A stretch of 64,000 nt of DNA, taken from assembly GCA_000585055.1 (NCBI GenBank), contig JEMX01000061.1, positions 70,234 through 134,233 of the forward strand, given 5' to 3'. The notes beneath the pieces were generated by a model, which was not told the DNA's origin, ran no database searches, and was given only the letters and a program-made list of their open reading frames with translations. Positions 1-64,000 of this stretch are shown here, piece by piece (positions within the stretch are counted from its first letter, which is position 1; each line of letters begins with the position of its first letter). This DNA is from Candidatus Accumulibacter appositus. GTDB taxonomy: Bacteria > Pseudomonadota > Gammaproteobacteria > Burkholderiales > Rhodocyclaceae. The translations under genes and the position numbers were made by a program.

Positions 1-663
1 CACGAAGCCGTCGGTCATGGCCTTGAAGGCGATTTCAATCGCAAGGGCAGCTCGACTTTTGCCGGCCGCATCGGCAGCCAGGTGGCCTCGAAAGGTGTGA
101 CCGTCATTGACGACGGCACGCTTCCCGACCGTCGCGGGTCCTTGACCATCGACGACGAAGGCAATCCGACGCAGCGCACGGTGCTCATCGAAGATGGCAT
201 TCTCAAGGGTTATATGCAGGACAGCCTCAATGCCCGTCTGAGTGGCGTCGCGCCAACCGGCAACGGCCGTCGCGAATCCTTCGCTCACCTGCCCCTGCCG
301 CGGATGACCAACACCACCATGCTGAATGGCGACAAGAGCCCGGAAGAGATCATCAGGTCGGTCAAGAAAGGGATCTACGCGGTCAATTTTGGTGGCGGTC
401 AGGTCGATATCACCAACGGCAAGTTCGTTTTCTCGATGTCCGAGGCCTACCTCATCGAGAACGGCAAGATCGGCGCGCCAGTCAAGGGCGCGACCTTGAT
501 TGGCAGCGGTCCGGACGCCATGAACCAGGTGTCGATGATCGGCAACGACATGTGCCTCGACCCGGGGGTCGGCACCTGTGGCAAGGAAGGGCAGAGCGTC
601 CCGGTCGGCGTCGGCCAACCGACGCTGCGCATCGACGGATTGACGGTCGGCGGCACCGCCTAA
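1..663 (+). CDS. tldD: Metalloprotease TldD, C-terminal part (5' end outside window)
   Basis: This is the C-terminal 220 codons of TldD, the cytosolic metalloprotease that works with TldE/PmbA on small peptides such as unfolded antitoxins and modified-peptide precursors. The reading frame is open from base 1, and the first residues are the zinc-site motif [11 protein letters not shown] (HExxxH type). Further on come the family signatures [14 protein letters not shown] and, near the C-terminus, [15 protein letters not shown], whose Cys is expected to be a zinc ligand. The ending [16 protein letters not shown] is also typical. The N-terminal half lies upstream of the window. The stop is at 661-663, followed by about 125 non-coding bases before the channel gene. 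Family assignment is very secure. Confidence 0.95.
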
Positions 664-788
664 GAGGGTCTCGGACGGACACCCCTTCGACGCTGTTCCG
701 CTCCTCGCCGAGAAGGAATCTTCTGCAGCCATAACCGCAACTTCCAGCCGTATAATCGCAGCCTCCCTGTTGCTGACTGGAGTAAGCC

Positions 789-2450
789 ATGACCCCTGCA
801 CGTGCCTTCACGAAGCTCGCAGCGGCGCTATCGTTGTTCGTTTTGGCCACTTGCATGTTGTTTGCCGGCGCAGCGGGGGCAGCGCTACCAATGGAGCAGG
901 TGCCAGGGGGTGAGGCCGTCCTCCTCCATAACTTCCGGCCGATCGCCACCTTTCGAGCGACCTTCCTCGGCGCGCCGCCGGCAGTCCGTGTTCGCAAGAT
1001 GGAGGACCGCATTGACGCACTGACACCAAGGCAGATGCTGCAGCCGGTCGAAACCTCTCCTTTCAGCTTCGACGGCGGTCGCGGCATTACCGTGACTTCT
1101 GGCGGCAGCATTCTTTTCGCCCTCGTGGACGGAGACCTGGACCCGCAGGAGAAGCTCACCCTGGAGGAGGCCGCCGAGCGAGCGCGCAAGAATATTGTCG
1201 CTGCACTGCAGGCGGATGCCGCGCAGCGTCGTCCGGATATCCTCCTCAAGGGACTGGCTCTCGCCGCGGCGGCCACAGTGATGGCTTTTGCACTGCTCTG
1301 GCTGATCGGTCGCGCGACGCGGCTACTGGTCGGTCGTCTGCAGGGGGTCATCCAGGAGGAAGATGCCGGCAGCAAGTTGCGCTGGGCGCGACACGGCTGG
1401 TTGCTGGTGCAGCGCGTATCGCAGCTGTTGATGGGCTTTCTGTGGCTGAGTGTCGCCTATCTCTGGCTGACCTACGTCCTCGCCCGTTTTCCGCTTACCG
1501 AGCCGCTTGGTGATCGGCTTGGCGACTTCCTTCTCAACCTCCTCGAAGATATCGGCAGCAGTTTCATCGCGGCCATGCCGTCCTTGACCACGGTCGTGGT
1601 CATCCTGTTCATGACCAAGGCCGCGAACGACGCGATCGGAAATTTCTTTCGGGCCGCCAAGGCCGGCCGTGTGCACGCGCCGGGCCTGCACGCCGACACC
1701 GTCAGCGCCACGCACCGGCTGGTGACGGTGCTCGTCTGGGGACTCGGCATCGCCATCGCCTACCCCTTCATTCCGATGTCCAACAGCGACGCTTTCAAGG
1801 GCTTATCGGTGATGCTGGGCTTCATGTTCACACTCGGTTCGGCCGGAATCGTCAACCAGTTGATGAGTGGCCTGGTGCTGGTCTATGCGCGCGCACTGTC
1901 GGTTGGCGACTTCGTCGAAGTCGGCGACAACGCTGGTGTGGTCAGTCAGGTCGGCGTGCTGTCGACCAAGATCATCAACATGCGCAACGAAGAGATCACC
2001 ATTCCCAACGCGGTACTGGTCGGCAATCCGATTCGTAACTTCTCGCGGCTTGCCGGCGAGCGCGGCACCTTGGTGTCGACTAAAGTCACCATCGGCTACG
2101 ACACGCCGTGGCGGCAGGTGCATGCGATGCTCATCGCCGCTGCCAAGCTGACGCCAGGATTGCGCTCGCTACCGACGCCCTTCGTCTATCAGAAGAGTCT
2201 GGCCGACTGGTACGTGGAGTACGAGCTCTTCGCGCACATGGACCAGCCGCTAGAACGGGTCTCCGTCCTGTCGGCCTTGCTGGCCAACATCCAGGATCAA
2301 TTCAATACCTACGGCGTGCAGATCATGTCGCCACACTTCAATGCCCAGCCCGCCAGCAATCTGGTCGTGCCGCGTGAGCACTGGCATGCCGCGCCGGCGG
2401 AACCTGCGGCTGATGCGGAGACACCGGCCGGCGCTGATCGCCAGCGCTGA
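789..2450 (+). CDS. MscS-family mechanosensitive ion channel with long N-terminal region
   Basis: This 553-residue inner-membrane channel should open under membrane tension and release solutes after hypo-osmotic shock. Residues 1-32 look like a signal peptide. A periplasmic domain runs to about 155, and several membrane helices follow (about 160-180, 205-235, 260-285, 310-335). The conserved pore helix and beta domain run from about 345 (GLSVMLGFMFTLGSAGIVNQ, then SGLVLVYARALSVGDFVEVG and EEITIPNAVLVGNPIRNFS). That block is the MscS hallmark. The protein is much longer than E. coli MscS (about 286 residues), so it is a multi-helix member. The C-terminus is Ala/Pro-rich and polar. No operon partner is evident. 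Confidence 0.9.
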   Translation: MTPARAFTKLAAALSLFVLATCMLFAGAAGAALPMEQVPGGEAVLLHNFRPIATFRATFLGAPPAVRVRKMEDRIDALTPRQMLQPVETSPFSFDGGRGITVTSGGSILFALVDGDLDPQEKLTLEEAAERARKNIVAALQADAAQRRPDILLKGLALAAAATVMAFALLWLIGRATRLLVGRLQGVIQEEDAGSKLRWARHGWLLVQRVSQLLMGFLWLSVAYLWLTYVLARFPLTEPLGDRLGDFLLNLLEDIGSSFIAAMPSLTTVVVILFMTKAANDAIGNFFRAAKAGRVHAPGLHADTVSATHRLVTVLVWGLGIAIAYPFIPMSNSDAFKGLSVMLGFMFTLGSAGIVNQLMSGLVLVYARALSVGDFVEVGDNAGVVSQVGVLSTKIINMRNEEITIPNAVLVGNPIRNFSRLAGERGTLVSTKVTIGYDTPWRQVHAMLIAAAKLTPGLRSLPTPFVYQKSLADWYVEYELFAHMDQPLERVSVLSALLANIQDQFNTYGVQIMSPHFNAQPASNLVVPREHWHAAPAEPAADAETPAGADRQR

Positions 2451-2604
2451 GCGGCGTCCGCGCGGGTGCTGGGCGGCACCGCTCGCTGCCCGCGCCCTCC
2501 CTCCTGCACACCAGCAGCCGACAGCGAGCGTGTGTGTCGTGTCCGTGCAGGCGTTGTCGACGCCGAAACAGGCTCGCATTTCAGTAAACCCTTAGGATGT
2601 TCCG

Positions 2605-4620
2605 ATGTTTAGTTTCGCGATCACTGTTTTCCTGTCGGCTTTTCTGCTCTTCCAGATCCAGCCGATCATTGCCAAGATGATTCTGCCGTGGTTCGGCGGT
2701 TCGTCGTCGGTCTGGAGTACCTGCCTGGTCTTCTTCCAGGCCGAACTGTTGCTCGGCTATCTCTACGTCCATCTGCTGCATGAGTCCTTGTCGCCGCGGC
2801 GTCAGAATGTCGTCCACTGCATCCTTCTGCTGCTCAGTCTGGCGACACTGCCGGTGATTGCCGACCCGGCATGGAAAGACATGGCTTTTGCCAATCCGAC
2901 CTGGAACGTGCTGGTGGTCCTGGCGGCGGCGGTCGGCATGCCCTATCTGCTGCTGTCGACCACCGGACCGCTGATGCAGGCCTGGTACGCGCGCAGTTTT
3001 GCCACTGCCATGCCTTATCGCCTGTATGCGCTCTCGAACCTGGCATCGATGATCGCGCTGTTGAGTTATCCCGTGCTCATCGAACCGTATTTCCTGGTGC
3101 ACGATCAGGCCATGGCCTGGTCGGCGGCCTATGTCCTGTTCGTCGGCGCTTGCCTGGGCAGCGCCTGGCAGTCGTGGAAGGGGGTGTCGAGCGAGCGCGA
3201 GCGTGTGAAGGCGAGCAGCGAGCCGATACCGCGGCCGCCACTCAGTGAATGCCTGCTGTGGAGCGGCCTGGCGATGACCGCGTCGCTGCTGTTGCTGGCG
3301 ATGACCCGCCACCTGACGCAGGACGTGGCGCCGGTACCTTTCCTCTGGGTGGTGCCGCTGAGCATCTACCTGTTGAGCTTCATTCTCTGTTTCGATGCCC
3401 CGCGCTACTACTACCGACCGGGATTTCTGCTCGCGCTGCCGATCGCTTTCCTGGTGCTTGACCATGTCCTCGACGGTGGCGGCATGGAAGTGCCGCTGCT
3501 GGTTACGCTGATGTGTTTGTCGCTATTCGTCTTCTGCATGGTCTGTCACGGCGAGCTGGTCAGGCGCCGGCCGCCGGTTCGCCACCTGACCCTGTTCTAC
3601 CTGATGCTGTCGATCGGCGGTGCCCTCGGCGGTACCTTCGTCGGCCTGCTGGCGCCGGTGATCTTCAACGCCTATTTCGAACTGCCGATCGGCCTCTTCC
3701 TTTGCGCCTTGCTGGTGAGCATCGTCCTCTGGCGTGAGCTGCGACTGATTCGGCGGGTTCTGCTGGTCGCGGCGCTGCTTGCCTACGCTTATCGCCTCGG
3801 TGGCATCTCCATGGATTACGTCGAAGACTACCGGGTGGTGGTGCGCAACTTCTATGGCCAGTTGCGCGTCGACGACGTCGACGAGGAAGAGCTCGGCATC
3901 AAGCGCCGTATCCTGCACGGTCGCATCAATCACGGCGAGCAGTTTCTCGCTGCCGAGCATCGCCGCAAGCCGACCGCCTATTACTGCGAGGATTCCGGCG
4001 TCGGTCAGGCGCTGCGCAACGTTGCTGGAAAGCAGCCGCTGAAAGTCGGCATTCTCGGACTCGGCGCAGGTACCTTGGCCACCTACGGGCGCAGCGGCGA
4101 CGAAATGCGCATGTACGAAATCAACGAGCAGGTCCTTGATCTCGCTCGCACGGAGTTCAGTTATCTCGCCGACAGCCCGGCGACGATCGTTTCCGTGCTC
4201 GGCGACGGTCGCCTGATGCTCGAACGCGAGCCCGCCCAGAATTTCGACCTGCTGGCGATCGATGCTTTTTCCGGCGATTCGATTCCTACCCACCTGCTGA
4301 CTCTCGAGGCGATGCAGGCCTATCTGCGGCACCTGAAAAGCAACGGCGTGCTGGCGGTGCACATCACCAACCGCTACCTCGACCTGCGACCAGTGATCGC
4401 TGGCGCCGCCGAGCAGCTCGGTGTCAGCGCGCTGATCTTCGATCTCGACCCCGCCGCAGGCGATCGCTTCTGCCGCCATTCGGTATGGGTGCTGCTGATG
4501 CCTGCCGAGCGGGCGGCGCAGTTGTCGAAGAGTTTCCACGGTGCCGAAAAGCTCGCACCACGGCCCGGTTTCAGCCCATGGACCGACAGCTTCTCGAACC
4601 TGCTCGGTATTCTGCACTAG
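2605..4620 (+). CDS. Membrane-fused spermidine synthase-like protein
   Basis: The protein has 671 residues. The first roughly 400 are hydrophobic, with about 11-12 predicted membrane helices beginning at FSFAITVFLSAFLLFQIQP. The C-terminal 250 residues form a class I methyltransferase fold of the spermidine synthase family: LKVGILGLGAGTLATYG is the nucleotide-binding glycine loop, MYEINEQV the acidic strand-2 end, and DLLAIDAFSGDSIPTHLLT the region matching the spermidine synthase active-site loop. Such fusions are common in proteobacteria, but their substrate is not established and polyamine synthesis should not be assumed. The ATG at 2605 has AGGA about 8 bases upstream. The gene stands alone. 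Confidence 0.8.
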   Translation: MFSFAITVFLSAFLLFQIQPIIAKMILPWFGGSSSVWSTCLVFFQAELLLGYLYVHLLHESLSPRRQNVVHCILLLLSLATLPVIADPAWKDMAFANPTWNVLVVLAAAVGMPYLLLSTTGPLMQAWYARSFATAMPYRLYALSNLASMIALLSYPVLIEPYFLVHDQAMAWSAAYVLFVGACLGSAWQSWKGVSSERERVKASSEPIPRPPLSECLLWSGLAMTASLLLLAMTRHLTQDVAPVPFLWVVPLSIYLLSFILCFDAPRYYYRPGFLLALPIAFLVLDHVLDGGGMEVPLLVTLMCLSLFVFCMVCHGELVRRRPPVRHLTLFYLMLSIGGALGGTFVGLLAPVIFNAYFELPIGLFLCALLVSIVLWRELRLIRRVLLVAALLAYAYRLGGISMDYVEDYRVVVRNFYGQLRVDDVDEEELGIKRRILHGRINHGEQFLAAEHRRKPTAYYCEDSGVGQALRNVAGKQPLKVGILGLGAGTLATYGRSGDEMRMYEINEQVLDLARTEFSYLADSPATIVSVLGDGRLMLEREPAQNFDLLAIDAFSGDSIPTHLLTLEAMQAYLRHLKSNGVLAVHITNRYLDLRPVIAGAAEQLGVSALIFDLDPAAGDRFCRHSVWVLLMPAERAAQLSKSFHGAEKLAPRPGFSPWTDSFSNLLGILH

Positions 4621-4636
4621 CGAGTGACAACAGGCA

Positions 4637-4675
4637 CAAGCAGCGGGAACGAGCAGCGGGCACGAGCAGCGGGCA
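4637..4675. repeat. Short tandem repeat, three 13-base units
   Basis: Three head-to-tail copies of a 13-base unit (CGAGCAGCGGGCA, the first copy with two changes) lie just after the stop of the spermidine-synthase-like gene, with a degenerate part-unit following. The unit length is not a multiple of three and it is outside coding sequence, so copy number could vary freely. No function is visible. Confidence 0.7.
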
Positions 4676-4754
4676 CGATCGGCGGACGCCGCGGCATTCT
4701 TGATCGTCGGCCCGTTTCTCGCTACCGTCGCTACTCCTCGTTGCAGGTGAGTAC

Positions 4755-6122
4755 ATGTCCGAACTGATCCAGCGCGCCAAGAACTTTGCCACCTCCGCCC
4801 ACCAGCGGATCGGCCACCGCCGCAAGTACAGCGACCAACCGTACCAGGTGCATCTGGAATCGGTGGCGCGCCTGGTGGCATCGGTGAGCGATGACCCCGA
4901 AATGATCGCTGCCGCGTGGCTGCATGACGTGGTCGAAGATACGCCGGCGACGCTCGGCGACGTCGAGCGCGAGTTCGGCGTGGCGGTCGCCGCGCTGGTC
5001 CAGGACCTTACCGACGTCAGCCGCCCGAGCGACGGCAACCGCGCGCTCCGCAAGGAGAGCGACCGCCAGCACACGGCGCACGCGTCAGTACGTGCCAAGA
5101 CCATCAAGCTGGCGGATCTGATCGACAACTGCCAGGACATCACCCGTCACGATGCCCGTTTTGCCAGGGTTTACCTGAGCGAAATGAATGCTCTGCTGGC
5201 CGTCCTCGGCGAAGGCAATGCCCGTCTGCTGAACAAGGCGCGGGCGCTGCATGGCGAGTGCCTAGAAAAGCTGTCGCAGGGTGCCGGCACCAACGCCAAT
5301 CCGGCCCTCGCGAGTCTGGCGGCGCTGTTTCCCCAGGTCGCGAACTCGCCGATCCTGCGCCGCTTTCGCGAGGTGTTCGCGGCCGGCGATATCGCCGAAC
5401 CGTTGCTCTCTTTCGACACTGATGCTCCCGAGGGTGACACGGTACGAATCATGAAGTCGCGGCATTTGCAGATTGCCGGCATTCGCGTCGATGGCGTGGT
5501 GCAGGCTTATGTGCGCCTGTCGGACATCGAAGCGGGCGGCAACGGCGGCGACCACGCCGGTGCTGCTCGCAGCGGCCGGCAACTGCAGCATATCTCGGCG
5601 GACCAGGTGCTGGGCATCAATGCTCCGCTGATGGATGTAGTCGGCATTCTCACTCGCCACGACCAGTGCTTCGTGTCGGTCTTCGACTCGGTCGTCGGCG
5701 TCATCGAGCGTGACGCGGTCAACAAGCCGCCGGTTCGGATGTGGCTTTTCGGCGCCCTGACGGTCTACGAAATGGGGCTGGTGTCGCTGATCGAGAAGAT
5801 CTATCCCGATGGAAGCTGGCAAAGCATCCTGCATCCCGGGCGGCTGGAAAAGGCGCGCCAACTACAAGGCGAGCGCGAACGCCGCAATCAGCATTGCGAG
5901 CTGATCAGTTGCCTGCAACTGGCCGACAAGGCGATGCTCGCTCTCGAATACCCGCCGGCACGAGACGCGCTTGGCCTGCCGTCGAAGCGAGCCGCCAAGG
6001 CGCTGATCAAGGACATCGAATCGCTGCGCAATCACCTTGCCCATTCGCAGGACATCGTCTCGCATGACTGGGTGCAGATTATTCGCCTCGCGCATCGTAT
6101 GGCGGAGCTGAGCACCGCGTAG
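4755..6122 (+). CDS. HD-domain protein (SpoT/MESH1-like) with CBS-like and HEPN-like C-terminal parts
   Basis: This is a 455-residue cytosolic protein. Residues 1-180 match the RelA/SpoT and MESH1 type HD phosphohydrolase: AHQRIGHRRKYSDQPYQVHL, the metal motif WLHDVVEDT and KLADLIDNCQDI. No ppGpp synthetase domain follows. Instead there is a CBS-like segment at about 225-330 (VRIMKSRHLQIAGIRVDG, then CFVSVFDSVVGVIERDAV) and a helical C-terminus ending in LRNHLAHSQ around residue 425. That fits the RNxxxH motif of HEPN domains. The HD assignment is solid, the CBS call moderate, and the HEPN call rests on motif and helical context only. A role as a ppGpp hydrolase coupled to a nucleotide sensor is inference. 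Confidence 0.75.
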   Translation: MSELIQRAKNFATSAHQRIGHRRKYSDQPYQVHLESVARLVASVSDDPEMIAAAWLHDVVEDTPATLGDVEREFGVAVAALVQDLTDVSRPSDGNRALRKESDRQHTAHASVRAKTIKLADLIDNCQDITRHDARFARVYLSEMNALLAVLGEGNARLLNKARALHGECLEKLSQGAGTNANPALASLAALFPQVANSPILRRFREVFAAGDIAEPLLSFDTDAPEGDTVRIMKSRHLQIAGIRVDGVVQAYVRLSDIEAGGNGGDHAGAARSGRQLQHISADQVLGINAPLMDVVGILTRHDQCFVSVFDSVVGVIERDAVNKPPVRMWLFGALTVYEMGLVSLIEKIYPDGSWQSILHPGRLEKARQLQGERERRNQHCELISCLQLADKAMLALEYPPARDALGLPSKRAAKALIKDIESLRNHLAHSQDIVSHDWVQIIRLAHRMAELSTA

Positions 6123-6207
6123 GCTATCGCTTGCCTGGCAGCGCCAGGATTCGCGTGGGCGTAGCTCTCCGCAGACCTCTCTGACGACATATCGGAAAAG
6201 GTGTTGG

Positions 6208-6228
6208 AGTAAGTAAGTAAGCAAGCAA
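6208..6228. repeat. Tetranucleotide microsatellite upstream of the oxoproline operon
   Basis: Three AGTA units are followed by two AGCA units in the leader of the UPF0317/DUF1445 gene, about 80 bases before its start codon. A small hairpin (TTTGCC/GGCAAA) follows directly. Tetranucleotide runs can slip during replication, but this one is short and imperfect, so phase variation is only a possibility. Confidence 0.5.
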
Positions 6229-6308
6229 ATGAATGTTTGCCACTTTCGGGCAAAGCAACCTAGATTGAAGGCATTCGTGGCAACCGCTTCAGTCATAGGA
6301 GGGTGAGG

Positions 6309-7109
6309 ATGATCGCAGGAACGAAAGTGACTTCGACGCAAGCTGCCAGCGTCCGCGCCGAAATCCGGCGCGGCAGGTGGTCCGGTCACACCAGTGGGCT
6401 GGCACCGGATCTGGTCCAGGGCAACGTGGTCATCCTCCCGGCGCGCGCCGCGAACGATTTTCTTCGCTACTGCCAGCGCAATCCCAAACCCTGCCCCTTG
6501 CTGGCCGTCAGTGAGCCCGGCGAGTTCAGCCTGGCCGCGCTCGGAAGCGACATTGACATCCGCAGCGACGTGCCCCGCTACCGTGTCTGGCGCCAAGGCG
6601 AGCTTGAGTCGGAGCCCACGGACATCGCCGATCTGTGGCGCGATGACCTGGTGACCTTTGTCATCGGCTGTTCATTTTCTTTCGAGCAGGCCTTGCTCGA
6701 TGACGGTATCGTCTTGCGTCACGTCAGCGAAGGCAAGAACGTGGCCATGTACCGCACGTGCATCGCAACCGTGCCGGCGGGCGACTTTTCCGGTCCGCTG
6801 GTTGTCTCCATGCGTCCCTTACGCGCTGCCGACGCCATTCGCGCCGTTCAGATCACCTCGCGATTTCCCAATGTTCACGGCGCACCCATTCATCTCGGCG
6901 ATCCGGCACTGATCGGCATCGAGCGTCTGGCGGCACCGGACTACGGCGATCCGGTCGAGGTGCTGGCCGATGAACTCCCCGTTTTCTGGGCCTGTGGCGT
7001 TACGCCGCAAGCCGCGCTGCTCAAGGCGCGCCCCGAAATCTGCATCACCCACGCACCTGGGGCGATGCTGATTACTGACTTGTCCAATCGTCGATTGGCA
7101 AGCTTCTAA
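6309..7109 (+). CDS. UPF0317/DUF1445 protein, probable oxoproline-linked hydro-lyase or cyclase
   Basis: This 266-residue protein belongs to UPF0317 (DUF1445), usually annotated as a putative hydro-lyase. Typical blocks are [45 protein letters not shown] and the C-terminal [12 protein letters not shown]...[14 protein letters not shown] chose the ATG at 6309 because AGGAGG at 6297-6302 is six bases upstream; a GTG at 6303 would leave no spacing. It is the first gene of a run that continues with a TRAP transporter and the three 5-oxoprolinase subunits. Mammalian D-glutamate cyclase, which makes 5-oxo-D-proline, carries a region of this family, so a role in D-glutamate/5-oxoproline conversion is a reasonable inference but unproven. 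Confidence 0.85.
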
Positions 7110-7135
7110 GCAAGAGTGACCAGAGGAGACAATCA

Positions 7136-8095
7136 ATGAAAAAAATATTTTTTGCCTGTTTGCTAGCCACTGCCTTTGCCGCCCAGGCGGAGTCCAAATG
7201 GGACCTGCCTTCGGGCTACGCGGCGAACACTTTCCAGACGCAGAACCTGGAGCAATTCGCCAAGGACGTGAATGCCAGCAGTGCTGGCAAGCTGGTCATC
7301 ACCGTCCATCCCGGTGCCTCGCTGTTCAAGCAACCGGAAATCAAGCGCGCAATCCAGACCGGCCTGGTGCCCATGGGCGAGTTCATCATCTCCGGTCAGT
7401 CCAACGAAAATCCGCTCTTCGGCGTTGATTCGATTCCCTTCCTGGCCACCAGTTATGCCGAGGCGCGCAAGCTCTACGACGCGGCCAAGCCGGTCCAGGA
7501 AAAGGTGCTCGCCGGACAAGGCCTGAAGCTGCTCTATTCGGTGCCCTGGCCGGGCCAGTCGCTGTACTCGGTCAGCGCCATCAGCGGCCCGGAGGATCTC
7601 AAGGGCAGCAAGATGCGCACCTATAACCCGGCAACGACCAAGATTGCGCAAATGCTGGGTGCCGCGCCGGTGACCATTCAGTTGCCGGAGCTTGGTCAGG
7701 CCCTGGCCACCGGCGCCGCGCAGAACTTCCTCACCTCCAGCGCCAGCGGTGCCGATGGCAAGCTCTACGAGCAGACCAAGTTCTTCTACCCGGTCAATGC
7801 CTGGTATCCGCGCAACGTCGTCGCCGTCAGTCAGAAAGCCTTCGACGGGCTGGACAAGGCGACGCAGGAGGCCGTGCTCAAAGCGGCGTCGGCGGCCGAA
7901 ACGCGCGGCTGGCAGGCCAGCGAGAAGAACGACGCTGATTCGCTGATAGTCCTGCAAAGCAATGGCATGACCATCGCTCAGCCGTCGGAGGCCTTGCGCA
8001 AGGAACTCAAGCGTATTGGCGAGACCATGACCGCGGAGTGGCTGGCCGCCGCCGGCTCAGACGGCAAGGCGATTATTGACACCTATCGGAAGTAG
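7136..8095 (+). CDS. TRAP transporter periplasmic substrate-binding protein (DctP family)
   Basis: This 319-residue secreted solute-binding protein has a signal peptide (MKKIFFACLLATAFAAQAES). It has the DctP-family layout: a dicarboxylate-binding fold with GPEDLKGSKMRTYNPATTKI and the segment AWYPRNVVAVSQKAFDGL. TRAP receptors capture a carboxylate in the periplasm and deliver it to the DctQ-DctM membrane pair, driven by an ion gradient. GAGGAGA lies directly upstream of the ATG. Because the gene is followed by transporter subunits and pxpBCA, the ligand is likely 5-oxoproline or a related amino acid derivative. That ligand is inferred from context only. Confidence 0.9.
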   Translation: MKKIFFACLLATAFAAQAESKWDLPSGYAANTFQTQNLEQFAKDVNASSAGKLVITVHPGASLFKQPEIKRAIQTGLVPMGEFIISGQSNENPLFGVDSIPFLATSYAEARKLYDAAKPVQEKVLAGQGLKLLYSVPWPGQSLYSVSAISGPEDLKGSKMRTYNPATTKIAQMLGAAPVTIQLPELGQALATGAAQNFLTSSASGADGKLYEQTKFFYPVNAWYPRNVVAVSQKAFDGLDKATQEAVLKAASAAETRGWQASEKNDADSLIVLQSNGMTIAQPSEALRKELKRIGETMTAEWLAAAGSDGKAIIDTYRK

Positions 8096-8254
8096 CCAGG
8101 CGCGTGTTTCGGCGGGCGGGCTCGGCAGCAATTGCCGGGGCTCGTCACCTCTGCTGCGCTCCCGGCTGCGGCAGTGAAATGAGCGCCGTGCGAGTGAATG
8201 AGTGAGCCAAGATCGTGAGCGCCCGGCGCAAAATCACGACTGACGAGGAGACGA

Positions 8255-8770
8255 GTGTTGAACAAATTTGCCAACCCCATCTACCGGGTCTTGCTGGCAC
8301 TGGCCTGTCTGTCCATGGTGGCCGCGCTGATGTCGGTCATGCTGGGAATCATCGGCCGCCAGATCGACTGGAATCTTCCCGGTCTCGATGCCTATGCCGG
8401 CTATTCCATAGCGGCGGCGCTGTTTCTGGCCCTTCCCGCCGCCTTCAAGCATGGCGATCACATTCGCGTTACTCTGGTTTTACAGTGGCTGAGCCCCCGC
8501 GTGCGCGGTGTTTTCGAATATGGCTGCCTGGCCGTCGGCCTGCTGCTGGCCGCCTATCTGTGCTGGTTTTCCGTCAATCTGGTATGGGTTTCCTACACCC
8601 TGCATGACGTTTCGCCGGCGGCCGACGTGACACCGATGTGGATTCCGCAGCTGAGCATGGCTATTGGCTGTGCCGGTTTTCTGCTGGCTTTCGTTCATGC
8701 CCTAGTCGCCCGCTGGCAGGGGCAGGAGTTCTTTGACGCCGTACACGCTGAAGGCGAGCGCGCTCAATAA
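8255..8770 (+). CDS. TRAP transporter small membrane subunit (DctQ family)
   Basis: This 171-residue integral membrane protein has four predicted helices, the DctQ pattern. Family features include the helix near IYRVLLALACLSMVAALMS and the conserved internal stretch AAALFLALPAAFKHGDHIRV. It forms the small subunit of the permease with the DctM protein encoded 16 bases downstream. Start choice is ambiguous: GTG at 8255 and TTG at 8258 are adjacent and share the GAGGAG at about 8245-8250; the TTG has the more usual spacing. A gap of about 160 bases separates it from the binding-protein gene, with no clear terminator. Confidence 0.88.
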   Translation: MLNKFANPIYRVLLALACLSMVAALMSVMLGIIGRQIDWNLPGLDAYAGYSIAAALFLALPAAFKHGDHIRVTLVLQWLSPRVRGVFEYGCLAVGLLLAAYLCWFSVNLVWVSYTLHDVSPAADVTPMWIPQLSMAIGCAGFLLAFVHALVARWQGQEFFDAVHAEGERAQ

Positions 8771-8785
8771 GCAGAGGGGACGATC

Positions 8786-10078
8786 ATGGAAGTTGCGCTC
8801 GCATTCGGTCTGCTTGTATTCCTGTTCGCCATTCTGGGCTCGGGCTTGTGGATCGGTCTGTCGCTGTTGGGGGTAGGCATGATTGCCATGGAGTTTGTCT
8901 CCAGCCGCCCGGTTGGGGATGCCATGGTGCTGACCATCTGGGGGTCCACTTCCAGCTGGACGCTGACCGCCTTGCCGCTGTTCCTGTGGATGGGGGAGAT
9001 CCTCTTTCGCACCAGGCTGTCGGAAGACATGTTCAAGGGCCTCGCGCCCTGGCTCAATCACCTGCCCGGCCGCCTGCTGCACGTAAACGTCATCGGCAGC
9101 ACGATCTTCGCCGCGGTGTCCGGCTCTTCGGCCGCCACCTGTGCAACCATCGGAAAAATATCGCTGCCGGAATTGCAGCGCCGCGGTTACCCCGAGTCCA
9201 TGGCCATTGGCACGCTGGCCGGCGCCGCCACGCTGGGGCTGCTGATTCCGCCATCGATCATCATGATCGTCTACGGTGTGGCGGCCAATGTCTCGATCGC
9301 CAAGCTGTTTCTCGCCGGGGTCATGCCGGGCCTGTTGCTGGGCATCCTTTTCATGCTCTATATTGCCGTCTGGGCGCTGTTCAACAAGGACAAGGTGCCT
9401 GCGGCCGATGCTTCGATGACGCTCGCCGAGAAGCTCTATGCCTCGCGGCACCTGATTCCGGTCGTCGGCCTGATCGGCCTGGTGCTGGGGGCGATCTATA
9501 GCGGCGTAGCCACCGCCACCGAAGCCGCCGCACTCGGCGTCACCGGCTCGCTGATTCTTGCCGCCATCGAAGGCGCCTTGAGCTGGAAGAGCTTTACCGA
9601 AGGTCTGGCCGCGGCCTGCCGGGTCTACTGCATGATTGGCCTGATTCTCGCGGGCGCTGCCTTCCTGACCCTGGCCATGGGTTTCGTCGGTCTGCCGCGC
9701 CATCTCGCCGAATACATCGGCACGCTTGATTTGTCGCCGCTGGCCTTGATGCTCGCGCTGGCCGTCTTCTTCATTCTCCTGGGCTGCTTCCTGGACGGCA
9801 TCTCGCTGGTCGTGCTGACCATTGGCGTGCTTCTGCCGACGGTCGAGGCGGCGGGCTTTGACCTGATCTGGTTCGGCGTCTTCGTGGTCCTGACGGTGGA
9901 AATGGCGCAGATCACCCCGCCGGTGGGCCTGAACCTCTTCGTCCTGCAGGGGCTGACGAAACACGAGGTGACCTATATCGCGCGCGCGGCGGCGCCGCTC
10001 TTCGCGGTGATGATGACCTGCGTCATTGCGACCTATCACTTTCAGGACATCGTGCTATGGCTGCCGAATCGAATGTGA
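8786..10078 (+). CDS. TRAP transporter large permease (DctM family)
   Basis: This 430-residue protein has about 12 membrane helices and is the ion-coupled permease of the TRAP system. DctM signatures include GSTIFAAVSGSSAATCATIG, GTLAGAATLGLLIPPSIIMI and, near the end, EMAQITPPVGLNLFVLQG. Length is normal for the family. It follows the DctQ gene by 15 bases with a good ribosome site (GAGGGGACGATC before ATG) and overlaps the annotated start of pxpB by 22 bases, so the transporter and the hydrolase are probably made from one transcript. Confidence 0.93.
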   Translation: MEVALAFGLLVFLFAILGSGLWIGLSLLGVGMIAMEFVSSRPVGDAMVLTIWGSTSSWTLTALPLFLWMGEILFRTRLSEDMFKGLAPWLNHLPGRLLHVNVIGSTIFAAVSGSSAATCATIGKISLPELQRRGYPESMAIGTLAGAATLGLLIPPSIIMIVYGVAANVSIAKLFLAGVMPGLLLGILFMLYIAVWALFNKDKVPAADASMTLAEKLYASRHLIPVVGLIGLVLGAIYSGVATATEAAALGVTGSLILAAIEGALSWKSFTEGLAAACRVYCMIGLILAGAAFLTLAMGFVGLPRHLAEYIGTLDLSPLALMLALAVFFILLGCFLDGISLVVLTIGVLLPTVEAAGFDLIWFGVFVVLTVEMAQITPPVGLNLFVLQGLTKHEVTYIARAAAPLFAVMMTCVIATYHFQDIVLWLPNRM

Positions 10079-10848
10079 GGAATGTAGCTTCTGGCCTGAG
10101 CGAGCGGATGCGCGTGGCCGATGCCGGCGATCAGGCTTTCACCCTGCTCCTCGGCGACCGTATCGCCCCCGAAGTGGTCGACACCGTGAGCGCGCTCGAC
10201 CGCCAGATCAGCGCCTTGCAGCAGGCCGGCGGGCTGCCCGGACTGATCGAGACGGTGCCCAGCTTCTGCTCGCTGACGGTGATCTACGACCCGCTGCAGA
10301 CCTCTCGCCAGCACCTGCTGGCGGCGCTGGAGCAGTTGCCACCAGCGGATAGGCTTGGTAGCCGCTCGGCGTCCCGGCTGTGGCGCCTGCCGGTTTGCTA
10401 CGAAGGCGATTGCGGCCCGGATCTCGAAGCCACCGCGGCAGCACTCGGAATCGGCGTCGAAGCGCTGATCGATCAGCATCGGCAGGCCGAATACCGCGTC
10501 TACACACTCGGCTTCCTGCCCGGTTTCCCGTTCATGGGCGATCTGCCGCCGGCGCTGCAACTGCCGCGGCGCACCGAGCCGCGCCTGCGCGTGGCTGCCG
10601 GTAGCGTTGCCATTGCCGGTGCCCTGACCGCCATTTACCCATCGGAAAGTCCCGGCGGTTGGCATCTCCTCGGGCAGTGCGCGGTGCCGCTGTTCGATCC
10701 GGCGCGGCCGCAGCCGTCTCTTCTGCAGCCCGGTGACCGGGTCTGCTTCACGGCCGTGAGTGCGGCCGAGCACGGGCGCCTGCAGCAGGCAGCCAAGGCG
10801 CGTACGCTCGATGTGGCAAGGTTTGCAGAGGCGGAGGTGGCATCATGA
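10057..10848 (+). CDS. pxpB: 5-oxoprolinase subunit B
   Basis: This KipI-family protein is one of three subunits of the ATP-dependent prokaryotic 5-oxoprolinase, which opens 5-oxoproline to glutamate. Family motifs are LIETVPSFCSLTVIYDP, the LPVCYEGDCGPDLEATA block, VYTLGFLPGFPFMGDLP, and AGSVAIAGALTAIYPSESPGG-WHLLG. The start at 10057 overlaps dctM. An alternative ATG at 10108 (MRVADAGDQAF) resembles the usual beginning of KipI proteins and may be the true start, giving 246 residues. The end overlaps pxpC as ATGA, which indicates translational coupling. Confidence 0.93.
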   Translation: MAAESNVRNVASGLSERMRVADAGDQAFTLLLGDRIAPEVVDTVSALDRQISALQQAGGLPGLIETVPSFCSLTVIYDPLQTSRQHLLAALEQLPPADRLGSRSASRLWRLPVCYEGDCGPDLEATAAALGIGVEALIDQHRQAEYRVYTLGFLPGFPFMGDLPPALQLPRRTEPRLRVAAGSVAIAGALTAIYPSESPGGWHLLGQCAVPLFDPARPQPSLLQPGDRVCFTAVSAAEHGRLQQAAKARTLDVARFAEAEVAS

Positions 10849-11876
10849 GCGAGACCTTGTCGGAGATCGAAATTCGCAGTGCCGGCGCCTACGCGTCGAT
10901 TCAGGACGGTGGCCGCCGTGGCTTGCGTCGCGTCGGCGTGCCGTGGTCGGGAGTGCTCGATGCGGCGTCGATGAGAATCGCCAACGCCCTGGTCGGCAAT
11001 CAGCCCTCGGCGCCGGTCATCGAGCATTTTGACGGGGGGCTGGTGCTGAAAGCTTTGCACGGCCGCGTGCGGGTGGCGGTCGCCGGACAGGCCGACATCG
11101 ACATTACTGGCGAACAGGGGGTGCAGCGCGTTGTTTGCTGGCGCGGTGTTTGCCTTGGCGCTGGCGAAACCCTGCGCATCCGGGCGCTGCGTGCCGGGCG
11201 CCTCGTCGTCGTCGCCGTTGCTGGTCTGCAGGTGGCCGAAACGCTGGGCAGCGCCTCGACCTACGCGCGCGCTGGCATCGGCCAGCCGCTGGCGGCGGGC
11301 GACCGGCTATCGGTGCAGTTTACCGATGCCGGCGACTTTCTGCTGCCGGAGTCGCCCGGCGATGACGCTGCACCCATCCGCGTCGTCGCCGGGCCGCAGG
11401 CCGGGCATTTTGTCGACCAAGCGCTGGCGACCTTGTGTGGCGCGCCATTTACCGTCACCGATCAGGCCGACCGCATGGGCGTCCGGCTGCGGGGCCCGCT
11501 CCTGGAGCACCGTTCGGAGGCGCACAAGGACATCATCTCTGACGCCACTGTGCCGGGCTCGATGCAGGTGCCGGGCTCGGGCCAGCCGATCGTGCTGCTG
11601 GCCGACGCACAGACCGTTGGCGGTTATCCGAAGATCGCCACCGTGATATCGGCCGACCTCGGTCGCCTGGCGAACCGCCGTGCCGGCGAGATCTTGTGCT
11701 TTGAGCTGCTCGATGTCGACGCTGCCGAGCGCGCTGCGCGCAGCCATGCCGACAAACTTGCCCAGCTCATTGCCAGCATTCGCCGCTTGCCGGGTGATGG
11801 CAGCGTCGATCTCGAGGCGCTTTACAACAGCGGCCTGATCAGCGGGCCGGTCAGTGGCTTCGAAAGCGAGGAGTGA
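10845..11876 (+). CDS. pxpC: 5-oxoprolinase subunit C
   Basis: This 343-residue KipA-family protein is the partner of PxpB in the 5-oxoprolinase complex. It begins with the conserved SAGAYASIQDGGRRGLRRVG and carries the later family blocks VVAGPQAGHF, VTDQADRMGVRLRGP and PGSMQVPGSGQPIVLLAD-AQTVGGYPKI. PxpB and PxpC together are thought to handle the ATP-dependent steps and PxpA the ring opening. The ATG overlaps the pxpB stop (ATGA) and the stop lies 4 bases before the pxpA start, a compact B-C-A order. E. coli has pxpA after pxpB and pxpC too. Confidence 0.94.
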   Translation: MSETLSEIEIRSAGAYASIQDGGRRGLRRVGVPWSGVLDAASMRIANALVGNQPSAPVIEHFDGGLVLKALHGRVRVAVAGQADIDITGEQGVQRVVCWRGVCLGAGETLRIRALRAGRLVVVAVAGLQVAETLGSASTYARAGIGQPLAAGDRLSVQFTDAGDFLLPESPGDDAAPIRVVAGPQAGHFVDQALATLCGAPFTVTDQADRMGVRLRGPLLEHRSEAHKDIISDATVPGSMQVPGSGQPIVLLADAQTVGGYPKIATVISADLGRLANRRAGEILCFELLDVDAAERAARSHADKLAQLIASIRRLPGDGSVDLEALYNSGLISGPVSGFESEE

Positions 11877-11880
11877 GGAC

Positions 11881-12663
11881 GTGAACGACCGGAAAGCCAT
11901 CAATCTCAACGCCGACCTCGGCGAAGGCTTCGGCCCCTGGTCCATGGGGGACGACGCGGCAATGCTGGACATCGTCGGCAGCGCCAACATCGCCTGCGGC
12001 TTTCACGCCGGCGATCCGATGGTCATGCGCGCGACGCTGCTGGCCGCAAAGGCGCGCGGGGTCAGCGTTGGCGCCCACCCCGGCTATGCCGACCTGCAGG
12101 GCTTTGGTCGCCGACCACTGGCGCTCAGCATGGCCGAAGTGGAAGCGCTGCTGATTTACCAGGTCGGCGCGCTGCAGGGCATGGCCGCCAGCGAGGGCAT
12201 GGTGGTGACGCACGTCAAGCCGCACGGCGCCCTGAACAACCAGGCCTGCGCCGAGCGGCCCCTGGCCGAGGCCATCGCCCGCGCCGTCAAGGCCCTGGAT
12301 CCGACGCTGATCCTGCTGGCGCCGGCCTGTTCGCAACTGGCACTGGCCGGACGTGCCGCCGGGCTGCCGGTAGTCGATGAAATCTTCGCCGACCGCCGTT
12401 ATCAGGACGATGGCCAACTTGTCCCGCGCAGCCAGCCAGGCGCCGTCATTCACGATCCCGGCCAGGCCCTGGCCCATGTCCGCGCCATGCTCGATGCCGG
12501 CGCGCTGGTCAGCGCCAGCGGCCAGCAGATTCCGGTGCAGGCCGGCAGTGTCTGCATCCATGGCGACTCGCCGGACGCGGTGGCGCTGGCAAGGCATCTG
12601 CGCGATGGCTTGCTTGATTCGGGTTACAGCCTGGTGCCGTTAACTGCGATTCGTCAGATGTAG
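11881..12663 (+). CDS. pxpA: 5-oxoprolinase subunit A (LamB/YcsF family)
   Basis: This 260-residue cytosolic protein is the third 5-oxoprolinase subunit. The LamB/YcsF hallmarks are all present: INLNADLGEGFGPW, IACGFHAGDPMVM, GAHPGYADLQGFGRR, THVKPHGALNN, DEIFADRRYQDDGQLVPRS and VCIHGDSPDAV. I chose GTG at 11881 because the protein then begins at the conserved N-terminus and GAGGAG lies about 8 bases upstream; a GTG at 11854 would add nine residues inside pxpC. It ends the transporter-hydrolase operon. The next gene is 200 bases away and functionally unrelated. Confidence 0.94.
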   Translation: MNDRKAINLNADLGEGFGPWSMGDDAAMLDIVGSANIACGFHAGDPMVMRATLLAAKARGVSVGAHPGYADLQGFGRRPLALSMAEVEALLIYQVGALQGMAASEGMVVTHVKPHGALNNQACAERPLAEAIARAVKALDPTLILLAPACSQLALAGRAAGLPVVDEIFADRRYQDDGQLVPRSQPGAVIHDPGQALAHVRAMLDAGALVSASGQQIPVQAGSVCIHGDSPDAVALARHLRDGLLDSGYSLVPLTAIRQM

Positions 12664-12863
12664 CTTGCAGGATTTGCGCTGGAAGTCTGCCAGCCGCCGT
12701 CGACAGAGCAGTGAAATCCCAAGCGGGAAACTGCCCGATGTAGCGGGCGCTAGCGAACTCAGGGGAGCGTCGGCGCTGGCCGAATGCCAGATCGCTGTAA
12801 CGGCATCTGTCGGCCGCAACGTAAGGATCGCCGCTCTCGGACGACTCAGCTCTTGTCGACGCC

Positions 12864-13562
12864 ATGCCGGACTTCAGAATGCCAAACGCCACCACGATCG
12901 CCGTGATCATCCCGACGTTCAACGAAGAAGCACGCATTGGCGCGACCCTGGCCAATGTCTTGCCGCAGCGGCCTGCAGAGGTGTGGGTGGTGGACAGCGG
13001 CAGCAGCGATGCGACAGTCGCCATTGCTGCAACGACGGCTGGCGTGCAGGTGCTACGAGCGGAAAAAGGCCGAGCGCCGCAGATGAACGCTGGCGCTGCG
13101 GCGGCGCGGGGCGAGTGGCTGTTGTTCTTGCATGCCGACACGCTGCTGCCTCCGGTGGCCCTGGAGCGTATCGCGGCGCTGCCCGACAGCGTCCTGGCCG
13201 GCGCTTTCAGGCATCGTTTTTCGGGGAAGGATTGGCGCTTGCGCTTGATATCGCGCCTGGACAATGCCCGCAGCCGGCTGACGAGAATCGCTTTCGGCGA
13301 TCAGGCGATCTTCGTGCGGCGAGCGCTGTTCGAGCGGCTCGGCGGATTTCCGGCATGTGAGGTAATGGAGGATGTGGCCTTCGGTGAACTGCTGCGCAAA
13401 GCTACCACGCCGATATTGCTGCGAGACGAGGCGATTACCGATTCGCGGAAGTTCGAACAGATGGGCGTGTGGACCAGTCTGGCGCGGGTCGGCCTCCTGC
13501 TTGCCTGTCATCGCTTGCGTTTGCCGCTCGTCGGGCGGTCGTTTTTTAACGAAGTTCGCTGA
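12864..13562 (+). CDS. Family 2 glycosyltransferase (TIGR04283 type)
   Basis: This 232-residue glycosyltransferase of the GT-A fold belongs to the short family often found near selenodomain and radical SAM proteins. It shows the nucleotide-sugar site IIPTFNEEARIGATL, VVDSGSSDAT, GRAPQMNAGAAAARGEWLLFLHADT-LLPP (the HAD takes the DxD position) and MEDVAFGELL. There is no membrane anchor at the N-terminus; a C-terminal amphipathic stretch could touch the membrane. A second ATG at 12882 is possible. Donor and acceptor are unknown, and neighbours do not help. Confidence 0.85.
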   Translation: MPDFRMPNATTIAVIIPTFNEEARIGATLANVLPQRPAEVWVVDSGSSDATVAIAATTAGVQVLRAEKGRAPQMNAGAAAARGEWLLFLHADTLLPPVALERIAALPDSVLAGAFRHRFSGKDWRLRLISRLDNARSRLTRIAFGDQAIFVRRALFERLGGFPACEVMEDVAFGELLRKATTPILLRDEAITDSRKFEQMGVWTSLARVGLLLACHRLRLPLVGRSFFNEVR

Positions 13563-13595
13563 ACTTTCGCCGGCTGGCGGCCGGCTCCTGGAGAG

Positions 13596-14480
13596 GTGAT
13601 GGAGAACTTGACGAGTGGAGTGAGTGCTGGGAGTGGTGGCCAGTGGACGAGTGCCGCGCAATGGACAAGCTGGACGAATCTGATTCTTGCGCTGGTGCTC
13701 CTGAGCCTGCCGGTATCGGCCAGCGTGGCCTTCGACCATAGCCACGCGGCCTGGACCATGCTCCTCAAGCGGCACGTCGTGCTCATCGACGGCGGCAAGT
13801 CATCGCAGGTGGACTACGCTGGTCTGGCGAAGGAGCGTACGTCGCTGCAGACCTACCTCGGCAGTCTGTCGGCGGTGTCGCAGGCGGAGTTCGATTCCTG
13901 GCCCAAGCCGCGGCAACTGGCCTTCCTGATCAATGCCTACAACGCGTTTACCGTCGAGTTGATTCTCGGCAAGTATCCGCATCTCGAATCGATCCGCGAT
14001 CTGGGCAACATCGTCTTCAACAGTCCGTGGAAACAGAAGTTCTTCACGCTTTTCGGCGAGCGGCGCTATCTGGACTGGATCGAACACGAGGCGATCCGCA
14101 AACCGGGCGTCTATGACGATCCGCGTATTCACTTCGCGGTGAACTGTGCCTCGGTCGGCTGCCCGATGTTGCGCGAAGAGGCCTTCGTCGGCGAGCGCCT
14201 GGAGGCGCAGCTGGAGCAGCAGACGCGGCGTTTCCTCGCTGATCGCACGCGCAATCGCTACGAGCCGAAGTCCGCGACCCTGCTGGTCTCGCAGATTTTC
14301 GACTGGTACGGCCAGGATTTCTCGGCCGGCTACCGTGACGTGAAGTCGCTCAGGCAGTTCCTGGGCACCTATGCCGATCTGCTGGCAAGCTCGCCGGCCG
14401 AACAGGCGATGCTGCGTCAGCATCTGGTGGGCGTCGACTTCATCGAGTACGACTGGGCGCTGAACAGCGTGCCGCGTTGA
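13596..14480 (+). CDS. DUF547 domain protein, probably exported
   Basis: This 294-residue protein has a hydrophobic segment near residues 30-48 (LILALVLLSLPVSASVAF) that looks like a signal sequence or anchor, followed by a DUF547 domain. Domain features are QLAFLINAYNAFTVELIL, GERRYLDWIEHEAIR, DPRIHFAVNCASVGCPML and SQIFDWYGQDF. DUF547 is widespread and its biochemical role is not known; the conserved Cys and His positions and similarity to transglutaminase-like folds have led to suggestions of an enzyme. The GTG at 13596 and ATG at 13599 are adjacent; either may start. It lies 33 bases after the glycosyltransferase gene and could share its transcript. Confidence 0.82.
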   Translation: MMENLTSGVSAGSGGQWTSAAQWTSWTNLILALVLLSLPVSASVAFDHSHAAWTMLLKRHVVLIDGGKSSQVDYAGLAKERTSLQTYLGSLSAVSQAEFDSWPKPRQLAFLINAYNAFTVELILGKYPHLESIRDLGNIVFNSPWKQKFFTLFGERRYLDWIEHEAIRKPGVYDDPRIHFAVNCASVGCPMLREEAFVGERLEAQLEQQTRRFLADRTRNRYEPKSATLLVSQIFDWYGQDFSAGYRDVKSLRQFLGTYADLLASSPAEQAMLRQHLVGVDFIEYDWALNSVPR

Positions 14481-14676
14481 GCAGCCCCGCGCCAGATCCG
14501 CTGCTGCACGGGATTGGTTCGCTGGCGAGCCGTGCCTGGTAGGCCGAAAAGTCGATGTTCATTGGTGTGCGCTCCGGTTGGCCAGCGAAATAAACGGGTG
14601 GCGCGTTCTCCGAGGGTAGCAGATCGTGCGCTTGCTGCCGTAGGAGAGGCGTTTGTGCGCCGCTTGCCGCCTGTCT

Positions 14677-15348
14677 TTACCGGCTGCCGTGCATTCCGCT
14701 TACAGCGGCGAGGACGCCGAGGCCGATCAGGGTTCCGGCACTCAGGTAGTGGCCGGCAGCGCGCAGTCGGCTGCAGCGCCGCAACGCCGGTTGCACCGCG
14801 CTGGCGGTCAGCACGTAGAGGCTGTCGGTGACGACGGCGATGAGTACGAACAGCGACCCGAGGAGCAGGTTCTGCAGCAGTGCCGAGATCGTCTGGTCGA
14901 CGAATTGCGGCAGGAAGGCGGCAAAGAACAGCGCGGTCTTGGGGTTGAGCAGCGCGACGACGAAGCCATCGCGAAAGATTCCTGCGAGGTCGGCAGCGCC
15001 AAAAATGGCCTTGTCCGGCTGCCGCGTCGCTCCGGTGCAGAGCACCTTGATGCCCAGGTAGACGAGGTAGCTCGCACCGGCGTACTTGACGACGCTGAAC
15101 GTCAGGGCAGAGACGGCAAACAGCGCCGCCAGGCCGATCGATGCGCCGACCGCGTTGGCCAGGTTGCCGAGCGCGACGCCGGTCAGCGAAGCCAGTCCAG
15201 CGCGCCTACCCTGGGCCAGGGTGCGGGCCACGATATAGATCACTCCCGGCCCGGGCGTGGCCGCGAGCATTAGGCTGGCCAGCACGAAGGCGGAAAACGG
15301 CAGTGTTGCGGCAGAATCGCCGAGCAGGATTGTGGGGATTTCGGTCAT
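14677..15348 (-). CDS. LysE/RhtB-family amino acid exporter
   Basis: This 223-residue membrane protein has about six helices. The family signature is ATPGPGVIYIVARTLAQGRRAGLASLTGVALGN (split here as the ATPGPG motif and the RRAGLASLTG loop), with YAGASYLVYLGIK and LLNPKTALFFAAFLPQF further on. LysE/RhtB proteins export amino acids such as lysine, homoserine or threonine; the substrate cannot be read from sequence. It is convergent with the DUF547 gene; the 196 bases between hold no clear terminator. Its upstream region is shared with the divergent GGDEF gene. Confidence 0.92.
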   Translation of the reverse strand: MTEIPTILLGDSAATLPFSAFVLASLMLAATPGPGVIYIVARTLAQGRRAGLASLTGVALGNLANAVGASIGLAALFAVSALTFSVVKYAGASYLVYLGIKVLCTGATRQPDKAIFGAADLAGIFRDGFVVALLNPKTALFFAAFLPQFVDQTISALLQNLLLGSLFVLIAVVTDSLYVLTASAVQPALRRCSRLRAAGHYLSAGTLIGLGVLAAVSGMHGSR

Positions 15349-15568
15349 CGCACGCTCCGGGCAAAGGGTAGCCGGCAGCCCTTCATCCTACGGCACGCGC
15401 TGCCAGTCGGGCCAGCAATGCGAGCAATCCCTGGACGGAAAACCTGACAAATTCGCGGTAATCCGCTACCTTGCGCGAAATGGCGGCTTTTCTACTTGTC
15501 AGGCACCTCGTGCAGCATTCAGGAGCTTGTTTTCTGTATCGGAAGTACCATGCAGTGGAGGGCGCGAG

Positions 15569-16978
15569 ATGGACAACTGTGAGGGGGTCGATCGTTCCCG
15601 AAAGCCGTTGTCGTCGACCTGGGCCAGCCAGGTCGTGGAAGCCATACCGATGCCGATGTTCGTTATCGACGCCAAGCATCAGGTCGTGCACTGGAACCGG
15701 GCGTGCGAGCAGCTTACCGGGGTAGCGGCGAATTCCGTGCTGGGTACGACGCGCGCGTGGTCGGCGTTCTACCCGAGCCCGCGGCCGTTGATCGCCGATC
15801 TCGCGCTGAGTGGCTTACGGCGCGAAGATTTCGAACGCCACTATGCCGGGAAATTTCGTCCCTCGCCTTCGATCGAGGGCGCTTGGGAGTTGGAAGACTT
15901 CTTCCCGCGGATGCCGGATGGCGGTAAGTGGCTGGTCTTCAGCGCTGCGGCTTTGCGCGACGAGAGCGGCGCTGTCGTCGGCGCCGTGGAGACCCTGCGC
16001 GACGTCACCGCGCAGCGGGCGGCCGAGCGGGCGGCGAGCGACGCCGCCCTGCTGTTGTCTGAAATCGTCCAGGGCTCGCCGGTGCCGACCTTCGTCATCG
16101 ATGCCGAGCACCGCGTCACGCACTGGAATCGCGCCTGCGAGGCGATCGTCGGGGCGTCGGCCGAGCAGATGATCGGCTCGCGCGAGCAGTGGCGGCCCTT
16201 CTATTCGCATCCGCGCCCGGTGATGGCCGATCTGGTGCTCGATGCGACGGAGGGCCAAATGGGCGAGCTCTATGCCGGCAAGCTGCGACCTTCACCCTTG
16301 ATCGCCGGCGCCTGGGAAGCCAGGGATTACTTCCCGCAGTTCCCGGGCGGCGGGCGCTGGTTGTACTTCACTGCTGCGCCGCTGCGCGGCGCCGATGGGC
16401 GCGCCATTGGTGCCGTCGAGACGCTGCAGGACATCAGCAAGCAGAAGCACTACGAAGTGCAGCTGGAAGCACTCGCCCGGCACGATTCGCTCACCGGACT
16501 TGCCAACCGCATGGTGCTCGAGGAACGCCTAAGCCTGGCCTTGTCGCAGGCGGCGCGGCACAAACGCATGCTGGCCCTGGCCTTCCTGGACCTCGATCAC
16601 TTCAAGCCGATCAATGACGCCATGGGGCATGCGGTCGGTGACGCCCTGCTGGTCGAACTGGCCAAACGTCTGCGGGCGATGGTGCGCACCGCCGACACCG
16701 TCGCCCGCATCGGCGGTGACGAGTTCGTGATCGTGCTTGCCGAGCCGGAGTCCCGGGAGGCCGTCGAAGGCGTGATCAAGCGCATCATCGAGACGGTCAG
16801 GCAGCCGTTCCAACTTGACGAGCATTGCGTGCAGGTCGGTTGCAGCATTGGCATCGCGCTCTATCCGGAAGGCAGCGACGATCACGGCAGCTTGCTGCGC
16901 GACGCCGACGCGGCGATGTATCTTGCCAAGACGGCCGGCCGCAACGGCTACCGCATGCACTGTCGTCGGCCGGCGTAG
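15569..16978 (+). CDS. Diguanylate cyclase with two tandem PAS domains
   Basis: This 469-residue soluble protein probably makes cyclic-di-GMP. Two PAS domains (about 22-150 and 155-285) are clearly duplicates: each has FVID-A-H-VxHWNRACE, a YAGK-RPSP stretch, and ends in GAVETL-D. The GGDEF domain (about 300-465) is intact, with VARIGGDEFVIVLAEPES. I see no obvious RxxD inhibitory site directly upstream of GGDEF. I start it at the ATG at 15569, which has GGAGG 6 bases upstream; longer starts would run into the divergent LysE gene. The signal is unknown. The gene faces another GGDEF gene 56 bases away. Confidence 0.88.
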   Translation: MDNCEGVDRSRKPLSSTWASQVVEAIPMPMFVIDAKHQVVHWNRACEQLTGVAANSVLGTTRAWSAFYPSPRPLIADLALSGLRREDFERHYAGKFRPSPSIEGAWELEDFFPRMPDGGKWLVFSAAALRDESGAVVGAVETLRDVTAQRAAERAASDAALLLSEIVQGSPVPTFVIDAEHRVTHWNRACEAIVGASAEQMIGSREQWRPFYSHPRPVMADLVLDATEGQMGELYAGKLRPSPLIAGAWEARDYFPQFPGGGRWLYFTAAPLRGADGRAIGAVETLQDISKQKHYEVQLEALARHDSLTGLANRMVLEERLSLALSQAARHKRMLALAFLDLDHFKPINDAMGHAVGDALLVELAKRLRAMVRTADTVARIGGDEFVIVLAEPESREAVEGVIKRIIETVRQPFQLDEHCVQVGCSIGIALYPEGSDDHGSLLRDADAAMYLAKTAGRNGYRMHCRRPA

Positions 16979-17034
16979 GCGCTGGTGATCTTGGCCAGCG
17001 CTTTGCGCCGGGCAGGCCCGTCGGGAAACCCGGC

Positions 17035-18585
17035 CTACGAGGCCGAACGAAGGCGCTTCTTCTCCTGCTTCGCACGGTACATGCGGCTGTCGGCTGCGCT
17101 GATTAGTTCGTCCGGCGTGGCGTCGTTCTCCGGCGTGTAGATGGCCAGGCCGTAACTGAAGCCGATGGGAAAAGGCTTGTCCGCAGCGACTGCTGTTTCC
17201 TGAAGGCATCTTTCGGCTCTGCCGAGCAGGCGGCTCCCTTCGTCGAGATCGCAGTCATGCAGTATGAGCAGGAACTCGTCGCCACCCAGCCGAACGGCGC
17301 CGTCGCTGGCACGGATGCTGCGCATCAGGACCTTGGCTACACTGCTGATCAGCCAGTCGCCCTCGGCGTGTCCGAAGTCGTCGTTGGTCCTCTTCAGTCC
17401 ATCGAGATCGACAAAACAGACCGCCAGCCGACCGCCTTCTCGCTGTAGCCTGGCCATCGACTTGGCAAGCATCATCATGCCGGTACGTCGATTCAGCAGC
17501 CCGGTCAGTTCGTCGAAGGTCGCATAGTGCTCCAGCGCCTGCTGTGCTCTCTTCTGCTCGCTGATGCTGGTGATGCCGAGGACGAGAACGGCCTGCCCGG
17601 AAAAGCTGATGCTGCGAACCGACACCAGGGCCTCAAAGGTCGAGCCAACGGCGTCGTGGAGGAAGATCTCGCATTCGTTGAGCGTGTCGCCGTTGCGGAT
17701 CTTGTCGAGAAAAGAGCGATTGGCGTCTTGTTCGCGGGCCAGCAGGGGAAGCAGCTTGGTGTCCTGCATGGCGTCGAGCGGCAGGCCAAGGAGATCCATG
17801 GCTTTCTGGTTGGCGTGCAGGATGGTCAGCTTTTCGCCGAGCACCAGTAGCAACGCGGTCGGACTGGCCGAAAAGAGACGTTCCAGATCCTCCTCGCGAT
17901 CGGCAAGCTCCTTCATGTCACGCTGGATACGACGCGTCGCCGGTGCGCAGATGAAGGCGGCGGACAGAACCAGGACCAGCAGGGTGGTGCTCATCAAGGC
18001 GATCTCGATCCATCTAGCCAAGACCACCCTGGCGTTCGCCTGGCGATCATAGAGGGTCACGATGTCGCTCATGCCTACCAGGAAATCAGCCTCGTGCTGC
18101 TTGATGTTGTCGATATACCGAGCCAGGGTGGCTATGTTTCCCGATGCCGACAGAATCGCCCTGGCAGCCGCAGCGATGGCCTCATGGTGCGCTTGCAGTG
18201 GACCGAACAGGTCTTCGACCTCCTTGCTATTGCGCCCCGGCAAGCCCAGTTCGCTGTCGCCGCGCAGCAGTCCCGCATGGGCGCGTTCCCATTGCTTGAG
18301 CGCCTCGTCGAGTTGCCCGCGGTAGCGGGAGTCCTCGTCGCCGGATGCGGCGGTCGAGATGTAATAGCTCAATGCGGTGATCTTCTGGCTGAGCATGCGC
18401 TGTCTGCCGGCAATGTTGACCACGTGTGAGTCGTACTTCTGATCGGCCAACACCCACTGCATCACCACTTGCGCGGCGATCGTCAGAACGGCGATCACCG
18501 CCAGGGCCATGGTGTACCGCCTGCGTAGCTGGCTGGCCGATAGCATCGCTGCGCTGCTGTTGAGAGCCTTGATACTCGGTGGCAT
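17035..18585 (-). CDS. Membrane diguanylate cyclase with PilJ/NarX-like sensor and PAS domain
   Basis: This protein of about 516 residues has an N-terminal helix (YTMALAVIAVLTIAAQVVMQ), a periplasmic sensor of the PilJ/NarX type (VVNIAGRQRMLSQKITALSY), a second helix near residue 215, a PAS domain (EDLERLFSASPTALLLV) and a C-terminal GGDEF domain with VRLGGDEFLLILHDCD. The end RMYRAKQEKKRLRSAS is typical. It should synthesise cyclic-di-GMP at the membrane; the ligand is unknown. The start is uncertain: ATG at 18585 lacks a clear ribosome site, and in-frame starts up to 18687 would add a Ser/Asn-rich leader. Confidence 0.85.
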   Translation of the reverse strand: MPPSIKALNSSAAMLSASQLRRRYTMALAVIAVLTIAAQVVMQWVLADQKYDSHVVNIAGRQRMLSQKITALSYYISTAASGDEDSRYRGQLDEALKQWERAHAGLLRGDSELGLPGRNSKEVEDLFGPLQAHHEAIAAAARAILSASGNIATLARYIDNIKQHEADFLVGMSDIVTLYDRQANARVVLARWIEIALMSTTLLVLVLSAAFICAPATRRIQRDMKELADREEDLERLFSASPTALLLVLGEKLTILHANQKAMDLLGLPLDAMQDTKLLPLLAREQDANRSFLDKIRNGDTLNECEIFLHDAVGSTFEALVSVRSISFSGQAVLVLGITSISEQKRAQQALEHYATFDELTGLLNRRTGMMMLAKSMARLQREGGRLAVCFVDLDGLKRTNDDFGHAEGDWLISSVAKVLMRSIRASDGAVRLGGDEFLLILHDCDLDEGSRLLGRAERCLQETAVAADKPFPIGFSYGLAIYTPENDATPDELISAADSRMYRAKQEKKRLRSAS

Positions 18586-18825
18586 AGGCTTGACTTTCAC
18601 GAGTGCTGCTGGTCTGCTGTTGCTGTTGTTGCCGGTCGAATTGCTAGCCCGCCATCGTAGCAGAGCATGGCTCGCTGGTGACGCCACACGTGAGCGACAA
18701 CGCGACGCTCGCTGCAGAACTTTCCGCGTTAAATAATGACCAAGGAGCGCTGACCAGGACGGTCACGGCAGGCGCACCTAAGGCGCACACTTCCACAAAC
18801 CCTTCTCCAGAAAAAAGGAATCGAC

Positions 18826-19329
18826 ATGACGAGCACAGTAACTCTCGGTGGCAACCCGTTTCAGGTTGACGGGAATTTCCCGCAGAAGGGTCAGACCGCA
18901 GCCGCGTTCACCCTGGTTGGCAAGGACCTTGCTGACGTTTCGCTGAGCGCTTTTGCCGGTCAGAGAAAGCTTCTGAACATTTTCCCGAGCGTCGACACGC
19001 CGACCTGCGCAAGCTCGGTGCGTAGCTTCAACGCCAAGGCGAGCAGCCTGAGCAACACCGTCGTGCTCTGCATCTCGGCCGATCTACCGTTCGCGCTGAG
19101 CCGCTTCTGCGGTGCCGAGGGTCTGGAGTCGGTAGTGACCCTGTCCACCATGCGCGGTCGTGAATTCCTCCACGACTATGGCGTTGCCCTGAGCAATGGT
19201 CCGCTGGCTGGCCTCGCGGCACGGGCGGTGATCGTCCTCGACGCCGATGACCGCGTGCTGCACAGCCAGCTGGTCGCCGAAATCAAGGACGAACCCGACT
19301 ACGAAGCTGCCCTGCAGGCGCTTGCCTGA
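18826..19329 (+). CDS. tpx: Thiol peroxidase
   Basis: This 167-residue peroxiredoxin reduces hydrogen and lipid peroxides using thioredoxin. The atypical 2-Cys Tpx pattern is complete: [13 protein letters not shown], the peroxidatic site [19 protein letters not shown] (Cys near residue 64), the resolving Cys in [11 protein letters not shown], and [13 protein letters not shown]. Length equals E. coli Tpx. AAGGA lies upstream of the ATG. It is likely monocistronic; the preceding region back to 18586 is non-coding, and the next gene starts 57 bases downstream. Confidence 0.96.
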
Positions 19330-19386
19330 GTCACGCCCTCGATCGCCCAGGTGCCATCTCGCAACTTGTCACTGACCGGCTACTGA

Positions 19387-20241
19387 ATGCGCACGCACGA
19401 CGATACTGAAGCCATTCAGCAGCGCCAGGGAATCCAGTCGATCGAAGTCGGCACGCGTCTGTTGCGTGCTCTGGCCGCCAGTCAGCGCTCGATGATGCTG
19501 CGCGACGTCGCCCGCAGCGCCGGCATGCCGGCGGCCAAGGCGCGTCGCTATCTGGTGAGTTTCATGCGCATGGGATTGGTCGAGCAGGATGCCAACACCG
19601 GACGCTATGACCTCGGCGAGTTTTCGCTGGAACTGGGCCTGGTCAGCCTGGCGCGGCTGGACCCGGTGCGCCTGGCCGGGCCGGTGCTCGACGACCTCTG
19701 CGAACAGATCGGCGCTACCGTTGCCCTGGCCATGTGGGGTAATCACGGCGCCACTTGCGTGCGCTGGGTGGAAGCCGGTGGCGCGGTGACGGTGACCCTG
19801 CGCACCGGCGTCGTGCTGCCACTGACGGCCTCGGCGACCGGGCTGGCCTTTTCTGCTTTCTACCGCTCGCCTTACCTTAAGAAAATGCTCGACGCTGAAG
19901 TGCAGGCCACCGCCGAGGCGAGCGGCAAGACGCCGGCAGCGGTGATGTCGGCGCTGACGCTGCAACTCGAAGATATCCGCCGTAACGGCGTGGCGCGTGC
20001 GGCGGGCAGCATGACGATCGGGATCAACGGCGTCAGCGCACCGGTTTTCGGGCACACCGGCCGGATGGTCGCGGCGGTGACTGCGCTGGGCATTGTCGGC
20101 AGTTTCGGCGTCGAGCTGGACAGCCCGGTCGCGCAGGGGACGCGCGAAGCGGCGGCGACGCTTTCCAGGCGTCTCGGTTACGGCAGTAGCGACGGTGCGG
20201 CAGGCGGGCATGCCGCCGCAGCTGCCAGCGCCGCGTCGTAA
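19387..20241 (+). CDS. IclR-family transcriptional regulator
   Basis: This 284-residue DNA-binding regulator has an N-terminal winged helix (QSIEVGTRLLRALAASQRSM, LRDVARSAGMPAAKARRYLVSF) and a C-terminal IclR effector domain (GNHGATCVRWVEAGGAVTVTL, LPLTASATGLAFSAF, SAPVFGHTGRMVAAVTALG). IclR proteins sense small carboxylates or aromatic acids and control catabolic genes. No catabolic operon is adjacent, so the target is unknown. It may form a transcript with the short cysteine-cluster gene 17 bases downstream. Confidence 0.92.
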   Translation: MRTHDDTEAIQQRQGIQSIEVGTRLLRALAASQRSMMLRDVARSAGMPAAKARRYLVSFMRMGLVEQDANTGRYDLGEFSLELGLVSLARLDPVRLAGPVLDDLCEQIGATVALAMWGNHGATCVRWVEAGGAVTVTLRTGVVLPLTASATGLAFSAFYRSPYLKKMLDAEVQATAEASGKTPAAVMSALTLQLEDIRRNGVARAAGSMTIGINGVSAPVFGHTGRMVAAVTALGIVGSFGVELDSPVAQGTREAAATLSRRLGYGSSDGAAGGHAAAAASAAS

Positions 20242-20258
20242 GCCGGCCCCCGACGTCT

Positions 20259-20519
20259 GTGCCGGGTGGCTGCCGTGCCGGCTGTGGGGCCTGTTGTATC
20301 GCGCCTTCGATCACCACGCCGATGCCCGGCCATGCGCAGGGCAAGGCGGCCGGCGAGCCCTGCGTAAATCTGACCGCCGACCTGCGTTGCGGCTTGTGGG
20401 GGCGGCCCGAGCGACCAGCGTGCTGCGCCGGCTTGCAGCCATCCGGAGAAATGTGCGGGCAGGACCGGCAACAGGCGATCGCCTGGTTGTCGGCACTGGA
20501 GCGGGCAACGCAACCGTGA
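20259..20519 (+). CDS. YkgJ-family cysteine cluster protein (short)
   Basis: This small protein (86 residues, GTG start) has a conserved cysteine pattern: CRAGCGACCIAPSI near the N-terminus, then PCVNLTADLRCGLWGRPERP and CAGLQPSGEMCG. The eight or so cysteines fit the zinc or iron-chelating domain of the YkgJ family (formerly UPF0153). The role is unknown; a metal-binding function is inferred from the family name and Cys spacing. It starts 17 bases after the IclR gene stop and ends 34 bases before uppP. Its codon use follows the neighbours, and no longer frame overlaps it credibly. Confidence 0.75.
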   Translation: MPGGCRAGCGACCIAPSITTPMPGHAQGKAAGEPCVNLTADLRCGLWGRPERPACCAGLQPSGEMCGQDRQQAIAWLSALERATQP

Positions 20520-20553
20520 GTGCTAAAATGCGCCTTTTTGTCGAAAGCACCAC

Positions 20554-21378
20554 GTGGACCCGTTGCTTCTGCTGAAAGCCCTGATTCTCGGTATCGTCGA
20601 AGGGCTGACCGAGTTTCTGCCGGTCTCATCGACTGGCCACCTAATTCTTGCCGGCGCCCTGCTCGATTTCAACGACGAGCGCGGCAAGCTGTTCGAGATC
20701 GTCATCCAGTCCGGCGCGATGCTCGCGGTGTGCTGGGAGTTCCGTGCCAAGATCATGCAGGTCTTGCGTGGACTTCCCAGTGATCCGGGCGCGCAGCGTT
20801 TCGCGCTCAACATCGTGGTTGCCTTCCTGCCGCTGGCGACCATCGGACTGCTGTTCGGCAAGACCATCAAGGCCTATCTGTTCAACGCGCCGGTGGTGGC
20901 CACAGCCTTCATCGTTGGCGGTCTGATCATTCTCTGGGCCGAACGTCGCGAGCATCGCATCCGCGTCGAGTCGATCGACGAGCTGTCGCTACGCGACGCC
21001 GTCAAGCTTGGTTTCGCGCAGGCGCTGGCGCTGATTCCGGGGACGTCGCGCTCCGGGGCGACGATTATCGGCGGCTTGCTGTTCGGCCTGTCGCGTCGTG
21101 CAGCGACCGAGTTTTCCTTTTTTCTGGCCATGCCGACGCTGATCGGGGCGAGCCTCTACCAGCTCTACAAGGAACGCGCGCTGCTCTCCGTCGACGACCT
21201 CGGGATGTGGGTGGTCGGCTTCGTCGCCGCGTTTATTTCGGCTTTCTGGGCCGTGCGCGGGCTGTTGCGCTATATCAGCACGCACGACTTTTCGATCTTC
21301 GCCTGGTATCGCATTGCCTTCGGGATCCTGATTCTCGTGACTTGGCAGTACGACTTCATTGCCTGGGGAGATCACTGA
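20554..21378 (+). CDS. uppP: Undecaprenyl-diphosphatase
   Basis: This 274-residue membrane enzyme of the BacA/UppP family recycles the lipid carrier for peptidoglycan by dephosphorylating undecaprenyl pyrophosphate. Both active-site motifs are visible: [20 protein letters not shown] and the second, [17 protein letters not shown]. About eight membrane helices are expected. Translation starts at GTG (20554). It heads a tight run uppP-yqiA-rnb-tonB-aroE-mtgA in which all gaps are under 10 bases, and two of the six genes (uppP, mtgA) act in cell wall synthesis. Confidence 0.96.
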
Positions 21379-21379
21379 G

Positions 21380-21958
21380 TTGGCCGGCCCACGCATCATC
21401 TATCTGCACGGCTTCTGTTCCTCGCCGGCGTCGTGGAAGGCGCGCCTGCTGGCCGAGTTTCTTGCCATAGCGGGCCTCGCCGACCGTTTTTTCTGCCCGG
21501 TGCTGTCGCCTATTCCGCGCGCTGCGATCGCCACCGTCGAGGCCTTGCTGGACAGCGACGACGCGCCGACGACGCTGGTCGGCAGTTCACTGGGCGGCTA
21601 CTACGCCGCCTGGCTCGCCGAAAGGCGCGATCTGAACGCCGTCCTGATCAATCCGGTGGTGATGGCACCAAGCCTGATCGAGGGCTTGGTGGGTACACAC
21701 GCCAACTACTACAGTGGTCGCCGCTTCGAGTTTGGCGCCGCGCACGCCGAACAGCTGCGCGCCCTCGACACGCCGCTGGTCACGCCGTCGCGCTATCTGC
21801 TGCTGGTCGAGACCGGCGACGAGGTGCTCGATTACCGGCTCGCCGTCGAGCGCTATGCCGGCTGCCGACAGCTGGTCGTCGAAGGCGGAGATCACAGCTT
21901 TACCCGCTTTCCCGACTTCGTGCCACAAATCATTGAATTCTGTGGGTTACAATCGTAG
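21380..21958 (+). CDS. yqiA: YqiA/YcfP-family alpha/beta-fold esterase
   Basis: This 192-residue serine hydrolase begins IIYLHGFCSSPASWKARLL. The nucleophile motif is VGSSLGGYYAAWLAE (GxSxGG), the acid lies in LVETGDEVLDY, and the histidine is in EGGDHSFTRFPDF; all three triad regions are present. E. coli YqiA acts on short acyl esters in vitro and its physiological substrate is unclear. I chose TTG at 21380 because GGGGAG sits 9 bases upstream and the protein then starts at the family N-terminus; it is one base after the uppP stop. Confidence 0.9.
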   Translation: MAGPRIIYLHGFCSSPASWKARLLAEFLAIAGLADRFFCPVLSPIPRAAIATVEALLDSDDAPTTLVGSSLGGYYAAWLAERRDLNAVLINPVVMAPSLIEGLVGTHANYYSGRRFEFGAAHAEQLRALDTPLVTPSRYLLLVETGDEVLDYRLAVERYAGCRQLVVEGGDHSFTRFPDFVPQIIEFCGLQS

Positions 21959-21960
21959 CG

Positions 21961-23880
21961 ATGCATGTTCTATTCGAAGAAGAGGGCGCTTTTCGGACGG
22001 CCAGTATTCTGGTCGACAATGACAGTTCCTTACAGGTCGAGACGGCTTCCGGAAAGCGCAGCAAGATCAAGGCGGCCAACGTTCTGCTGCGTTACGGCGA
22101 ACCGGCGCCGACGCAGCTGCTCGAACAGGCCGAGGCGCTCGCCACCGGCATAGAACAGGAGTTTCTCTGGGAGTGTCTGGGTGACGGCGAGTTTTCTTTT
22201 TCTGATTTTGCCAACGAGTACTTCGGCCACGTCGCCACGGCGGTCGAGGCGTCGGCCTTGCTGCTGGCCCTGCATTCGGCGCCCGTTTATTTCCATCGCA
22301 AAGGCAAGGGCCGTTTCCGCAAGGCGCCGGCCGAAATTCTCCAGGCCGCTCTTGCTGGTCTCGAAAAGAAGCGCCAACAGGCGCTGACTATCGAGCGCAT
22401 GGTCGGCGAACTGAAGGCTTTCACCCTGCCGCCGGAGTTCACGCCGATCCTCAGCCAGTTGCTCTACAAGCCCGACCGCAACCGCAGTGAGACCAAGGCG
22501 CTTGAAGCGGCGTGCAGCGAAAGCGGCTTGTCGGCACTGCATCTGCTACACAGCTGTGGTGCCATCCGTTCGGCTCATGACTATCACCGGCAGCGCTTCC
22601 TGTTCGAGTATTTCCCGCAGGGCACGGGTTTTCCCGCCTGTGCGGCCTCCCCCTTGCCAAGCGCTCTGCCGCGCGCCGACGTGCATGCCTTCTCGATCGA
22701 CGACGCGGCGACTACCGAGATCGACGATGCGTTCTCGGTGCAGGTCCTGCCTGGGCTCGGCTGGCAGGTCGGCATCCATATCGCTGCGCCGGCGCTGGGT
22801 ATCGCCCCAGGGTCGCCACTCGACGCGATTGCGCGTGAGCGCCTGTCGACGGTCTATTTGCCGGGCAGCAAGATCACCATGCTTCCGGAAAAGGTGGTCG
22901 AGGGCTTTACGCTGAGTGCTGGCCGTGACTGTGCCGCCGTTTCGCTGTACCTGACGGTGACCCCAGAATTCGAGATCACCGCGTGCGAGTCGCGCCTCGA
23001 GACTGTTCCGGTGGTTGCCAATCTGCGCCATCACGATCTTGAACCCCTGTTCAACGAGAGCACCATCGCCGCCGGTCTTTCCGAGTTCGCTTTTCGCGAC
23101 CAACTGATGACCCTCTGGCAGCTGGCCAACGCCTGCGAAGGCCGCCGCGGCAAGCCGTCGGCGACGCAGACCTTTCTCGACTACAACTTCCGCATTCAGG
23201 GCGACCTCGCCGATGCCGACGCGTGTCAGGTCGAGATCAGCGCGCGCCGCCGCGGCAGCCCGCTCGACAAGCTGGTCTCCGAGATGATGATCGTCACCAA
23301 CAGCACCTGGGGCGGCCTGCTCGCCAGCAAGGGCGTGACCGCCATCTATCGCATCCAGACGCCTGGCGGCAAGGTGCGCATGAGTACCTCGCCGCAGGCG
23401 CACGAAGGTCTCGGCGTCAAGCAGTATGCCTGGTCGACGTCACCCTTGCGACGCTATATCGACCTGCTCAACCAGTGGCAGCTGGTGGCCTATCTGAACG
23501 GCGATACGCCGCCGTTTGCCGCGCGTTCGGACGATCTTTTCGCCGCGCTGCGCGATTTCGACATGACCTACGCCGCCTATGCCGACTTCCAGCGCAGCAT
23601 GGAACGTTACTGGTGTCTGCGTTGGTTGCGACAGCAAAAGGTGGAAACCATCAGGGCGACGATCATTGGTCGCGAGAATCTCGCGCGCTTCGATCAGCTG
23701 CCGCTGGTGCAGCGCGTGCCGTCGGCGCCGGAGCTCAAACCCGGCCAGGAAATCCTGCTGCGCGTCGAGGCGATCGACTATCTGACGCTCGAATTAGCTT
23801 GCCGTTACGTGGCAACGCTGCCCCCGCCGGGGGAACCTGCCGAAGGTGCCGATGACGATCTGCTGGAGGCGATCGATTGA
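21961..23880 (+). CDS. rnb: Ribonuclease II family exoribonuclease (RNB domain)
   Basis: This 639-residue 3'-to-5' exoribonuclease has the catalytic RNB domain in the centre, starting at HAFSIDDAATTEIDDAFSV, where the aspartates that bind magnesium lie. Later come STVYLPGSKITMLPEKVVEG, LVSEMMIVTNSTWGGLLAS and STSPLRRYIDLLNQWQLVAY, all typical. The N-terminal 200 residues are less conserved than in E. coli RNase II, as is usual in betaproteobacterial versions. It begins two bases after yqiA and ends one base before tonB. Confidence 0.92.
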   Translation: MHVLFEEEGAFRTASILVDNDSSLQVETASGKRSKIKAANVLLRYGEPAPTQLLEQAEALATGIEQEFLWECLGDGEFSFSDFANEYFGHVATAVEASALLLALHSAPVYFHRKGKGRFRKAPAEILQAALAGLEKKRQQALTIERMVGELKAFTLPPEFTPILSQLLYKPDRNRSETKALEAACSESGLSALHLLHSCGAIRSAHDYHRQRFLFEYFPQGTGFPACAASPLPSALPRADVHAFSIDDAATTEIDDAFSVQVLPGLGWQVGIHIAAPALGIAPGSPLDAIARERLSTVYLPGSKITMLPEKVVEGFTLSAGRDCAAVSLYLTVTPEFEITACESRLETVPVVANLRHHDLEPLFNESTIAAGLSEFAFRDQLMTLWQLANACEGRRGKPSATQTFLDYNFRIQGDLADADACQVEISARRRGSPLDKLVSEMMIVTNSTWGGLLASKGVTAIYRIQTPGGKVRMSTSPQAHEGLGVKQYAWSTSPLRRYIDLLNQWQLVAYLNGDTPPFAARSDDLFAALRDFDMTYAAYADFQRSMERYWCLRWLRQQKVETIRATIIGRENLARFDQLPLVQRVPSAPELKPGQEILLRVEAIDYLTLELACRYVATLPPPGEPAEGADDDLLEAID

Positions 23881-23881
23881 G

Positions 23882-24769
23882 GTGAACGCTGCGCTCCGCG
23901 ATCGCTACCCATCGCCGCTGGCGGCACGCAGTCTGTGGCTGGCCGTGACGCTTTCGCTGCTCCTGCATGGCGGCTTGCTGACGGTGCACTTCAGTTTTCC
24001 AGACGCTTCGCGGGCTTTTCAGGAGCGGGCGCTGGATATCATCCTGGTCAATAGTCGTTCGCCGCGCAAACCTGCCGACGCGCAGGTGTTGGCGCAAACC
24101 AATCTCGACGGTGGCGGCAACACCGAGCAGGACGAGCGCGCGACGACACCCCTGCCGCCGGCGCCCCGCCATCAGGATGGCGACGACCTCGAGCAGTCGC
24201 AACGGCGCATCCAGGAGCTCGAAGCACACCAGCAGCGACTGGCGGCAAAAGCACGCAGCCCTACGCGGGTCGCTCCCAAACCGGACAAGGAAGAGCAGCC
24301 GACCCCGACGCCGGCGCCCAGCCTCAGCGGCCGCGATCTGGCGCACAGCGCGCTGGCCATGGCGCGTCTCGAGGGCGCTATCGACAAGGAGCTCAACGAG
24401 TACAATCAGCGCCCGCGAAAGAAGTTCATCGGCACCCGGGCCAGCGAATATCGCTTCGCCCAATACATCGAGGCCTGGCGGAGCAAGGTCGAGCGCGTCG
24501 GCACGCTCAACTACCCGGAGGAGGCCAGGGGCAAGCTCTATGGCAAGCTGGTGATGACCGTCAGCATCAACAGCGACGGCAGCCTGGCGAGCATTGAAAT
24601 CAATCGCTCCTCGGGTCACCCGATTCTCGACGACGCCGCCCGCCGCATTGTCACGATGGCTGCCCCGTACGGCGATTTCCCACCAGCGATCCGTAAGGAT
24701 ACCGACGTTCTGGTGTTCACCCGCAGCCTGCGCTTCACCCAGAGCGATAGTCTCGAGAGCAAGAAATAG
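23882..24769 (+). CDS. tonB: TonB-family energy transducer
   Basis: This 295-residue protein has the TonB plan: a short cytosolic N-terminus, one anchor helix (LWLAVTLSLLLHGGLLTVHF with the SxxxH face), a long Pro/Gln-rich periplasmic spacer with coiled-coil potential, and a C-terminal domain (LNYPEEARGKLYGKLVMTVS, GSLASIEINRSSGHPILDDAA). TonB couples proton motive force to outer-membrane receptors; the matching exbB/exbD are not in the window, so it could serve another machine. Translation starts at GTG 23882. It lies in the wall/aromatic operon between rnb and aroE. Confidence 0.88.
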   Translation: MNAALRDRYPSPLAARSLWLAVTLSLLLHGGLLTVHFSFPDASRAFQERALDIILVNSRSPRKPADAQVLAQTNLDGGGNTEQDERATTPLPPAPRHQDGDDLEQSQRRIQELEAHQQRLAAKARSPTRVAPKPDKEEQPTPTPAPSLSGRDLAHSALAMARLEGAIDKELNEYNQRPRKKFIGTRASEYRFAQYIEAWRSKVERVGTLNYPEEARGKLYGKLVMTVSINSDGSLASIEINRSSGHPILDDAARRIVTMAAPYGDFPPAIRKDTDVLVFTRSLRFTQSDSLESKK

Positions 24770-24776
24770 GGCCAGG

Positions 24777-25619
24777 ATGAGTGACCTTTATTGCGTTTTC
24801 GGCAATCCCGTCAGCCACAGCAAGTCGCCATCGATTCACACGGCTTTTGCCGCGCAGTGTCGCCAGGACCTTCGCTACGAAGCGCTGCTGGCGCCGATCG
24901 ATGCGTTTGCCGCCAGCGTGCGCGCTTTCGTCGCCGCTGGCGGACGGGGCGCGAATGTCACCGTGCCGTTCAAGGAAGAGGCCTTTCGCCTGGCGACCCG
25001 CCTCACCGTGCGCGCGGAACTCGCCGTGGCGGTCAACAGCCTGCGTTTCGACGGCGCCGAGATCCTGGGTGACAACACCGACGGCGCTGGCCTGTTGAAA
25101 GATCTCACTAAAAACCTGGAGTTTGCGATCGCCGGCCAGCGCGTACTGCTACTCGGTGCCGGTGGTGCCGCGCGCGGTGTCGTCGCTTCGCTGCTCGAGG
25201 AGCGGCCGGCGGTGCTGGTGATCGCCAACCGCAACACCGTTCGGGCGCAGGAGCTGGCACAGCGCTTCGCCGCAATCGCTACCGCTGCCCGGCCGCGCGG
25301 CTGCGGCTACCTGGAACTCGCCGGCCAATCCTTCGATCTGGTGATCAATGCCACCTCTGCCAGCCTCGCCGGCGCGCTACCGCCGTTGCCCGTGGCGCCA
25401 TCCGTTTTTGCACCCGCCAGCCTGGCCTATGACATGATGTACGGTAAAGGCGAGACACCCTTCCTGGCTTTCGCCAGAGCGCAGGGGGCGGAGCGTCTGG
25501 CGGACGGCGTTGGAATGCTCGTCGAGCAGGCGGCCGAAGCCTTTCATTTTTGGCGCGGCGTTTGCCCCGACACTGCCCCGGTGATCGCGGCACTGCGTAC
25601 GCTAGCACCGGCAGGATGA
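24777..25619 (+). CDS. aroE: Shikimate dehydrogenase
   Basis: This 280-residue NADP-dependent enzyme reduces 3-dehydroshikimate to shikimate in aromatic amino acid synthesis. The substrate site is VFGNPVSHSKSPSIHTAF at the N-terminus; the catalytic Lys is in NVTVPFKEEAF; DNTDGAGLLKDL and the NADP loop LLLGAGGAARGV follow; VINATSASLAG and YDMMYGKGETPFLAFA complete the family pattern. ATG at 24777 has AGG just upstream. The stop overlaps the mtgA start (ATGA). Confidence 0.96.
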   Translation: MSDLYCVFGNPVSHSKSPSIHTAFAAQCRQDLRYEALLAPIDAFAASVRAFVAAGGRGANVTVPFKEEAFRLATRLTVRAELAVAVNSLRFDGAEILGDNTDGAGLLKDLTKNLEFAIAGQRVLLLGAGGAARGVVASLLEERPAVLVIANRNTVRAQELAQRFAAIATAARPRGCGYLELAGQSFDLVINATSASLAGALPPLPVAPSVFAPASLAYDMMYGKGETPFLAFARAQGAERLADGVGMLVEQAAEAFHFWRGVCPDTAPVIAALRTLAPAG

Positions 25620-26311
25620 TCCGAGCCTTGCTCTGGTTGAAGCGGCTGCTGCTCGCCATCATCGGCCTGCTGCTGCTTTACCAGTTTTGGCTCTTCGGCT
25701 GGGTGCTGTGGTGGAACTGGGTCGATCCCGAAGGCACGCGCTTCATGGCCATTCGTCTTGCCGAGTTGCGCGTGGCGGATCCGCAGGCACGGCTGCAGCA
25801 AGGCTGGATCGGCTACGGGCAGATCTCGGTCCACCTGAAACGCGCCATTGTCGCCGCCGAGGACGGAAAGTTCCTCGATCACGAAGGCTTCGACTGGCAA
25901 GGCATCCAGAACGCCATCGAGAAAAACCAGAAGAAAGGGCGTGTCGTCGCCGGTGGCTCGACGATTTCTCAGCAGCTGGCCAAGAACCTGTTTCTGAGCC
26001 CAGCCAAGACGCCCTTGCGCAAAGCCGAAGAAGCGGTCATCACCCTGATGCTGGAAACTGTCTGGAGCAAGCAGCGGATCCTGGAGGTGTACCTCAACGT
26101 CATCGAGTGGGGCAGCGGCGTTTTCGGCGCCGAAGCTGCCGCCCGCCACTATTACGGCATTTCGGCGAGTCAGTTGTCGGCCGAACAGGCGGCACGCCTG
26201 GCGGCCATGGTTCCCCGGCCGCGCTTCTACGACCGCAATCGCAATGCCCCGGCGCTGATTGCGAAGAGCGAAGTCATCCTGGCGAGGATGCGCTCGGCCG
26301 CGGTTCCGTGA
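25616..26311 (+). CDS. mtgA: Monofunctional peptidoglycan glycosyltransferase
   Basis: This 231-residue GT51 enzyme polymerises lipid II into glycan strands at the inner membrane. One N-terminal anchor helix ([19 protein letters not shown]) is followed by the catalytic motifs [15 protein letters not shown] (catalytic Glu), [17 protein letters not shown] and [25 protein letters not shown]. It lacks a transpeptidase domain, as expected. The start ATG at 25616 overlaps the aroE stop. It ends the uppP-to-mtgA run; repeat copy A begins 88 bases downstream. Confidence 0.95.
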   Translation: [231 protein letters not shown]

Positions 26312-26399
26312 ACGCTTGCGCTCCGGGCCAAGGTGGGCGGCAAGCTTGGCGCTGCCGGCAGATGGCGACCATTCGCCAATCCTGGGATACTATCTTACC

Positions 26400-26521
26400 G
26401 TGGAAGTCGCGTACGCGACTCACGAACCTCCCTTCTCCCCTTGTCGGAGAAGGGTCTGGGGAAGAGGGGGACGGTCATGACTTTCATGAGTTGGGGTGTC
26501 TCCATGTGTCATGACCGTTAG
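26400..26521 (+). repeat. Dispersed structured repeat, copy A
   Basis: This is one of four related intergenic copies of about 122 bases. In order it holds a perfect 14-base palindrome GTCGCGTACGCGAC, a hairpin with arms CCTTCTCC and GGAGAAGG, a purine-rich link, and an outer inverted repeat GGTCATGAC...GTCATGACC enclosing a loop that starts TTTCATGA, then GTTAG. It sits between mtgA and the LapA-like gene. Nothing in it encodes protein, so it may be a REP/MITE-like element or a structured RNA. Confidence 0.85.
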
Positions 26522-26578
26522 CTACGGTCTTCGCCGCGCGAGCCCATTTCCGGCAACCAATGAAGGAGTGATTACCTC

Positions 26579-27112
26579 ATGAAGTTTCGCACCCTGTTTC
26601 TACTGCTCATCCTCGGCGCTACCGCTGGCTTTTCGGCACTCAATTGGGAGGCCTTCACTGCCCCGACCGCTCTTTCGCTGGGTGTGACCGAAGTGCAGGC
26701 GCCGATTGGCGTGATCATGTTGGGCGTCGTCAGTCTGCTGACCGCTTACTTTCTGCTCTTCGTGATTTACGTGCAGGCGTCGGCGCTGTTCGATTCGCGT
26801 CGCCATGCGCAGGAGTTGAAAGCCAACCAGGAGCTGGCGGACCGGGCCGAGGCCTCGCGCTTTACCGACCTGCGCGGTTTCATCACCACCGAGCTGCAGG
26901 CGATGGCCAGGCAGAGCGCAGGCAACGCGGGGCCGGCTGGCGCTGACCCGGTGCTTCTCGCCCGCCTCGATCGCATCGAGACCGAATTGCTAACGGCAAT
27001 CGAGCAATCGGGGAACAATGTCGTCACCTCACTTGGCGGCATCGAGGACCGTCTCAGCCGCTCGGCGGATGGCGGCGGCCTGCCCGTGCTTGCTGCGAAA
27101 ACAAGTTTGTGA
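26579..27112 (+). CDS. Small inner-membrane protein, LapA-domain-like
   Basis: This 177-residue protein has two membrane helices (FRTLFLLLILGATAGFSALNW and GVIMLGVVSLLTAYFLLFVIY) followed by a cytosolic region rich in Glu/Gln/Ala with coiled-coil character (residues 75-165). The layout resembles LapA/DUF1049 proteins, some of which help lipopolysaccharide assembly, but similarity is weak and the soluble part is longer than typical. It stands alone and is bracketed by two direct copies (A and B) of the dispersed repeat. Function unknown. Confidence 0.7.
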   Translation: MKFRTLFLLLILGATAGFSALNWEAFTAPTALSLGVTEVQAPIGVIMLGVVSLLTAYFLLFVIYVQASALFDSRRHAQELKANQELADRAEASRFTDLRGFITTELQAMARQSAGNAGPAGADPVLLARLDRIETELLTAIEQSGNNVVTSLGGIEDRLSRSADGGGLPVLAAKTSL

Positions 27113-27120
27113 CGGTTACT

Positions 27121-27243
27121 GATGTCGTAGCCGCGGCCGCGACTCACCAACCTTTCTTCTTGCCCTGCGGGACAGGGGCCGGGAAGGGGGAAGTGGTCAT
27201 GACTTTCATGATCTGGGGGATCGCCACCAGTGACGACCGTTAA
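27121..27243 (+). repeat. Dispersed structured repeat, copy B
   Basis: This copy is more diverged than A and C. The first dyad is rebuilt around GTCG...CCGCGG...CGAC, the second hairpin pairs CCCTG with CAGGG, and the 3' part keeps GGTCATGACTTTCATGATCT and the terminal ACCGTTA. It lies 8 bases after the LapA-like gene, in the same orientation as copy A, and directly before the rho-independent terminator at 27257. Confidence 0.75.
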
Positions 27244-27256
27244 TGCCGCGGAGACA

Positions 27257-27290
27257 AGAAAAAGCCCGCACTCGGCGGGCTTTTTCTTTT
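27257..27290. terminator. Bidirectional rho-independent terminator
   Basis: A perfect stem AAAAAGCCCGC/GCGGGCTTTTT with loop ACTCG is followed by CTTTT on the plus strand, and the A-run on the left gives a T-run on the minus strand. It lies between the LapA-like gene (plus) and the 3' end of rhlE (minus), so it can end both transcripts. Confidence 0.92.
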
Positions 27291-27308
27291 CAGTAGCGGC
27301 TTAGTCGA

Positions 27309-28721
27309 TCAGCGATCGCCGTAAGCCCGGCGGCCGGCGCCACCGCCGGCACCCGCAGCATGACCGCCGCTCTTGGACCCTTCGCGGTAAGGCGCACGTG
27401 GCATTCCGTCGCGGCGGGGAGCAAAAGGCTTGCCCTGACGGTTATCGCCACCCTTCCAGCCCGGCTTGCCGGTCGGTCGCGGCTTTGCCGGCGACGGCCG
27501 ACGCGTCGGCTCGTGGCCTTCGACGACGGCGACCGGAATCGCCTGCTTGGTGAAGCGCTCGATCTTGCGGACGTTGAAGTGCTCGGCGTGATGAACCAGC
27601 GAGATGGCTAGGCCATTGCGGCCAGCACGGCCGGTACGACCAATGCGGTGCACGTAGTCTTCGGCGAACTTGGGGAGGTCGTAGTTGAAAACGTGCGTGA
27701 TCGTCGGGACGTCGATGCCGCGCGCGGCAACATCGGTGGCAACCAGGATGCGCACCTGGCCGCGACGCATGGCGGTCAGCGTGCGATTGCGCGCGCCCTG
27801 ATGCATGTCACCGTGTAACGCCGCCGCGTTGAGGCCGGCGACGTTGAGACGGTCGCTGACCGTATCGGCGTCGCGCTTGGTGGCAGTGAACACCACAGCC
27901 TGATCGATCGTGGCATCGCGTAGAAGGTGGTCGAGCAGGCGGTTCTTGTGCGACAGGTCGTCGACAAAGTGCATGCGCTGCTCGATGTTGTCGTGCCGGG
28001 TGGTAGTTGCATCGACGCGAATCTGCAGCGCGTCGCGCGTCATCCGCTTCGCCATTTCGCCGACGGTTCCGTCGAGCGTTGCCGAGAAGAGCATCGTCTG
28101 ACGCGCGGCAGGGGTAGCCGAAACGATTTTTTCGATGTCTTCGATGAAACCCATGTCCAGCATGCGGTCGGCTTCGTCAAGGACGAGCACCTGCAGCTGG
28201 GAAAAGTCGATCTTGCCCGAGTTCATGTGGTCGATCAGACGGCCCGGCGTGGCGACCAGGATTGCCGGATTGCGGCCAAGAAGTTCCATCTGCTTCGGAT
28301 AAGGCATGCCGCCGAGAATGGCAACGGCGCGCACGTGGTGCACCTGGCGACCGTACTTGTCGGTAGCCGCAGTAACCTGCAGCGCGAGCTCGCGGGTCGG
28401 CGTCAGGACCAGCATTTTCGGCTGTGCGGGCTGGAAGCGCTGGCGATCGTTGCCATGCGAGCGGGCCGGGCGACGACCCTGGGTGGTCGGGTTGCTTGGG
28501 CGCGCCGCTTCGGGAGCACGTTCCTGAGAAGCGAAGCGATGCAGTGCCGGCAGCATGAAGGCGGCGGTTTTGCCCGAACCCGTCTGTGAGGAAACCATCA
28601 GGTCGCGGCCCTCGAGGGCCGCCGGAATGGCTTGTTTCTGGACCGGCGTCGGTTCGCTGTAACCGGAATCGGTAAGGGCATTGAGGATGGCCGGATGGAG
28701 GCCGATTTCTGCAAAAGTCAT
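27309..28721 (-). CDS. rhlE: DEAD-box ATP-dependent RNA helicase, RhlE type
   Basis: This 470-residue helicase has all core motifs: the Q motif region EPTPVQKQAIP, Walker A SSQTGSGKTAAF, PTRELALQV, VLDEADRMLDMGF, SATLDGTV, ARGIDVPTITHVFNYDLP and HRIGRTGRAGRNG. The C-terminal 90 residues are rich in Arg, Gly, Pro and Lys, typical of an RNA-binding tail. A linker in the first domain (about 70-100) is longer than usual and rich in Arg/Pro/Gln. The family unwinds RNA in ribosome assembly and cold adaptation. A 286-base leader precedes it. Confidence 0.94.
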   Translation of the reverse strand: MTFAEIGLHPAILNALTDSGYSEPTPVQKQAIPAALEGRDLMVSSQTGSGKTAAFMLPALHRFASQERAPEAARPSNPTTQGRRPARSHGNDRQRFQPAQPKMLVLTPTRELALQVTAATDKYGRQVHHVRAVAILGGMPYPKQMELLGRNPAILVATPGRLIDHMNSGKIDFSQLQVLVLDEADRMLDMGFIEDIEKIVSATPAARQTMLFSATLDGTVGEMAKRMTRDALQIRVDATTTRHDNIEQRMHFVDDLSHKNRLLDHLLRDATIDQAVVFTATKRDADTVSDRLNVAGLNAAALHGDMHQGARNRTLTAMRRGQVRILVATDVAARGIDVPTITHVFNYDLPKFAEDYVHRIGRTGRAGRNGLAISLVHHAEHFNVRKIERFTKQAIPVAVVEGHEPTRRPSPAKPRPTGKPGWKGGDNRQGKPFAPRRDGMPRAPYREGSKSGGHAAGAGGGAGRRAYGDR

Positions 28722-28768
28722 GGTTCTCTTTTCTATGGATGCGCCGCACCATACCCATGAGGCATAGT

Positions 28769-28887
28769 GCGTTGCGAAAAAACAGATGCAACGCCAACCA
28801 ACGAAAAGCTGAGAGAGACTTTGATCGAGCCGGTAGTTTGGATCAATTCACGGAAGTCAGCAGCCATCGGCACAAAAGCTTTGTGCC
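28769..28887 (-). promoter_or_regulatory. Structured leader upstream of rhlE
   Basis: The 286 bases between ubiC and rhlE hold two strong hairpins on the rhlE side: GCGTTGC/GCAACGC at 28769-28794 (12-base loop), and GGCACAAA-AGC-TTTGTGCC at 28869-28887. No T-run follows either, so they are not terminators. Long structured leaders are known for cold-inducible RNA helicases, so post-transcriptional control of rhlE is a plausible reading. No open frame in the region is convincing. Confidence 0.5.
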
Positions 28888-29007
28888 AGTGCGGCGCTGA
28901 ATGAATCGACACCAGAAGGCAGGGGGGCTTGAGAGTTACGGCCAGGTTCGCGATGCTCGTCGCACCGTGCAGCCCGTGGCCACTCAGTGCAGCCGCGCAT
29001 TGTAGCA

Positions 29008-29598
29008 TCAGCGCGCGACGCGCGGGGCTTTTTTTCCGGTTTCGCGGAGTTGCAGTACCTGCGGCGAGAAGACCTCGGTGACTAGCACCGATTGTGCGCC
29101 AAACCGGAAGTGCGAGCGTCGCGCCCAGAGGTTTGCCGCCGCCGGCCCATCCAGTTGCAGGGCGGCGAGTGCCGGTACGAATAACGGGTGGTGGCCATCG
29201 AGCCGCTTGAAGCTGATCTTGCCACGTCTGAAGCCGGGGTGCGAGAAGAGCAGCGCGCCAAGCGAGCGGTCTCCCAGACGAGCTAGCCAGACCTGCAATG
29301 GGCCGCAGGGGCGATACGGCAAGACGGTGTGTGCGAAGACGACCACCCGCTTGTCGCAGAGCAGGGCCACCTCCCGGATCCACGCCAGCACCCCCGGCTC
29401 GATTTCGAGCAGTCGCGCCTCATCGGCGGTCGGCAGGGCGAGGCCCTGGCGCAGCACGCGCACCGCGAAGCGTCCGCGGGCCTGGATGCGCGCGGTCAGC
29501 GAGCCACGGTCACGCAACCAGGGGACGAAGCTGACGTTGTCCGGCGTGCGCAGCAAGCGGCTGTGCCAAGCCCCTTGCGAGGCGCTGATGGTGAACAC
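29008..29598 (-). CDS. ubiC: Chorismate lyase
   Basis: This 196-residue cytosolic enzyme splits chorismate into 4-hydroxybenzoate and pyruvate, the first committed step of ubiquinone synthesis. Family features are WLRDRGSLTARIQARG near residue 30, the conserved Arg in VREVALL-type context (WIREVALLCDKRVVVFAHTVLP), LGDRSLGALLF, and WARRSHFRFGAQSVLVTEVF at the C-terminus. I place the start at GTG 29598, 14 bases after the stop of the DUF192 gene; longer in-frame starts would run through that gene. ubiA is not adjacent in the window. Confidence 0.88.
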   Translation of the reverse strand: MFTISASQGAWHSRLLRTPDNVSFVPWLRDRGSLTARIQARGRFAVRVLRQGLALPTADEARLLEIEPGVLAWIREVALLCDKRVVVFAHTVLPYRPCGPLQVWLARLGDRSLGALLFSHPGFRRGKISFKRLDGHHPLFVPALAALQLDGPAAANLWARRSHFRFGAQSVLVTEVFSPQVLQLRETGKKAPRVAR

Positions 29599-29612
29599 CG
29601 GGCTCGCTTCGC

Positions 29613-30056
29613 TTACTGCGGACGCGGAGACTTGTCGAGGCCGGCAATGCGCGCTCCCGGCTTGATGCCCTTGCTGGCGAACCAGTCGAGGTTCATTTCC
29701 AGTGCGTAATGTGCATCCGCGGCGGCGCAGTGGTTGTCCTCGGTTTGCGGCTGCATCTGTTCGATGTTCAGAATGCGCCCGTCGTGGTCGAGGAAGGCGA
29801 CCGACAGCGGCAGATAGGTGTTGCGCATCCACATGCAATGGCGCGCAGCCCTGGAAAAAACGAACAGCATCCCTTGGTTGGCCGGCATGCTGCGGCGATT
29901 CATCAGACCCTGCGCGCGATTGGCGTCATCCGCGGCGACTTCGGCTTCGATTCGGTAGAAGCCGGCGCTGAGCTCGATGCGCGCAAGCTGCGCAGACGCT
30001 GGCGGAGCAGCCAGCAAGGACGCCAGCGCGATCAGGGAACAGGAAAGCCTGTACAT
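29613..30056 (-). CDS. DUF192 protein, secreted
   Basis: This 147-residue protein has a clear signal peptide (MYRLSCSLIALASLLAAPPASAQ), which fixes the start at 30056. The mature part is a DUF192 domain: RAQGLMNRRSMPANQGMLFVF, CMWMRNTYLPLSVAFLD, and ALEMNLDWFASKGIKPGARI. DUF192 proteins are small periplasmic or extracellular beta-barrel proteins of unknown function. It is followed by ubiC 14 bases later in the same direction. Confidence 0.88.
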   Translation of the reverse strand: MYRLSCSLIALASLLAAPPASAQLARIELSAGFYRIEAEVAADDANRAQGLMNRRSMPANQGMLFVFSRAARHCMWMRNTYLPLSVAFLDHDGRILNIEQMQPQTEDNHCAAADAHYALEMNLDWFASKGIKPGARIAGLDKSPRPQ

Positions 30057-30197
30057 CGCAACTCCAGGATAAAGGATGGATTGACCCGCAGGGACCGGCC
30101 CCCTCGACCTTGTCCCGTCCGCGGAAAGCCGCCGGAAAGCGGATGCTGGCAATTTGTCGAGAACCGTCTGGCCTTGGCGGGAGGGTGTGCTTGACGA

Positions 30198-30488
30198 CTA
30201 CTTCCGCGCCTTGCTCTTCGCTTTGGCGCTTTTTTTCGCGCTTGTTGTTGGCTTGGCCGAAGCCTTCTTTCGCGGTGCCACTTTGCCAGCGGCGCTGGCC
30301 TTGGGTTTGGCGGCTGCTGACCGCTGCGCGCTTTTCGGCGGCGGCTTTGGGTGCACCGTCGGTGCGCCGATGCTGACCTCGCCGGCGGCATTCTCGGCCG
30401 CTTTCGGTACCGCCAGGGCCAGCGTGCCAGAGAGCAGCAAGAGGCCGGCGAGCAGGCCGCGCACGGAACGCCTATAGGGGACTTTCAT
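30198..30488 (-). CDS. Small Lys/Ala/Pro-rich exported protein
   Basis: This 96-residue protein has a signal peptide (LLAGLLLLSGTLALA) and a mature part that is almost entirely Lys, Ala, Ser and Pro, ending KKSAKAKSKARK. The composition resembles histone H1-like or AlgP tails but the export signal argues against DNA binding in the cytosol. It begins directly after the stop of the c-d1 cytochrome gene, so it belongs to the nirJ transcript. I recognise no family; low complexity makes function calls unsafe. Confidence 0.6.
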   Translation of the reverse strand: MKVPYRRSVRGLLAGLLLLSGTLALAVPKAAENAAGEVSIGAPTVHPKPPPKSAQRSAAAKPKASAAGKVAPRKKASAKPTTSAKKSAKAKSKARK

Positions 30489-32105
30489 TTAGTGACTGGT
30501 GCCTTCGGAACGCGAAATCTTGTTCCAGACGTTGTATTTGCCGACCGGTTTCCTGGCCGGAATCCGCTTTACTTCCTTGAGCGTTTGTGCGTCGATCACG
30601 ACCAGCGCGCCATCGAGTTCCCAGAGGCTGGCCAGCGCAAAGCGGCCGTCACGGGTGAACTCGACGTGGGCCAGTGTCTGTCCGGGCTGGGCCTTGATCT
30701 GCCCGACCACTTCCAGGCTCTGCTTGTCGATGACCTGCAGAACATTTTTGTTTTCCTTGCTCATCATCGAGTCGGTGAAAGCGTAGCGACTGTTTTCGTG
30801 GCTGCGCATAAAGAAGCCTGGGCCAAGGGTCTTTATTTCCTTGACGGTCTCGTAGGAATCTAGATCGATGACCGTCACCAGTCCTTCGTTGAGGTTTGGC
30901 GAGGCCATGACCGTCCGCACGCGACCCGTTGGGTCGGTCCACTGCCAGGTGATGCCCGAGCCCAGATGCGGCATTCCCGGCAGATCGAGGTCGGCAATCT
31001 TCTTGCGACCGTCGAGAAAGATCACCTGCCCCTTGCTCGCCGAGCGTGATGAGCCGAGGATCTCGTCGTAGCTCTGAGTGAAGAAGAAATCATCGAGATA
31101 GTCCTTGAGCATGGTTCGCTGCGGGTAGAACATGCCCGGCGTGAAGTGACCTTCCCGGTACTGGAAGTCATGCACCAGTCCCTCGGCGACCGGCGCGGCG
31201 TCCGGATCGTAGCTGATCTCCCAGGCTTCGGGAACGTCCTTCAGCGCGGCGACGAAACTCTTGCGCGGTGCCGCGTCGTAGACTGCCGAGACCCGCGAGG
31301 TCTTGTCGCCGGCAGCATTGAGGGCCGGGATGATTTTCACCAGCGAGAGGTCTTTGGCGTCGAGCAGAACCAGACTGTGCGGTAGGTAGTTGGCAACCAT
31401 CACCCACTTGCCGTCACCGGAGACGGCGGCGTTGCGCGTGTTCAGGCCGGCGCGGATTTCGGCGACGACGGCCAGATTGTAGATGTCGAACTTAGTGATC
31501 CAGCCGTCGCGCGACGCGAAATAGACGAAGCGGCCATCGGGCGAGAACTTCGGTCCGCCGTGCAGCGCGTAGCGGCTGGGGAAGCGGTGCAGACGTTCGA
31601 GCTTGTCGCCGTCGAGAACCGACACGTGATGGTCGCCGGTTTCGACGACGATGAAGAGATTCAGCGGGTCGGCACCTTTCAGCCCAGGGCCGGGCTGGTC
31701 GGGCAGCTTGGCGGCGTCGGCGTTGACCACCTGCGAAGCGCGAATTTCGCTCTCGCCCCATTGCGGTGCCGGATTGACCTCACTGTAGATCAGATCTGCC
31801 AGTTGTTGCATCTGCTGGGCGTCCAGCTTGTCGGCAAAGCCCGGCATCTGCGTCGCTACGCGCCCTTCCGCGATCACTTTCAGCGCTTCGGGTTTGCGCA
31901 GTCGTGCCAGGTTCTCCGGCAGCAGCGCCGGACCGATACCGCCAAAGCGCGTTTCGCCGTGGCAGGCGGCACAATGCTCCTTGTACACTGTCTGGACGCC
32001 GGCTACGTCGGCTGAACTTGATTCGCTGGCGAAGGACGAGAACGATGAGCCGCCAGCAAGAGATATCGCCAGGCAGGCGGCGGACAGGGATAGGCGCCCG
32101 TTCAT
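30489..32105 (-). CDS. Cytochrome c-d1 family protein, NirN-like
   Basis: This 538-residue periplasmic protein has a signal peptide (residues 1-27), a small c-type heme domain with HCAACH (Cys45-His49) and a probable Met87 ligand, then an eight-bladed d1 propeller from about 145. His182 in YALHGGPKF fits the d1 heme ligand. In NirS nitrite reductase two pocket histidines are needed; here the first falls in LKDVPEAWEI (no His), while MPHLGSG keeps the second. The ending GKYNVWNKISRSEGTSH is more NirN-like. I therefore favour a d1-biosynthesis or electron-transfer role over nitrite reduction. The ATG overlaps the nirJ stop (TAATG). Confidence 0.85.
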   Translation of the reverse strand: MNGRLSLSAACLAISLAGGSSFSSFASESSSADVAGVQTVYKEHCAACHGETRFGGIGPALLPENLARLRKPEALKVIAEGRVATQMPGFADKLDAQQMQQLADLIYSEVNPAPQWGESEIRASQVVNADAAKLPDQPGPGLKGADPLNLFIVVETGDHHVSVLDGDKLERLHRFPSRYALHGGPKFSPDGRFVYFASRDGWITKFDIYNLAVVAEIRAGLNTRNAAVSGDGKWVMVANYLPHSLVLLDAKDLSLVKIIPALNAAGDKTSRVSAVYDAAPRKSFVAALKDVPEAWEISYDPDAAPVAEGLVHDFQYREGHFTPGMFYPQRTMLKDYLDDFFFTQSYDEILGSSRSASKGQVIFLDGRKKIADLDLPGMPHLGSGITWQWTDPTGRVRTVMASPNLNEGLVTVIDLDSYETVKEIKTLGPGFFMRSHENSRYAFTDSMMSKENKNVLQVIDKQSLEVVGQIKAQPGQTLAHVEFTRDGRFALASLWELDGALVVIDAQTLKEVKRIPARKPVGKYNVWNKISRSEGTSH

Positions 32106-33298
32106 TACGCTCTCCGGATTCTGATGTGCGGGGTGACGGTCAGGCGTTCTCGGCCGGGCTCGACGCCGATTTCTTCGTCGTCGAGGTAACAGCCCGGGTC
32201 TTCGGCCCAGGAATCGCCGGTCAGCTGTTGTGCACGCACGCGGGTGTTGCCATTGCAGATGTCGAAGTGCTGGCAGTCGCCGCAACGCCCCGAGACGCTG
32301 CGCGGGAACCGCTTCAGGCCAGCCATCAGGGGGTCGGAAACATCCATCCAGATTTCCGAGAACGGCCGTTCACGGATGTTGCCCAGGTTGTAATGCCACC
32401 ACATGGTGTCCGGATGGACATTGCCGAGGTTGTCGATGTTGGCCACATTGACGCCCGAGGAATTGCCGCCCCATTGCGCCAGCCGGGCGCGGATGTTGGC
32501 CGCCTTGTCGGGGAAATTCTTTTTCACCCAATACAGGAAGTAGACCCCGTCGGCATCGTTGTTGCCGGTGGTGAACTCCTTGTGCAGGCCGCGTTGCTGA
32601 TAATCCCAGCAGGTGTCGAAGAGCAGATCCATGGCCCAGCGCGTCAGCTTGTGCTGCGCGTCGTCCTTGCGGTTCTTGTTGCCGCGGCCGGCGTAGTTGA
32701 GGTGCGAGAAATAGAAGCGATCGATGCCTTCGTCTTCGACCAGTTCGAGCAGGCGCGGCAGGTCGTGTGCATTGTCCTGGGTCATCGTGAAACGCACGCC
32801 GATTTTCAGACCCAAGTCGCGGCACAGGCGAATGCCTTTCAGCGAGGCTTCGAACGCGCCATCCATGCGTCGGAACTTGTCGTGCGTTGCGCCCATGCCA
32901 TCGAGCGAAACGCCGACATAGTCGAAATCGCACTCGGCGATGCGATCGATATTCGTTGCATCGATCAGGGTTCCGTTGGACGACAGGCCGACGTAAAAGC
33001 CCATCGCTTTCGCGCGTCGGGCGATGTCGAAGATGTCCGGGCGCAACAGCGGCTCGCCGCCGGAGAGGATCAGCACCGGAACGCGGAAGCGCTTGAGGTC
33101 GTCCATCACTGCGTAAATCTCTTCGGTGTTCAGCTCACCGGGGAAGTCCTTGTCGGCGGAGATCGAATAGCAGTGCTTGCAGGTCAGATTGCAGCGGCGG
33201 ATGAGATTCCAGATGACCACCGGCGCCGGCGGGTTCTGCTTGGGGCCGGGCTGCTTGGCTGCCACGAGTTCCTGCATGTACTGGGAGATTCGAAACAT
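32105..33298 (-). CDS. nirJ: Heme d1 biosynthesis radical SAM protein
   Basis: This 397-residue radical SAM enzyme is involved in replacing propionates by oxo groups during heme d1 synthesis. The cluster motif is RRCNLTCKHCYS (Cys36, Cys40, Cys43); SGGEPLLRPDIF is the SAM-binding GGE; the C-terminal SPASM-like cysteines are in RCGDCQHFDICNGNTRVRA and DPGCY. The ATG at 33298 is preferred over GTG 33307, which has no room for a ribosome site. Other nir genes (nirF, nirDLGH, nirE) are not in the window. An FNR/Dnr-type box lies about 58 bases upstream. Confidence 0.92.
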   Translation of the reverse strand: MFRISQYMQELVAAKQPGPKQNPPAPVVIWNLIRRCNLTCKHCYSISADKDFPGELNTEEIYAVMDDLKRFRVPVLILSGGEPLLRPDIFDIARRAKAMGFYVGLSSNGTLIDATNIDRIAECDFDYVGVSLDGMGATHDKFRRMDGAFEASLKGIRLCRDLGLKIGVRFTMTQDNAHDLPRLLELVEDEGIDRFYFSHLNYAGRGNKNRKDDAQHKLTRWAMDLLFDTCWDYQQRGLHKEFTTGNNDADGVYFLYWVKKNFPDKAANIRARLAQWGGNSSGVNVANIDNLGNVHPDTMWWHYNLGNIRERPFSEIWMDVSDPLMAGLKRFPRSVSGRCGDCQHFDICNGNTRVRAQQLTGDSWAEDPGCYLDDEEIGVEPGRERLTVTPHIRIRRA

Positions 33299-33355
33299 CG
33301 TGCGCACTTCCCGAAAGAAAACCGTGTATTAGAGAGCAGGCCCGGCGGCTGGGCT

Positions 33356-33369
33356 TTGACGTGGATCAA
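33356..33369. promoter_or_regulatory. FNR/Dnr-type operator upstream of nirJ
   Basis: TTGAC-GTGG-ATCAA matches the FNR/Dnr consensus TTGAT-N4-ATCAA at nine of ten positions. Its centre is about 64 bases upstream of the nirJ start codon. Control by low oxygen or nitric oxide fits a heme d1 pathway gene. Binding is inferred from the motif and its position. Confidence 0.7.
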
Positions 33370-33575
33370 GCCCTACGCCATCCACTGCCGCCCTGTAGAT
33401 CAGCTGCAGAACTGCTCAGGCGACTGTTTGCCTAGCGGAGAAAGCCACATTCTCGCCTTCGTTCCTCCGCTCGGCAAGGTGTGACCGTCGATCCCTCGAT
33501 TAGTGCGCTTGCGGTGGGCATGAGCTTCGTGCTTTTTGGCCGCAGTTCAGTTTTCCGAGCCGCGCGAGAAGCCTT

Positions 33576-33788
33576 GTGTACGGCGGCACGGCGCTGGACG
33601 CGTGCTCGCGAAGCGTCGAGAATAGGCGCTCGACGCGCTTGGCTGCGCTGGTGGGAGTCATGGGCATAGTGGGAGTGGCGGGCTTGAGCGGCTGCCGTTT
33701 AGAGAAAGGTCTTTTCGAGGTGCTGTTTCCGATGCGGGCAGTACGGCTAGACGACAGCTACGGCCAGACTCAAGGCCATGGCCGCTGA
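33576..33788 (+). CDS. Possible small lipoprotein upstream of clsB (weak)
   Basis: The 70-codon frame contains a hydrophobic run LAALVGVMGIVGVAGLSGC ending in a lipobox-like LSGC, then a short polar tail, and overlaps the clsB start by 11 bases. That is the layout of a small lipoprotein coupled to the next gene. Against it, the frame has no good ribosome site and no recognisable relatives. The 470 bases between nirJ and clsB otherwise hold only the FNR-type box. Confidence 0.3.
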   Translation: MYGGTALDACSRSVENRRSTRLAALVGVMGIVGVAGLSGCRLEKGLFEVLFPMRAVRLDDSYGQTQGHGR

Positions 33789-34938
33789 GTTCCTTACCGG
33801 CAATCGCTTGACCCTGCTGAACAGCGGCGCCGAGTATTTCCCGGACCTGATCGGGGCGATTGATGGCGCACAGCACGAGGTTCACCTCGAGAGCTACATT
33901 TTCGAGGACGATGCCACTGGCCAGGCGGTCGCTGCGGCACTGGCACGCGCTGCCCGCCGTGGGGTAACGGTCCGCGTGCTGGTCGACGGCTTCGGTGGCC
34001 GGGAGTTCGCCAACAGCCTGCAACCAGCACTACTCGCCGCGGGTGTGCAGGCGATGGTCTATCGTCCGGATATTGCCCGCTTCCGCCTGCGCCGCCATCG
34101 CCTGCGTCGTTTGCACCGCAAGCTGGCGGTGATCGACGGCGAAATCGCCTACGTCGGGGGTATTAATGTCATCGATGACCTCAATACCCCGTATCAGATC
34201 CCGCCGCGCTACGACTATGCGGTCCGCATCGAAGGCCCTCTGCTGGCGCCAATCCAGCAGGCGCAGCATCGGCTGTGGGAAATCGTGCAATGGGCAAGTC
34301 TCAATCGTCGCCACCGCGTGACTCGGCGCGTGCCGACCGAGCTCGCGGCACGCGGCGAGCAGACGGCCGCTTTCCTGGTGCGCGACAATATTCTCCATCG
34401 CCGCGACATCGAGGACGCTTACCTCGAGGCCATAGGCTCTGCGCAGCACGACATCCTGCTCGCCAATGCCTACTTCCTGCCCGGTCGCCGTTTTCGCCGC
34501 GCCCTGCACGATGCGGTAAAGCGCGACGTACGGGTGGTGATCCTGTTGCAGGGACGAATCGAATATCGCCTCATCCACTACGCGACACAGGCGCTTTACG
34601 GTCGTCTGCTCGGCGCCGGCATCCGCATTTTCGAGTATCGGCGCAGTTTCCTGCACGCCAAGGTGGCGGTCATCGACAGCCACTGGGCGACCGTCGGCTC
34701 CTCGAATATCGATCCTTTCAGTCTGCTGCTGGCCAGGGAGGCCAATATCGTCGTCAAGGATACGGCGTTCGCCGAAAGTCTGCGCGCGAGTCTCGATCAG
34801 GCGATGCGCAATGGGGCGCGCGAACTGCCGGTCGATAGCTGGAAACGTCTGCCCTGGCATTCGCGCCTGCTGCGTTGGGCCAGCTACAACCTGGTGCGGA
34901 TGGTGGTCGGACTCGTCGGTTACGGCGGCAAGCATTGA
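33778..34938 (+). CDS. clsB: Cardiolipin synthase, ClsB type
   Basis: This 386-residue phospholipase D superfamily enzyme should make cardiolipin at the inner membrane. Two HKD motifs are intact: HRKLAVIDGEIAYVGG near residue 113 and HAKVAVIDSHWATVGSSNID near 293. The length and lack of N-terminal membrane helices match ClsB rather than ClsA. Conserved segments HLESYIFEDDATG and LLANAYFLPGRRFRRAL also fit. The ATG at 33778 has no strong ribosome site. Repeat copy C follows the stop by one base. Confidence 0.92.
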   Translation: MAAEFLTGNRLTLLNSGAEYFPDLIGAIDGAQHEVHLESYIFEDDATGQAVAAALARAARRGVTVRVLVDGFGGREFANSLQPALLAAGVQAMVYRPDIARFRLRRHRLRRLHRKLAVIDGEIAYVGGINVIDDLNTPYQIPPRYDYAVRIEGPLLAPIQQAQHRLWEIVQWASLNRRHRVTRRVPTELAARGEQTAAFLVRDNILHRRDIEDAYLEAIGSAQHDILLANAYFLPGRRFRRALHDAVKRDVRVVILLQGRIEYRLIHYATQALYGRLLGAGIRIFEYRRSFLHAKVAVIDSHWATVGSSNIDPFSLLLAREANIVVKDTAFAESLRASLDQAMRNGARELPVDSWKRLPWHSRLLRWASYNLVRMVVGLVGYGGKH

Positions 34939-34939
34939 T

Positions 34940-35061
34940 GTGAAAGTCGCCTAGGCGACTCACGAATCTCCTTTCTCCCCTCGCGGGAGAAAGGCCGGGA
35001 AAGAGGGGGAAAGGTCATGACTTTCATGATCTGGGGTATCTCGACAAGTCATGACCGTTAG
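34940..35061 (+). repeat. Dispersed structured repeat, copy C
   Basis: This is the cleanest copy. It has the perfect palindrome GTCGCCTAGGCGAC, a hairpin CTTTCTCCC/GGGAGAAAG, and the 11-base inverted repeat GGTCATGACTT/AAGTCATGACC, then GTTAG. Compared with copy A, the palindrome centre changed from GTAC to CTAG, so pairing is kept. It fills the gap between convergent clsB and gluQ, and its terminal TTA is the gluQ stop codon on the minus strand. Confidence 0.88.
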
Positions 35062-35999
35062 CCCGGGCAGACGCCGCGCCGCGCGGGAACGCGTGCGATC
35101 GACCAGGCGGCAATCGCCCAGGGCCAGAAATCGCGCAGCGGTCCGGCGCTGATTTCCTGCGGTACGGCGTGGCCAAGAAAGCGTAGCGCCGCCGCCAGGA
35201 CAGCACTGCCGGCCGACAGATCGACCGCCGCAGCGTGCGTTTGCTTGGAGAGTTTCTCCCCGGCGTCGTTGGTCACTACCGGCAGGTGCGCGTACGTCGG
35301 TGTGCTCAGCGCCAGGCCTTGTTGCAGCCAGATTTGCCGTGGCGTCGAATCGAGCAGGTCTACGCCACGGACCACGGCGGTGATTCCTTGCGCCGCGTCA
35401 TCGACGACAACCGCCAGCTGGTAGGCGTACTGACCGTCGGCGCGCAGCAGGATGAAGTCGCCGACGGCCGCTTCGAGATTCTGTTGCACATCGCCCTGGA
35501 TGCGATCGTCGAAAGCAATCACCTGGTCGGGCACGCGCAGCCGCCAGGCGCGTGCCGCGCGGCCCCCGGCGAGGCCCTCGCGGCAGGTCCCCGGGTAGAC
35601 CAGACCGCCGTCGATCGATCGCCGTGGCGAGTGGGCGGCAATTTCCGCTCGCGAGCAGGCGCAGGGGTAGACTTCGTCGGCAAGTTGCAGGCGCACCAGG
35701 GCGGCGTGGTAGAGGTCAAGGCGTCGGCTTTGCACGAGCACTTCGCCATCCCAGGCGAAGCCGAAACCTTCGAGGGTGCGCAGGATCTCGTCGGCGGCAC
35801 CGGCAACGGTGCGCGGTTGATCGACATCCTCGATGCGCAGTAGCCACTGGCCGCCGTGGGCTCGGGCGTCGAGATAGCTGCCAACGGCGGCCACCAGTGA
35901 ACCGAAGTGCAGCGGGCCGCTTGGTGAGGGCGCAAAGCGGCCGCGATAGGGCGGCGGCGAGGGCCGAGCGCTGTCGCCTGTCGGCGTGGCGGTGCTCAT
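35058..35999 (-). CDS. gluQ: Glutamyl-Q tRNA(Asp) synthetase
   Basis: This 313-residue enzyme attaches glutamate to queuosine in tRNA-Asp. It is a truncated GluRS: the HIGH-like motif is FAPSPSGPLHFGSL, the KMSKS-like motif is KLSKQTHA, and the zinc site is CACSRAEI with Tyr and Cys in VYPGTCREG. The anticodon-binding domain is absent, as expected for the family. Its TAA stop lies inside the end of repeat copy C. It is divergent from argB, with about 90 bases between the starts. Confidence 0.95.
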   Translation of the reverse strand: MSTATPTGDSARPSPPPYRGRFAPSPSGPLHFGSLVAAVGSYLDARAHGGQWLLRIEDVDQPRTVAGAADEILRTLEGFGFAWDGEVLVQSRRLDLYHAALVRLQLADEVYPCACSRAEIAAHSPRRSIDGGLVYPGTCREGLAGGRAARAWRLRVPDQVIAFDDRIQGDVQQNLEAAVGDFILLRADGQYAYQLAVVVDDAAQGITAVVRGVDLLDSTPRQIWLQQGLALSTPTYAHLPVVTNDAGEKLSKQTHAAAVDLSAGSAVLAAALRFLGHAVPQEISAGPLRDFWPWAIAAWSIARVPARRGVCPG

Positions 36000-36059
36000 C
36001 GCGCTCGCGGCGCAGGGTTCACCGTGCGCTGCCTTTTTATTTCCACCTCTGCCGCGTAA

Positions 36060-36977
<918 letters not shown>

Positions 36978-36987
36978 GCGGGGTTCT

Positions 36988-37635
36988 GTGCTGAGCGCTT
37001 CCTCAGCGGTCTGGTTGTTCGACCTAGATAACACTCTGCACAACGCCAGCCCGCACATCTTTCCGCACATCAACCGTTCGATGGTCGCCTACATCTGCGA
37101 GCACCTTGGCGTCGACGCGGACGAAGCGACGCGTATCCGGCAGGCGTACTGGCAGCGCTACGGCGCCACCCTGCTTGGCCTGATGCGCCATCATGCGATC
37201 GATCCGAAGCATTTTCTCTGGCATACGCACCAGTTTCCGGATCTGCGGCCGATGCTGGTTTTCGAGCGTGCCCTGAAAGCCATGCTTGGCCGCCTGCCTG
37301 GGCGCAAGATCGTTTTCTCGAATGCGCCGCAGCATTATAGCGAGGCGGTTCTGGAAATGATCGGCATAGGCCGCTGTTTCGACGCTGTCTACTCGGTCGA
37401 GCGCCTGCGCTTTCAGCCGAAACCGGCGCTCGCTGGTTTTCACCACCTCTTGCGCAGCGAGCGTTTGCAGGCACGGCGCTGCATCATGGTCGAGGATACG
37501 CTGCCCAACCTGCGCACCGCCAAGCGGCTCGGCATGAAGACCGTCTGGGTGAGCGCGGAAACGCGCCAGCCGGCCTGGGTCGACCTGCGTCTGGTTTCGA
37601 TTCTCGATTTGCCGCGCCAGCGCGCACGCCTGTGA
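36988..37635 (+). CDS. HAD-family pyrimidine 5'-nucleotidase
   Basis: This 215-residue haloacid dehalogenase family phosphatase is related to yeast Sdt1/Phm8 and bacterial pyrimidine 5'-nucleotidases. Catalytic motif I is WLFDLDNTLHN, motif II is KIVFSNAPQHY, motif III Lys is in RFQPKPALAGF and motif IV is MVEDTLPNLRTAK. The helical cap between I and II is of the expected size. Translation starts at GTG 36988. It is probably co-transcribed with argB. Confidence 0.9.
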   Translation: MLSASSAVWLFDLDNTLHNASPHIFPHINRSMVAYICEHLGVDADEATRIRQAYWQRYGATLLGLMRHHAIDPKHFLWHTHQFPDLRPMLVFERALKAMLGRLPGRKIVFSNAPQHYSEAVLEMIGIGRCFDAVYSVERLRFQPKPALAGFHHLLRSERLQARRCIMVEDTLPNLRTAKRLGMKTVWVSAETRQPAWVDLRLVSILDLPRQRARL

Positions 37636-37757
37636 AGGGTCAGCGAAGGTGCGCTCACCGCAGCGTTTCCATGCGCCTTTATCAGTCATGAGTGTTGCCG
37701 CACCGCGACCTGACGCAGTCGTGTAGACTCTGCCGGCAGCAATTTCTGTCGGGCGCC

Positions 37758-40700
37758 ATGAGAGAGTCGGGTTCACTGGAACAGCAGCTACTTGAGTACA
37801 AGGCCATCCTCGAGCATTCGGGGATTGCCGTGGTGTGCACGCGCAATCGTCGCGTGTACCGCTGCAATCCTCGTGCCGAAGCGCTTTTTGGCTGGCCGGA
37901 GGGAACTCTTGTCGGCCAGCAAGACCTGGTTTTCTACCCCGACAGCGCGGCTGGTGAGGCGCTGCGCGGGCAAGCGCGTGCGGCGCTGAGCGTCGGCCAG
38001 ATCCTCGACCTCGAAATGCCCCTGGCGCGCCGCGACGGCAGCCGCTTTGTCGCGCATCTGATTGCCCGCGCGATCGATCCTGGCGCACTCGGGCAGGGTG
38101 CCGTGTGGATCGTGCGCGACATCACCGAGGAGGTCGACGCACGCCAGGCAAGCGCACAGTTGCTGCGCGAGCAGCAGCTCATTTTTCAGAACGCCGAAAC
38201 CGGCATCGTCATCCTGCGCGAGCGTGCCATCCAGCGCTGTAATCGGCGTTTCGCCGAGATTCTCGGCTATGCGCCAGACGAATTGATCGGTCAGCTGACA
38301 CGCATCTACTACCCGAGTGACGAGGCCTGGCTGGAAACCGGACGCCAGGCTTACAAAGCAATTACCGAAACCGGTATCTACCGGGGCGAGACGGCCTTCA
38401 TTCGCCGCGACGGAACGCCGATCTGGAGCCATATCACCGGCAGCATGATCAACCCGGCCAAGCCCCAGGACGGCTACATATGGCTCTACGAAGACATCAC
38501 CGAGAAGCGCCGGGCAAGCCGTGCCATGGACGCGCTGCTGCGCGAGCAGACGCTGATCTTCGAACGGGCGCCGATCGGCATCGCCTTCTTGCGTGAGCGC
38601 ATCATTCAGCGCTGCAATCCGAGCTTCGAGCGCATCTTCGGCTATCAGCCGGGGCAACTGATCGGCCAGTCGACGCGCGTCTGCTTCGCCAATGAGCCCG
38701 CCTGGAACGAAGCCGGCGAACGTGCCCTGCGTGGCATCAACGAACTCGGCACCTTCGTCGGCGAGATCGAATACTGCCAGGCCGATGGCACGCCGATCTG
38801 GTGCCAGGTGACCGGTAGTCTGCTCAACCCGGAAAACCATGACGAAGGCCACATCTGGCTGTTCCAGGACATCACCGCGCATCACGCGGCCCAGGAAGCC
38901 CTGCGGAAAAGTCATCTCGAACTCGAGCAGCGTGTTGCCGAACGCACGCACGAGTTATCGCAGCAACTTGACTTCATGCACCAACTCGTCGAGGCCATCC
39001 CGGGACCGGTGTTCTACAAGAATCGCCAGGGCCTCTATCTCGGCTGTAATCAGGCCTTCCTCGAGATGATCGGCAAGTCACGTCGCGAAGTGGTCGGGGC
39101 AAGCGTCTACGATGTCGCGCCGCGCGCGCTGGCCGATCGCTACATGGCGGCTGACGAAGCGCTTTTTCAACGCCTGGGTTCGCAGGTGTACGAAACACAG
39201 GTGCTGCGCGCCGATGGCGAGTACCGCGACGTCGTTTTTCACAAGGCGATCTACGGCGTTTCCGGCGAAGCGGCCGGCGGTTTGGTCGGCATCATGCTCG
39301 ACGTGACCGATCGCAAGCGTATGGAGCAACGCCTGCAGCAGGCGGCGACCGTTTTCGACAGCAGCGCCGAAGGCATTACCATCACCTCGCCAGAGGGTGA
39401 GATCATCGCCGTCAACCGTGCCTTTTCCGAGATCACCGGTTACTGCGAGGCCGATGTCGTCGGGGTCAACCCGCGCATCCTGCAGTCGGGTCTTCAGGAC
39501 CCGGACTTTTACCGTGAGATGTGGCGGACCTTGCGCACCTGTGGGCGCTGGCGGGGCGAATTGTGGAACCGGCGCAAGGACGGTCAGGCCTTTCTGGAGT
39601 CGCTGACGATCAGTGCCGTCGAGGACGCACAGGGTTGCGTGACCCATTACGTGGGCGTCTTCTCGGATATCACCGAACTGCGCAAGGCGCACGATCAGCT
39701 CGACCACCAGGCCCATCACGATCCGCTTACCGGCCTGCCCAACCGTCTGTTGCTCGGTGATCGCCTGCACAAGGCGCTGCAGCGTGCTCACCGCGATGAG
39801 CGCGGGCTGGCGGTCCTGTTCGTCGACCTCGATCGCTTCAAGAACATCAACGATACCCTCGGTCATCAGGTCGGCGATCGAGTTCTCTGTGAGGTGGCGC
39901 GGCGCCTGACCCGATTGCGGCGGGAAGCGGACACGGTGGGTCGCCTCGGTGGCGACGAGTTCCTGATCATCATCGAGGATCTCGCCGATCCGGCAGCCGT
40001 TTCGCATATCGCGGACAAGATTCTCAGCCTCTTGCAGGACTCGCCGGTGACCGTCGAGCAGGAGTTCTATGTCGGGGCCAGCATCGGCATCAGCCTCTTT
40101 CCCCAGGATGGCGGCGACGCCGAAACGCTGATGAAGAATGCCGATGTGGCCATGTACCGCGCCAAGGAGCGCGGACGCAACACCTACGAGTTCTTTACCA
40201 AGGAACTGACGCAGTCGTCGCTGGCGCGCCTGCAGATGGAAACCGACCTGCGGCGGGCCATCGATCGCGGCGAGTTGCGGGTCTTCCTGCAGCCGCAGTT
40301 CTCGCTGCGCAGCGGCGAGCTGGTCGGTGCCGAAGCGCTGGTGCGCTGGCTGCGTCCCGAGCTGGGTCTGGTGATGCCCGGTGAGTTCATCAAGCTTGCC
40401 GAGGAATCGGGGCTGATCGTTCCGATCGGCGAATGGGTCCAACAGACGGCCGCTGGCCAGTGGGCGGCGTGGGTTAACGAAGGCCGCCAGCCGGGCGTGC
40501 TGTCGATCAACGTCTCCGGCATCGAATTCCGGCGCGGTCGAATCCAGGAAACGGCTCGCAAGACCCTGGATGCGTCGTGCCTTGCGCCGCAATTCCTCGA
40601 ATTGGAGATCACTGAAAGCGCGATCATGAGCCAGGCCGAGAACAGCGTTCAGGTTCTCGATGCGCTGCGGGTGATGGGACTCGGCCTGGTGATCGACGAC

Positions 40701-40991
40701 TTCGGCACCGGCTATTCCTCGCTCGCCTACCTGAAACGTCTGCCGCTCAACAAACTCAAGATCGACCAGAGTTTTGTCCGTGGCTTGCCAGACGACGCCG
40801 AGGATCGGGCGATTACCCGCGCGGTCATTGCCCTTGCCCACAGCCTGCAACTGACGGTCATCGCCGAAGGCGTCGAGACCGAGGCGCAGCGCGATTTCCT
40901 GGCCGACGAAGGCTGCGACGAAATGCAGGGTTATCTACGTGGCAAGCCGATGCCGCTCGACGAGTTCCGGCAACGCTTCCTGGCGGGCTGA
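37758..40991 (+). CDS. Multi-PAS GGDEF-EAL cyclic-di-GMP protein
   Basis: This 1077-residue soluble protein has five PAS domains. The first three (about 10-130, 140-260, 265-385) are related copies, each ending in WI/WLxxDIT. They are followed by a coiled-coil linker, PAS4 (about 410-520), PAS5 (about 525-645), GGDEF (about 655-820) and EAL (about 830-1075). GGDEF is intact (GRLGGDEFLIII). The EAL domain keeps GAEALVRW, the acidic site in LEITESAI, DDFGTGYSSLAYL and IAEGVETEAQ, so phosphodiesterase activity is expected. Net activity cannot be decided. The start ATG 37758 is preferred, but GTG 37692 is in frame. Confidence 0.9.
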   Translation: MRESGSLEQQLLEYKAILEHSGIAVVCTRNRRVYRCNPRAEALFGWPEGTLVGQQDLVFYPDSAAGEALRGQARAALSVGQILDLEMPLARRDGSRFVAHLIARAIDPGALGQGAVWIVRDITEEVDARQASAQLLREQQLIFQNAETGIVILRERAIQRCNRRFAEILGYAPDELIGQLTRIYYPSDEAWLETGRQAYKAITETGIYRGETAFIRRDGTPIWSHITGSMINPAKPQDGYIWLYEDITEKRRASRAMDALLREQTLIFERAPIGIAFLRERIIQRCNPSFERIFGYQPGQLIGQSTRVCFANEPAWNEAGERALRGINELGTFVGEIEYCQADGTPIWCQVTGSLLNPENHDEGHIWLFQDITAHHAAQEALRKSHLELEQRVAERTHELSQQLDFMHQLVEAIPGPVFYKNRQGLYLGCNQAFLEMIGKSRREVVGASVYDVAPRALADRYMAADEALFQRLGSQVYETQVLRADGEYRDVVFHKAIYGVSGEAAGGLVGIMLDVTDRKRMEQRLQQAATVFDSSAEGITITSPEGEIIAVNRAFSEITGYCEADVVGVNPRILQSGLQDPDFYREMWRTLRTCGRWRGELWNRRKDGQAFLESLTISAVEDAQGCVTHYVGVFSDITELRKAHDQLDHQAHHDPLTGLPNRLLLGDRLHKALQRAHRDERGLAVLFVDLDRFKNINDTLGHQVGDRVLCEVARRLTRLRREADTVGRLGGDEFLIIIEDLADPAAVSHIADKILSLLQDSPVTVEQEFYVGASIGISLFPQDGGDAETLMKNADVAMYRAKERGRNTYEFFTKELTQSSLARLQMETDLRRAIDRGELRVFLQPQFSLRSGELVGAEALVRWLRPELGLVMPGEFIKLAEESGLIVPIGEWVQQTAAGQWAAWVNEGRQPGVLSINVSGIEFRRGRIQETARKTLDASCLAPQFLELEITESAIMSQAENSVQVLDALRVMGLGLVIDDFGTGYSSLAYLKRLPLNKLKIDQSFVRGLPDDAEDRAITRAVIALAHSLQLTVIAEGVETEAQRDFLADEGCDEMQGYLRGKPMPLDEFRQRFLAG

Positions 40992-40996
40992 ATCGA

Positions 40997-44019
<3,023 letters not shown>

Positions 44020-44141
44020 CAGGGAACCCGAGAGTAGATGGACAGGCACGCGTCCGGACGGCAAACTGATATAGAATATCAGGTTTGTCGCTTGGCTTCG
44101 CCGGCCTCAGATCAGTCATTGTTGTCAATGGGAGTTTGGAC

Positions 44142-44777
44142 ATGATTCGTATAACGGCAGTTGCGGTTCTCCTGGCCGCCAGTTTACCCGCCTTCGCGTC
44201 AGAGCAGGCGCCAGCAAAGCTTGACCTGGCGAAAGCCAAGGAGATTGCCGAAGGTCTTTGCGTGGCTTGCCACGGCGCCGATGGCAATAGCCCGACATCG
44301 GCCAATCCGATCATTGCCGGCCAGATTCCGCAGTATCTGTACAAACAGCTGAGCAATTTCAAATCGGTCGACGGCAAGCCGCCGGTACGTGACAACGCGA
44401 TCATGGGTGGGATGGTCGCGGCGCTTTCGGATGAAGACATGCGCAGCCTGGCGGTGTACTTCTCGCAGCAAAAAATGCAGCCTTCGGTGGCGACCAACGA
44501 AAAGCTGCTTGCGGAAGGCCAGGCGCTCTGGCGCAAGGGCGACTTCGACAAAGGCATCCCCGCCTGTGCAGGCTGCCATGGACCCGCCGGTGCCGGTCTG
44601 CCGGCGCAGTATCCGCGCCTGGCCGGGCAGTACGCAGAGTACACGGTGAGCCAGTTGAAGACTTTTCGCAGCCACGAACGGGCCAACGACGCCGAGAGCA
44701 TGATGCGCGTCATTGCCGGCAAGCTCTCCGACCCGCAGATCAACGCCGTCGCCGAGTATGTTGCTGGTTTGCGCTAA
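44142..44777 (+). CDS. Diheme cytochrome c4
   Basis: This 211-residue periplasmic electron carrier has a signal peptide (IRITAVAVLLAASLPAFA) and two similar c-type domains, each with a heme site: CVACHGADGNS and CAGCHGPAGAGL. Met ligands are likely in the IMGGMVAAL and MMRVIAGKL segments. Cytochrome c4 passes electrons from the bc1 complex to terminal oxidases or reductases. The divergent layout with engB is common in betaproteobacteria. I start at ATG 44142, directly before the signal peptide. Confidence 0.94.
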   Translation: MIRITAVAVLLAASLPAFASEQAPAKLDLAKAKEIAEGLCVACHGADGNSPTSANPIIAGQIPQYLYKQLSNFKSVDGKPPVRDNAIMGGMVAALSDEDMRSLAVYFSQQKMQPSVATNEKLLAEGQALWRKGDFDKGIPACAGCHGPAGAGLPAQYPRLAGQYAEYTVSQLKTFRSHERANDAESMMRVIAGKLSDPQINAVAEYVAGLR

Positions 44778-44913
44778 GCACTCTCGCAGCCGCTTTTCGC
44801 GCAGGACTTCACGGCGAATTTAACGGCTCGTGGCATGGGCAAGACTTTCCTTGGCAATGGGCGGCGGACGCTCTAGTATGGTGTCGTGACTTCTTGACCA
44901 GAAAGGACGTTTC

Positions 44914-45345
44914 ATGAAGACCCTCAAGCAAATCCTCGCTAGCAAGGGTGGCAAGCTGGTAACCGTCGCGCCCGATGACTCGGTTTTCACGGCCTTGCAG
45001 GTAATGGCCGAACATAACGTCGGCGCGGTCCTGGTGATCGACAAGAAGCAGTTGCTGGGTATCTTCTCTGAGCGTGACTATGCTCGCAAGGTAAGCCTGC
45101 TCGACAAGTCGTCGAGAGACACGCGGGTTCGCGACATCATGAGCGACAAGGTGCTGTACGTGACGCCTGACCAGACGGTGGACGAGTGCATGGCGATCAT
45201 GACCGAAAGACACTTCCGTCACCTTCCCGTTCTCGACGAGGATCACACGCTTCTTGGTATCGTTTCGATTGGCGACGTGGTCAAGGAAACGATTTCCGAA
45301 CAGCAGTTCATCATCCAGCAGATGGAGAAGTATATCTCCGGCTGA
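44914..45345 (+). CDS. Tandem CBS-domain protein
   Basis: This 143-residue protein consists almost wholly of two CBS motifs: VTVAPDDSVFTALQVMAEHNVGAVLVID with GIFSERDYARKV, and YVTPDQTVDECMAIMTERHFRHLPVLD with GIVSIGDVVKE. A pair of CBS motifs forms one Bateman module that binds adenosyl ligands such as AMP or ATP. No effector domain is attached and the partner is unknown. AAAGGA precedes the ATG. Such stand-alone CBS proteins are common in Rhodocyclales. Confidence 0.93.
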   Translation: MKTLKQILASKGGKLVTVAPDDSVFTALQVMAEHNVGAVLVIDKKQLLGIFSERDYARKVSLLDKSSRDTRVRDIMSDKVLYVTPDQTVDECMAIMTERHFRHLPVLDEDHTLLGIVSIGDVVKETISEQQFIIQQMEKYISG

Positions 45346-45735
45346 TTGCGGGATTGGCTTTTCTGGGGCGATCTTTCTGGCGACGCCGACAGTTCGTTGC
45401 CAGGAGCTTTTCTCCACCTCTTCCGACGGGCGCATCTTCGAAATCTGACAGGCTTCCCTCGCCTGTTCCCGCACGATTCCAAATAGGCAGATCTCAACTC
45501 GCCTTGACGATGCCGTCCTGGCTCTGGCGCCGCCAGTCGCTGGCGCAGCGGCGTCCTGGCTGCGGCGCAGTGCGCGCGCGGCCTGCCTCGCGAGTAGCCG
45601 ATAGAAGCCCGCGTGCGATATAGCGGCAAACGGGCTGCTTGGCTGGTTGCGGCCACTTTCCGCGCGGAACGCGGACGCTTTTCGCGGCGCGATGATTTTT
45701 TTGCGGCGACGCGTGTTTGACCCTCGAAGCGAACC
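45346..45735. other. 390-base region without a recognised gene
   Basis: This stretch separates the CBS and antiporter genes. Frames open on both strands, but their products are Arg/Ser/Pro-rich and look like high-GC noise. GC-rich near-repeats (around 45520-45560) and the AT-rich tract GATGATTTTTTT just before the antiporter gene are the only local features. I see no terminator or operator. Confidence 0.5.
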
Positions 45736-47022
45736 ATGACCTATCCCACCATCCTCAGCGCCTCCGTGTTCCTGCTCATCGTTTTCGCCGTCGAGCGCCT
45801 TTGCCGGCGCTCGGGGGTGCCGTCGGTGATCGTCCTGGTGGCCAGCGGCCTCCTGGCGCGGCCTATGCTCGACTCCGTCGGCGTGACCCTCGGCTGGGCC
45901 GGCACCCTGGTGCCGATCATCGGGACCATCGGCCTGGTGCTGATCGTGCTGGAAGGCGCTCTGGACATCGAATTGCGGCGCGAGCGTCTGCGCCTCATCG
46001 GGGCGACCTTTCTCCTGGCTACTGCTGGTTTCGTCATTGCTACCGTCAGCTTCGCACTTGCCGGGAGATGGGTGTTGGGGCTCGGTGCGGTGCAGGCCGT
46101 TCTGCTGGCGACCTCGGTCGCCGTCATCAGCAGCGCAGTGGCCATTCCCAGCAGTACTTTTCTGCCGCCCAAGGCGCGCGAATTCATTACCTACGAAAGC
46201 TCGATGTCGGACATCATCGGTGTCCTGGTCTTCTTTTCCCTGCTCGGGTCGGACGGTACGGTAAGCGGCGCCCTGCTGGCGTTGCTCGGTGGCGGTGTCC
46301 TGTCGCTGCTGCTGTCGATGCTCTGCGCGCTGGTGCTTCTGCTGCTGCTGTTGCGAGTGTCCGGGCCGATCCGCTTCGTGCCGCTGCTGGCGGGCCTCTT
46401 CGCCTTGTACGCGACAGGCGAACTGCTGCATCTCTCACCGTTGATCATGGTGCTCTTTCTGGGCTTGTTGCTCAACAAGCCGTCCTTGGTGACCCGCTTC
46501 CGGCCGGTTCGACTGTGGGTCAGCAGAGAATACGAGTCGACCATTTCCGAGTTTCGTACCCTGGTCGTGGAGCTGACCTTCGTCGTGCGGGGCTTCTTTT
46601 TCGTGCTCCTTGGCTACTGGACCGATCTTTCCGATCTCGCTTCCTTGTCGGCCTGGCTCGGGGCGGGTCTGGTGCTGGCAGTGGTCTACGGCAGCCGCTT
46701 CGTCATGTTGCGACTGATGCTGGGGCCAGCGGCTGCCGGGCCGCTGATGTGGATTGCCCCGCGCGGCTTGATTACCGTTCTGCTCTTCCTGCACGTGCGC
46801 GAAGCGTTCTCGTTGCCGAGTTATCTCAACGGTTCGATCATGCTGGTGGTGCTGGCGTCATCGGCATTCATTCTGATCGCCAGCTATCTCGTCAACCGTC
46901 AGGTGCCGCTGGCAGCGCCGCCCGATGCGCCGCCTCTGCCGCTTCCCGATGATCAGGCGCCGGCTTTGGCCGCCGATAGCGACGCTGAGCAGGCCAGGAG
47001 CGAAGCGCGCACGCAGGTCTGA
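45736..47022 (+). CDS. Cation/proton antiporter (CPA family)
   Basis: This 428-residue membrane protein has about 12 helices in the monovalent cation:proton antiporter fold. Family-like segments are RRSGVPSVIVLVASGLLARP, GLVLIVLEGALDIELRRERL, LATSVAVISSAVAIPSSTFL (the exchange region) and WIAPRGLITVLLFLHV. The C-terminus is a short Pro/Ala/Asp-rich tail with no TrkA-N regulatory domain. It should exchange sodium or potassium for protons in pH or salt balance; the ion is not determined. The gene stands alone. Confidence 0.87.
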   Translation: MTYPTILSASVFLLIVFAVERLCRRSGVPSVIVLVASGLLARPMLDSVGVTLGWAGTLVPIIGTIGLVLIVLEGALDIELRRERLRLIGATFLLATAGFVIATVSFALAGRWVLGLGAVQAVLLATSVAVISSAVAIPSSTFLPPKAREFITYESSMSDIIGVLVFFSLLGSDGTVSGALLALLGGGVLSLLLSMLCALVLLLLLLRVSGPIRFVPLLAGLFALYATGELLHLSPLIMVLFLGLLLNKPSLVTRFRPVRLWVSREYESTISEFRTLVVELTFVVRGFFFVLLGYWTDLSDLASLSAWLGAGLVLAVVYGSRFVMLRLMLGPAAAGPLMWIAPRGLITVLLFLHVREAFSLPSYLNGSIMLVVLASSAFILIASYLVNRQVPLAAPPDAPPLPLPDDQAPALAADSDAEQARSEARTQV

Positions 47023-47104
47023 GCCGGTTGCCGGTAAGGCTTGCATTATTTCCCACCCTCGGTTCTAATTACCCTTCGCCTCCAATGACTCTTACGTGAC
47101 GACG

Positions 47105-47260
47105 ATGCGCCATTTTTTCGACCATGATAATTGTCCGCTTGCGTCTACTGAAGCTTGCGTGGTCGTTGCCGTCGGCATTTTGCTGGTAGACGTCGTACCT
47201 TTGGTACGCGTACCAGACGATGCACCGTCGAGGGCCGGGAGAAGATCAGTCAGAGCGTAG
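47105..47260 (+). CDS. Branched-chain-rich leader peptide of ilvBN
   Basis: This 51-codon frame ends 116 bases before ilvB. Residues 19-36 read VVVAVGILLVDVVPLVRV: nine Val, three Leu and one Ile in 18 codons. The Val/Leu run (47159-47212) overlaps a hairpin (CGTACC-TTT-GGTACG, extendable with TGGTA/TACCA), and a terminator follows at 47284. This is the layout of an amino-acid attenuator such as the one before E. coli ilvB (ivbL peptide). The ribosome site is weak. Ribosome stalling at Val/Leu codons preventing termination is inferred. Confidence 0.75.
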   Translation: MRHFFDHDNCPLASTEACVVVAVGILLVDVVPLVRVPDDAPSRAGRRSVRA

Positions 47261-47283
47261 AAAGAAGCGACAACTCATTCCAG

Positions 47284-47323
47284 AAACCCCCGCCGGTGTA
47301 AGCCGGACGGGGGTTTTTCTTTT
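47284..47323 (+). terminator. Attenuator terminator before ilvB
   Basis: The stem ACCCCCG-CCGG / CCGG-A-CGGGGGT, with one bulged A and loop TGTAAG, is followed by TTTTTCTTTT. It stands between the leader peptide and ilvB, within the presumed 5' untranslated RNA, so it must be bypassed for ilvBN expression. Confidence 0.85.
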
Positions 47324-47376
47324 CTCGAGCAACGTCCGGCAAAGTCAGCAGCGCAATTCAATTGAAGGAGAGTCCC

Positions 47377-49059
47377 TTGTCCAAGCCAACTTACGAAACC
47401 CTCAGCGGTGCGCAGATCGTGGTGCGCCTGCTCGAACGACAGGGCGTTCGCACCCTGGCCGGTATTCCCGGCGGTGCAATATTGCCCATTTACGATGCCT
47501 TGTCACAATCGGCGCTGATTCACCACGTGCTTGCACGCCACGAACAGGGTGGCGGCTTCATAGCTCAGGGCATTGCGCGTGCCACCGGCGTGCCGGCGGT
47601 ATGCATGGCTTCTTCGGGTCCGGGGGCAACCAATCTACTCACGGCAATTGCCGATGCCAAGCTGGATTCGATTCCGCTGGTGGCGATCACCGGACAGGTG
47701 CCGCGAGCGATGATCGGTACCGACGCCTTCCAGGAGGTCGATACCTATGGCCTGAGCATTCCGATTACCAAACATAACTTCCTGCTTAATAGTGCGGAGG
47801 ACCTGCTCGAAGTCATCCCGCGCGCTTTCCGGATTGCCGCGTCGGGGCGCCCGGGACCGGTACTGATCGACATTCCGAAGGACGTGCAGAATCAAGTGGT
47901 CGAGGTCGGCGAGTGGCCCGCTGTCGGCGTCGCCGAGGTCGTTCCAGCGCCGGCGGCGGAACGGGTCGCCCTAGCGGCGGCGATGATCAACGAGGCCTCG
48001 CGGCCGATTCTTTACCTCGGCGGCGGTGTCGTGCATTCGGCAGCGTCCGCTGCAGCTGTGGCGCTGGCTGAAAAAGCTGCTTTGCCGACGGTGATGACGC
48101 TGATGGCCCTCGGTGCGATGCCGGTCGAGCATTCGCTGTCGCTCGGCATGCTTGGAATGCACGGCGCGCGTTTTACCAACCTCGCGCTTGACGAGTGCGA
48201 TCTGCTGATCGCCGTCGGTGCGCGTTTCGACGATCGTGCGACCGGCAAAGTGGCCGGTTTCTGCCCGCAGGCGAAGATCGTCCATATCGACATCGATCCT
48301 TCGGAACTGGACAAGATCAAGACCGCGCATGTCGGTATCGCCGGCGATGTCGGTGCGGTGCTGCAGACCTTGCTTCCCGCCGTCGAAGCGCAACAGCGGC
48401 TCGCCTGGCTGAGCCGCGTGGCCAGCCTGAAGGCGGCGCATCCCTTGCGCCTGCCCGGTATCGACGATCCCCGCACGCCTTACGGCTTGATCCGCGCCGT
48501 CGCCGACTGTCTCGACGATCAGGCGACCATCACCACCGACGTCGGTCAGCATCAGATGTGGGTGGCGCAGGCCTACCCCCTGCGCCGGCCGCGCCAGTGG
48601 CTGACCTCGGGCGGTCTCGGGACGATGGGCTTCGGAATGCCGGCGGCGATCGGTGCGGCGCTCGCCGAGCCGGAGCGGACGGTGGTCTGCTTTACCGGTG
48701 ACGGCAGCATTCTGATGAATGTGCAGGAGTTGGTGACTGCCGCCGAGGAGGGGGTCAATGTCAAGATCGTGCTGATGAACAACTCGTCGCTGGGCCTGGT
48801 TTTCCAGCAGCAGACGATGTTCTACGGCGAGCGCATCTACGCTTCCAAGTTCAAGGGCATGCCGGACTTCGTCCGCGTTGCCGAGGGCTTTGGGGTGCCG
48901 GCCATCGATTTGGATACGGAAAGTGATCCGCACGCGGCGCTGGCCGCAGCACTGTCCTCGCGTGGTCCGATGCTGATTCACGCCAGCATCGCCATGCACG
49001 AACAGGTTTTACCGATGGTGCCGCCCGGTGCCGCCAACAAAGACATGATCGGAGGCTGA
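47377..49059 (+). CDS. ilvB: Acetolactate synthase large subunit
   Basis: This 560-residue thiamine-diphosphate enzyme makes acetolactate and acetohydroxybutyrate, the first common step of valine, leucine and isoleucine synthesis. The catalytic Glu is in LARHEQGGGFIAQG; GPGATNLLTAIADAKLDSIPLVAITGQV is the pyrimidine-side domain (in two motifs); the ThDP-magnesium motif is CFTGDGSILMNVQE ending in NN. Start TTG 47377 has AAGGAG six bases upstream. With a small IlvN-type partner and a leader peptide, it matches the ilvBN rather than the ilvIH arrangement. Confidence 0.93.
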   Translation: MSKPTYETLSGAQIVVRLLERQGVRTLAGIPGGAILPIYDALSQSALIHHVLARHEQGGGFIAQGIARATGVPAVCMASSGPGATNLLTAIADAKLDSIPLVAITGQVPRAMIGTDAFQEVDTYGLSIPITKHNFLLNSAEDLLEVIPRAFRIAASGRPGPVLIDIPKDVQNQVVEVGEWPAVGVAEVVPAPAAERVALAAAMINEASRPILYLGGGVVHSAASAAAVALAEKAALPTVMTLMALGAMPVEHSLSLGMLGMHGARFTNLALDECDLLIAVGARFDDRATGKVAGFCPQAKIVHIDIDPSELDKIKTAHVGIAGDVGAVLQTLLPAVEAQQRLAWLSRVASLKAAHPLRLPGIDDPRTPYGLIRAVADCLDDQATITTDVGQHQMWVAQAYPLRRPRQWLTSGGLGTMGFGMPAAIGAALAEPERTVVCFTGDGSILMNVQELVTAAEEGVNVKIVLMNNSSLGLVFQQQTMFYGERIYASKFKGMPDFVRVAEGFGVPAIDLDTESDPHAALAAALSSRGPMLIHASIAMHEQVLPMVPPGAANKDMIGG

Positions 49060-49064
49060 AGGCT

Positions 49065-49373
49065 ATGAATACGATCTCAAGAACGGAAAATCAGGCGCTG
49101 GCTCGTACAGTCCTCGAACTGGACGTCTACAACCACCCAGGCGTCATGTCGCACGTTGTCGGCCTGTTCTCACGCCGGGCCTACAACGTCGAAGGTATCC
49201 TGGTGATGCCGGTGGGTGGTGGGGTGACCAGTCGCATCTGGCTGCTGGTCAATGAGGATGAACGCCTGGACCAGATGGTCAAGCAGGTAGAGAAGCTGGA
49301 GGACGTTCTCGCCGTACGTCGACACGGCGCCGAGCACGAGGTCTTCGTCCGCCTCGAGGAGTTCTTCCGCTAA
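49065..49373 (+). CDS. ilvN: Acetolactate synthase small subunit (short, IlvN type)
   Basis: This 102-residue protein is a single ACT domain: LELDVYNHPGVMSHVVGLFSRRAYNVEGI, with RIWLLVNEDERLDQMVKQVEKLEDV. Its length matches E. coli IlvN (about 96) and not IlvH (about 163). It should activate the large subunit and confer valine feedback. It starts 5 bases after ilvB. Confidence 0.92.
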   Translation: MNTISRTENQALARTVLELDVYNHPGVMSHVVGLFSRRAYNVEGILVMPVGGGVTSRIWLLVNEDERLDQMVKQVEKLEDVLAVRRHGAEHEVFVRLEEFFR

Positions 49374-49423
49374 GTCACCAGGTCCCCAGCTGCGGTCGCC
49401 GCTGCGCGTCGCTGCCGGCCAGC

Positions 49424-50314
49424 TTAACGCATCCGCTGTTGCGGGTCGAAGCGGACAATGTTCAGCCCGTCGGGAGTTTTTCTCGGCGGCGCTTTCCAGG
49501 CGTGGCCGTAAACCACTTCCACCGTCGCTGGCACGCGACCATCGTCGGCGGCCAGACGCGCGTAGGCCGCGCGTGCCGTCGCCCAAGCCGCACGTCCCGT
49601 CAGCCCGTGGTTGCGCGCCTGCATGGCGCAGGTCGAGCCGCTCTGGCGCAGATCGATGAGCAGCTGGTCGACGCTGGCGTAGGTCATGGTCAGCAACTCG
49701 GCGTCCATCACCGGGTCGGAAAAGCCGCATTCAAGCAACATGTCGCCGTAGTCATGCATGTCGGTAAAGCGTTGCGTGTGTACCTGGCCGTCGTTGAAGC
49801 TGGCGCGCAATTCCTTCAAGGTGTCCGGTCCGAAGGTCGAGAACATCAGCAAGCCACCGACATCGAGCAGTCGGTGCGCTTCCCGAAACGCCAACAGCGG
49901 GTCGTCAAGCCAGTGCAGCATCAGGTTTGACCAGAGCAGGCCGATCGACCGTGGCTTGAGGGGCAGAGCGCCTGCTTCCGCCACCAGCAAGGGTGTTCGC
50001 CGGCTACGCAGGAAGGGCATCAGCCAGCGCAGGCGTGAGCGCTTGGCCTGGCTTGCGCGCAGCATGTTTTCAGAGAGGTCGGCGCCGATCAGCAGCGCGC
50101 CAGGATAGCGCTGGTTCAGGGCGGTGAGGCTGGCGCCTGTGCCGCAGCCGAGATCGAGAATGTTCTGCGGCTCGATGCGCACGTAGTCCAGCCTGGCCAG
50201 CATGCGGCTACCGATCTCGCGCTGCAGCACGGCCACTTCATCGTAGCTGGCCGCGGCGCGGGCAAAACCGCGTCGCACCTGGCGCTGATCAACGAACTGC
50301 GCCGGTGCTTTCAT
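49424..50314 (-). CDS. bioC: Malonyl-ACP O-methyltransferase
   Basis: This 296-residue SAM-dependent methyltransferase caps malonyl-ACP so that fatty acid enzymes can build pimeloyl-ACP for biotin. N-terminal VRRGFARAAASYDEVAVLQREIG and the SAM motif ILDLGCGTGASL fit BioC, as do LLWSNLMLHWLDDP and FSTFGPDTLKELRASF. It starts 6 bases after bioB on the same strand. The bioH-type esterase is not in the window. Confidence 0.93.
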   Translation of the reverse strand: MKAPAQFVDQRQVRRGFARAAASYDEVAVLQREIGSRMLARLDYVRIEPQNILDLGCGTGASLTALNQRYPGALLIGADLSENMLRASQAKRSRLRWLMPFLRSRRTPLLVAEAGALPLKPRSIGLLWSNLMLHWLDDPLLAFREAHRLLDVGGLLMFSTFGPDTLKELRASFNDGQVHTQRFTDMHDYGDMLLECGFSDPVMDAELLTMTYASVDQLLIDLRQSGSTCAMQARNHGLTGRAAWATARAAYARLAADDGRVPATVEVVYGHAWKAPPRKTPDGLNIVRFDPQQRMR

Positions 50315-50320
50315 GGACGA

Positions 50321-51310
50321 CTAGATCGGGCGCAGACCGAGTTTCTCGAACAGTGCTTCGTCGCGATCGGCTTCAGGGTTACCGGTGGTCAGCAGCTTGT
50401 CGCCGTAGAAAATCGAGTTGGCACCGGCGAGAAAGCAGAGCGCCTGAAGTTCGTCGGACATCTCCTGGCGACCCGCCGACAGGCGCACGAAGCTGGTCGG
50501 CATGGTGATCCGCGCGGCAGCCAGGGTGCGCACGAACTCGAAGCTGTCGACCGGTGAGACATTGGCCATCGGCGTCCCGGGAATGGGTACGAGGTTGTTG
50601 ATCGGCACTGACTCCGGGGCTGGGTTGAGGTTGGCGAGCTGAACAATCAGTGCGGCGCGGTTGCGGCGCGACTCGCCCATGCCGATGATGCCGCCGGAAC
50701 AAACCTTGATGCCTGCTTCCCGCACCTGCCCCAGGGTGTCGATGCGGTCGGCGTGCTTGTGGGTGGTGATCACCTGTCCATAGAACGATGCATCGGTATC
50801 GAGATTATGGTTGTAGTAGTCGAGACCGGCGTCCTTGAGTTCGCTGGCCTGGCCGTCCTTTAGCATGCCGAGGGTGACGCAGGTCTGCAGACCCATGTCT
50901 TTGACGGTGCGAATCATCTCGGTGACCTTGGCCAGGTCCTTGTCTTTCGGGCCACGCCAGGCGGCGCCCATGCAGAAGCGCGAGGCGCCCTTGTCCTTGG
51001 CAGCCTGGGCAGCGGCGATCACTTCATCGAGTGGCATCAGGGCTTCACGTTCGGTGGAGGTGCTGTAGCGTGCTGCCTGCGAGCAATAGCCGCAATCCTC
51101 AGAACAGCCGCCGGTCTTGACCGAAAGCAGCGTCGAGCGTTGGATTTCGTTGGCGTTGAAGTTCTCGCGGTGTACCTGTTGGGCGCGAAACAGCAGATCC
51201 ATCAAGGGAAGCTGGTAAAGTGCTTCGACATCGGCGACAGTCCACTTGCCTGCTGGGACCGAAACGGCGCGATCCGGGCTAAGCGTCGCGGCTTGAGGAA
51301 TTGCGTTCAT
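50321..51310 (-). CDS. bioB: Biotin synthase
   Basis: This 329-residue radical SAM enzyme inserts sulfur into dethiobiotin. The SAM cluster is [14 protein letters not shown]; the second cluster ligands are in the region [40 protein letters not shown] and [15 protein letters not shown] (the Arg that binds the 2Fe-2S cluster). Length is typical. It is followed by bioC and is divergent from comF; the intervening 94 bases may hold both promoters. Confidence 0.96.
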
Positions 51311-51404
51311 TGGCTAGACCTATGGTTGGGGTGTGATTTGAGGCCCGCTATGCCACCGATTCATGCTGTTATGGATTCATGAGTTCGTGACGAGCCTTCC
51401 GAGG

Positions 51405-52115
51405 ATGCCAATCTTAACTCAAACTGCCCGCCGGATCCTCGGATCCTGCGCCGGATTGCTGACGCAGGACTGCCTCTTGTGCGGCGCAAGCAGCGGCGCC
51501 AGCCTGATTTGCTCGGCCTGTGAGGCGGATTTGCCGCAATTGCCCGTGCGACTCTGTCCGCGCTGTGCTTTGCCGACGCCGGCTGGCGAGATCTGTGGCC
51601 GCTGCCTGGCCAAGCCACCGCACTACGATCTGACGCTGGCCGCGCTGCGCTACGATTTCCCACTCGACAAGCTGGTGCAGTCGTTCAAGTACGGTCATCG
51701 CCTGGCTCTGGCCGGCTACTTCGGTCGCCGACTTGCAGCGCTGCTGGTAGGCCTTCCCGCCGAGCTAATCGTTCCCATGCCACTTCATCCGCTACGTTTG
51801 CGCGCGCGCGGCTTCAATCAGGCGCTCGAACTGGCACGTCCGGTCAGCAAGGCCTGGCGCATCCCGATCGACCGGCAGAGTTGCCAGCGCATCCGGCATA
51901 CGCCCGCCCAGGCAGATCTGCCCTGGCGCGAACGTGCTGCGAACATTCGCGGCGCCTTCCAGTGCAGCGCCGATTTCACCGGCAAGCGACTGCTGCTGAT
52001 CGACGATGTGATGACCACTGGCGCGTCGCTTGACGAACTGGCGCGGGTCGTGCGTTTGCACGGTGCCGAACAGGTGACGCTGCTGGTTCTCGCGCGTGCG
52101 TTGGCACCGGCGTGA
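51405..52115 (+). CDS. comF: ComF-family protein (phosphoribosyltransferase fold)
   Basis: This 236-residue protein has two N-terminal zinc-ribbon pairs (CLLCGASSGASLICSAC and CPRCALPTPAGEICGRC) and a C-terminal PRTase-like domain with PPi loop region VPMPLHPLRLRARGFNQ and the PRPP motif LLLIDDVMTTGASL. ComF proteins are needed for DNA uptake in naturally competent bacteria; in others (GntX) the role is unclear. The start is uncertain between ATG 51405 and ATG 51363. Confidence 0.92.
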   Translation: MPILTQTARRILGSCAGLLTQDCLLCGASSGASLICSACEADLPQLPVRLCPRCALPTPAGEICGRCLAKPPHYDLTLAALRYDFPLDKLVQSFKYGHRLALAGYFGRRLAALLVGLPAELIVPMPLHPLRLRARGFNQALELARPVSKAWRIPIDRQSCQRIRHTPAQADLPWRERAANIRGAFQCSADFTGKRLLLIDDVMTTGASLDELARVVRLHGAEQVTLLVLARALAPA

Positions 52116-52180
52116 GCGCTGTGCTCTCGAAATGGCCCGGAAACTGTCGCTGGCAGCCCGCGCCGGCTATGGTTTTTCGC

Positions 52181-53089
52181 TCAAAGGTGCTCGAACTCGG
52201 CGATGTCCGCCGAGGGACTGCTCGCCGATGCAGCAAACGCGATGATGCCGCTGCCGCGCAGGACGAATTCCTCGCACCTCAGAAACAGCTCCTTCTCGCC
52301 GCTGACGGTCACGAAGGTGCCATTGGTGCTGAGATCGCTGAGCACAAAGTGCTCGCCGCGCCGTTCTATCGTGGCGTGATTGCGCGATGCGCGGCGATCG
52401 CGAATTGTAATTGCGCAGTTGGCATCACGGCCCATGTCGACGCGCGCTCGCGTCTTGTCGAGCAGCCTCACCTGCCCACCATAGCGCACGCACAGGCGTA
52501 AACTGCCCTCCCTGGGCGGCAGGGGTAAGGGCGACGGCGAGCTAGGGGGCTTCTTGGTGAACGCTGCCCTGGTTTCCAGCCACGCTACTTCGAATACCTC
52601 GTCTGCCGCCGGCAGCTTGCTTTCCAGGGGAGGAGGCAGGCAACGTGTCACCGCCTGCAAGGGCGTCGACAGGAGCGTTCTCGTCTTGCCACTGGTCAAG
52701 GTCTGACCGGGACTGGCCTGGTTGGCAAGAGACTCTGCGATCCTCAGCCCTTCACCATGAGCACCCGCGCCATCCTCGCGCAGCGGGCCGTGATGAAAGC
52801 CGACACGGATGGCCAGCTGGACGCCGGACACGGGCGGCAGGTCGGCGATCCGTCGCTGCATGGCGATGGCCGCCTGGCAGGCGTCATCGGCGTCTTCGAA
52901 GAGCGCCGTGAGTTCATCGCGCTTGCTTGGCAGAAGTTGGCCGCGGAAGCCCTCTACCCCCCGCGCCATCCGCTTCCGGCAACGCTCGACGGCGTGCGTG
53001 GCTTCCGCGCCACCCCGCTTTTCGGACAACTTCGAGCTTCCGGCGACGGCGGCGACCAGTACCGAACAGATCTTTTCCTTACCGCTCAT
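52181..53089 (-). CDS. FHA-domain protein with degenerate nucleotide-cyclase-like N-terminus
   Basis: This is a 302-residue protein. Residues 1-165 resemble a class III adenylate/guanylate cyclase domain (CSVLVAAVAGSSKLSEKRGG, then IRVGFHHGPLREDGAGAHGE), but the first metal Asp expected in VLFADxVGST is Ala here, so catalysis is unlikely. A Pro/Ser linker follows, then an FHA domain (about 205-285) with VDMGRDANCAITI, RASRNHATIERRGEHFVLSDLSTNGTFV, which binds phosphothreonine. The start has no Shine-Dalgarno sequence, because repeat copy D occupies the bases directly upstream. Confidence 0.8.
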   Translation of the reverse strand: MSGKEKICSVLVAAVAGSSKLSEKRGGAEATHAVERCRKRMARGVEGFRGQLLPSKRDELTALFEDADDACQAAIAMQRRIADLPPVSGVQLAIRVGFHHGPLREDGAGAHGEGLRIAESLANQASPGQTLTSGKTRTLLSTPLQAVTRCLPPPLESKLPAADEVFEVAWLETRAAFTKKPPSSPSPLPLPPREGSLRLCVRYGGQVRLLDKTRARVDMGRDANCAITIRDRRASRNHATIERRGEHFVLSDLSTNGTFVTVSGEKELFLRCEEFVLRGSGIIAFAASASSPSADIAEFEHL

Positions 53090-53093
53090 GAAT

Positions 53094-53292
53094 GTGAAAG
53101 TCGCGTCGACGACTCGCGAATCACCTTCCTCCCGCGGGGGGAGACGGTCTGGCGTGAGGCGGGGAGTTCAGGGAGCATGCTCCTTGCCTGTCGAACGATG
53201 CCGGCGTGCAAGCGGGAATGCGCACCGCAAGTGAGACGGGGGACGGTCGTCACTTTCGTGATCTTGGGCATGTCGATTGTCATGGCCCTTAG
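53094..53292 (+). repeat. Dispersed structured repeat, copy D (longer, with insert)
   Basis: This copy is the most diverged. It keeps GTGAAAGTCGC, a rebuilt dyad around CGTCGACG, the hairpin CTCCC/GGGGAG, the 3' block TTTCGTGATCTTGGG and terminal TTAG. About 75 extra bases (53160-53240) sit in the middle. It fills the whole gap between ttcA and the FHA gene, supplies the ttcA stop codon (TTA at 53289-53291) and ends 4 bases before the FHA start codon. Confidence 0.7.
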
Positions 53293-54173
53293 TCGAGCAC
53301 TGCTACTGGCAGTCCGCGCAGGCTGGGCAGCATCTCGCTGATTGGTGCAGCGTCAAAGACTAGATCGCCGCCATCCATCGTCGCCGGATCACCACCGGGA
53401 AGTAAACCCCTAAAATCAAACAACTTCTGGTCTGCGAGGTGGGAGGGCACGATCTGCTGCAGCGCGGAGAAGACCGCCTCCGTGCGTCCCGGGTAGCGGC
53501 GGTCCCAGTCGGCCATCATTTCGCGGATTTTCTGGCGCTGCAGATTGTCTTGCGAGCCACAGAGATTGCACGGAATGATTGGGTAAGCCATGCCGCGGGC
53601 AAAGCGGGCGATGTCTTTCTCGCTGCAATAGGCGAGTGGCCGAATGACCACGTGCGCGCCGTCGTCGGTCAGCAGTTTCGGCGGCATGGCCTTCAGCCGG
53701 GCAGCGAAAAGCAGATTAAGGAACAGCGTATGGACGATGTCGTCGCGGTGGTGGCCAAGTGCGATCTTGTTCGCCCCGAGTTCCTTGGCGGTGCGATAGA
53801 TGACGCCACGGCGCAGGCGCGAACACAGCGAACAGGTCGTCTTACCCTCGGGGATCTTGCTCTTGACGATGCTATAGGTGTCCTGCTCGATGATGCGATA
53901 CTCGACTCCCAGCTTCGCCAAATAGGCGGGCAGGACCGCGGCCGGGAAGCCCGGTTGTTTCTGGTCGAGGTTCATGGCGATCAGCCGGAAATCAATTGGC
54001 GCGCGCTGGCGCAGCGCCAGCAGCACCGAGAGCAGGGTGTAGGAGTCCTTGCCGCCGGAAATGCAGACCAGGACGGTGTCGCCGTCATCGATCATCTTGT
54101 AATCGGCGATGGCTTTGCCGGTATTGCTCTCCAGACGCTTCTTCAGGCGCTGCAGGGTGTTCGATTGTTCCAC
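53289..54173 (-). CDS. ttcA: tRNA 2-thiocytidine(32) synthetase
   Basis: This 294-residue PP-loop ATPase thiolates cytidine 32 in tRNA. The PP loop is [14 protein letters not shown]; the iron-sulfur cysteines are in [10 protein letters not shown] and the later [31 protein letters not shown] is a further family segment. The last residues (VAVLD) end in a TAA that falls inside repeat copy D. It is followed on the same strand by the FHA gene, and preceded by the SDR gene 27 bases upstream. Confidence 0.96.
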
Positions 54174-54200
54174 CAGCTTCCTCTCAAACGGCGTGCCCAG

Positions 54201-54938
54201 TCACAGGTGCGCGGTGCGACCGCCGTCCACATTGATGACCTGGCCAGTAATGTAGTCCGCGTCGTCCAGCAGGTAGCGCACTGCTCGGGCGACGTCCTGT
54301 GGGCAACCGGCGCGCTGCAGCAGGGTGTGCGCGACGATGCCTTGGCGCGCTGCGCTGTCGAAAACGCCGCTGTCCGGCCACAGGATCGGTCCAGGGGCCA
54401 CCGCGTTGACCCGTACCCTGGGTGCCAGTTCGATGGCCAGGGCGCGGGTCAGGCCAAGCAGTCCCGCTTTCGCCGCGCAATACAGTGGATAGGTGGCCAG
54501 CGGTCGCTCGGCGTGAATGTCGGTAATATTGACCACCGCTCCCTGTGCGGCGATCAGATGTGGCGCGGCCGCCTGGGTGAGAAAAAGCGGCGCTTTCAGA
54601 TTGCTGCAGATGAGGTCCTCCCAGCTCGCCAGGTCAATGCTGCCCAGGGGCGTCGCAAAGAAGCTCGAGGCGTTGTTCACCAGGGCATCGAGACGGCCGA
54701 AGCGCGCGATCGTATCGGCAACCAGCCGCGGCAGGGATTCGACGTCCAGCAGGTCCGCCTGCAGGCAGGCCGCCGACGACGGCCGAATAGCGTTCAGTTC
54801 ACTCGTTAAAGCGGCGGCCGCCGCCGAGGCCTGACGATAATGGAGCATCAGATTGGCGCCGGTGGCGTGCAACTCGCGGGCGATCGCGCTGCCCAGTCGC
54901 CGGGCGGCGCCGGTCACCAATATCGTTTTTCCGCTCAT
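54201..54938 (-). CDS. Short-chain dehydrogenase, pteridine reductase-like (FolM)
   Basis: This 245-residue SDR has the cofactor motif VTGAARRLGSAIAREL, NNASSFF and the active site YPLYCAAKAGLLGLTRALA (YxxxK). The early Arg residues (ARRLG, HYRQAS) favour NADPH. The overall pattern (VNNASSFFATPLGSI, NAVAPGPILWPD) matches pteridine reductases of the FolM/PTR1 type, which reduce dihydrobiopterin or dihydromonapterin. It directly precedes ttcA on the same strand. Confidence 0.88.
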   Translation of the reverse strand: MSGKTILVTGAARRLGSAIARELHATGANLMLHYRQASAAAAALTSELNAIRPSSAACLQADLLDVESLPRLVADTIARFGRLDALVNNASSFFATPLGSIDLASWEDLICSNLKAPLFLTQAAAPHLIAAQGAVVNITDIHAERPLATYPLYCAAKAGLLGLTRALAIELAPRVRVNAVAPGPILWPDSGVFDSAARQGIVAHTLLQRAGCPQDVARAVRYLLDDADYITGQVINVDGGRTAHL

Positions 54939-55064
54939 CTCCCGTTCTCGGCCTGCACCAACAAGGAATTGATTTTAACGGATTCTTGCTTCCGCTTCTG
55001 GAAAAACAACCCATCTCCGCGTGACCGCGGTAGACTGGCGCCGAGCAGACTTTGGAAAAGAACC

Positions 55065-55910
55065 ATGAGCAAACTGGAGCAGCCGCTTGACGCCGACCAG
55101 CTGATGATGCTGGCGGAGCGCATCGAGCACCTGGCGGCAGACGATGCCGAGTGGGTCAATCGCCTGTTACAGGAGTCGCTGCGCGCCCGCGCACACGAGG
55201 GTGAGCTGCTGGCCGCACAGGACAGTGGCGGACCACAGGGGCCGGGCGAGCGCGGCTTTGACGAGCAGATGGTGCAGGTCGCCCTGGACACGGCCGAGTG
55301 GCTGAAGACGCTTTGGGAGGTCGGCTACATGGGGGCCGGTAACTTCCGCGCGCAGCCGCGCGCCGCGTTTCCCGCAATCGATCTCGAAGACGTCAGGAAA
55401 TCCTCGCTTTTCGCGCGCATTCGCCAAGGCAAGCATGCGCTTCCCTTCCCGCCGCCGACGCGGCAGGGCCTGCCGTGGCACGAACTCCTCGAGGGCAGTG
55501 CGCAAGCGCATACCGTCAGCGCCGAGATCGTCCGCGACGAAGACGGCTTGCCGATGGGCGCGATCATCGAAGGCTGCAGCGAGTGGCAGGTTCTTGAGGA
55601 AGACGCCGAGAGGCAGGAGTGTGTCGTGCAGCATCAGGGCAAGGGGCCCAAGTTCCGCCTGCTGTCCGTGGATGCCGACAGCGCGCAGTTGCGCCGCGAG
55701 CTGCCGACCTTGACCCGCCAGATCCATCTGCAAGGGCGTGGCGGCTTCAACTCCTATACCCTCGAATGGCCGCAAGAAGAGGGTCCGACGCAGTTCGTTG
55801 CCTTGCGCGCTGCGACCTGGGAGAGAGCCCAGTCAGAGGCCGAGCATTGGCTGGCGATTACTCATCCAGAGCTGTACGGACAGATTCGCTTCGTGGGCTC
55901 CGAAAACTGA
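55065..55910 (+). CDS. Hypothetical protein of unknown family
   Basis: This 281-residue soluble acidic protein has no signal peptide or membrane helix. The first 80 residues are helical and charged (LAERIEHLAADDAEWVNRLL). The rest alternates beta-like segments with conserved-looking tryptophans (WHELLEG, EWQVLEEDAER, YTLEWPQEEGPTQFV, HWLAITHPELYGQIRFVG). I do not recognise a domain. It starts at ATG 55065 with GGAAAAG upstream and lies 93 bases before the MidA-like methyltransferase, with which it may be co-transcribed. Confidence 0.7.
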   Translation: MSKLEQPLDADQLMMLAERIEHLAADDAEWVNRLLQESLRARAHEGELLAAQDSGGPQGPGERGFDEQMVQVALDTAEWLKTLWEVGYMGAGNFRAQPRAAFPAIDLEDVRKSSLFARIRQGKHALPFPPPTRQGLPWHELLEGSAQAHTVSAEIVRDEDGLPMGAIIEGCSEWQVLEEDAERQECVVQHQGKGPKFRLLSVDADSAQLRRELPTLTRQIHLQGRGGFNSYTLEWPQEEGPTQFVALRAATWERAQSEAEHWLAITHPELYGQIRFVGSEN

Positions 55911-56003
55911 GCCGTCGACCGGCTGCGGGCGAGGCCTCCGGCATGAAGCGGCGGTGGTTGATCGTCGTCTTGTGGTGGTGGCACTGAGCCACTGACCGCG
56001 AGC

Positions 56004-57161
56004 ATGGATCTGCCCGTTCCCAGCACCGACGCCCTGGCCTACAGCGCGGCGCTCAGTGATCACATTGCCCGAGAGATTGACGCGGCCGGCGGCTGGATCG
56101 GGTTTGATCGTTTCATGGATCTGGCGCTCTACGCGCCGGCGCAAGGCTACTACTCCGGCGGCGCCCACAAGTTCGGTGCCCAGGGCGATTTTGTGACTGC
56201 GCCGGAACTCGGTCCGGTTTTTGCCCAGAGTCTTGCTGCACAGGCGGTTCAGCTCCTTCGGCTCGGCTCCCCGCAGATCATCGAAGTGGGTGCCGGCAGC
56301 GGCCAGCTGGCAGTTGACCTGCTGCGCGAGCTCGAGCGGTGCGGCAGCCTTCCCGACAGCTATGCCATTCTCGAACTATCCGGCGAACTGCAGGCGCGCC
56401 AGCGCCAGGCGATTTCCGCCCAGGCGCCGCAGCTGCTGTCGCGCGTGCGCTGGCTCGAGCGCCTCCCCGAGTGCTTCGATGGGCTGGTGCTGGCCAACGA
56501 AGTGCTCGATGCGATGCCGGTACATCTCGTGGTCTGGAAGTCGACGGGAGTTGTTGAACGCGGTGTCGCCATCGATAACGGGCGCTTTGCCTGGGTCGAT
56601 CGCCCGGCCAGCGGCAGGCTGCTTGAGCGAGCACTGGCTCTGGCGGCCGAATGCGACATGCCGCCCGGCTACCTCAGCGAGGTCTCGCTGGCCGCACAGG
56701 CCTGGGTCGCGGCGTGGGCGACACGCCTTGGGCGCGGTGCGCTATTGCTGATTGATTATGGCTTCCCGCGGCGCGAGTACTACCACCCGCAGCGTAGCAG
56801 CGGCACGTTGATGTGTCACTATCGCCACCATGCGCACGGCGAGCCGTTCTACTTACCGGGTTTGCAGGACATCACCGCGCACGTCGACTTCACGGCCATC
56901 GTCGAGAGCGGCTGCTGGGCCGGGTTGGAATTGCTTGGCTACAGTACGCAGTCGAGCTTTCTCTTCAACTGCGGACTCGCCGAAGTCCTGGCGCGAACGC
57001 CGGCCAGCGACGGCAGACGCTATCTGCCTCTCGCCGGTGCCGCCAACAAGCTGGTTTCGCCAGCAGAAATGGGCGAGTTGTTCAAGGTGATCGCGCTGGG
57101 CCGGGGAATCTCTGAACCTCTGCTGGGTTTTTCCAGCGGCGATCGCAGCGCGACGCTCTGA
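56004..57161 (+). CDS. SAM-dependent methyltransferase, MidA/NDUFAF7 family
   Basis: This 385-residue protein is of the family that includes mitochondrial NDUFAF7, which methylates an arginine in complex I. Conserved segments are MDLALYAPAQGYYSGG, GAQGDFVTAPELGPVFAQSLA, the SAM motif IIEVGAGSGQLAVDLL, VLANEVLDAMPVH and LLIDYGFPRREYYHP. A role in complex I assembly is inferred from the eukaryotic relative; bacterial targets are not settled. It is convergent with the acyl-CoA dehydrogenase-like gene. Confidence 0.88.
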   Translation: MDLPVPSTDALAYSAALSDHIAREIDAAGGWIGFDRFMDLALYAPAQGYYSGGAHKFGAQGDFVTAPELGPVFAQSLAAQAVQLLRLGSPQIIEVGAGSGQLAVDLLRELERCGSLPDSYAILELSGELQARQRQAISAQAPQLLSRVRWLERLPECFDGLVLANEVLDAMPVHLVVWKSTGVVERGVAIDNGRFAWVDRPASGRLLERALALAAECDMPPGYLSEVSLAAQAWVAAWATRLGRGALLLIDYGFPRREYYHPQRSSGTLMCHYRHHAHGEPFYLPGLQDITAHVDFTAIVESGCWAGLELLGYSTQSSFLFNCGLAEVLARTPASDGRRYLPLAGAANKLVSPAEMGELFKVIALGRGISEPLLGFSSGDRSATL

Positions 57162-57236
57162 GGGCAGGCAGGCTCGCCGCGCGCTTCTGTCGCGCCACGG
57201 CCGCGCCGGGGCTGATGTCGGCCGCCGCTTGCGTGC

Positions 57237-58385
57237 TCAGACCCCCAGCCAGCGGGCGATGATGTTGCGTTGCATTTCGCTGGTGCCCGAGTACAGGGTC
57301 GAGCCGATTGCGTCGCGCAGTGCTCGCTCGACCTCGTACTCTTCCATGAAGCCGTAGCCGCCGTGTAACTGCACGGCATCGAGCGCGGTCTTGACCAGGG
57401 ATTCGCTGACGAATAACTTGGTGACCGCTGCGTCGAGCGAAATGCTGCGCGTCGTCGTCAGCCGCGAAGCGGTGCGGTACACCAGCAGCCGCGCCGCTTC
57501 GAGCTGCACCTTCATATCGGCAATCTTGTGCGAGACGGCCTGGAACTTGCCGATCGCCTGGCCGAATTGCGAGCGCGTGCGGGCGTAGGAAATCGAAGTG
57601 TCGAGAAGGCGTTCGATCGTTCCGACGTGCGCTGCAACGAGCAGCGAGCGTTCCCAGTCCATCGCCGTGCCAAAGACGCTTGCGCCGCCGCCCACCGTGC
57701 CGAGAACCGCGTCGTCAGGGACGATGGCATCCTCGAATACCAGTTCGCCGACCGGCGAGGTGCGCAGGCCCATTTTGGCAAACCGCTGGCCGGTGGAGAA
57801 ACCCGCCAGGCCACGTTCGATCAGAAAGGCCGTTACGCCGCCGTGAAAACCCTTGTCAGGGTCGGTGACTGCAAACACCACGACGACGTCGGCCACCGGT
57901 CCGTTGGAGATGAAGGTCTTGCTGCCGTTGAGTCGCCAGCCGTCGTCGGTGCGTTCGGCGCGCAGGCGCATGGCGAAGGTGTCTGAACCCGAATCAGGTT
58001 CGGTGATGGCGTGCGCGCCGATCAGGGTGCCATCACAGAGACCATGCAGGTAGCGATCTTTCTGTGCGGCACTGCCATGCTGCCAGACGGGCACCGCACA
58101 GGCCAGGACATGGGCACAGATCGAAAACACCAGGCCACCGTCGCGACATCCATAACCCAGGGCTTCAAGGGCGATGGCGCAGCTCAGCGGGTCGGCGCCG
58201 ATGCCCCCGTACTCTTCTGACACTGGCAGACCGAGCAGACCGACGGCGGCGCACTTGCGCCAGAGATCGCGCGGGAAACTGTGTGCGCGGTCACGCTCGA
58301 TGACCTCATGATTGAGTTCGCCACGGGCGAATTTCACGATGCTGTCGCGCAACAGCTTTTGCTCGCTACTCAGGTTGAAGTCCAT
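57237..58385 (-). CDS. Acyl-CoA dehydrogenase-like flavoprotein, probable prolyl-carrier-protein dehydrogenase
   Basis: This 382-residue FAD enzyme has the complete acyl-CoA dehydrogenase fold: AITEPDSGSD, the FISNGPVADVVVVFA strand and RSQFGQAIGKFQAV. The base of medium-chain enzymes (Glu in YEGT) is Ser366 (LYSGTSEMQ), while Glu245 in AMDWERSLL sits on helix G, as in isovaleryl-CoA dehydrogenase and in pyrrole-forming enzymes of the PltE/PigA/CloN3 group. GCRDGGLVFSICAHVLACAVP is also reminiscent of that group. The ATG at 58385 overlaps the ligase stop (TGATG). It likely oxidises prolyl-carrier protein to pyrrolyl thioester; an acyl-CoA substrate is the alternative. Confidence 0.85.
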   Translation of the reverse strand: MDFNLSSEQKLLRDSIVKFARGELNHEVIERDRAHSFPRDLWRKCAAVGLLGLPVSEEYGGIGADPLSCAIALEALGYGCRDGGLVFSICAHVLACAVPVWQHGSAAQKDRYLHGLCDGTLIGAHAITEPDSGSDTFAMRLRAERTDDGWRLNGSKTFISNGPVADVVVVFAVTDPDKGFHGGVTAFLIERGLAGFSTGQRFAKMGLRTSPVGELVFEDAIVPDDAVLGTVGGGASVFGTAMDWERSLLVAAHVGTIERLLDTSISYARTRSQFGQAIGKFQAVSHKIADMKVQLEAARLLVYRTASRLTTTRSISLDAAVTKLFVSESLVKTALDAVQLHGGYGFMEEYEVERALRDAIGSTLYSGTSEMQRNIIARWLGV

Positions 58386-59956
58386 CAACAGGTCTCCTTC
58401 AGGCGCTGGTAATCGATCTTGTCGGTAGAGGTCTTGGGCAGACTGTCAAACCAGACGAATCGATCGGGGATCATGTACAGCGGCAGATTCTCGGCACAAA
58501 AACGCTTGATCTCGATCAGCGATGGCCTTTTTTCCTCATGGCTGCTGAGAAAGGCCGTGATGCTCACGCCGGCCTGTTCGTCGGCGAAGGCAAGCACTGC
58601 CGCTTCCTTGATCTTGGCATGGCGGTATAGGCCGGCTTCAATCTCGCCGAGTTCGACGCGGTAGCCGCGGCGCTTGACCATGCGGTCGCGCCGGCCGAGA
58701 TAGGTGTAGCAGGCATCTTCAGCCTCGCTAACGATATCGCCGGTGCGATACCAGGCGGTACCGTCGTCGGCATTGAAAAAGCCCCTCGCCGTCTGCTCGG
58801 GAAGGGCCCAGTAACCTTGCATCACGCCGGGTCCGCTGATCGCCAGTTCCCCTTCACTGCCGCGAGCGACCGTGGCCCCCTCCTCATTCAGTACGCAGGC
58901 GCGCAGATGTGAACAGACCTTGCCGATTGGGTAGGGTGTGCTGCGCTCCGCTGGTATGGGCAAGGGCACTTCGTACCAGGTGCAGACATTGGTTTCAGTC
59001 GGGCCGTAAAGATTGCAGTAGCGCGGCTTCGGCAGCAGTTCGCAGAGGGCCCGCAAGTGTTTCACCGGGAACACCTCGCCAGCGAACAAGACCTGCCGCA
59101 AAGCCGAGTAGTCGTGCCGGGCAAGATTGCCGAACTGGGCCAGCAAAGCGAGGATGGACGGTGCCGAGTACCAGATCGAGATGCGCTCGTCGGCAATCAG
59201 TTGCGCCAGTCGCGGCGCATCCTTGCCGATCTCCTCGCCGACCAGAACCAGGGTCGCACCATGCTTCAGGCAAACGTGGATATCGAGGATCGAGAGATCG
59301 AAGTGGAACGGCGCGTGCGATGAAAAACGATCGGCCGCCGTTGGCGCGAAAGTCTCGGAGCACCAGTCGACGAAAGTCACTGCGTTTTCGTGCGACAGCA
59401 TCACGCCTTTCGGTTGACCGGTCGAGCCGGACGTGTAGAGAATGTAGGCGAGGTCTTGCGGCTGGTTGTGGATGGAAAGGGTGGTCGGCGCCATCGCCTG
59501 CTCGTCGGCTGCGTCGAGCGCAGTACGCAAGCCGCTGCCGCCAGCCCGTTCTTCGGCAACGACGATCATCGCCGGCATCGCCCCGAGCCCGGCAAGTTCG
59601 GCGCCCAACTTGTCCGCCAGCGCGGCTTCGACAATCACCACCTTGACCGCGCAGTTGTGCAGGATATAGGCACCGCGGGCCGCCGGAGCGCCCGGGTCGA
59701 CCGGCACGTAGGCGGCACCTGCCTTGAGTGTGCCGAGCAGCGCTGCCACTGCGTCGACCGATTTGCGCAAGAAAATGCCGACCCGGTCGCCGCGGCAGAC
59801 GCCAAGCAGTGTCAGGCGGTCGCGCAAGCGATCGGACAAGCTGTCCAGTTCGCCGTAGGTAATCGAGCCTTTTCCGGGCTCGACGACGGCCACCGCCTGC
59901 GCGCTTTGCCGCGCACTGGCGATGAAGCGTTCATGCAGGTACGCGGCAGTACTCAT
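58385..59956 (-). CDS. Free-standing adenylation enzyme, probable L-prolyl-AMP ligase
   Basis: This 523-residue ANL-superfamily enzyme has all core motifs: YTSGSTGQPKGVMLSHE, FHFDLSILDIHVCLKHG, NLYGPTETNVCTW, YRTGDIV, GRRDRMVKRRGYRVELGEIE and the catalytic Lys513 in TSTDKID. Aligning the pocket to the Phe-activating domain gives Asp220, Leu221, Leu224, Tyr263, Leu290, Ala292, Leu316, Val324, Cys325, Lys513, which I recall as the code of L-proline ligases of pyrrole pathways. It has no fused carrier domain. Its ATG overlaps the carrier stop and its stop overlaps the dehydrogenase start. Confidence 0.88.
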   Translation of the reverse strand: MSTAAYLHERFIASARQSAQAVAVVEPGKGSITYGELDSLSDRLRDRLTLLGVCRGDRVGIFLRKSVDAVAALLGTLKAGAAYVPVDPGAPAARGAYILHNCAVKVVIVEAALADKLGAELAGLGAMPAMIVVAEERAGGSGLRTALDAADEQAMAPTTLSIHNQPQDLAYILYTSGSTGQPKGVMLSHENAVTFVDWCSETFAPTAADRFSSHAPFHFDLSILDIHVCLKHGATLVLVGEEIGKDAPRLAQLIADERISIWYSAPSILALLAQFGNLARHDYSALRQVLFAGEVFPVKHLRALCELLPKPRYCNLYGPTETNVCTWYEVPLPIPAERSTPYPIGKVCSHLRACVLNEEGATVARGSEGELAISGPGVMQGYWALPEQTARGFFNADDGTAWYRTGDIVSEAEDACYTYLGRRDRMVKRRGYRVELGEIEAGLYRHAKIKEAAVLAFADEQAGVSITAFLSSHEEKRPSLIEIKRFCAENLPLYMIPDRFVWFDSLPKTSTDKIDYQRLKETC

Positions 59957-60216
59957 CAGGCCCCCGTTGGGTTCTTGGACAGCACCAGCTTGACGATACT
60001 CTCCAGGTTGTCGAGGTGTTCCTTGTCGACCTCGTGAGGTTCGAAGTTCACGCTGTACTTTTCCTCCATGAACATCACCAGCTTGAGCGTGGCGATCGAG
60101 TCCAGGATGCCGCCGCTGATCAGCGGGGTCGTTGTGGTGAGCTCGTCGGGGTCCTCGCCGGGGAGGAATTCCTCCATGATGAAGTCCTTGATGGCTTGGG
60201 TGAGGGTGTCGGTCAT
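59956..60216 (-). CDS. Stand-alone acyl/peptidyl carrier protein
   Basis: This 86-residue carrier has Ser40 in GGILDSIATLKLVMFMEEKY, the phosphopantetheine site. It resembles DltC and PltL-type carriers more than fatty-acid ACP, whose site reads DSLD. It begins 51 bases after the MBOAT-SGNH gene and overlaps the ligase gene by one base (TGATG), so carrier and ligase are probably made in fixed ratio. A phosphopantetheinyl transferase is not in the window and must come from elsewhere. Confidence 0.92.
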   Translation of the reverse strand: MTDTLTQAIKDFIMEEFLPGEDPDELTTTTPLISGGILDSIATLKLVMFMEEKYSVNFEPHEVDKEHLDNLESIVKLVLSKNPTGA

Positions 60217-60267
60217 GACTTGGCTCCGGTGGGGGAATGACTCGGGGGTGAAAGTTGCCGCATTGAC

Positions 60268-62817
60268 TTACTTGGTGGCAGCCGTGCTGCCGAAGAGTAT
60301 CGCCGGGTCTTTTTGCAGGGCCCGGTATAGTGCATCGGCGACCAGTTGATGGCCGAGTTCATTGGGATGGTCGTCCCACTCGGCCAGGCGCAAGGTATCG
60401 ATGTCGTGGCCCTGGTAGACATCGGCGAGGTTGATCACTGCGAAGCCCGCATCGCGGGCTATGCGCACGGTCTCTGGCGTTTCTTCCTGCCAGCTGCCGC
60501 CACGGACCTGTGGCAGGAAGACCCACACCGGTCGAATGCCCAATTCGGCTGATCGTCCTGCGATCTCACCGTAAACGGCTTGCAGGATTGCGGCGCCATA
60601 CGGTTTCAGGAGCTTGAGCGCTTCCGCCTTCTCCATTCCCGCGCTTGCGCCTGACTGGTCGACGATTGCCGCCAGGGCCGGGTAGGGAATCGGCAAGCGC
60701 TTCTCGACTGCCTCGGCGAGGTAATCGGCTGAGCGGCTGATCTCGCGGCCGGCGGCGACGTAAAGGATGGCGTTTGGCTGCAGATCCAGAACGTTGTCGA
60801 AAGCGACCAACTGCTGTGGAGGTTGGTAGCCCGGCACGCCCATATTCAGCAGCTCGACGTGCTTGAATGCGCTGCTGACCGGCTCGCGGCCCAAGCGCTC
60901 CTCCAGAAGTGCCTCGAAGGTTGCTCCGTCACCGACGCCCCAGCCCATGACCGTCGAAGGACCCAGCACGGCAGCGCGAAGCGTGTCGGCCGGACGTGCC
61001 TGCGTGTAGTCCTGATCGCGCATTCCCCAGCGATTGGTGGACACCGTCCCGTACTTGGTTGTCGAGACGAAGGACGGAATCAGCTCGTTCTGGGCGAAAT
61101 TGTCGACGAAGCGTTTCAAGCCGGCGTTCTCGACGTCGAGCCAGTTTGCCGGTTTCTTCGAGTAGACCTCCCACAGTTGTGAGTTGAAACGGTCCACCGA
61201 GAGCAGGCCTTCGTAGTAGCCGCGTTCGAGCTTGGCGTTGTCGAGACGACTCAGGTGAGCCGAGCGCAGCGAGCTCACCAGATTCCCGAATTCATTGCTG
61301 ACCCGGGTATGCACGCCTTCCATCGAAATCAGCACCAGCCCCAGCGCCAAGGCGATGGTGATGGCGCGGTCGAGCGCCCACGGGCGATGCCCCTTGGCGG
61401 CCATGGTGGCCGTTGCCGTCTCCGGCAGGCTCAGGCTACCGAGCACGATGACCAGCAGGCTGAGTAGCGGAAACAGCAGGGCTTCAGCGGTGTATGACCC
61501 GGTCCAGGCTGACCACAGGGCAAGCCAGTCGACGATCGACTCACTGGTCCAGAATGACCAGAGGATGGCGATGAACCAGAACGTAGCGTAGGTTTTGGCG
61601 ATGGTGAGCGCGGTGCTCTGCCAGCTCTTTTTCTTCTTGCTGAGGCTGCGGCTGCGGCCGTGCTTTATTTCGTAGAGCGAATTCGCGACCACCAGTACGC
61701 CGAGCACGGCCCAGAAAAGCATGTCATGCCAGGCCAGGAGCCAGGTGCCGCGCAGCCAGAACCATTGGTAGGAGTGCAATAGCCAGGTGAGCAGGAAGAC
61801 ATAAAGCGTGGCGATGATGATGGCGTTGTTGGTGCCGAAGCGCTTCAAGGCGAACACCGCTGGAAAGTAGAAGATCTTCTGCATGAAGTCTTTCCAGTAA
61901 ATATTGATGCGGCGCCAGAAATCGGTGAAGCTGGCCGCCAGGAGATAGCGATTGTGCGTCTCCGGGAGATTGAAGCCGAACAGATGCACGATCCCGACGA
62001 TCAAGTGAAAGAGGCCTGAAACGCGTAGGTAGAGCATGAAATTGGCGACTACGTATTGCAGAAATTGTGCCGGTCCGGTTACTTCCGAAGGGGCCAGGGT
62101 AACGTGGTAGTAGAAGTAGCGGTAAAGAATGAGGTGCACGATGCCGCGGACGATCCAGTCGACGCCCTTCTGATAGGTAAGGTAGGCATCACCGCTGTAG
62201 TGGCTGCGCCGGTAGGTCTTGAAGTCGATGACTGGCAGCAACGGAAAACAGGCGTTGGGGAGCATGAAGAAGTAGCTGGCGGACTGGGCCGGGGTGACCG
62301 GCGTCTTGTCGTGGCGCAGGTCGTAGAAATAGGCGATCAGCCGAAACATGAACATCGCGCCGAGGATTGGCCAGATGGCCTCTGACCAGGGCGTGGGCAG
62401 TAGCGTCGCGCGTTGCGTGATCAACAGCACGCCTAGACCCAGCAGGATGAGGCCGCGAATGCGAAACGATAGCGGCAGGTGACATGCGGCGATGAGCACG
62501 AAACCGATGCCAATGAGCCAAGCACCGTTCGCCAGGCCTAGAGTCAGTGGAATGGAGATCAGGCTGAGGGCGGTGAAGAAAGGCAGGCGTGCGGGCAGAG
62601 GCAGGAAGGAGTGCACCGCGAAGCCGGCAAATGCCAGCATCGCGAGGATACGGAAAGCAGGGCTTTCAATCTGGAACTGGCGCAGCAGCAGCAACACCAG
62701 GATCAGCTGCGCGGCAACAATCGCGAAATCGCGCATCCGAATGCGGCCGTGTGATTCACTCGCTGCTGCGGTGCTGTTGCCGAGTTTCGTGGCAGTGAAC
62801 GTAGGTGTACTATCCAT
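60268..62817 (-). CDS. MBOAT acyltransferase fused to a C-terminal SGNH domain
   Basis: This is an 849-residue membrane protein. Residues 30-470 form an MBOAT domain of the AlgI/DltB branch: FTDFWRRINIYWKDFMQ (297-313) and the presumed catalytic His348 in LTWLLHSYQWFW. A further helix near 485-500 leads into a periplasmic SGNH-like domain (about 580-845) with TNRWGMRDQDY, the Ser in VLGPSTVMGWG (Ser621) and DDHPNELGH (815-823). Alginate and Dlt systems use separate MBOAT and SGNH proteins for this work. The acceptor is unknown. The start is uncertain: ATG 62817 is used, with in-frame ATGs at 62868 and 62922. Confidence 0.88.
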   Translation of the reverse strand: MDSTPTFTATKLGNSTAAASESHGRIRMRDFAIVAAQLILVLLLLRQFQIESPAFRILAMLAFAGFAVHSFLPLPARLPFFTALSLISIPLTLGLANGAWLIGIGFVLIAACHLPLSFRIRGLILLGLGVLLITQRATLLPTPWSEAIWPILGAMFMFRLIAYFYDLRHDKTPVTPAQSASYFFMLPNACFPLLPVIDFKTYRRSHYSGDAYLTYQKGVDWIVRGIVHLILYRYFYYHVTLAPSEVTGPAQFLQYVVANFMLYLRVSGLFHLIVGIVHLFGFNLPETHNRYLLAASFTDFWRRINIYWKDFMQKIFYFPAVFALKRFGTNNAIIIATLYVFLLTWLLHSYQWFWLRGTWLLAWHDMLFWAVLGVLVVANSLYEIKHGRSRSLSKKKKSWQSTALTIAKTYATFWFIAILWSFWTSESIVDWLALWSAWTGSYTAEALLFPLLSLLVIVLGSLSLPETATATMAAKGHRPWALDRAITIALALGLVLISMEGVHTRVSNEFGNLVSSLRSAHLSRLDNAKLERGYYEGLLSVDRFNSQLWEVYSKKPANWLDVENAGLKRFVDNFAQNELIPSFVSTTKYGTVSTNRWGMRDQDYTQARPADTLRAAVLGPSTVMGWGVGDGATFEALLEERLGREPVSSAFKHVELLNMGVPGYQPPQQLVAFDNVLDLQPNAILYVAAGREISRSADYLAEAVEKRLPIPYPALAAIVDQSGASAGMEKAEALKLLKPYGAAILQAVYGEIAGRSAELGIRPVWVFLPQVRGGSWQEETPETVRIARDAGFAVINLADVYQGHDIDTLRLAEWDDHPNELGHQLVADALYRALQKDPAILFGSTAATK

Positions 62818-63243
62818 GGGCAAGGTGTCGGTGCCTTCTCGTAAGGGAGTTGTCGATAGTTGCGCCGCCATGCAGGTCGCTTGGCGCAGGCTCAGTCTGC
62901 ATGCTATCGCCGCGCATCTCATCGTGGCGAGGTGTCCTCGGTGGGCGCATGCTGGGAGCGACCGAAAGCCGCCTGCTCAAGTGGCGGCGGGATCCTGGAA
63001 GCGGATGCTACCACACGCGTTTTGGCGCCCTCCGAATTCTGCCGAGGCTCGAACGTGCTCCACTCACAGAACCCCTACGGCAGATAAAGTCCTTCGCGAC
63101 AGCATGTGTCGCGGATCGTCAAACCTCCAATTGCTTATTCGATTACACGCCCGCATTGGAACAGCAAGCTCGGTCGCGGTCTGTGCGTTTGTTCACTTTC
63201 CGTCGTTATTACTTTGCGCAGGCAGGGTCCGGGCTCGGTCGGC
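62818..63243. other. 426-base region between cca and the MBOAT operon
   Basis: This should hold the promoter of the four-gene operon, since cca ends at 63244 on the same strand. Open frames here are shadows with no family resemblance. AT content rises at 63110-63220, unlike the coding sequence around it. I see no terminator after cca and no clear operator. Confidence 0.45.
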
Positions 63244-64000
63244 TCACCAAGCGATGCTGGCGCGCTTGGCGAGCCCCTGCCTGACCGCAGCTACCCGTTC
63301 CGCATGCAGCAGCGCGCCGATCCTTGCTGGCTCGCTGCAGTTTCGCGCAATGGCTGCCGCATCGACGCCGCGCGCCAGTGCGAGTGCCTGACGGAAGAGC
63401 GCCGGCGCCGGATAGGGAACGTCCTCGAAGCCCTGACGACCATGGAAGTCACAGGCACAGGCTTCGAGAAAGCGCTCGAAGCGTTCGGGGCGGCGCAGCG
63501 CATCGGTGCTTTCGAGAAGCTCGACCATGCTTGCCGGGTCCAGTTGCGCAGCGCGGTGAATGTCGCCGTGATGGCGAGCGACCAGCCGCGCCAGATCAGC
63601 GCACTCGAGCGGCACCTTGAGGCGCGCACAAACTTGCCTGACCAGTTCGACGCTACGCGCTTCGTGGTTTGGATGGCGCGGCAAATCGGCGGCCGGCGTG
63701 CTGCCTTTGCCAAGGTCATGGAGCAGCGCGGCGAGGCGTACCGGCAGTCCGTAGTGGTGTTGTGCAGACTGGTCGACGACCATCATCACATGCACCCCGG
63801 TATCGATCTCGGGGTGCATCTCGGCTCGTTGCGGTACCCCGAAAAGGCGCTCCAGCTCCGGCAGCAGCCGGGCCAGCGCGCCGCATTCGCGCAGTACCTC
63901 GAACATCCGTGATGGCTTGTCCTCCATCAGGCCCTTGGCCAGTTCCTGCCAGACGCGTTCGGCAACCAGATGGTCGAGCTCGCCGTTGGCGACCATTTCT
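63244..64000 (-). CDS. cca: CCA-adding tRNA nucleotidyltransferase, C-terminal part (5' end outside window)
   Basis: This is the C-terminal 251 codons of the bifunctional enzyme that adds and repairs the CCA end of tRNA. VANGELDHLVAERVWQELAKGL is the neck/body region, FGVPQRAEMHPEIDTGVHV is a conserved segment, and LAALLHDLGKG is the HD motif found in the gammaproteobacterial/betaproteobacterial long form, which also has phosphatase and phosphodiesterase activity. The nucleotidyltransferase head lies beyond base 64000. Confidence 0.94.
   Translation of the reverse strand, partial: EMVANGELDHLVAERVWQELAKGLMEDKPSRMFEVLRECGALARLLPELERLFGVPQRAEMHPEIDTGVHVMMVVDQSAQHHYGLPVRLAALLHDLGKGSTPAADLPRHPNHEARSVELVRQVCARLKVPLECADLARLVARHHGDIHRAAQLDPASMVELLESTDALRRPERFERFLEACACDFHGRQGFEDVPYPAPALFRQALALARGVDAAAIARNCSEPARIGALLHAERVAAVRQGLAKRASIAW

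Follow-up and report, generated by a model that had tools for sequence, protein, structure and literature searches.

We analysed a window of 64,000 nucleotides (i.e., the whole stretch of DNA under study) from Candidatus Accumulibacter appositus, in which four open reading frames (ORFs) on the minus strand, at positions 57237-62817, encode an MBOAT-SGNH fusion protein, a carrier protein, an adenylation enzyme (hereafter ligase) and an enzyme resembling prolyl-carrier dehydrogenases. The last three will be referred to as the trio. The genes and their flanks are as follows:

63244..63999, minus strand: flanking cca tRNA nucleotidyltransferase gene (Pfam, NCBIfam), running past the window edge
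60268..62817, minus strand: MBOAT-SGNH fusion, 849 aa, with an alternative longer ORF from 62922
59956..60216, minus strand: carrier protein, 86 aa, phosphopantetheine Ser40
58385..59956, minus strand: stand-alone adenylation enzyme, 523 aa, pocket code DLLYLALVCK of the L-proline type
57237..58385, minus strand: prolyl-carrier-dehydrogenase-like flavoprotein, 382 aa (ORF from 58388 or 58385), catalytic Glu245
56004..57161, plus strand: flanking Methyltransf_28 protein gene (Pfam), convergent with the operon

An earlier, sequence-only reading of this DNA had described four genes on one strand with the last three joined by TGATG, and the ORF list and the junction sequence both agree with it: TGATG is present at the carrier/ligase and ligase/dehydrogenase junctions, and a 51-base gap lies between the MBOAT-SGNH gene and the carrier gene. 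For the fusion we preferred the start at 62817 over that at 62922 because the nearest homologue (locus L025) also begins MDS. No glycan gene was found beside the cassette in the window by ORF list and Pfam.

The ligase has an AMP-binding domain, confirmed by Pfam, and its best single-domain match in the PDB is PltF (370 bits). Its code, DLLYLALVCK, is exactly the published pattern of stand-alone L-proline ligases such as PltF, for which PMC3874040 gives the inner pocket code L(L/F)YLALVC. The enzyme is not identified as the D-alanine ligase DltA (302 bits vs. a cut-off of 476, with a proline code instead), and a fatty-acyl ligase was rejected on scores and pocket code. Across genomes we scored 80 ligase loci, of which 43 had a proline-type code, 35 had another code and 2 (L066 and L085) were too short to score; linkage counts took in only the 43. 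The earlier reading had asked whether the trio keeps the proline code when it adjoins an MBOAT; among the 27 ligases of MBOAT-linked cassettes (26 distinct; L029 and L129 come from the same genome), the exact code was present in 20/27 and a single residue was different in 7/27. The carrier had no match in Pfam and matched six NCBIfam carrier models, each below its cut-off; the phosphopantetheine serine is present in all 27 aligned carriers, 4 of which come from loci without an MBOAT.

Against Pfam, the fusion protein gave an SGNH match only (27.7 bits, below the cut-off of 32.9) and no MBOAT match at E 1e-3, so the MBOAT assignment rests on fold comparison, in which Foldseek placed DltB first for the structure model (E 2e-7). 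We aligned 32 homologues, 31 of them distinct (L037 and L037b being one protein). H271 and H348 of the MBOAT part are kept in 30/30 distinct homologues that include it, and the DltB-like fold with the invariant H348 is what is expected of an MBOAT. Similarly, S621 and H817 are invariant in 31/31 and D815 is kept in 30/31, which supplies the Ser nucleophile, Asp and His of an SGNH acyltransferase. Also invariant in all 31 is YY534-535, part of a YY[ED]x[LI] pattern in the linker that leads from the last membrane helix into the SGNH domain. The FXYXXF shuttle motif, which related systems carry on DltX or at the C-terminal end of the MBOAT protein, is missing from 29/31 distinct homologues, the window's protein included; in L037 and L038 it is present inside the MBOAT part. 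Taken together, the model and the alignment point to a DltB-like fold joined to an SGNH domain whose active-site residues are conserved.

We then asked how regularly this fusion accompanies the trio. Among genomes found via the MBOAT-SGNH gene in family and class searches, a proline ligase was present in 15/15, with the trio within about 12 kb, and Gemmatimonadota genomes found in the same way had the ligase in 6/8, which bears out the earlier expectation that the MBOAT would be conserved with the trio. In the opposite, ligase-first direction, where the locus itself lacked an MBOAT-SGNH gene, one was found elsewhere in the genome in 6/8 cases with closer ligases vs. 0/18 with more distant proline ligases. 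This comparison is the new information, as 9/17 closer-ligase genomes were known beforehand to hold an MBOAT beside the ligase, a bias in the ligase-first counts for which we lowered our confidence slightly; 8 of the 43 proline-code loci (L025, L027, L028, L029, L031, L058, L064 and L065) were left out of the ligase-first counts. One of the six, genome G796, carries on a short separate contig an MBOAT-SGNH gene that may be foreign: its product shares 62% identity with the window's, more than one would expect for a Myxococcota metagenome-assembled genome (MAG). Linked cassettes occur in records labelled as Pseudomonadota, Acidobacteria, Gemmatimonadota, Myxococcota/Deltaproteobacteria and Planctomycetota (i.e., five phyla), and most of the relatives compared are MAGs. 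Gene order varies between cassettes while the parts remain together, and since distant bacteria keep this gene set together in differing orders, the grouping is more than chance.

This distribution bears on the possibility that the trio and the MBOAT-SGNH protein are mere neighbours rather than one pathway, with the MBOAT using acyl-CoA as PatA does. Each part can indeed be found alone: G926 and G1003 have the MBOAT-SGNH gene without the ligase or a prolyl-type dehydrogenase, and G805 and G806, together with the 18 genomes with more distant ligases, have the trio without MBOAT-SGNH. However, the 15/15 and 6/8 counts and the persistence of linkage despite changed gene orders argue otherwise, as does the dehydrogenase tree, which rejects the hypothesis that the association arose only once (AU p 8e-6, for a group named after a first tree). 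We consider separate pathways highly improbable.

In the fourth enzyme Pfam confirmed an acyl-CoA dehydrogenase domain; the best PDB matches were the prolyl-ACP dehydrogenase 4irn (354 bits) and PltE (332 bits), followed by 6cxt as the best differently named entry (292 bits). In NCBIfam, PigA (444 bits) and RedW (417 bits) came ahead of the next family (315 bits). The enzyme falls below the PigA and RedW cut-offs (500 and 650, respectively), as do the dehydrogenases of L061 and L057 from Streptomycetaceae. The catalytic glutamate (Glu245) is present in 24/24 aligned rows, and in the tree the window's enzyme is separate from four other acyl-CoA-dehydrogenase-like rows. The alignments omit L110, L112, L133 and L134 (copies) and L064 (broken), and the tree also omits L125 and L129; the L027 dehydrogenase is split over two frames, its row reading in the wrong frame over roughly the first 60 residues. 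An ordinary acyl-CoA dehydrogenase was rejected on the PDB and NCBIfam scores. By nearest homology and catalytic Glu the enzyme belongs with the PltE/PigA/RedW family, consistent with the prolyl-carrier-type activity first predicted for it.

The 4irn enzyme presumably stops at the pyrroline (two electrons), while PigA and RedW are pyrrole makers. The same surface acylation might thus deliver an L-prolyl or 1-pyrroline-5-carboxyl group (at most a two-electron oxidation), i.e., a basic or reactive tag. The lead of 4irn over PltE is in keeping with such a group, as are the cassettes of L028 and L037, which themselves lack a dehydrogenase; yet both genomes encode one elsewhere (sharing 68% and 50% identity, respectively, with the window enzyme), and NCBIfam places PigA and RedW first. 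Support that we had not looked for beforehand comes from some MBOAT-linked cassettes that include a PltA-type halogenase (455 bits against PltA in L040); its presence argues against the less-oxidised group because PltA-type halogenation needs an aromatic ring. Halogenase matches also adjoin proline ligases without an MBOAT. The nearest NCBIfam model to the L107 halogenase is CmlS, far below cut-off, and this halogenase had no match in the Candidatus Accumulibacter appositus genome at E 1e-5. A weak match in L186 (27%, 87 bits) was not counted. On balance, a less-oxidised group seems unlikely, and we retain the pyrrole-2-carboxyl group.

As for the acceptor, polysaccharide genes lie beside L107, L108, L037, L038 and L028, and several linked loci have glycosyltransferase, exporter, flippase or sugar-nucleotide genes as neighbours; reading by eye revealed no glycan genes beside the cassettes of L026, L029 and L030. 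Proteins of L107, L108 and L185 that looked by eye like sulfotransferases were dropped, having no Pfam match. An alternative is that the acyl group goes to a small secreted molecule or lipid, as in natural-product tailoring, rather than to an envelope polymer. In aminocoumarins the pyrrole acyl is placed on a sugar, which offers a precedent; the window cassette has no glycan genes beside it, and in G203, the genome with the L107 cassette, very long NRPS-like frames occur at other places. Outside such cassettes, the trio is known from the biosynthesis of antibiotics (PMC3874040). Against this stand the glycan-related neighbours of several linked loci and the MBOAT-SGNH pairs named in PMC12148441, which act on envelope polymers. 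A small-molecule acceptor therefore appears quite improbable to us.

Compared with known systems, the window operon resembles Dlt D-alanylation (DltA, DltB, DltC, DltD and DltX) in its ligase, carrier, DltB-fold MBOAT and SGNH protein, and in the proposed travel of the acyl group from carrier to the outside. It differs in its proline-type pocket, its extra dehydrogenase and the fusion of MBOAT and SGNH, and, unlike for Dlt, teichoic acid is not expected in this Gram-negative host. With the trios of pyoluteorin (PltF, PltL, PltE), prodigiosin (PigI, PigG, PigA) and clorobiocin it shares ligase code, carrier and dehydrogenase family and, in some relatives, the PltA-like halogenase. The pyrrole acyl of those trios, by contrast, goes to a polyketide, a bipyrrole or an aminocoumarin sugar and not to a membrane MBOAT. 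The MBOAT His and the SGNH Ser and His are common to PatA/PatB and AlgI/AlgJ/AlgX O-acetylation; according to PMC12148441, PatA has acetyl-CoA as donor, separate MBOAT and SGNH proteins and the FXYXXF motif, whereas the window's protein is a fusion with YY[ED]x[LI] in its linker. Finally, OatA-type proteins likewise fuse a single membrane transferase to an SGNH domain; theirs is an AT3 domain with acetyl-CoA as donor (PMC12148441), as opposed to an MBOAT fold and a presumed carrier donor here.

The pocket code, dehydrogenase family and linkage thus support, at the level of sequence, the original idea that a Dlt-type module has been merged with a proline-to-pyrrole trio. We propose that the operon probably encodes a Dlt-like envelope acylation pathway for a pyrrole-2-carboxyl group, most likely onto surface polysaccharide. 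Specifically, the ligase, given its pocket code, would activate L-proline and load the carrier, and the flavoprotein, given its family and conserved Glu, would oxidise prolyl-S-carrier to pyrrole-2-carboxyl-S-carrier; in some relatives the PltA-type halogenase probably halogenates the carrier-bound pyrrole first. The MBOAT domain, with its fold and conserved histidines, would then take over the carrier-bound acyl group and bring it across the membrane; Ser621 of the fused SGNH domain would receive it, perhaps by way of one of the two YY tyrosines in the linker. The SGNH domain would esterify an outward-facing acceptor, for which we favour a surface polysaccharide because of the glycan gene neighbours in some relatives, though not in the window. 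Whether this extends to a widespread class of envelope decoration across the five phyla (i.e., pyrrole-2-carboxyl esters, halogenated in some lineages, placed on polysaccharides by the trio and MBOAT-SGNH) we regard as an evenly balanced question. Among the results examined, our searches of open papers revealed no description of such a system.

In the most familiar surface acylations of bacteria, the groups attached are acetyl, alanyl or fatty acyl. If our proposal is true, the pyrrole or halopyrrole ester would give the cell surface an aromatic tag made by enzymes otherwise known in antibiotic pathways, and would add a substrate class to carrier-fed MBOAT-SGNH transfer. The fusion would also offer a one-polypeptide system for studying how the MBOAT domain hands the acyl group on to the SGNH domain, and the ester a chemical marker to seek in sludge Accumulibacter and Thauera relatives.

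The sequence-only reading had placed four genes on a single strand, the last three joined by TGATG overlaps, and both claims were borne out: the cassette runs from 62817 to 57237, all on the minus strand, with two TGATG junctions and one 51-base gap. The genes and their flanks are as follows.

63244-63999, minus strand: cca, on one flank of the cassette
62817-60268, minus strand: MBOAT-SGNH fusion (transferase)
60216-59956, minus strand: carrier (PCP)
59956-58385, minus strand: adenylation enzyme, or ligase (A)
58385-57237, minus strand: dehydrogenase (DH)
56004-57161, plus strand, convergent with the cassette: Methyltransf_28 gene, on the other flank

The closest named record, a locus in an Accumulibacter MAG (L025), shares 83% identity in the ligase and 90% in the dehydrogenase. 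The window carrier (59956-60216) scored 111.5 bits against a cut-off of 130 for the NCBIfam carrier of OlsHI ornithine lipid synthesis; an open-access literature search found nothing on OlsH.

The ten pocket residues of the window ligase are DLLYLALVCK. PMC3874040 assigns L(L/F)YLALVC to stand-alone L-proline ligases and VQ(Y/F)IAHVV to modular ones, and reports VFYCALVC in CcbC, also a proline ligase. In the PDB, PltF was the best single-domain match (370 bits); the five higher-ranked rows are all one gramicidin synthase aligned over two stretches. Among 27 ligases from linked cassettes (26 distinct), the proline pattern was exact in 20, and 7 differed by one residue. This code is not common to all ligase-carrier loci, since a second such locus in the window's own genome (L115) reads DFHNVGLVFK. 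That locus (L115:8595-11859, G000:C7) lies near a weak MBOAT-like match (L024), and is perhaps a second Dlt-like system with a different acyl group.

For the window dehydrogenase, the leading PDB matches were 4irn, a prolyl-ACP dehydrogenase (354 bits), and PltE (332); the top entry under another name was 6cxt, labelled butyryl-CoA dehydrogenase (292). NCBIfam ranked PigA (444) and RedW (417) above a third family (315); the window protein fell below both the PigA and RedW cut-offs, as did the dehydrogenases of L057 and of L061 from the pyrrolomycin producer Wenjunlia vitaminophila. Glu245 was present in all 24 aligned rows. The main clade of the dehydrogenase tree (24 rows, support 100/99) drew 22 rows from genomes with MBOAT-SGNH; a Myxococcota clade of four, a Phycisphaerales pair and L182 fell outside it, and a single origin of the association with MBOAT-SGNH was rejected (AU p 8e-6, for a group chosen once an earlier tree had been built).

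Pfam gave only a weak SGNH match for the transferase. A structure model built from a 16-row alignment (mean pLDDT 79.9) had DltB as its top match (E 2e-7), with PORCN and HHAT next, and its remainder resembled SGNH hydrolases. YY534-535, S621 and H817 were invariant in 31 distinct homologues, D815 was found in 30 of them and the YY[ED]x[LI] form in 29, while H271 and H348 were kept in all 30 that include the MBOAT part. In the Phycisphaerales locus L052, which has one gene for MBOAT and another for SGNH, the YY motif sits on the SGNH protein. According to PMC12148441, an acyl-Tyr relay operates in an FXYXXF peptide; because this peptide is absent from the cassette's transferase, an acyl relay role for YY534-535 is something we only infer.

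Searching from MBOAT-SGNH at E 0.001, we obtained a match for 20 of the 61 relatives (5 full-length, 15 short); at E 1e-20, the class set of 369 genomes contained 3 with a match and the family set of 395 contained 13. These searches combined gave 15 distinct genomes, all with carrier, ligase and dehydrogenase nearby, although the trio begins ~9 kb away in G316, the dehydrogenase is spread over two frames in G036, and in one Accumulibacter genome (G009, L111:11412-14516) a transposase-like gene, identified by eye, interrupts the ligase gene while the other three appear whole. In a Gemmatimonadota set centred on G798, itself a carrier of the gene, 8 of 249 genomes had MBOAT-SGNH, and 6 of these 8 (G798 and 5 of 7 others) had the ligase. 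The proposed conservation of the MBOAT with the trio held in the family and class but failed in G926, where only a carrier adjoins MBOAT-SGNH, and in G1003, with no trio member on its 6 kb contig; both lacked a prolyl-type dehydrogenase. Most relatives are MAGs, which may contain contigs of foreign origin and truncated genes.

Counted from the ligase, 43 of 80 loci had a proline-type code, 14 of them with an MBOAT in the same locus; a whole-genome MBOAT-SGNH search covered 35 of the 43. The first set gave MBOAT-SGNH in 15 of 17 genomes, of which the new information is 6 of 8, because 9 had shown it in the locus beforehand. Both misses (G805, G806) are Chloroflexi, and G796 is a doubtful holder among the six, its gene perhaps reflecting a recent transfer or a foreign contig. 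That gene (L188:851-3370, Myxococcota MAG) is 62% identical to the window's and lies on a short contig. In the second set, 18 genomes whose proline ligases are more distant (39-47% identity), MBOAT-SGNH occurred in none. A Saprospiraceae MAG (G808; L183, L184, L185) had four MBOAT-SGNH matches, two of them adjacent.

Gene orders and halogenases in the cassette and its relatives
Window, L033, L038, L177: MBOAT-PCP-A-DH
L036: PCP-A-DH-MBOAT
L176, L178: A-DH-MBOAT-PCP
L107: PCP-A-DH-halogenase-MBOAT
L040: PCP-A-halogenase-DH-MBOAT
G316: trio and halogenase
L181: two halogenases beside carrier, ligase and MBOAT pieces

The L040 halogenase scored 456 bits to 5buk, 455 to PltA and 440 to ChlB4 (next, 171), and that of L107 scored 160, 160 and 158. 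PltA acts on pyrrolyl-carrier and ChlB4 on a different aromatic acid, so the match alone would indicate only an aromatic acyl on the carrier; pyrrole is the acyl indicated once the proline trio is considered as well. Halogenases accompany the trio in general, as matches to them also adjoin proline ligases at loci that lack an MBOAT (L043, L045, L056, L057, L061, L064, L067). The Chloroflexi MAG locus L067:9738-18706 holds the trio with two Trp_halogenase-family genes, and a search of that genome at E 1e-30 recovered no MBOAT-SGNH. Searches of open-access papers for MBOAT or DltB with pyrrole, one of them covering its first 10 matches and none extending to subscription papers or preprints, turned up nothing relevant.

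Beside the window cassette we found no glycan-type neighbours, nor, reading by eye, beside L026, L029 or L030 (L125-L132 were left out of this reading). Elsewhere, L107 and L108 are surrounded by glycosyltransferases and an ABC-2 exporter, L037 adjoins a Polysacc_synt flippase, L038 is accompanied by dTDP-sugar genes, and L178 has a PAPS synthase and a sulfatase nearby. A GFO/IDH sugar dehydrogenase, a hexapeptide transferase and a DegT aminotransferase occur beside the cassette in both L038 and L028, two loci whose records carry different phylum labels. Two cassette-free Accumulibacter genomes (G004, G008; L113, L114) have an AlgI-like gene in the slot after cca, with Pfam MBOAT confirmation in G004 only, and next to it a candidate SGNH partner gene. 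Acylation genes may have a hot spot here; in the window, the cassette that fills the slot would carry out a Dlt-like transfer of a pyrrole-2-carboxyl group to an envelope acceptor, probably a surface polysaccharide.
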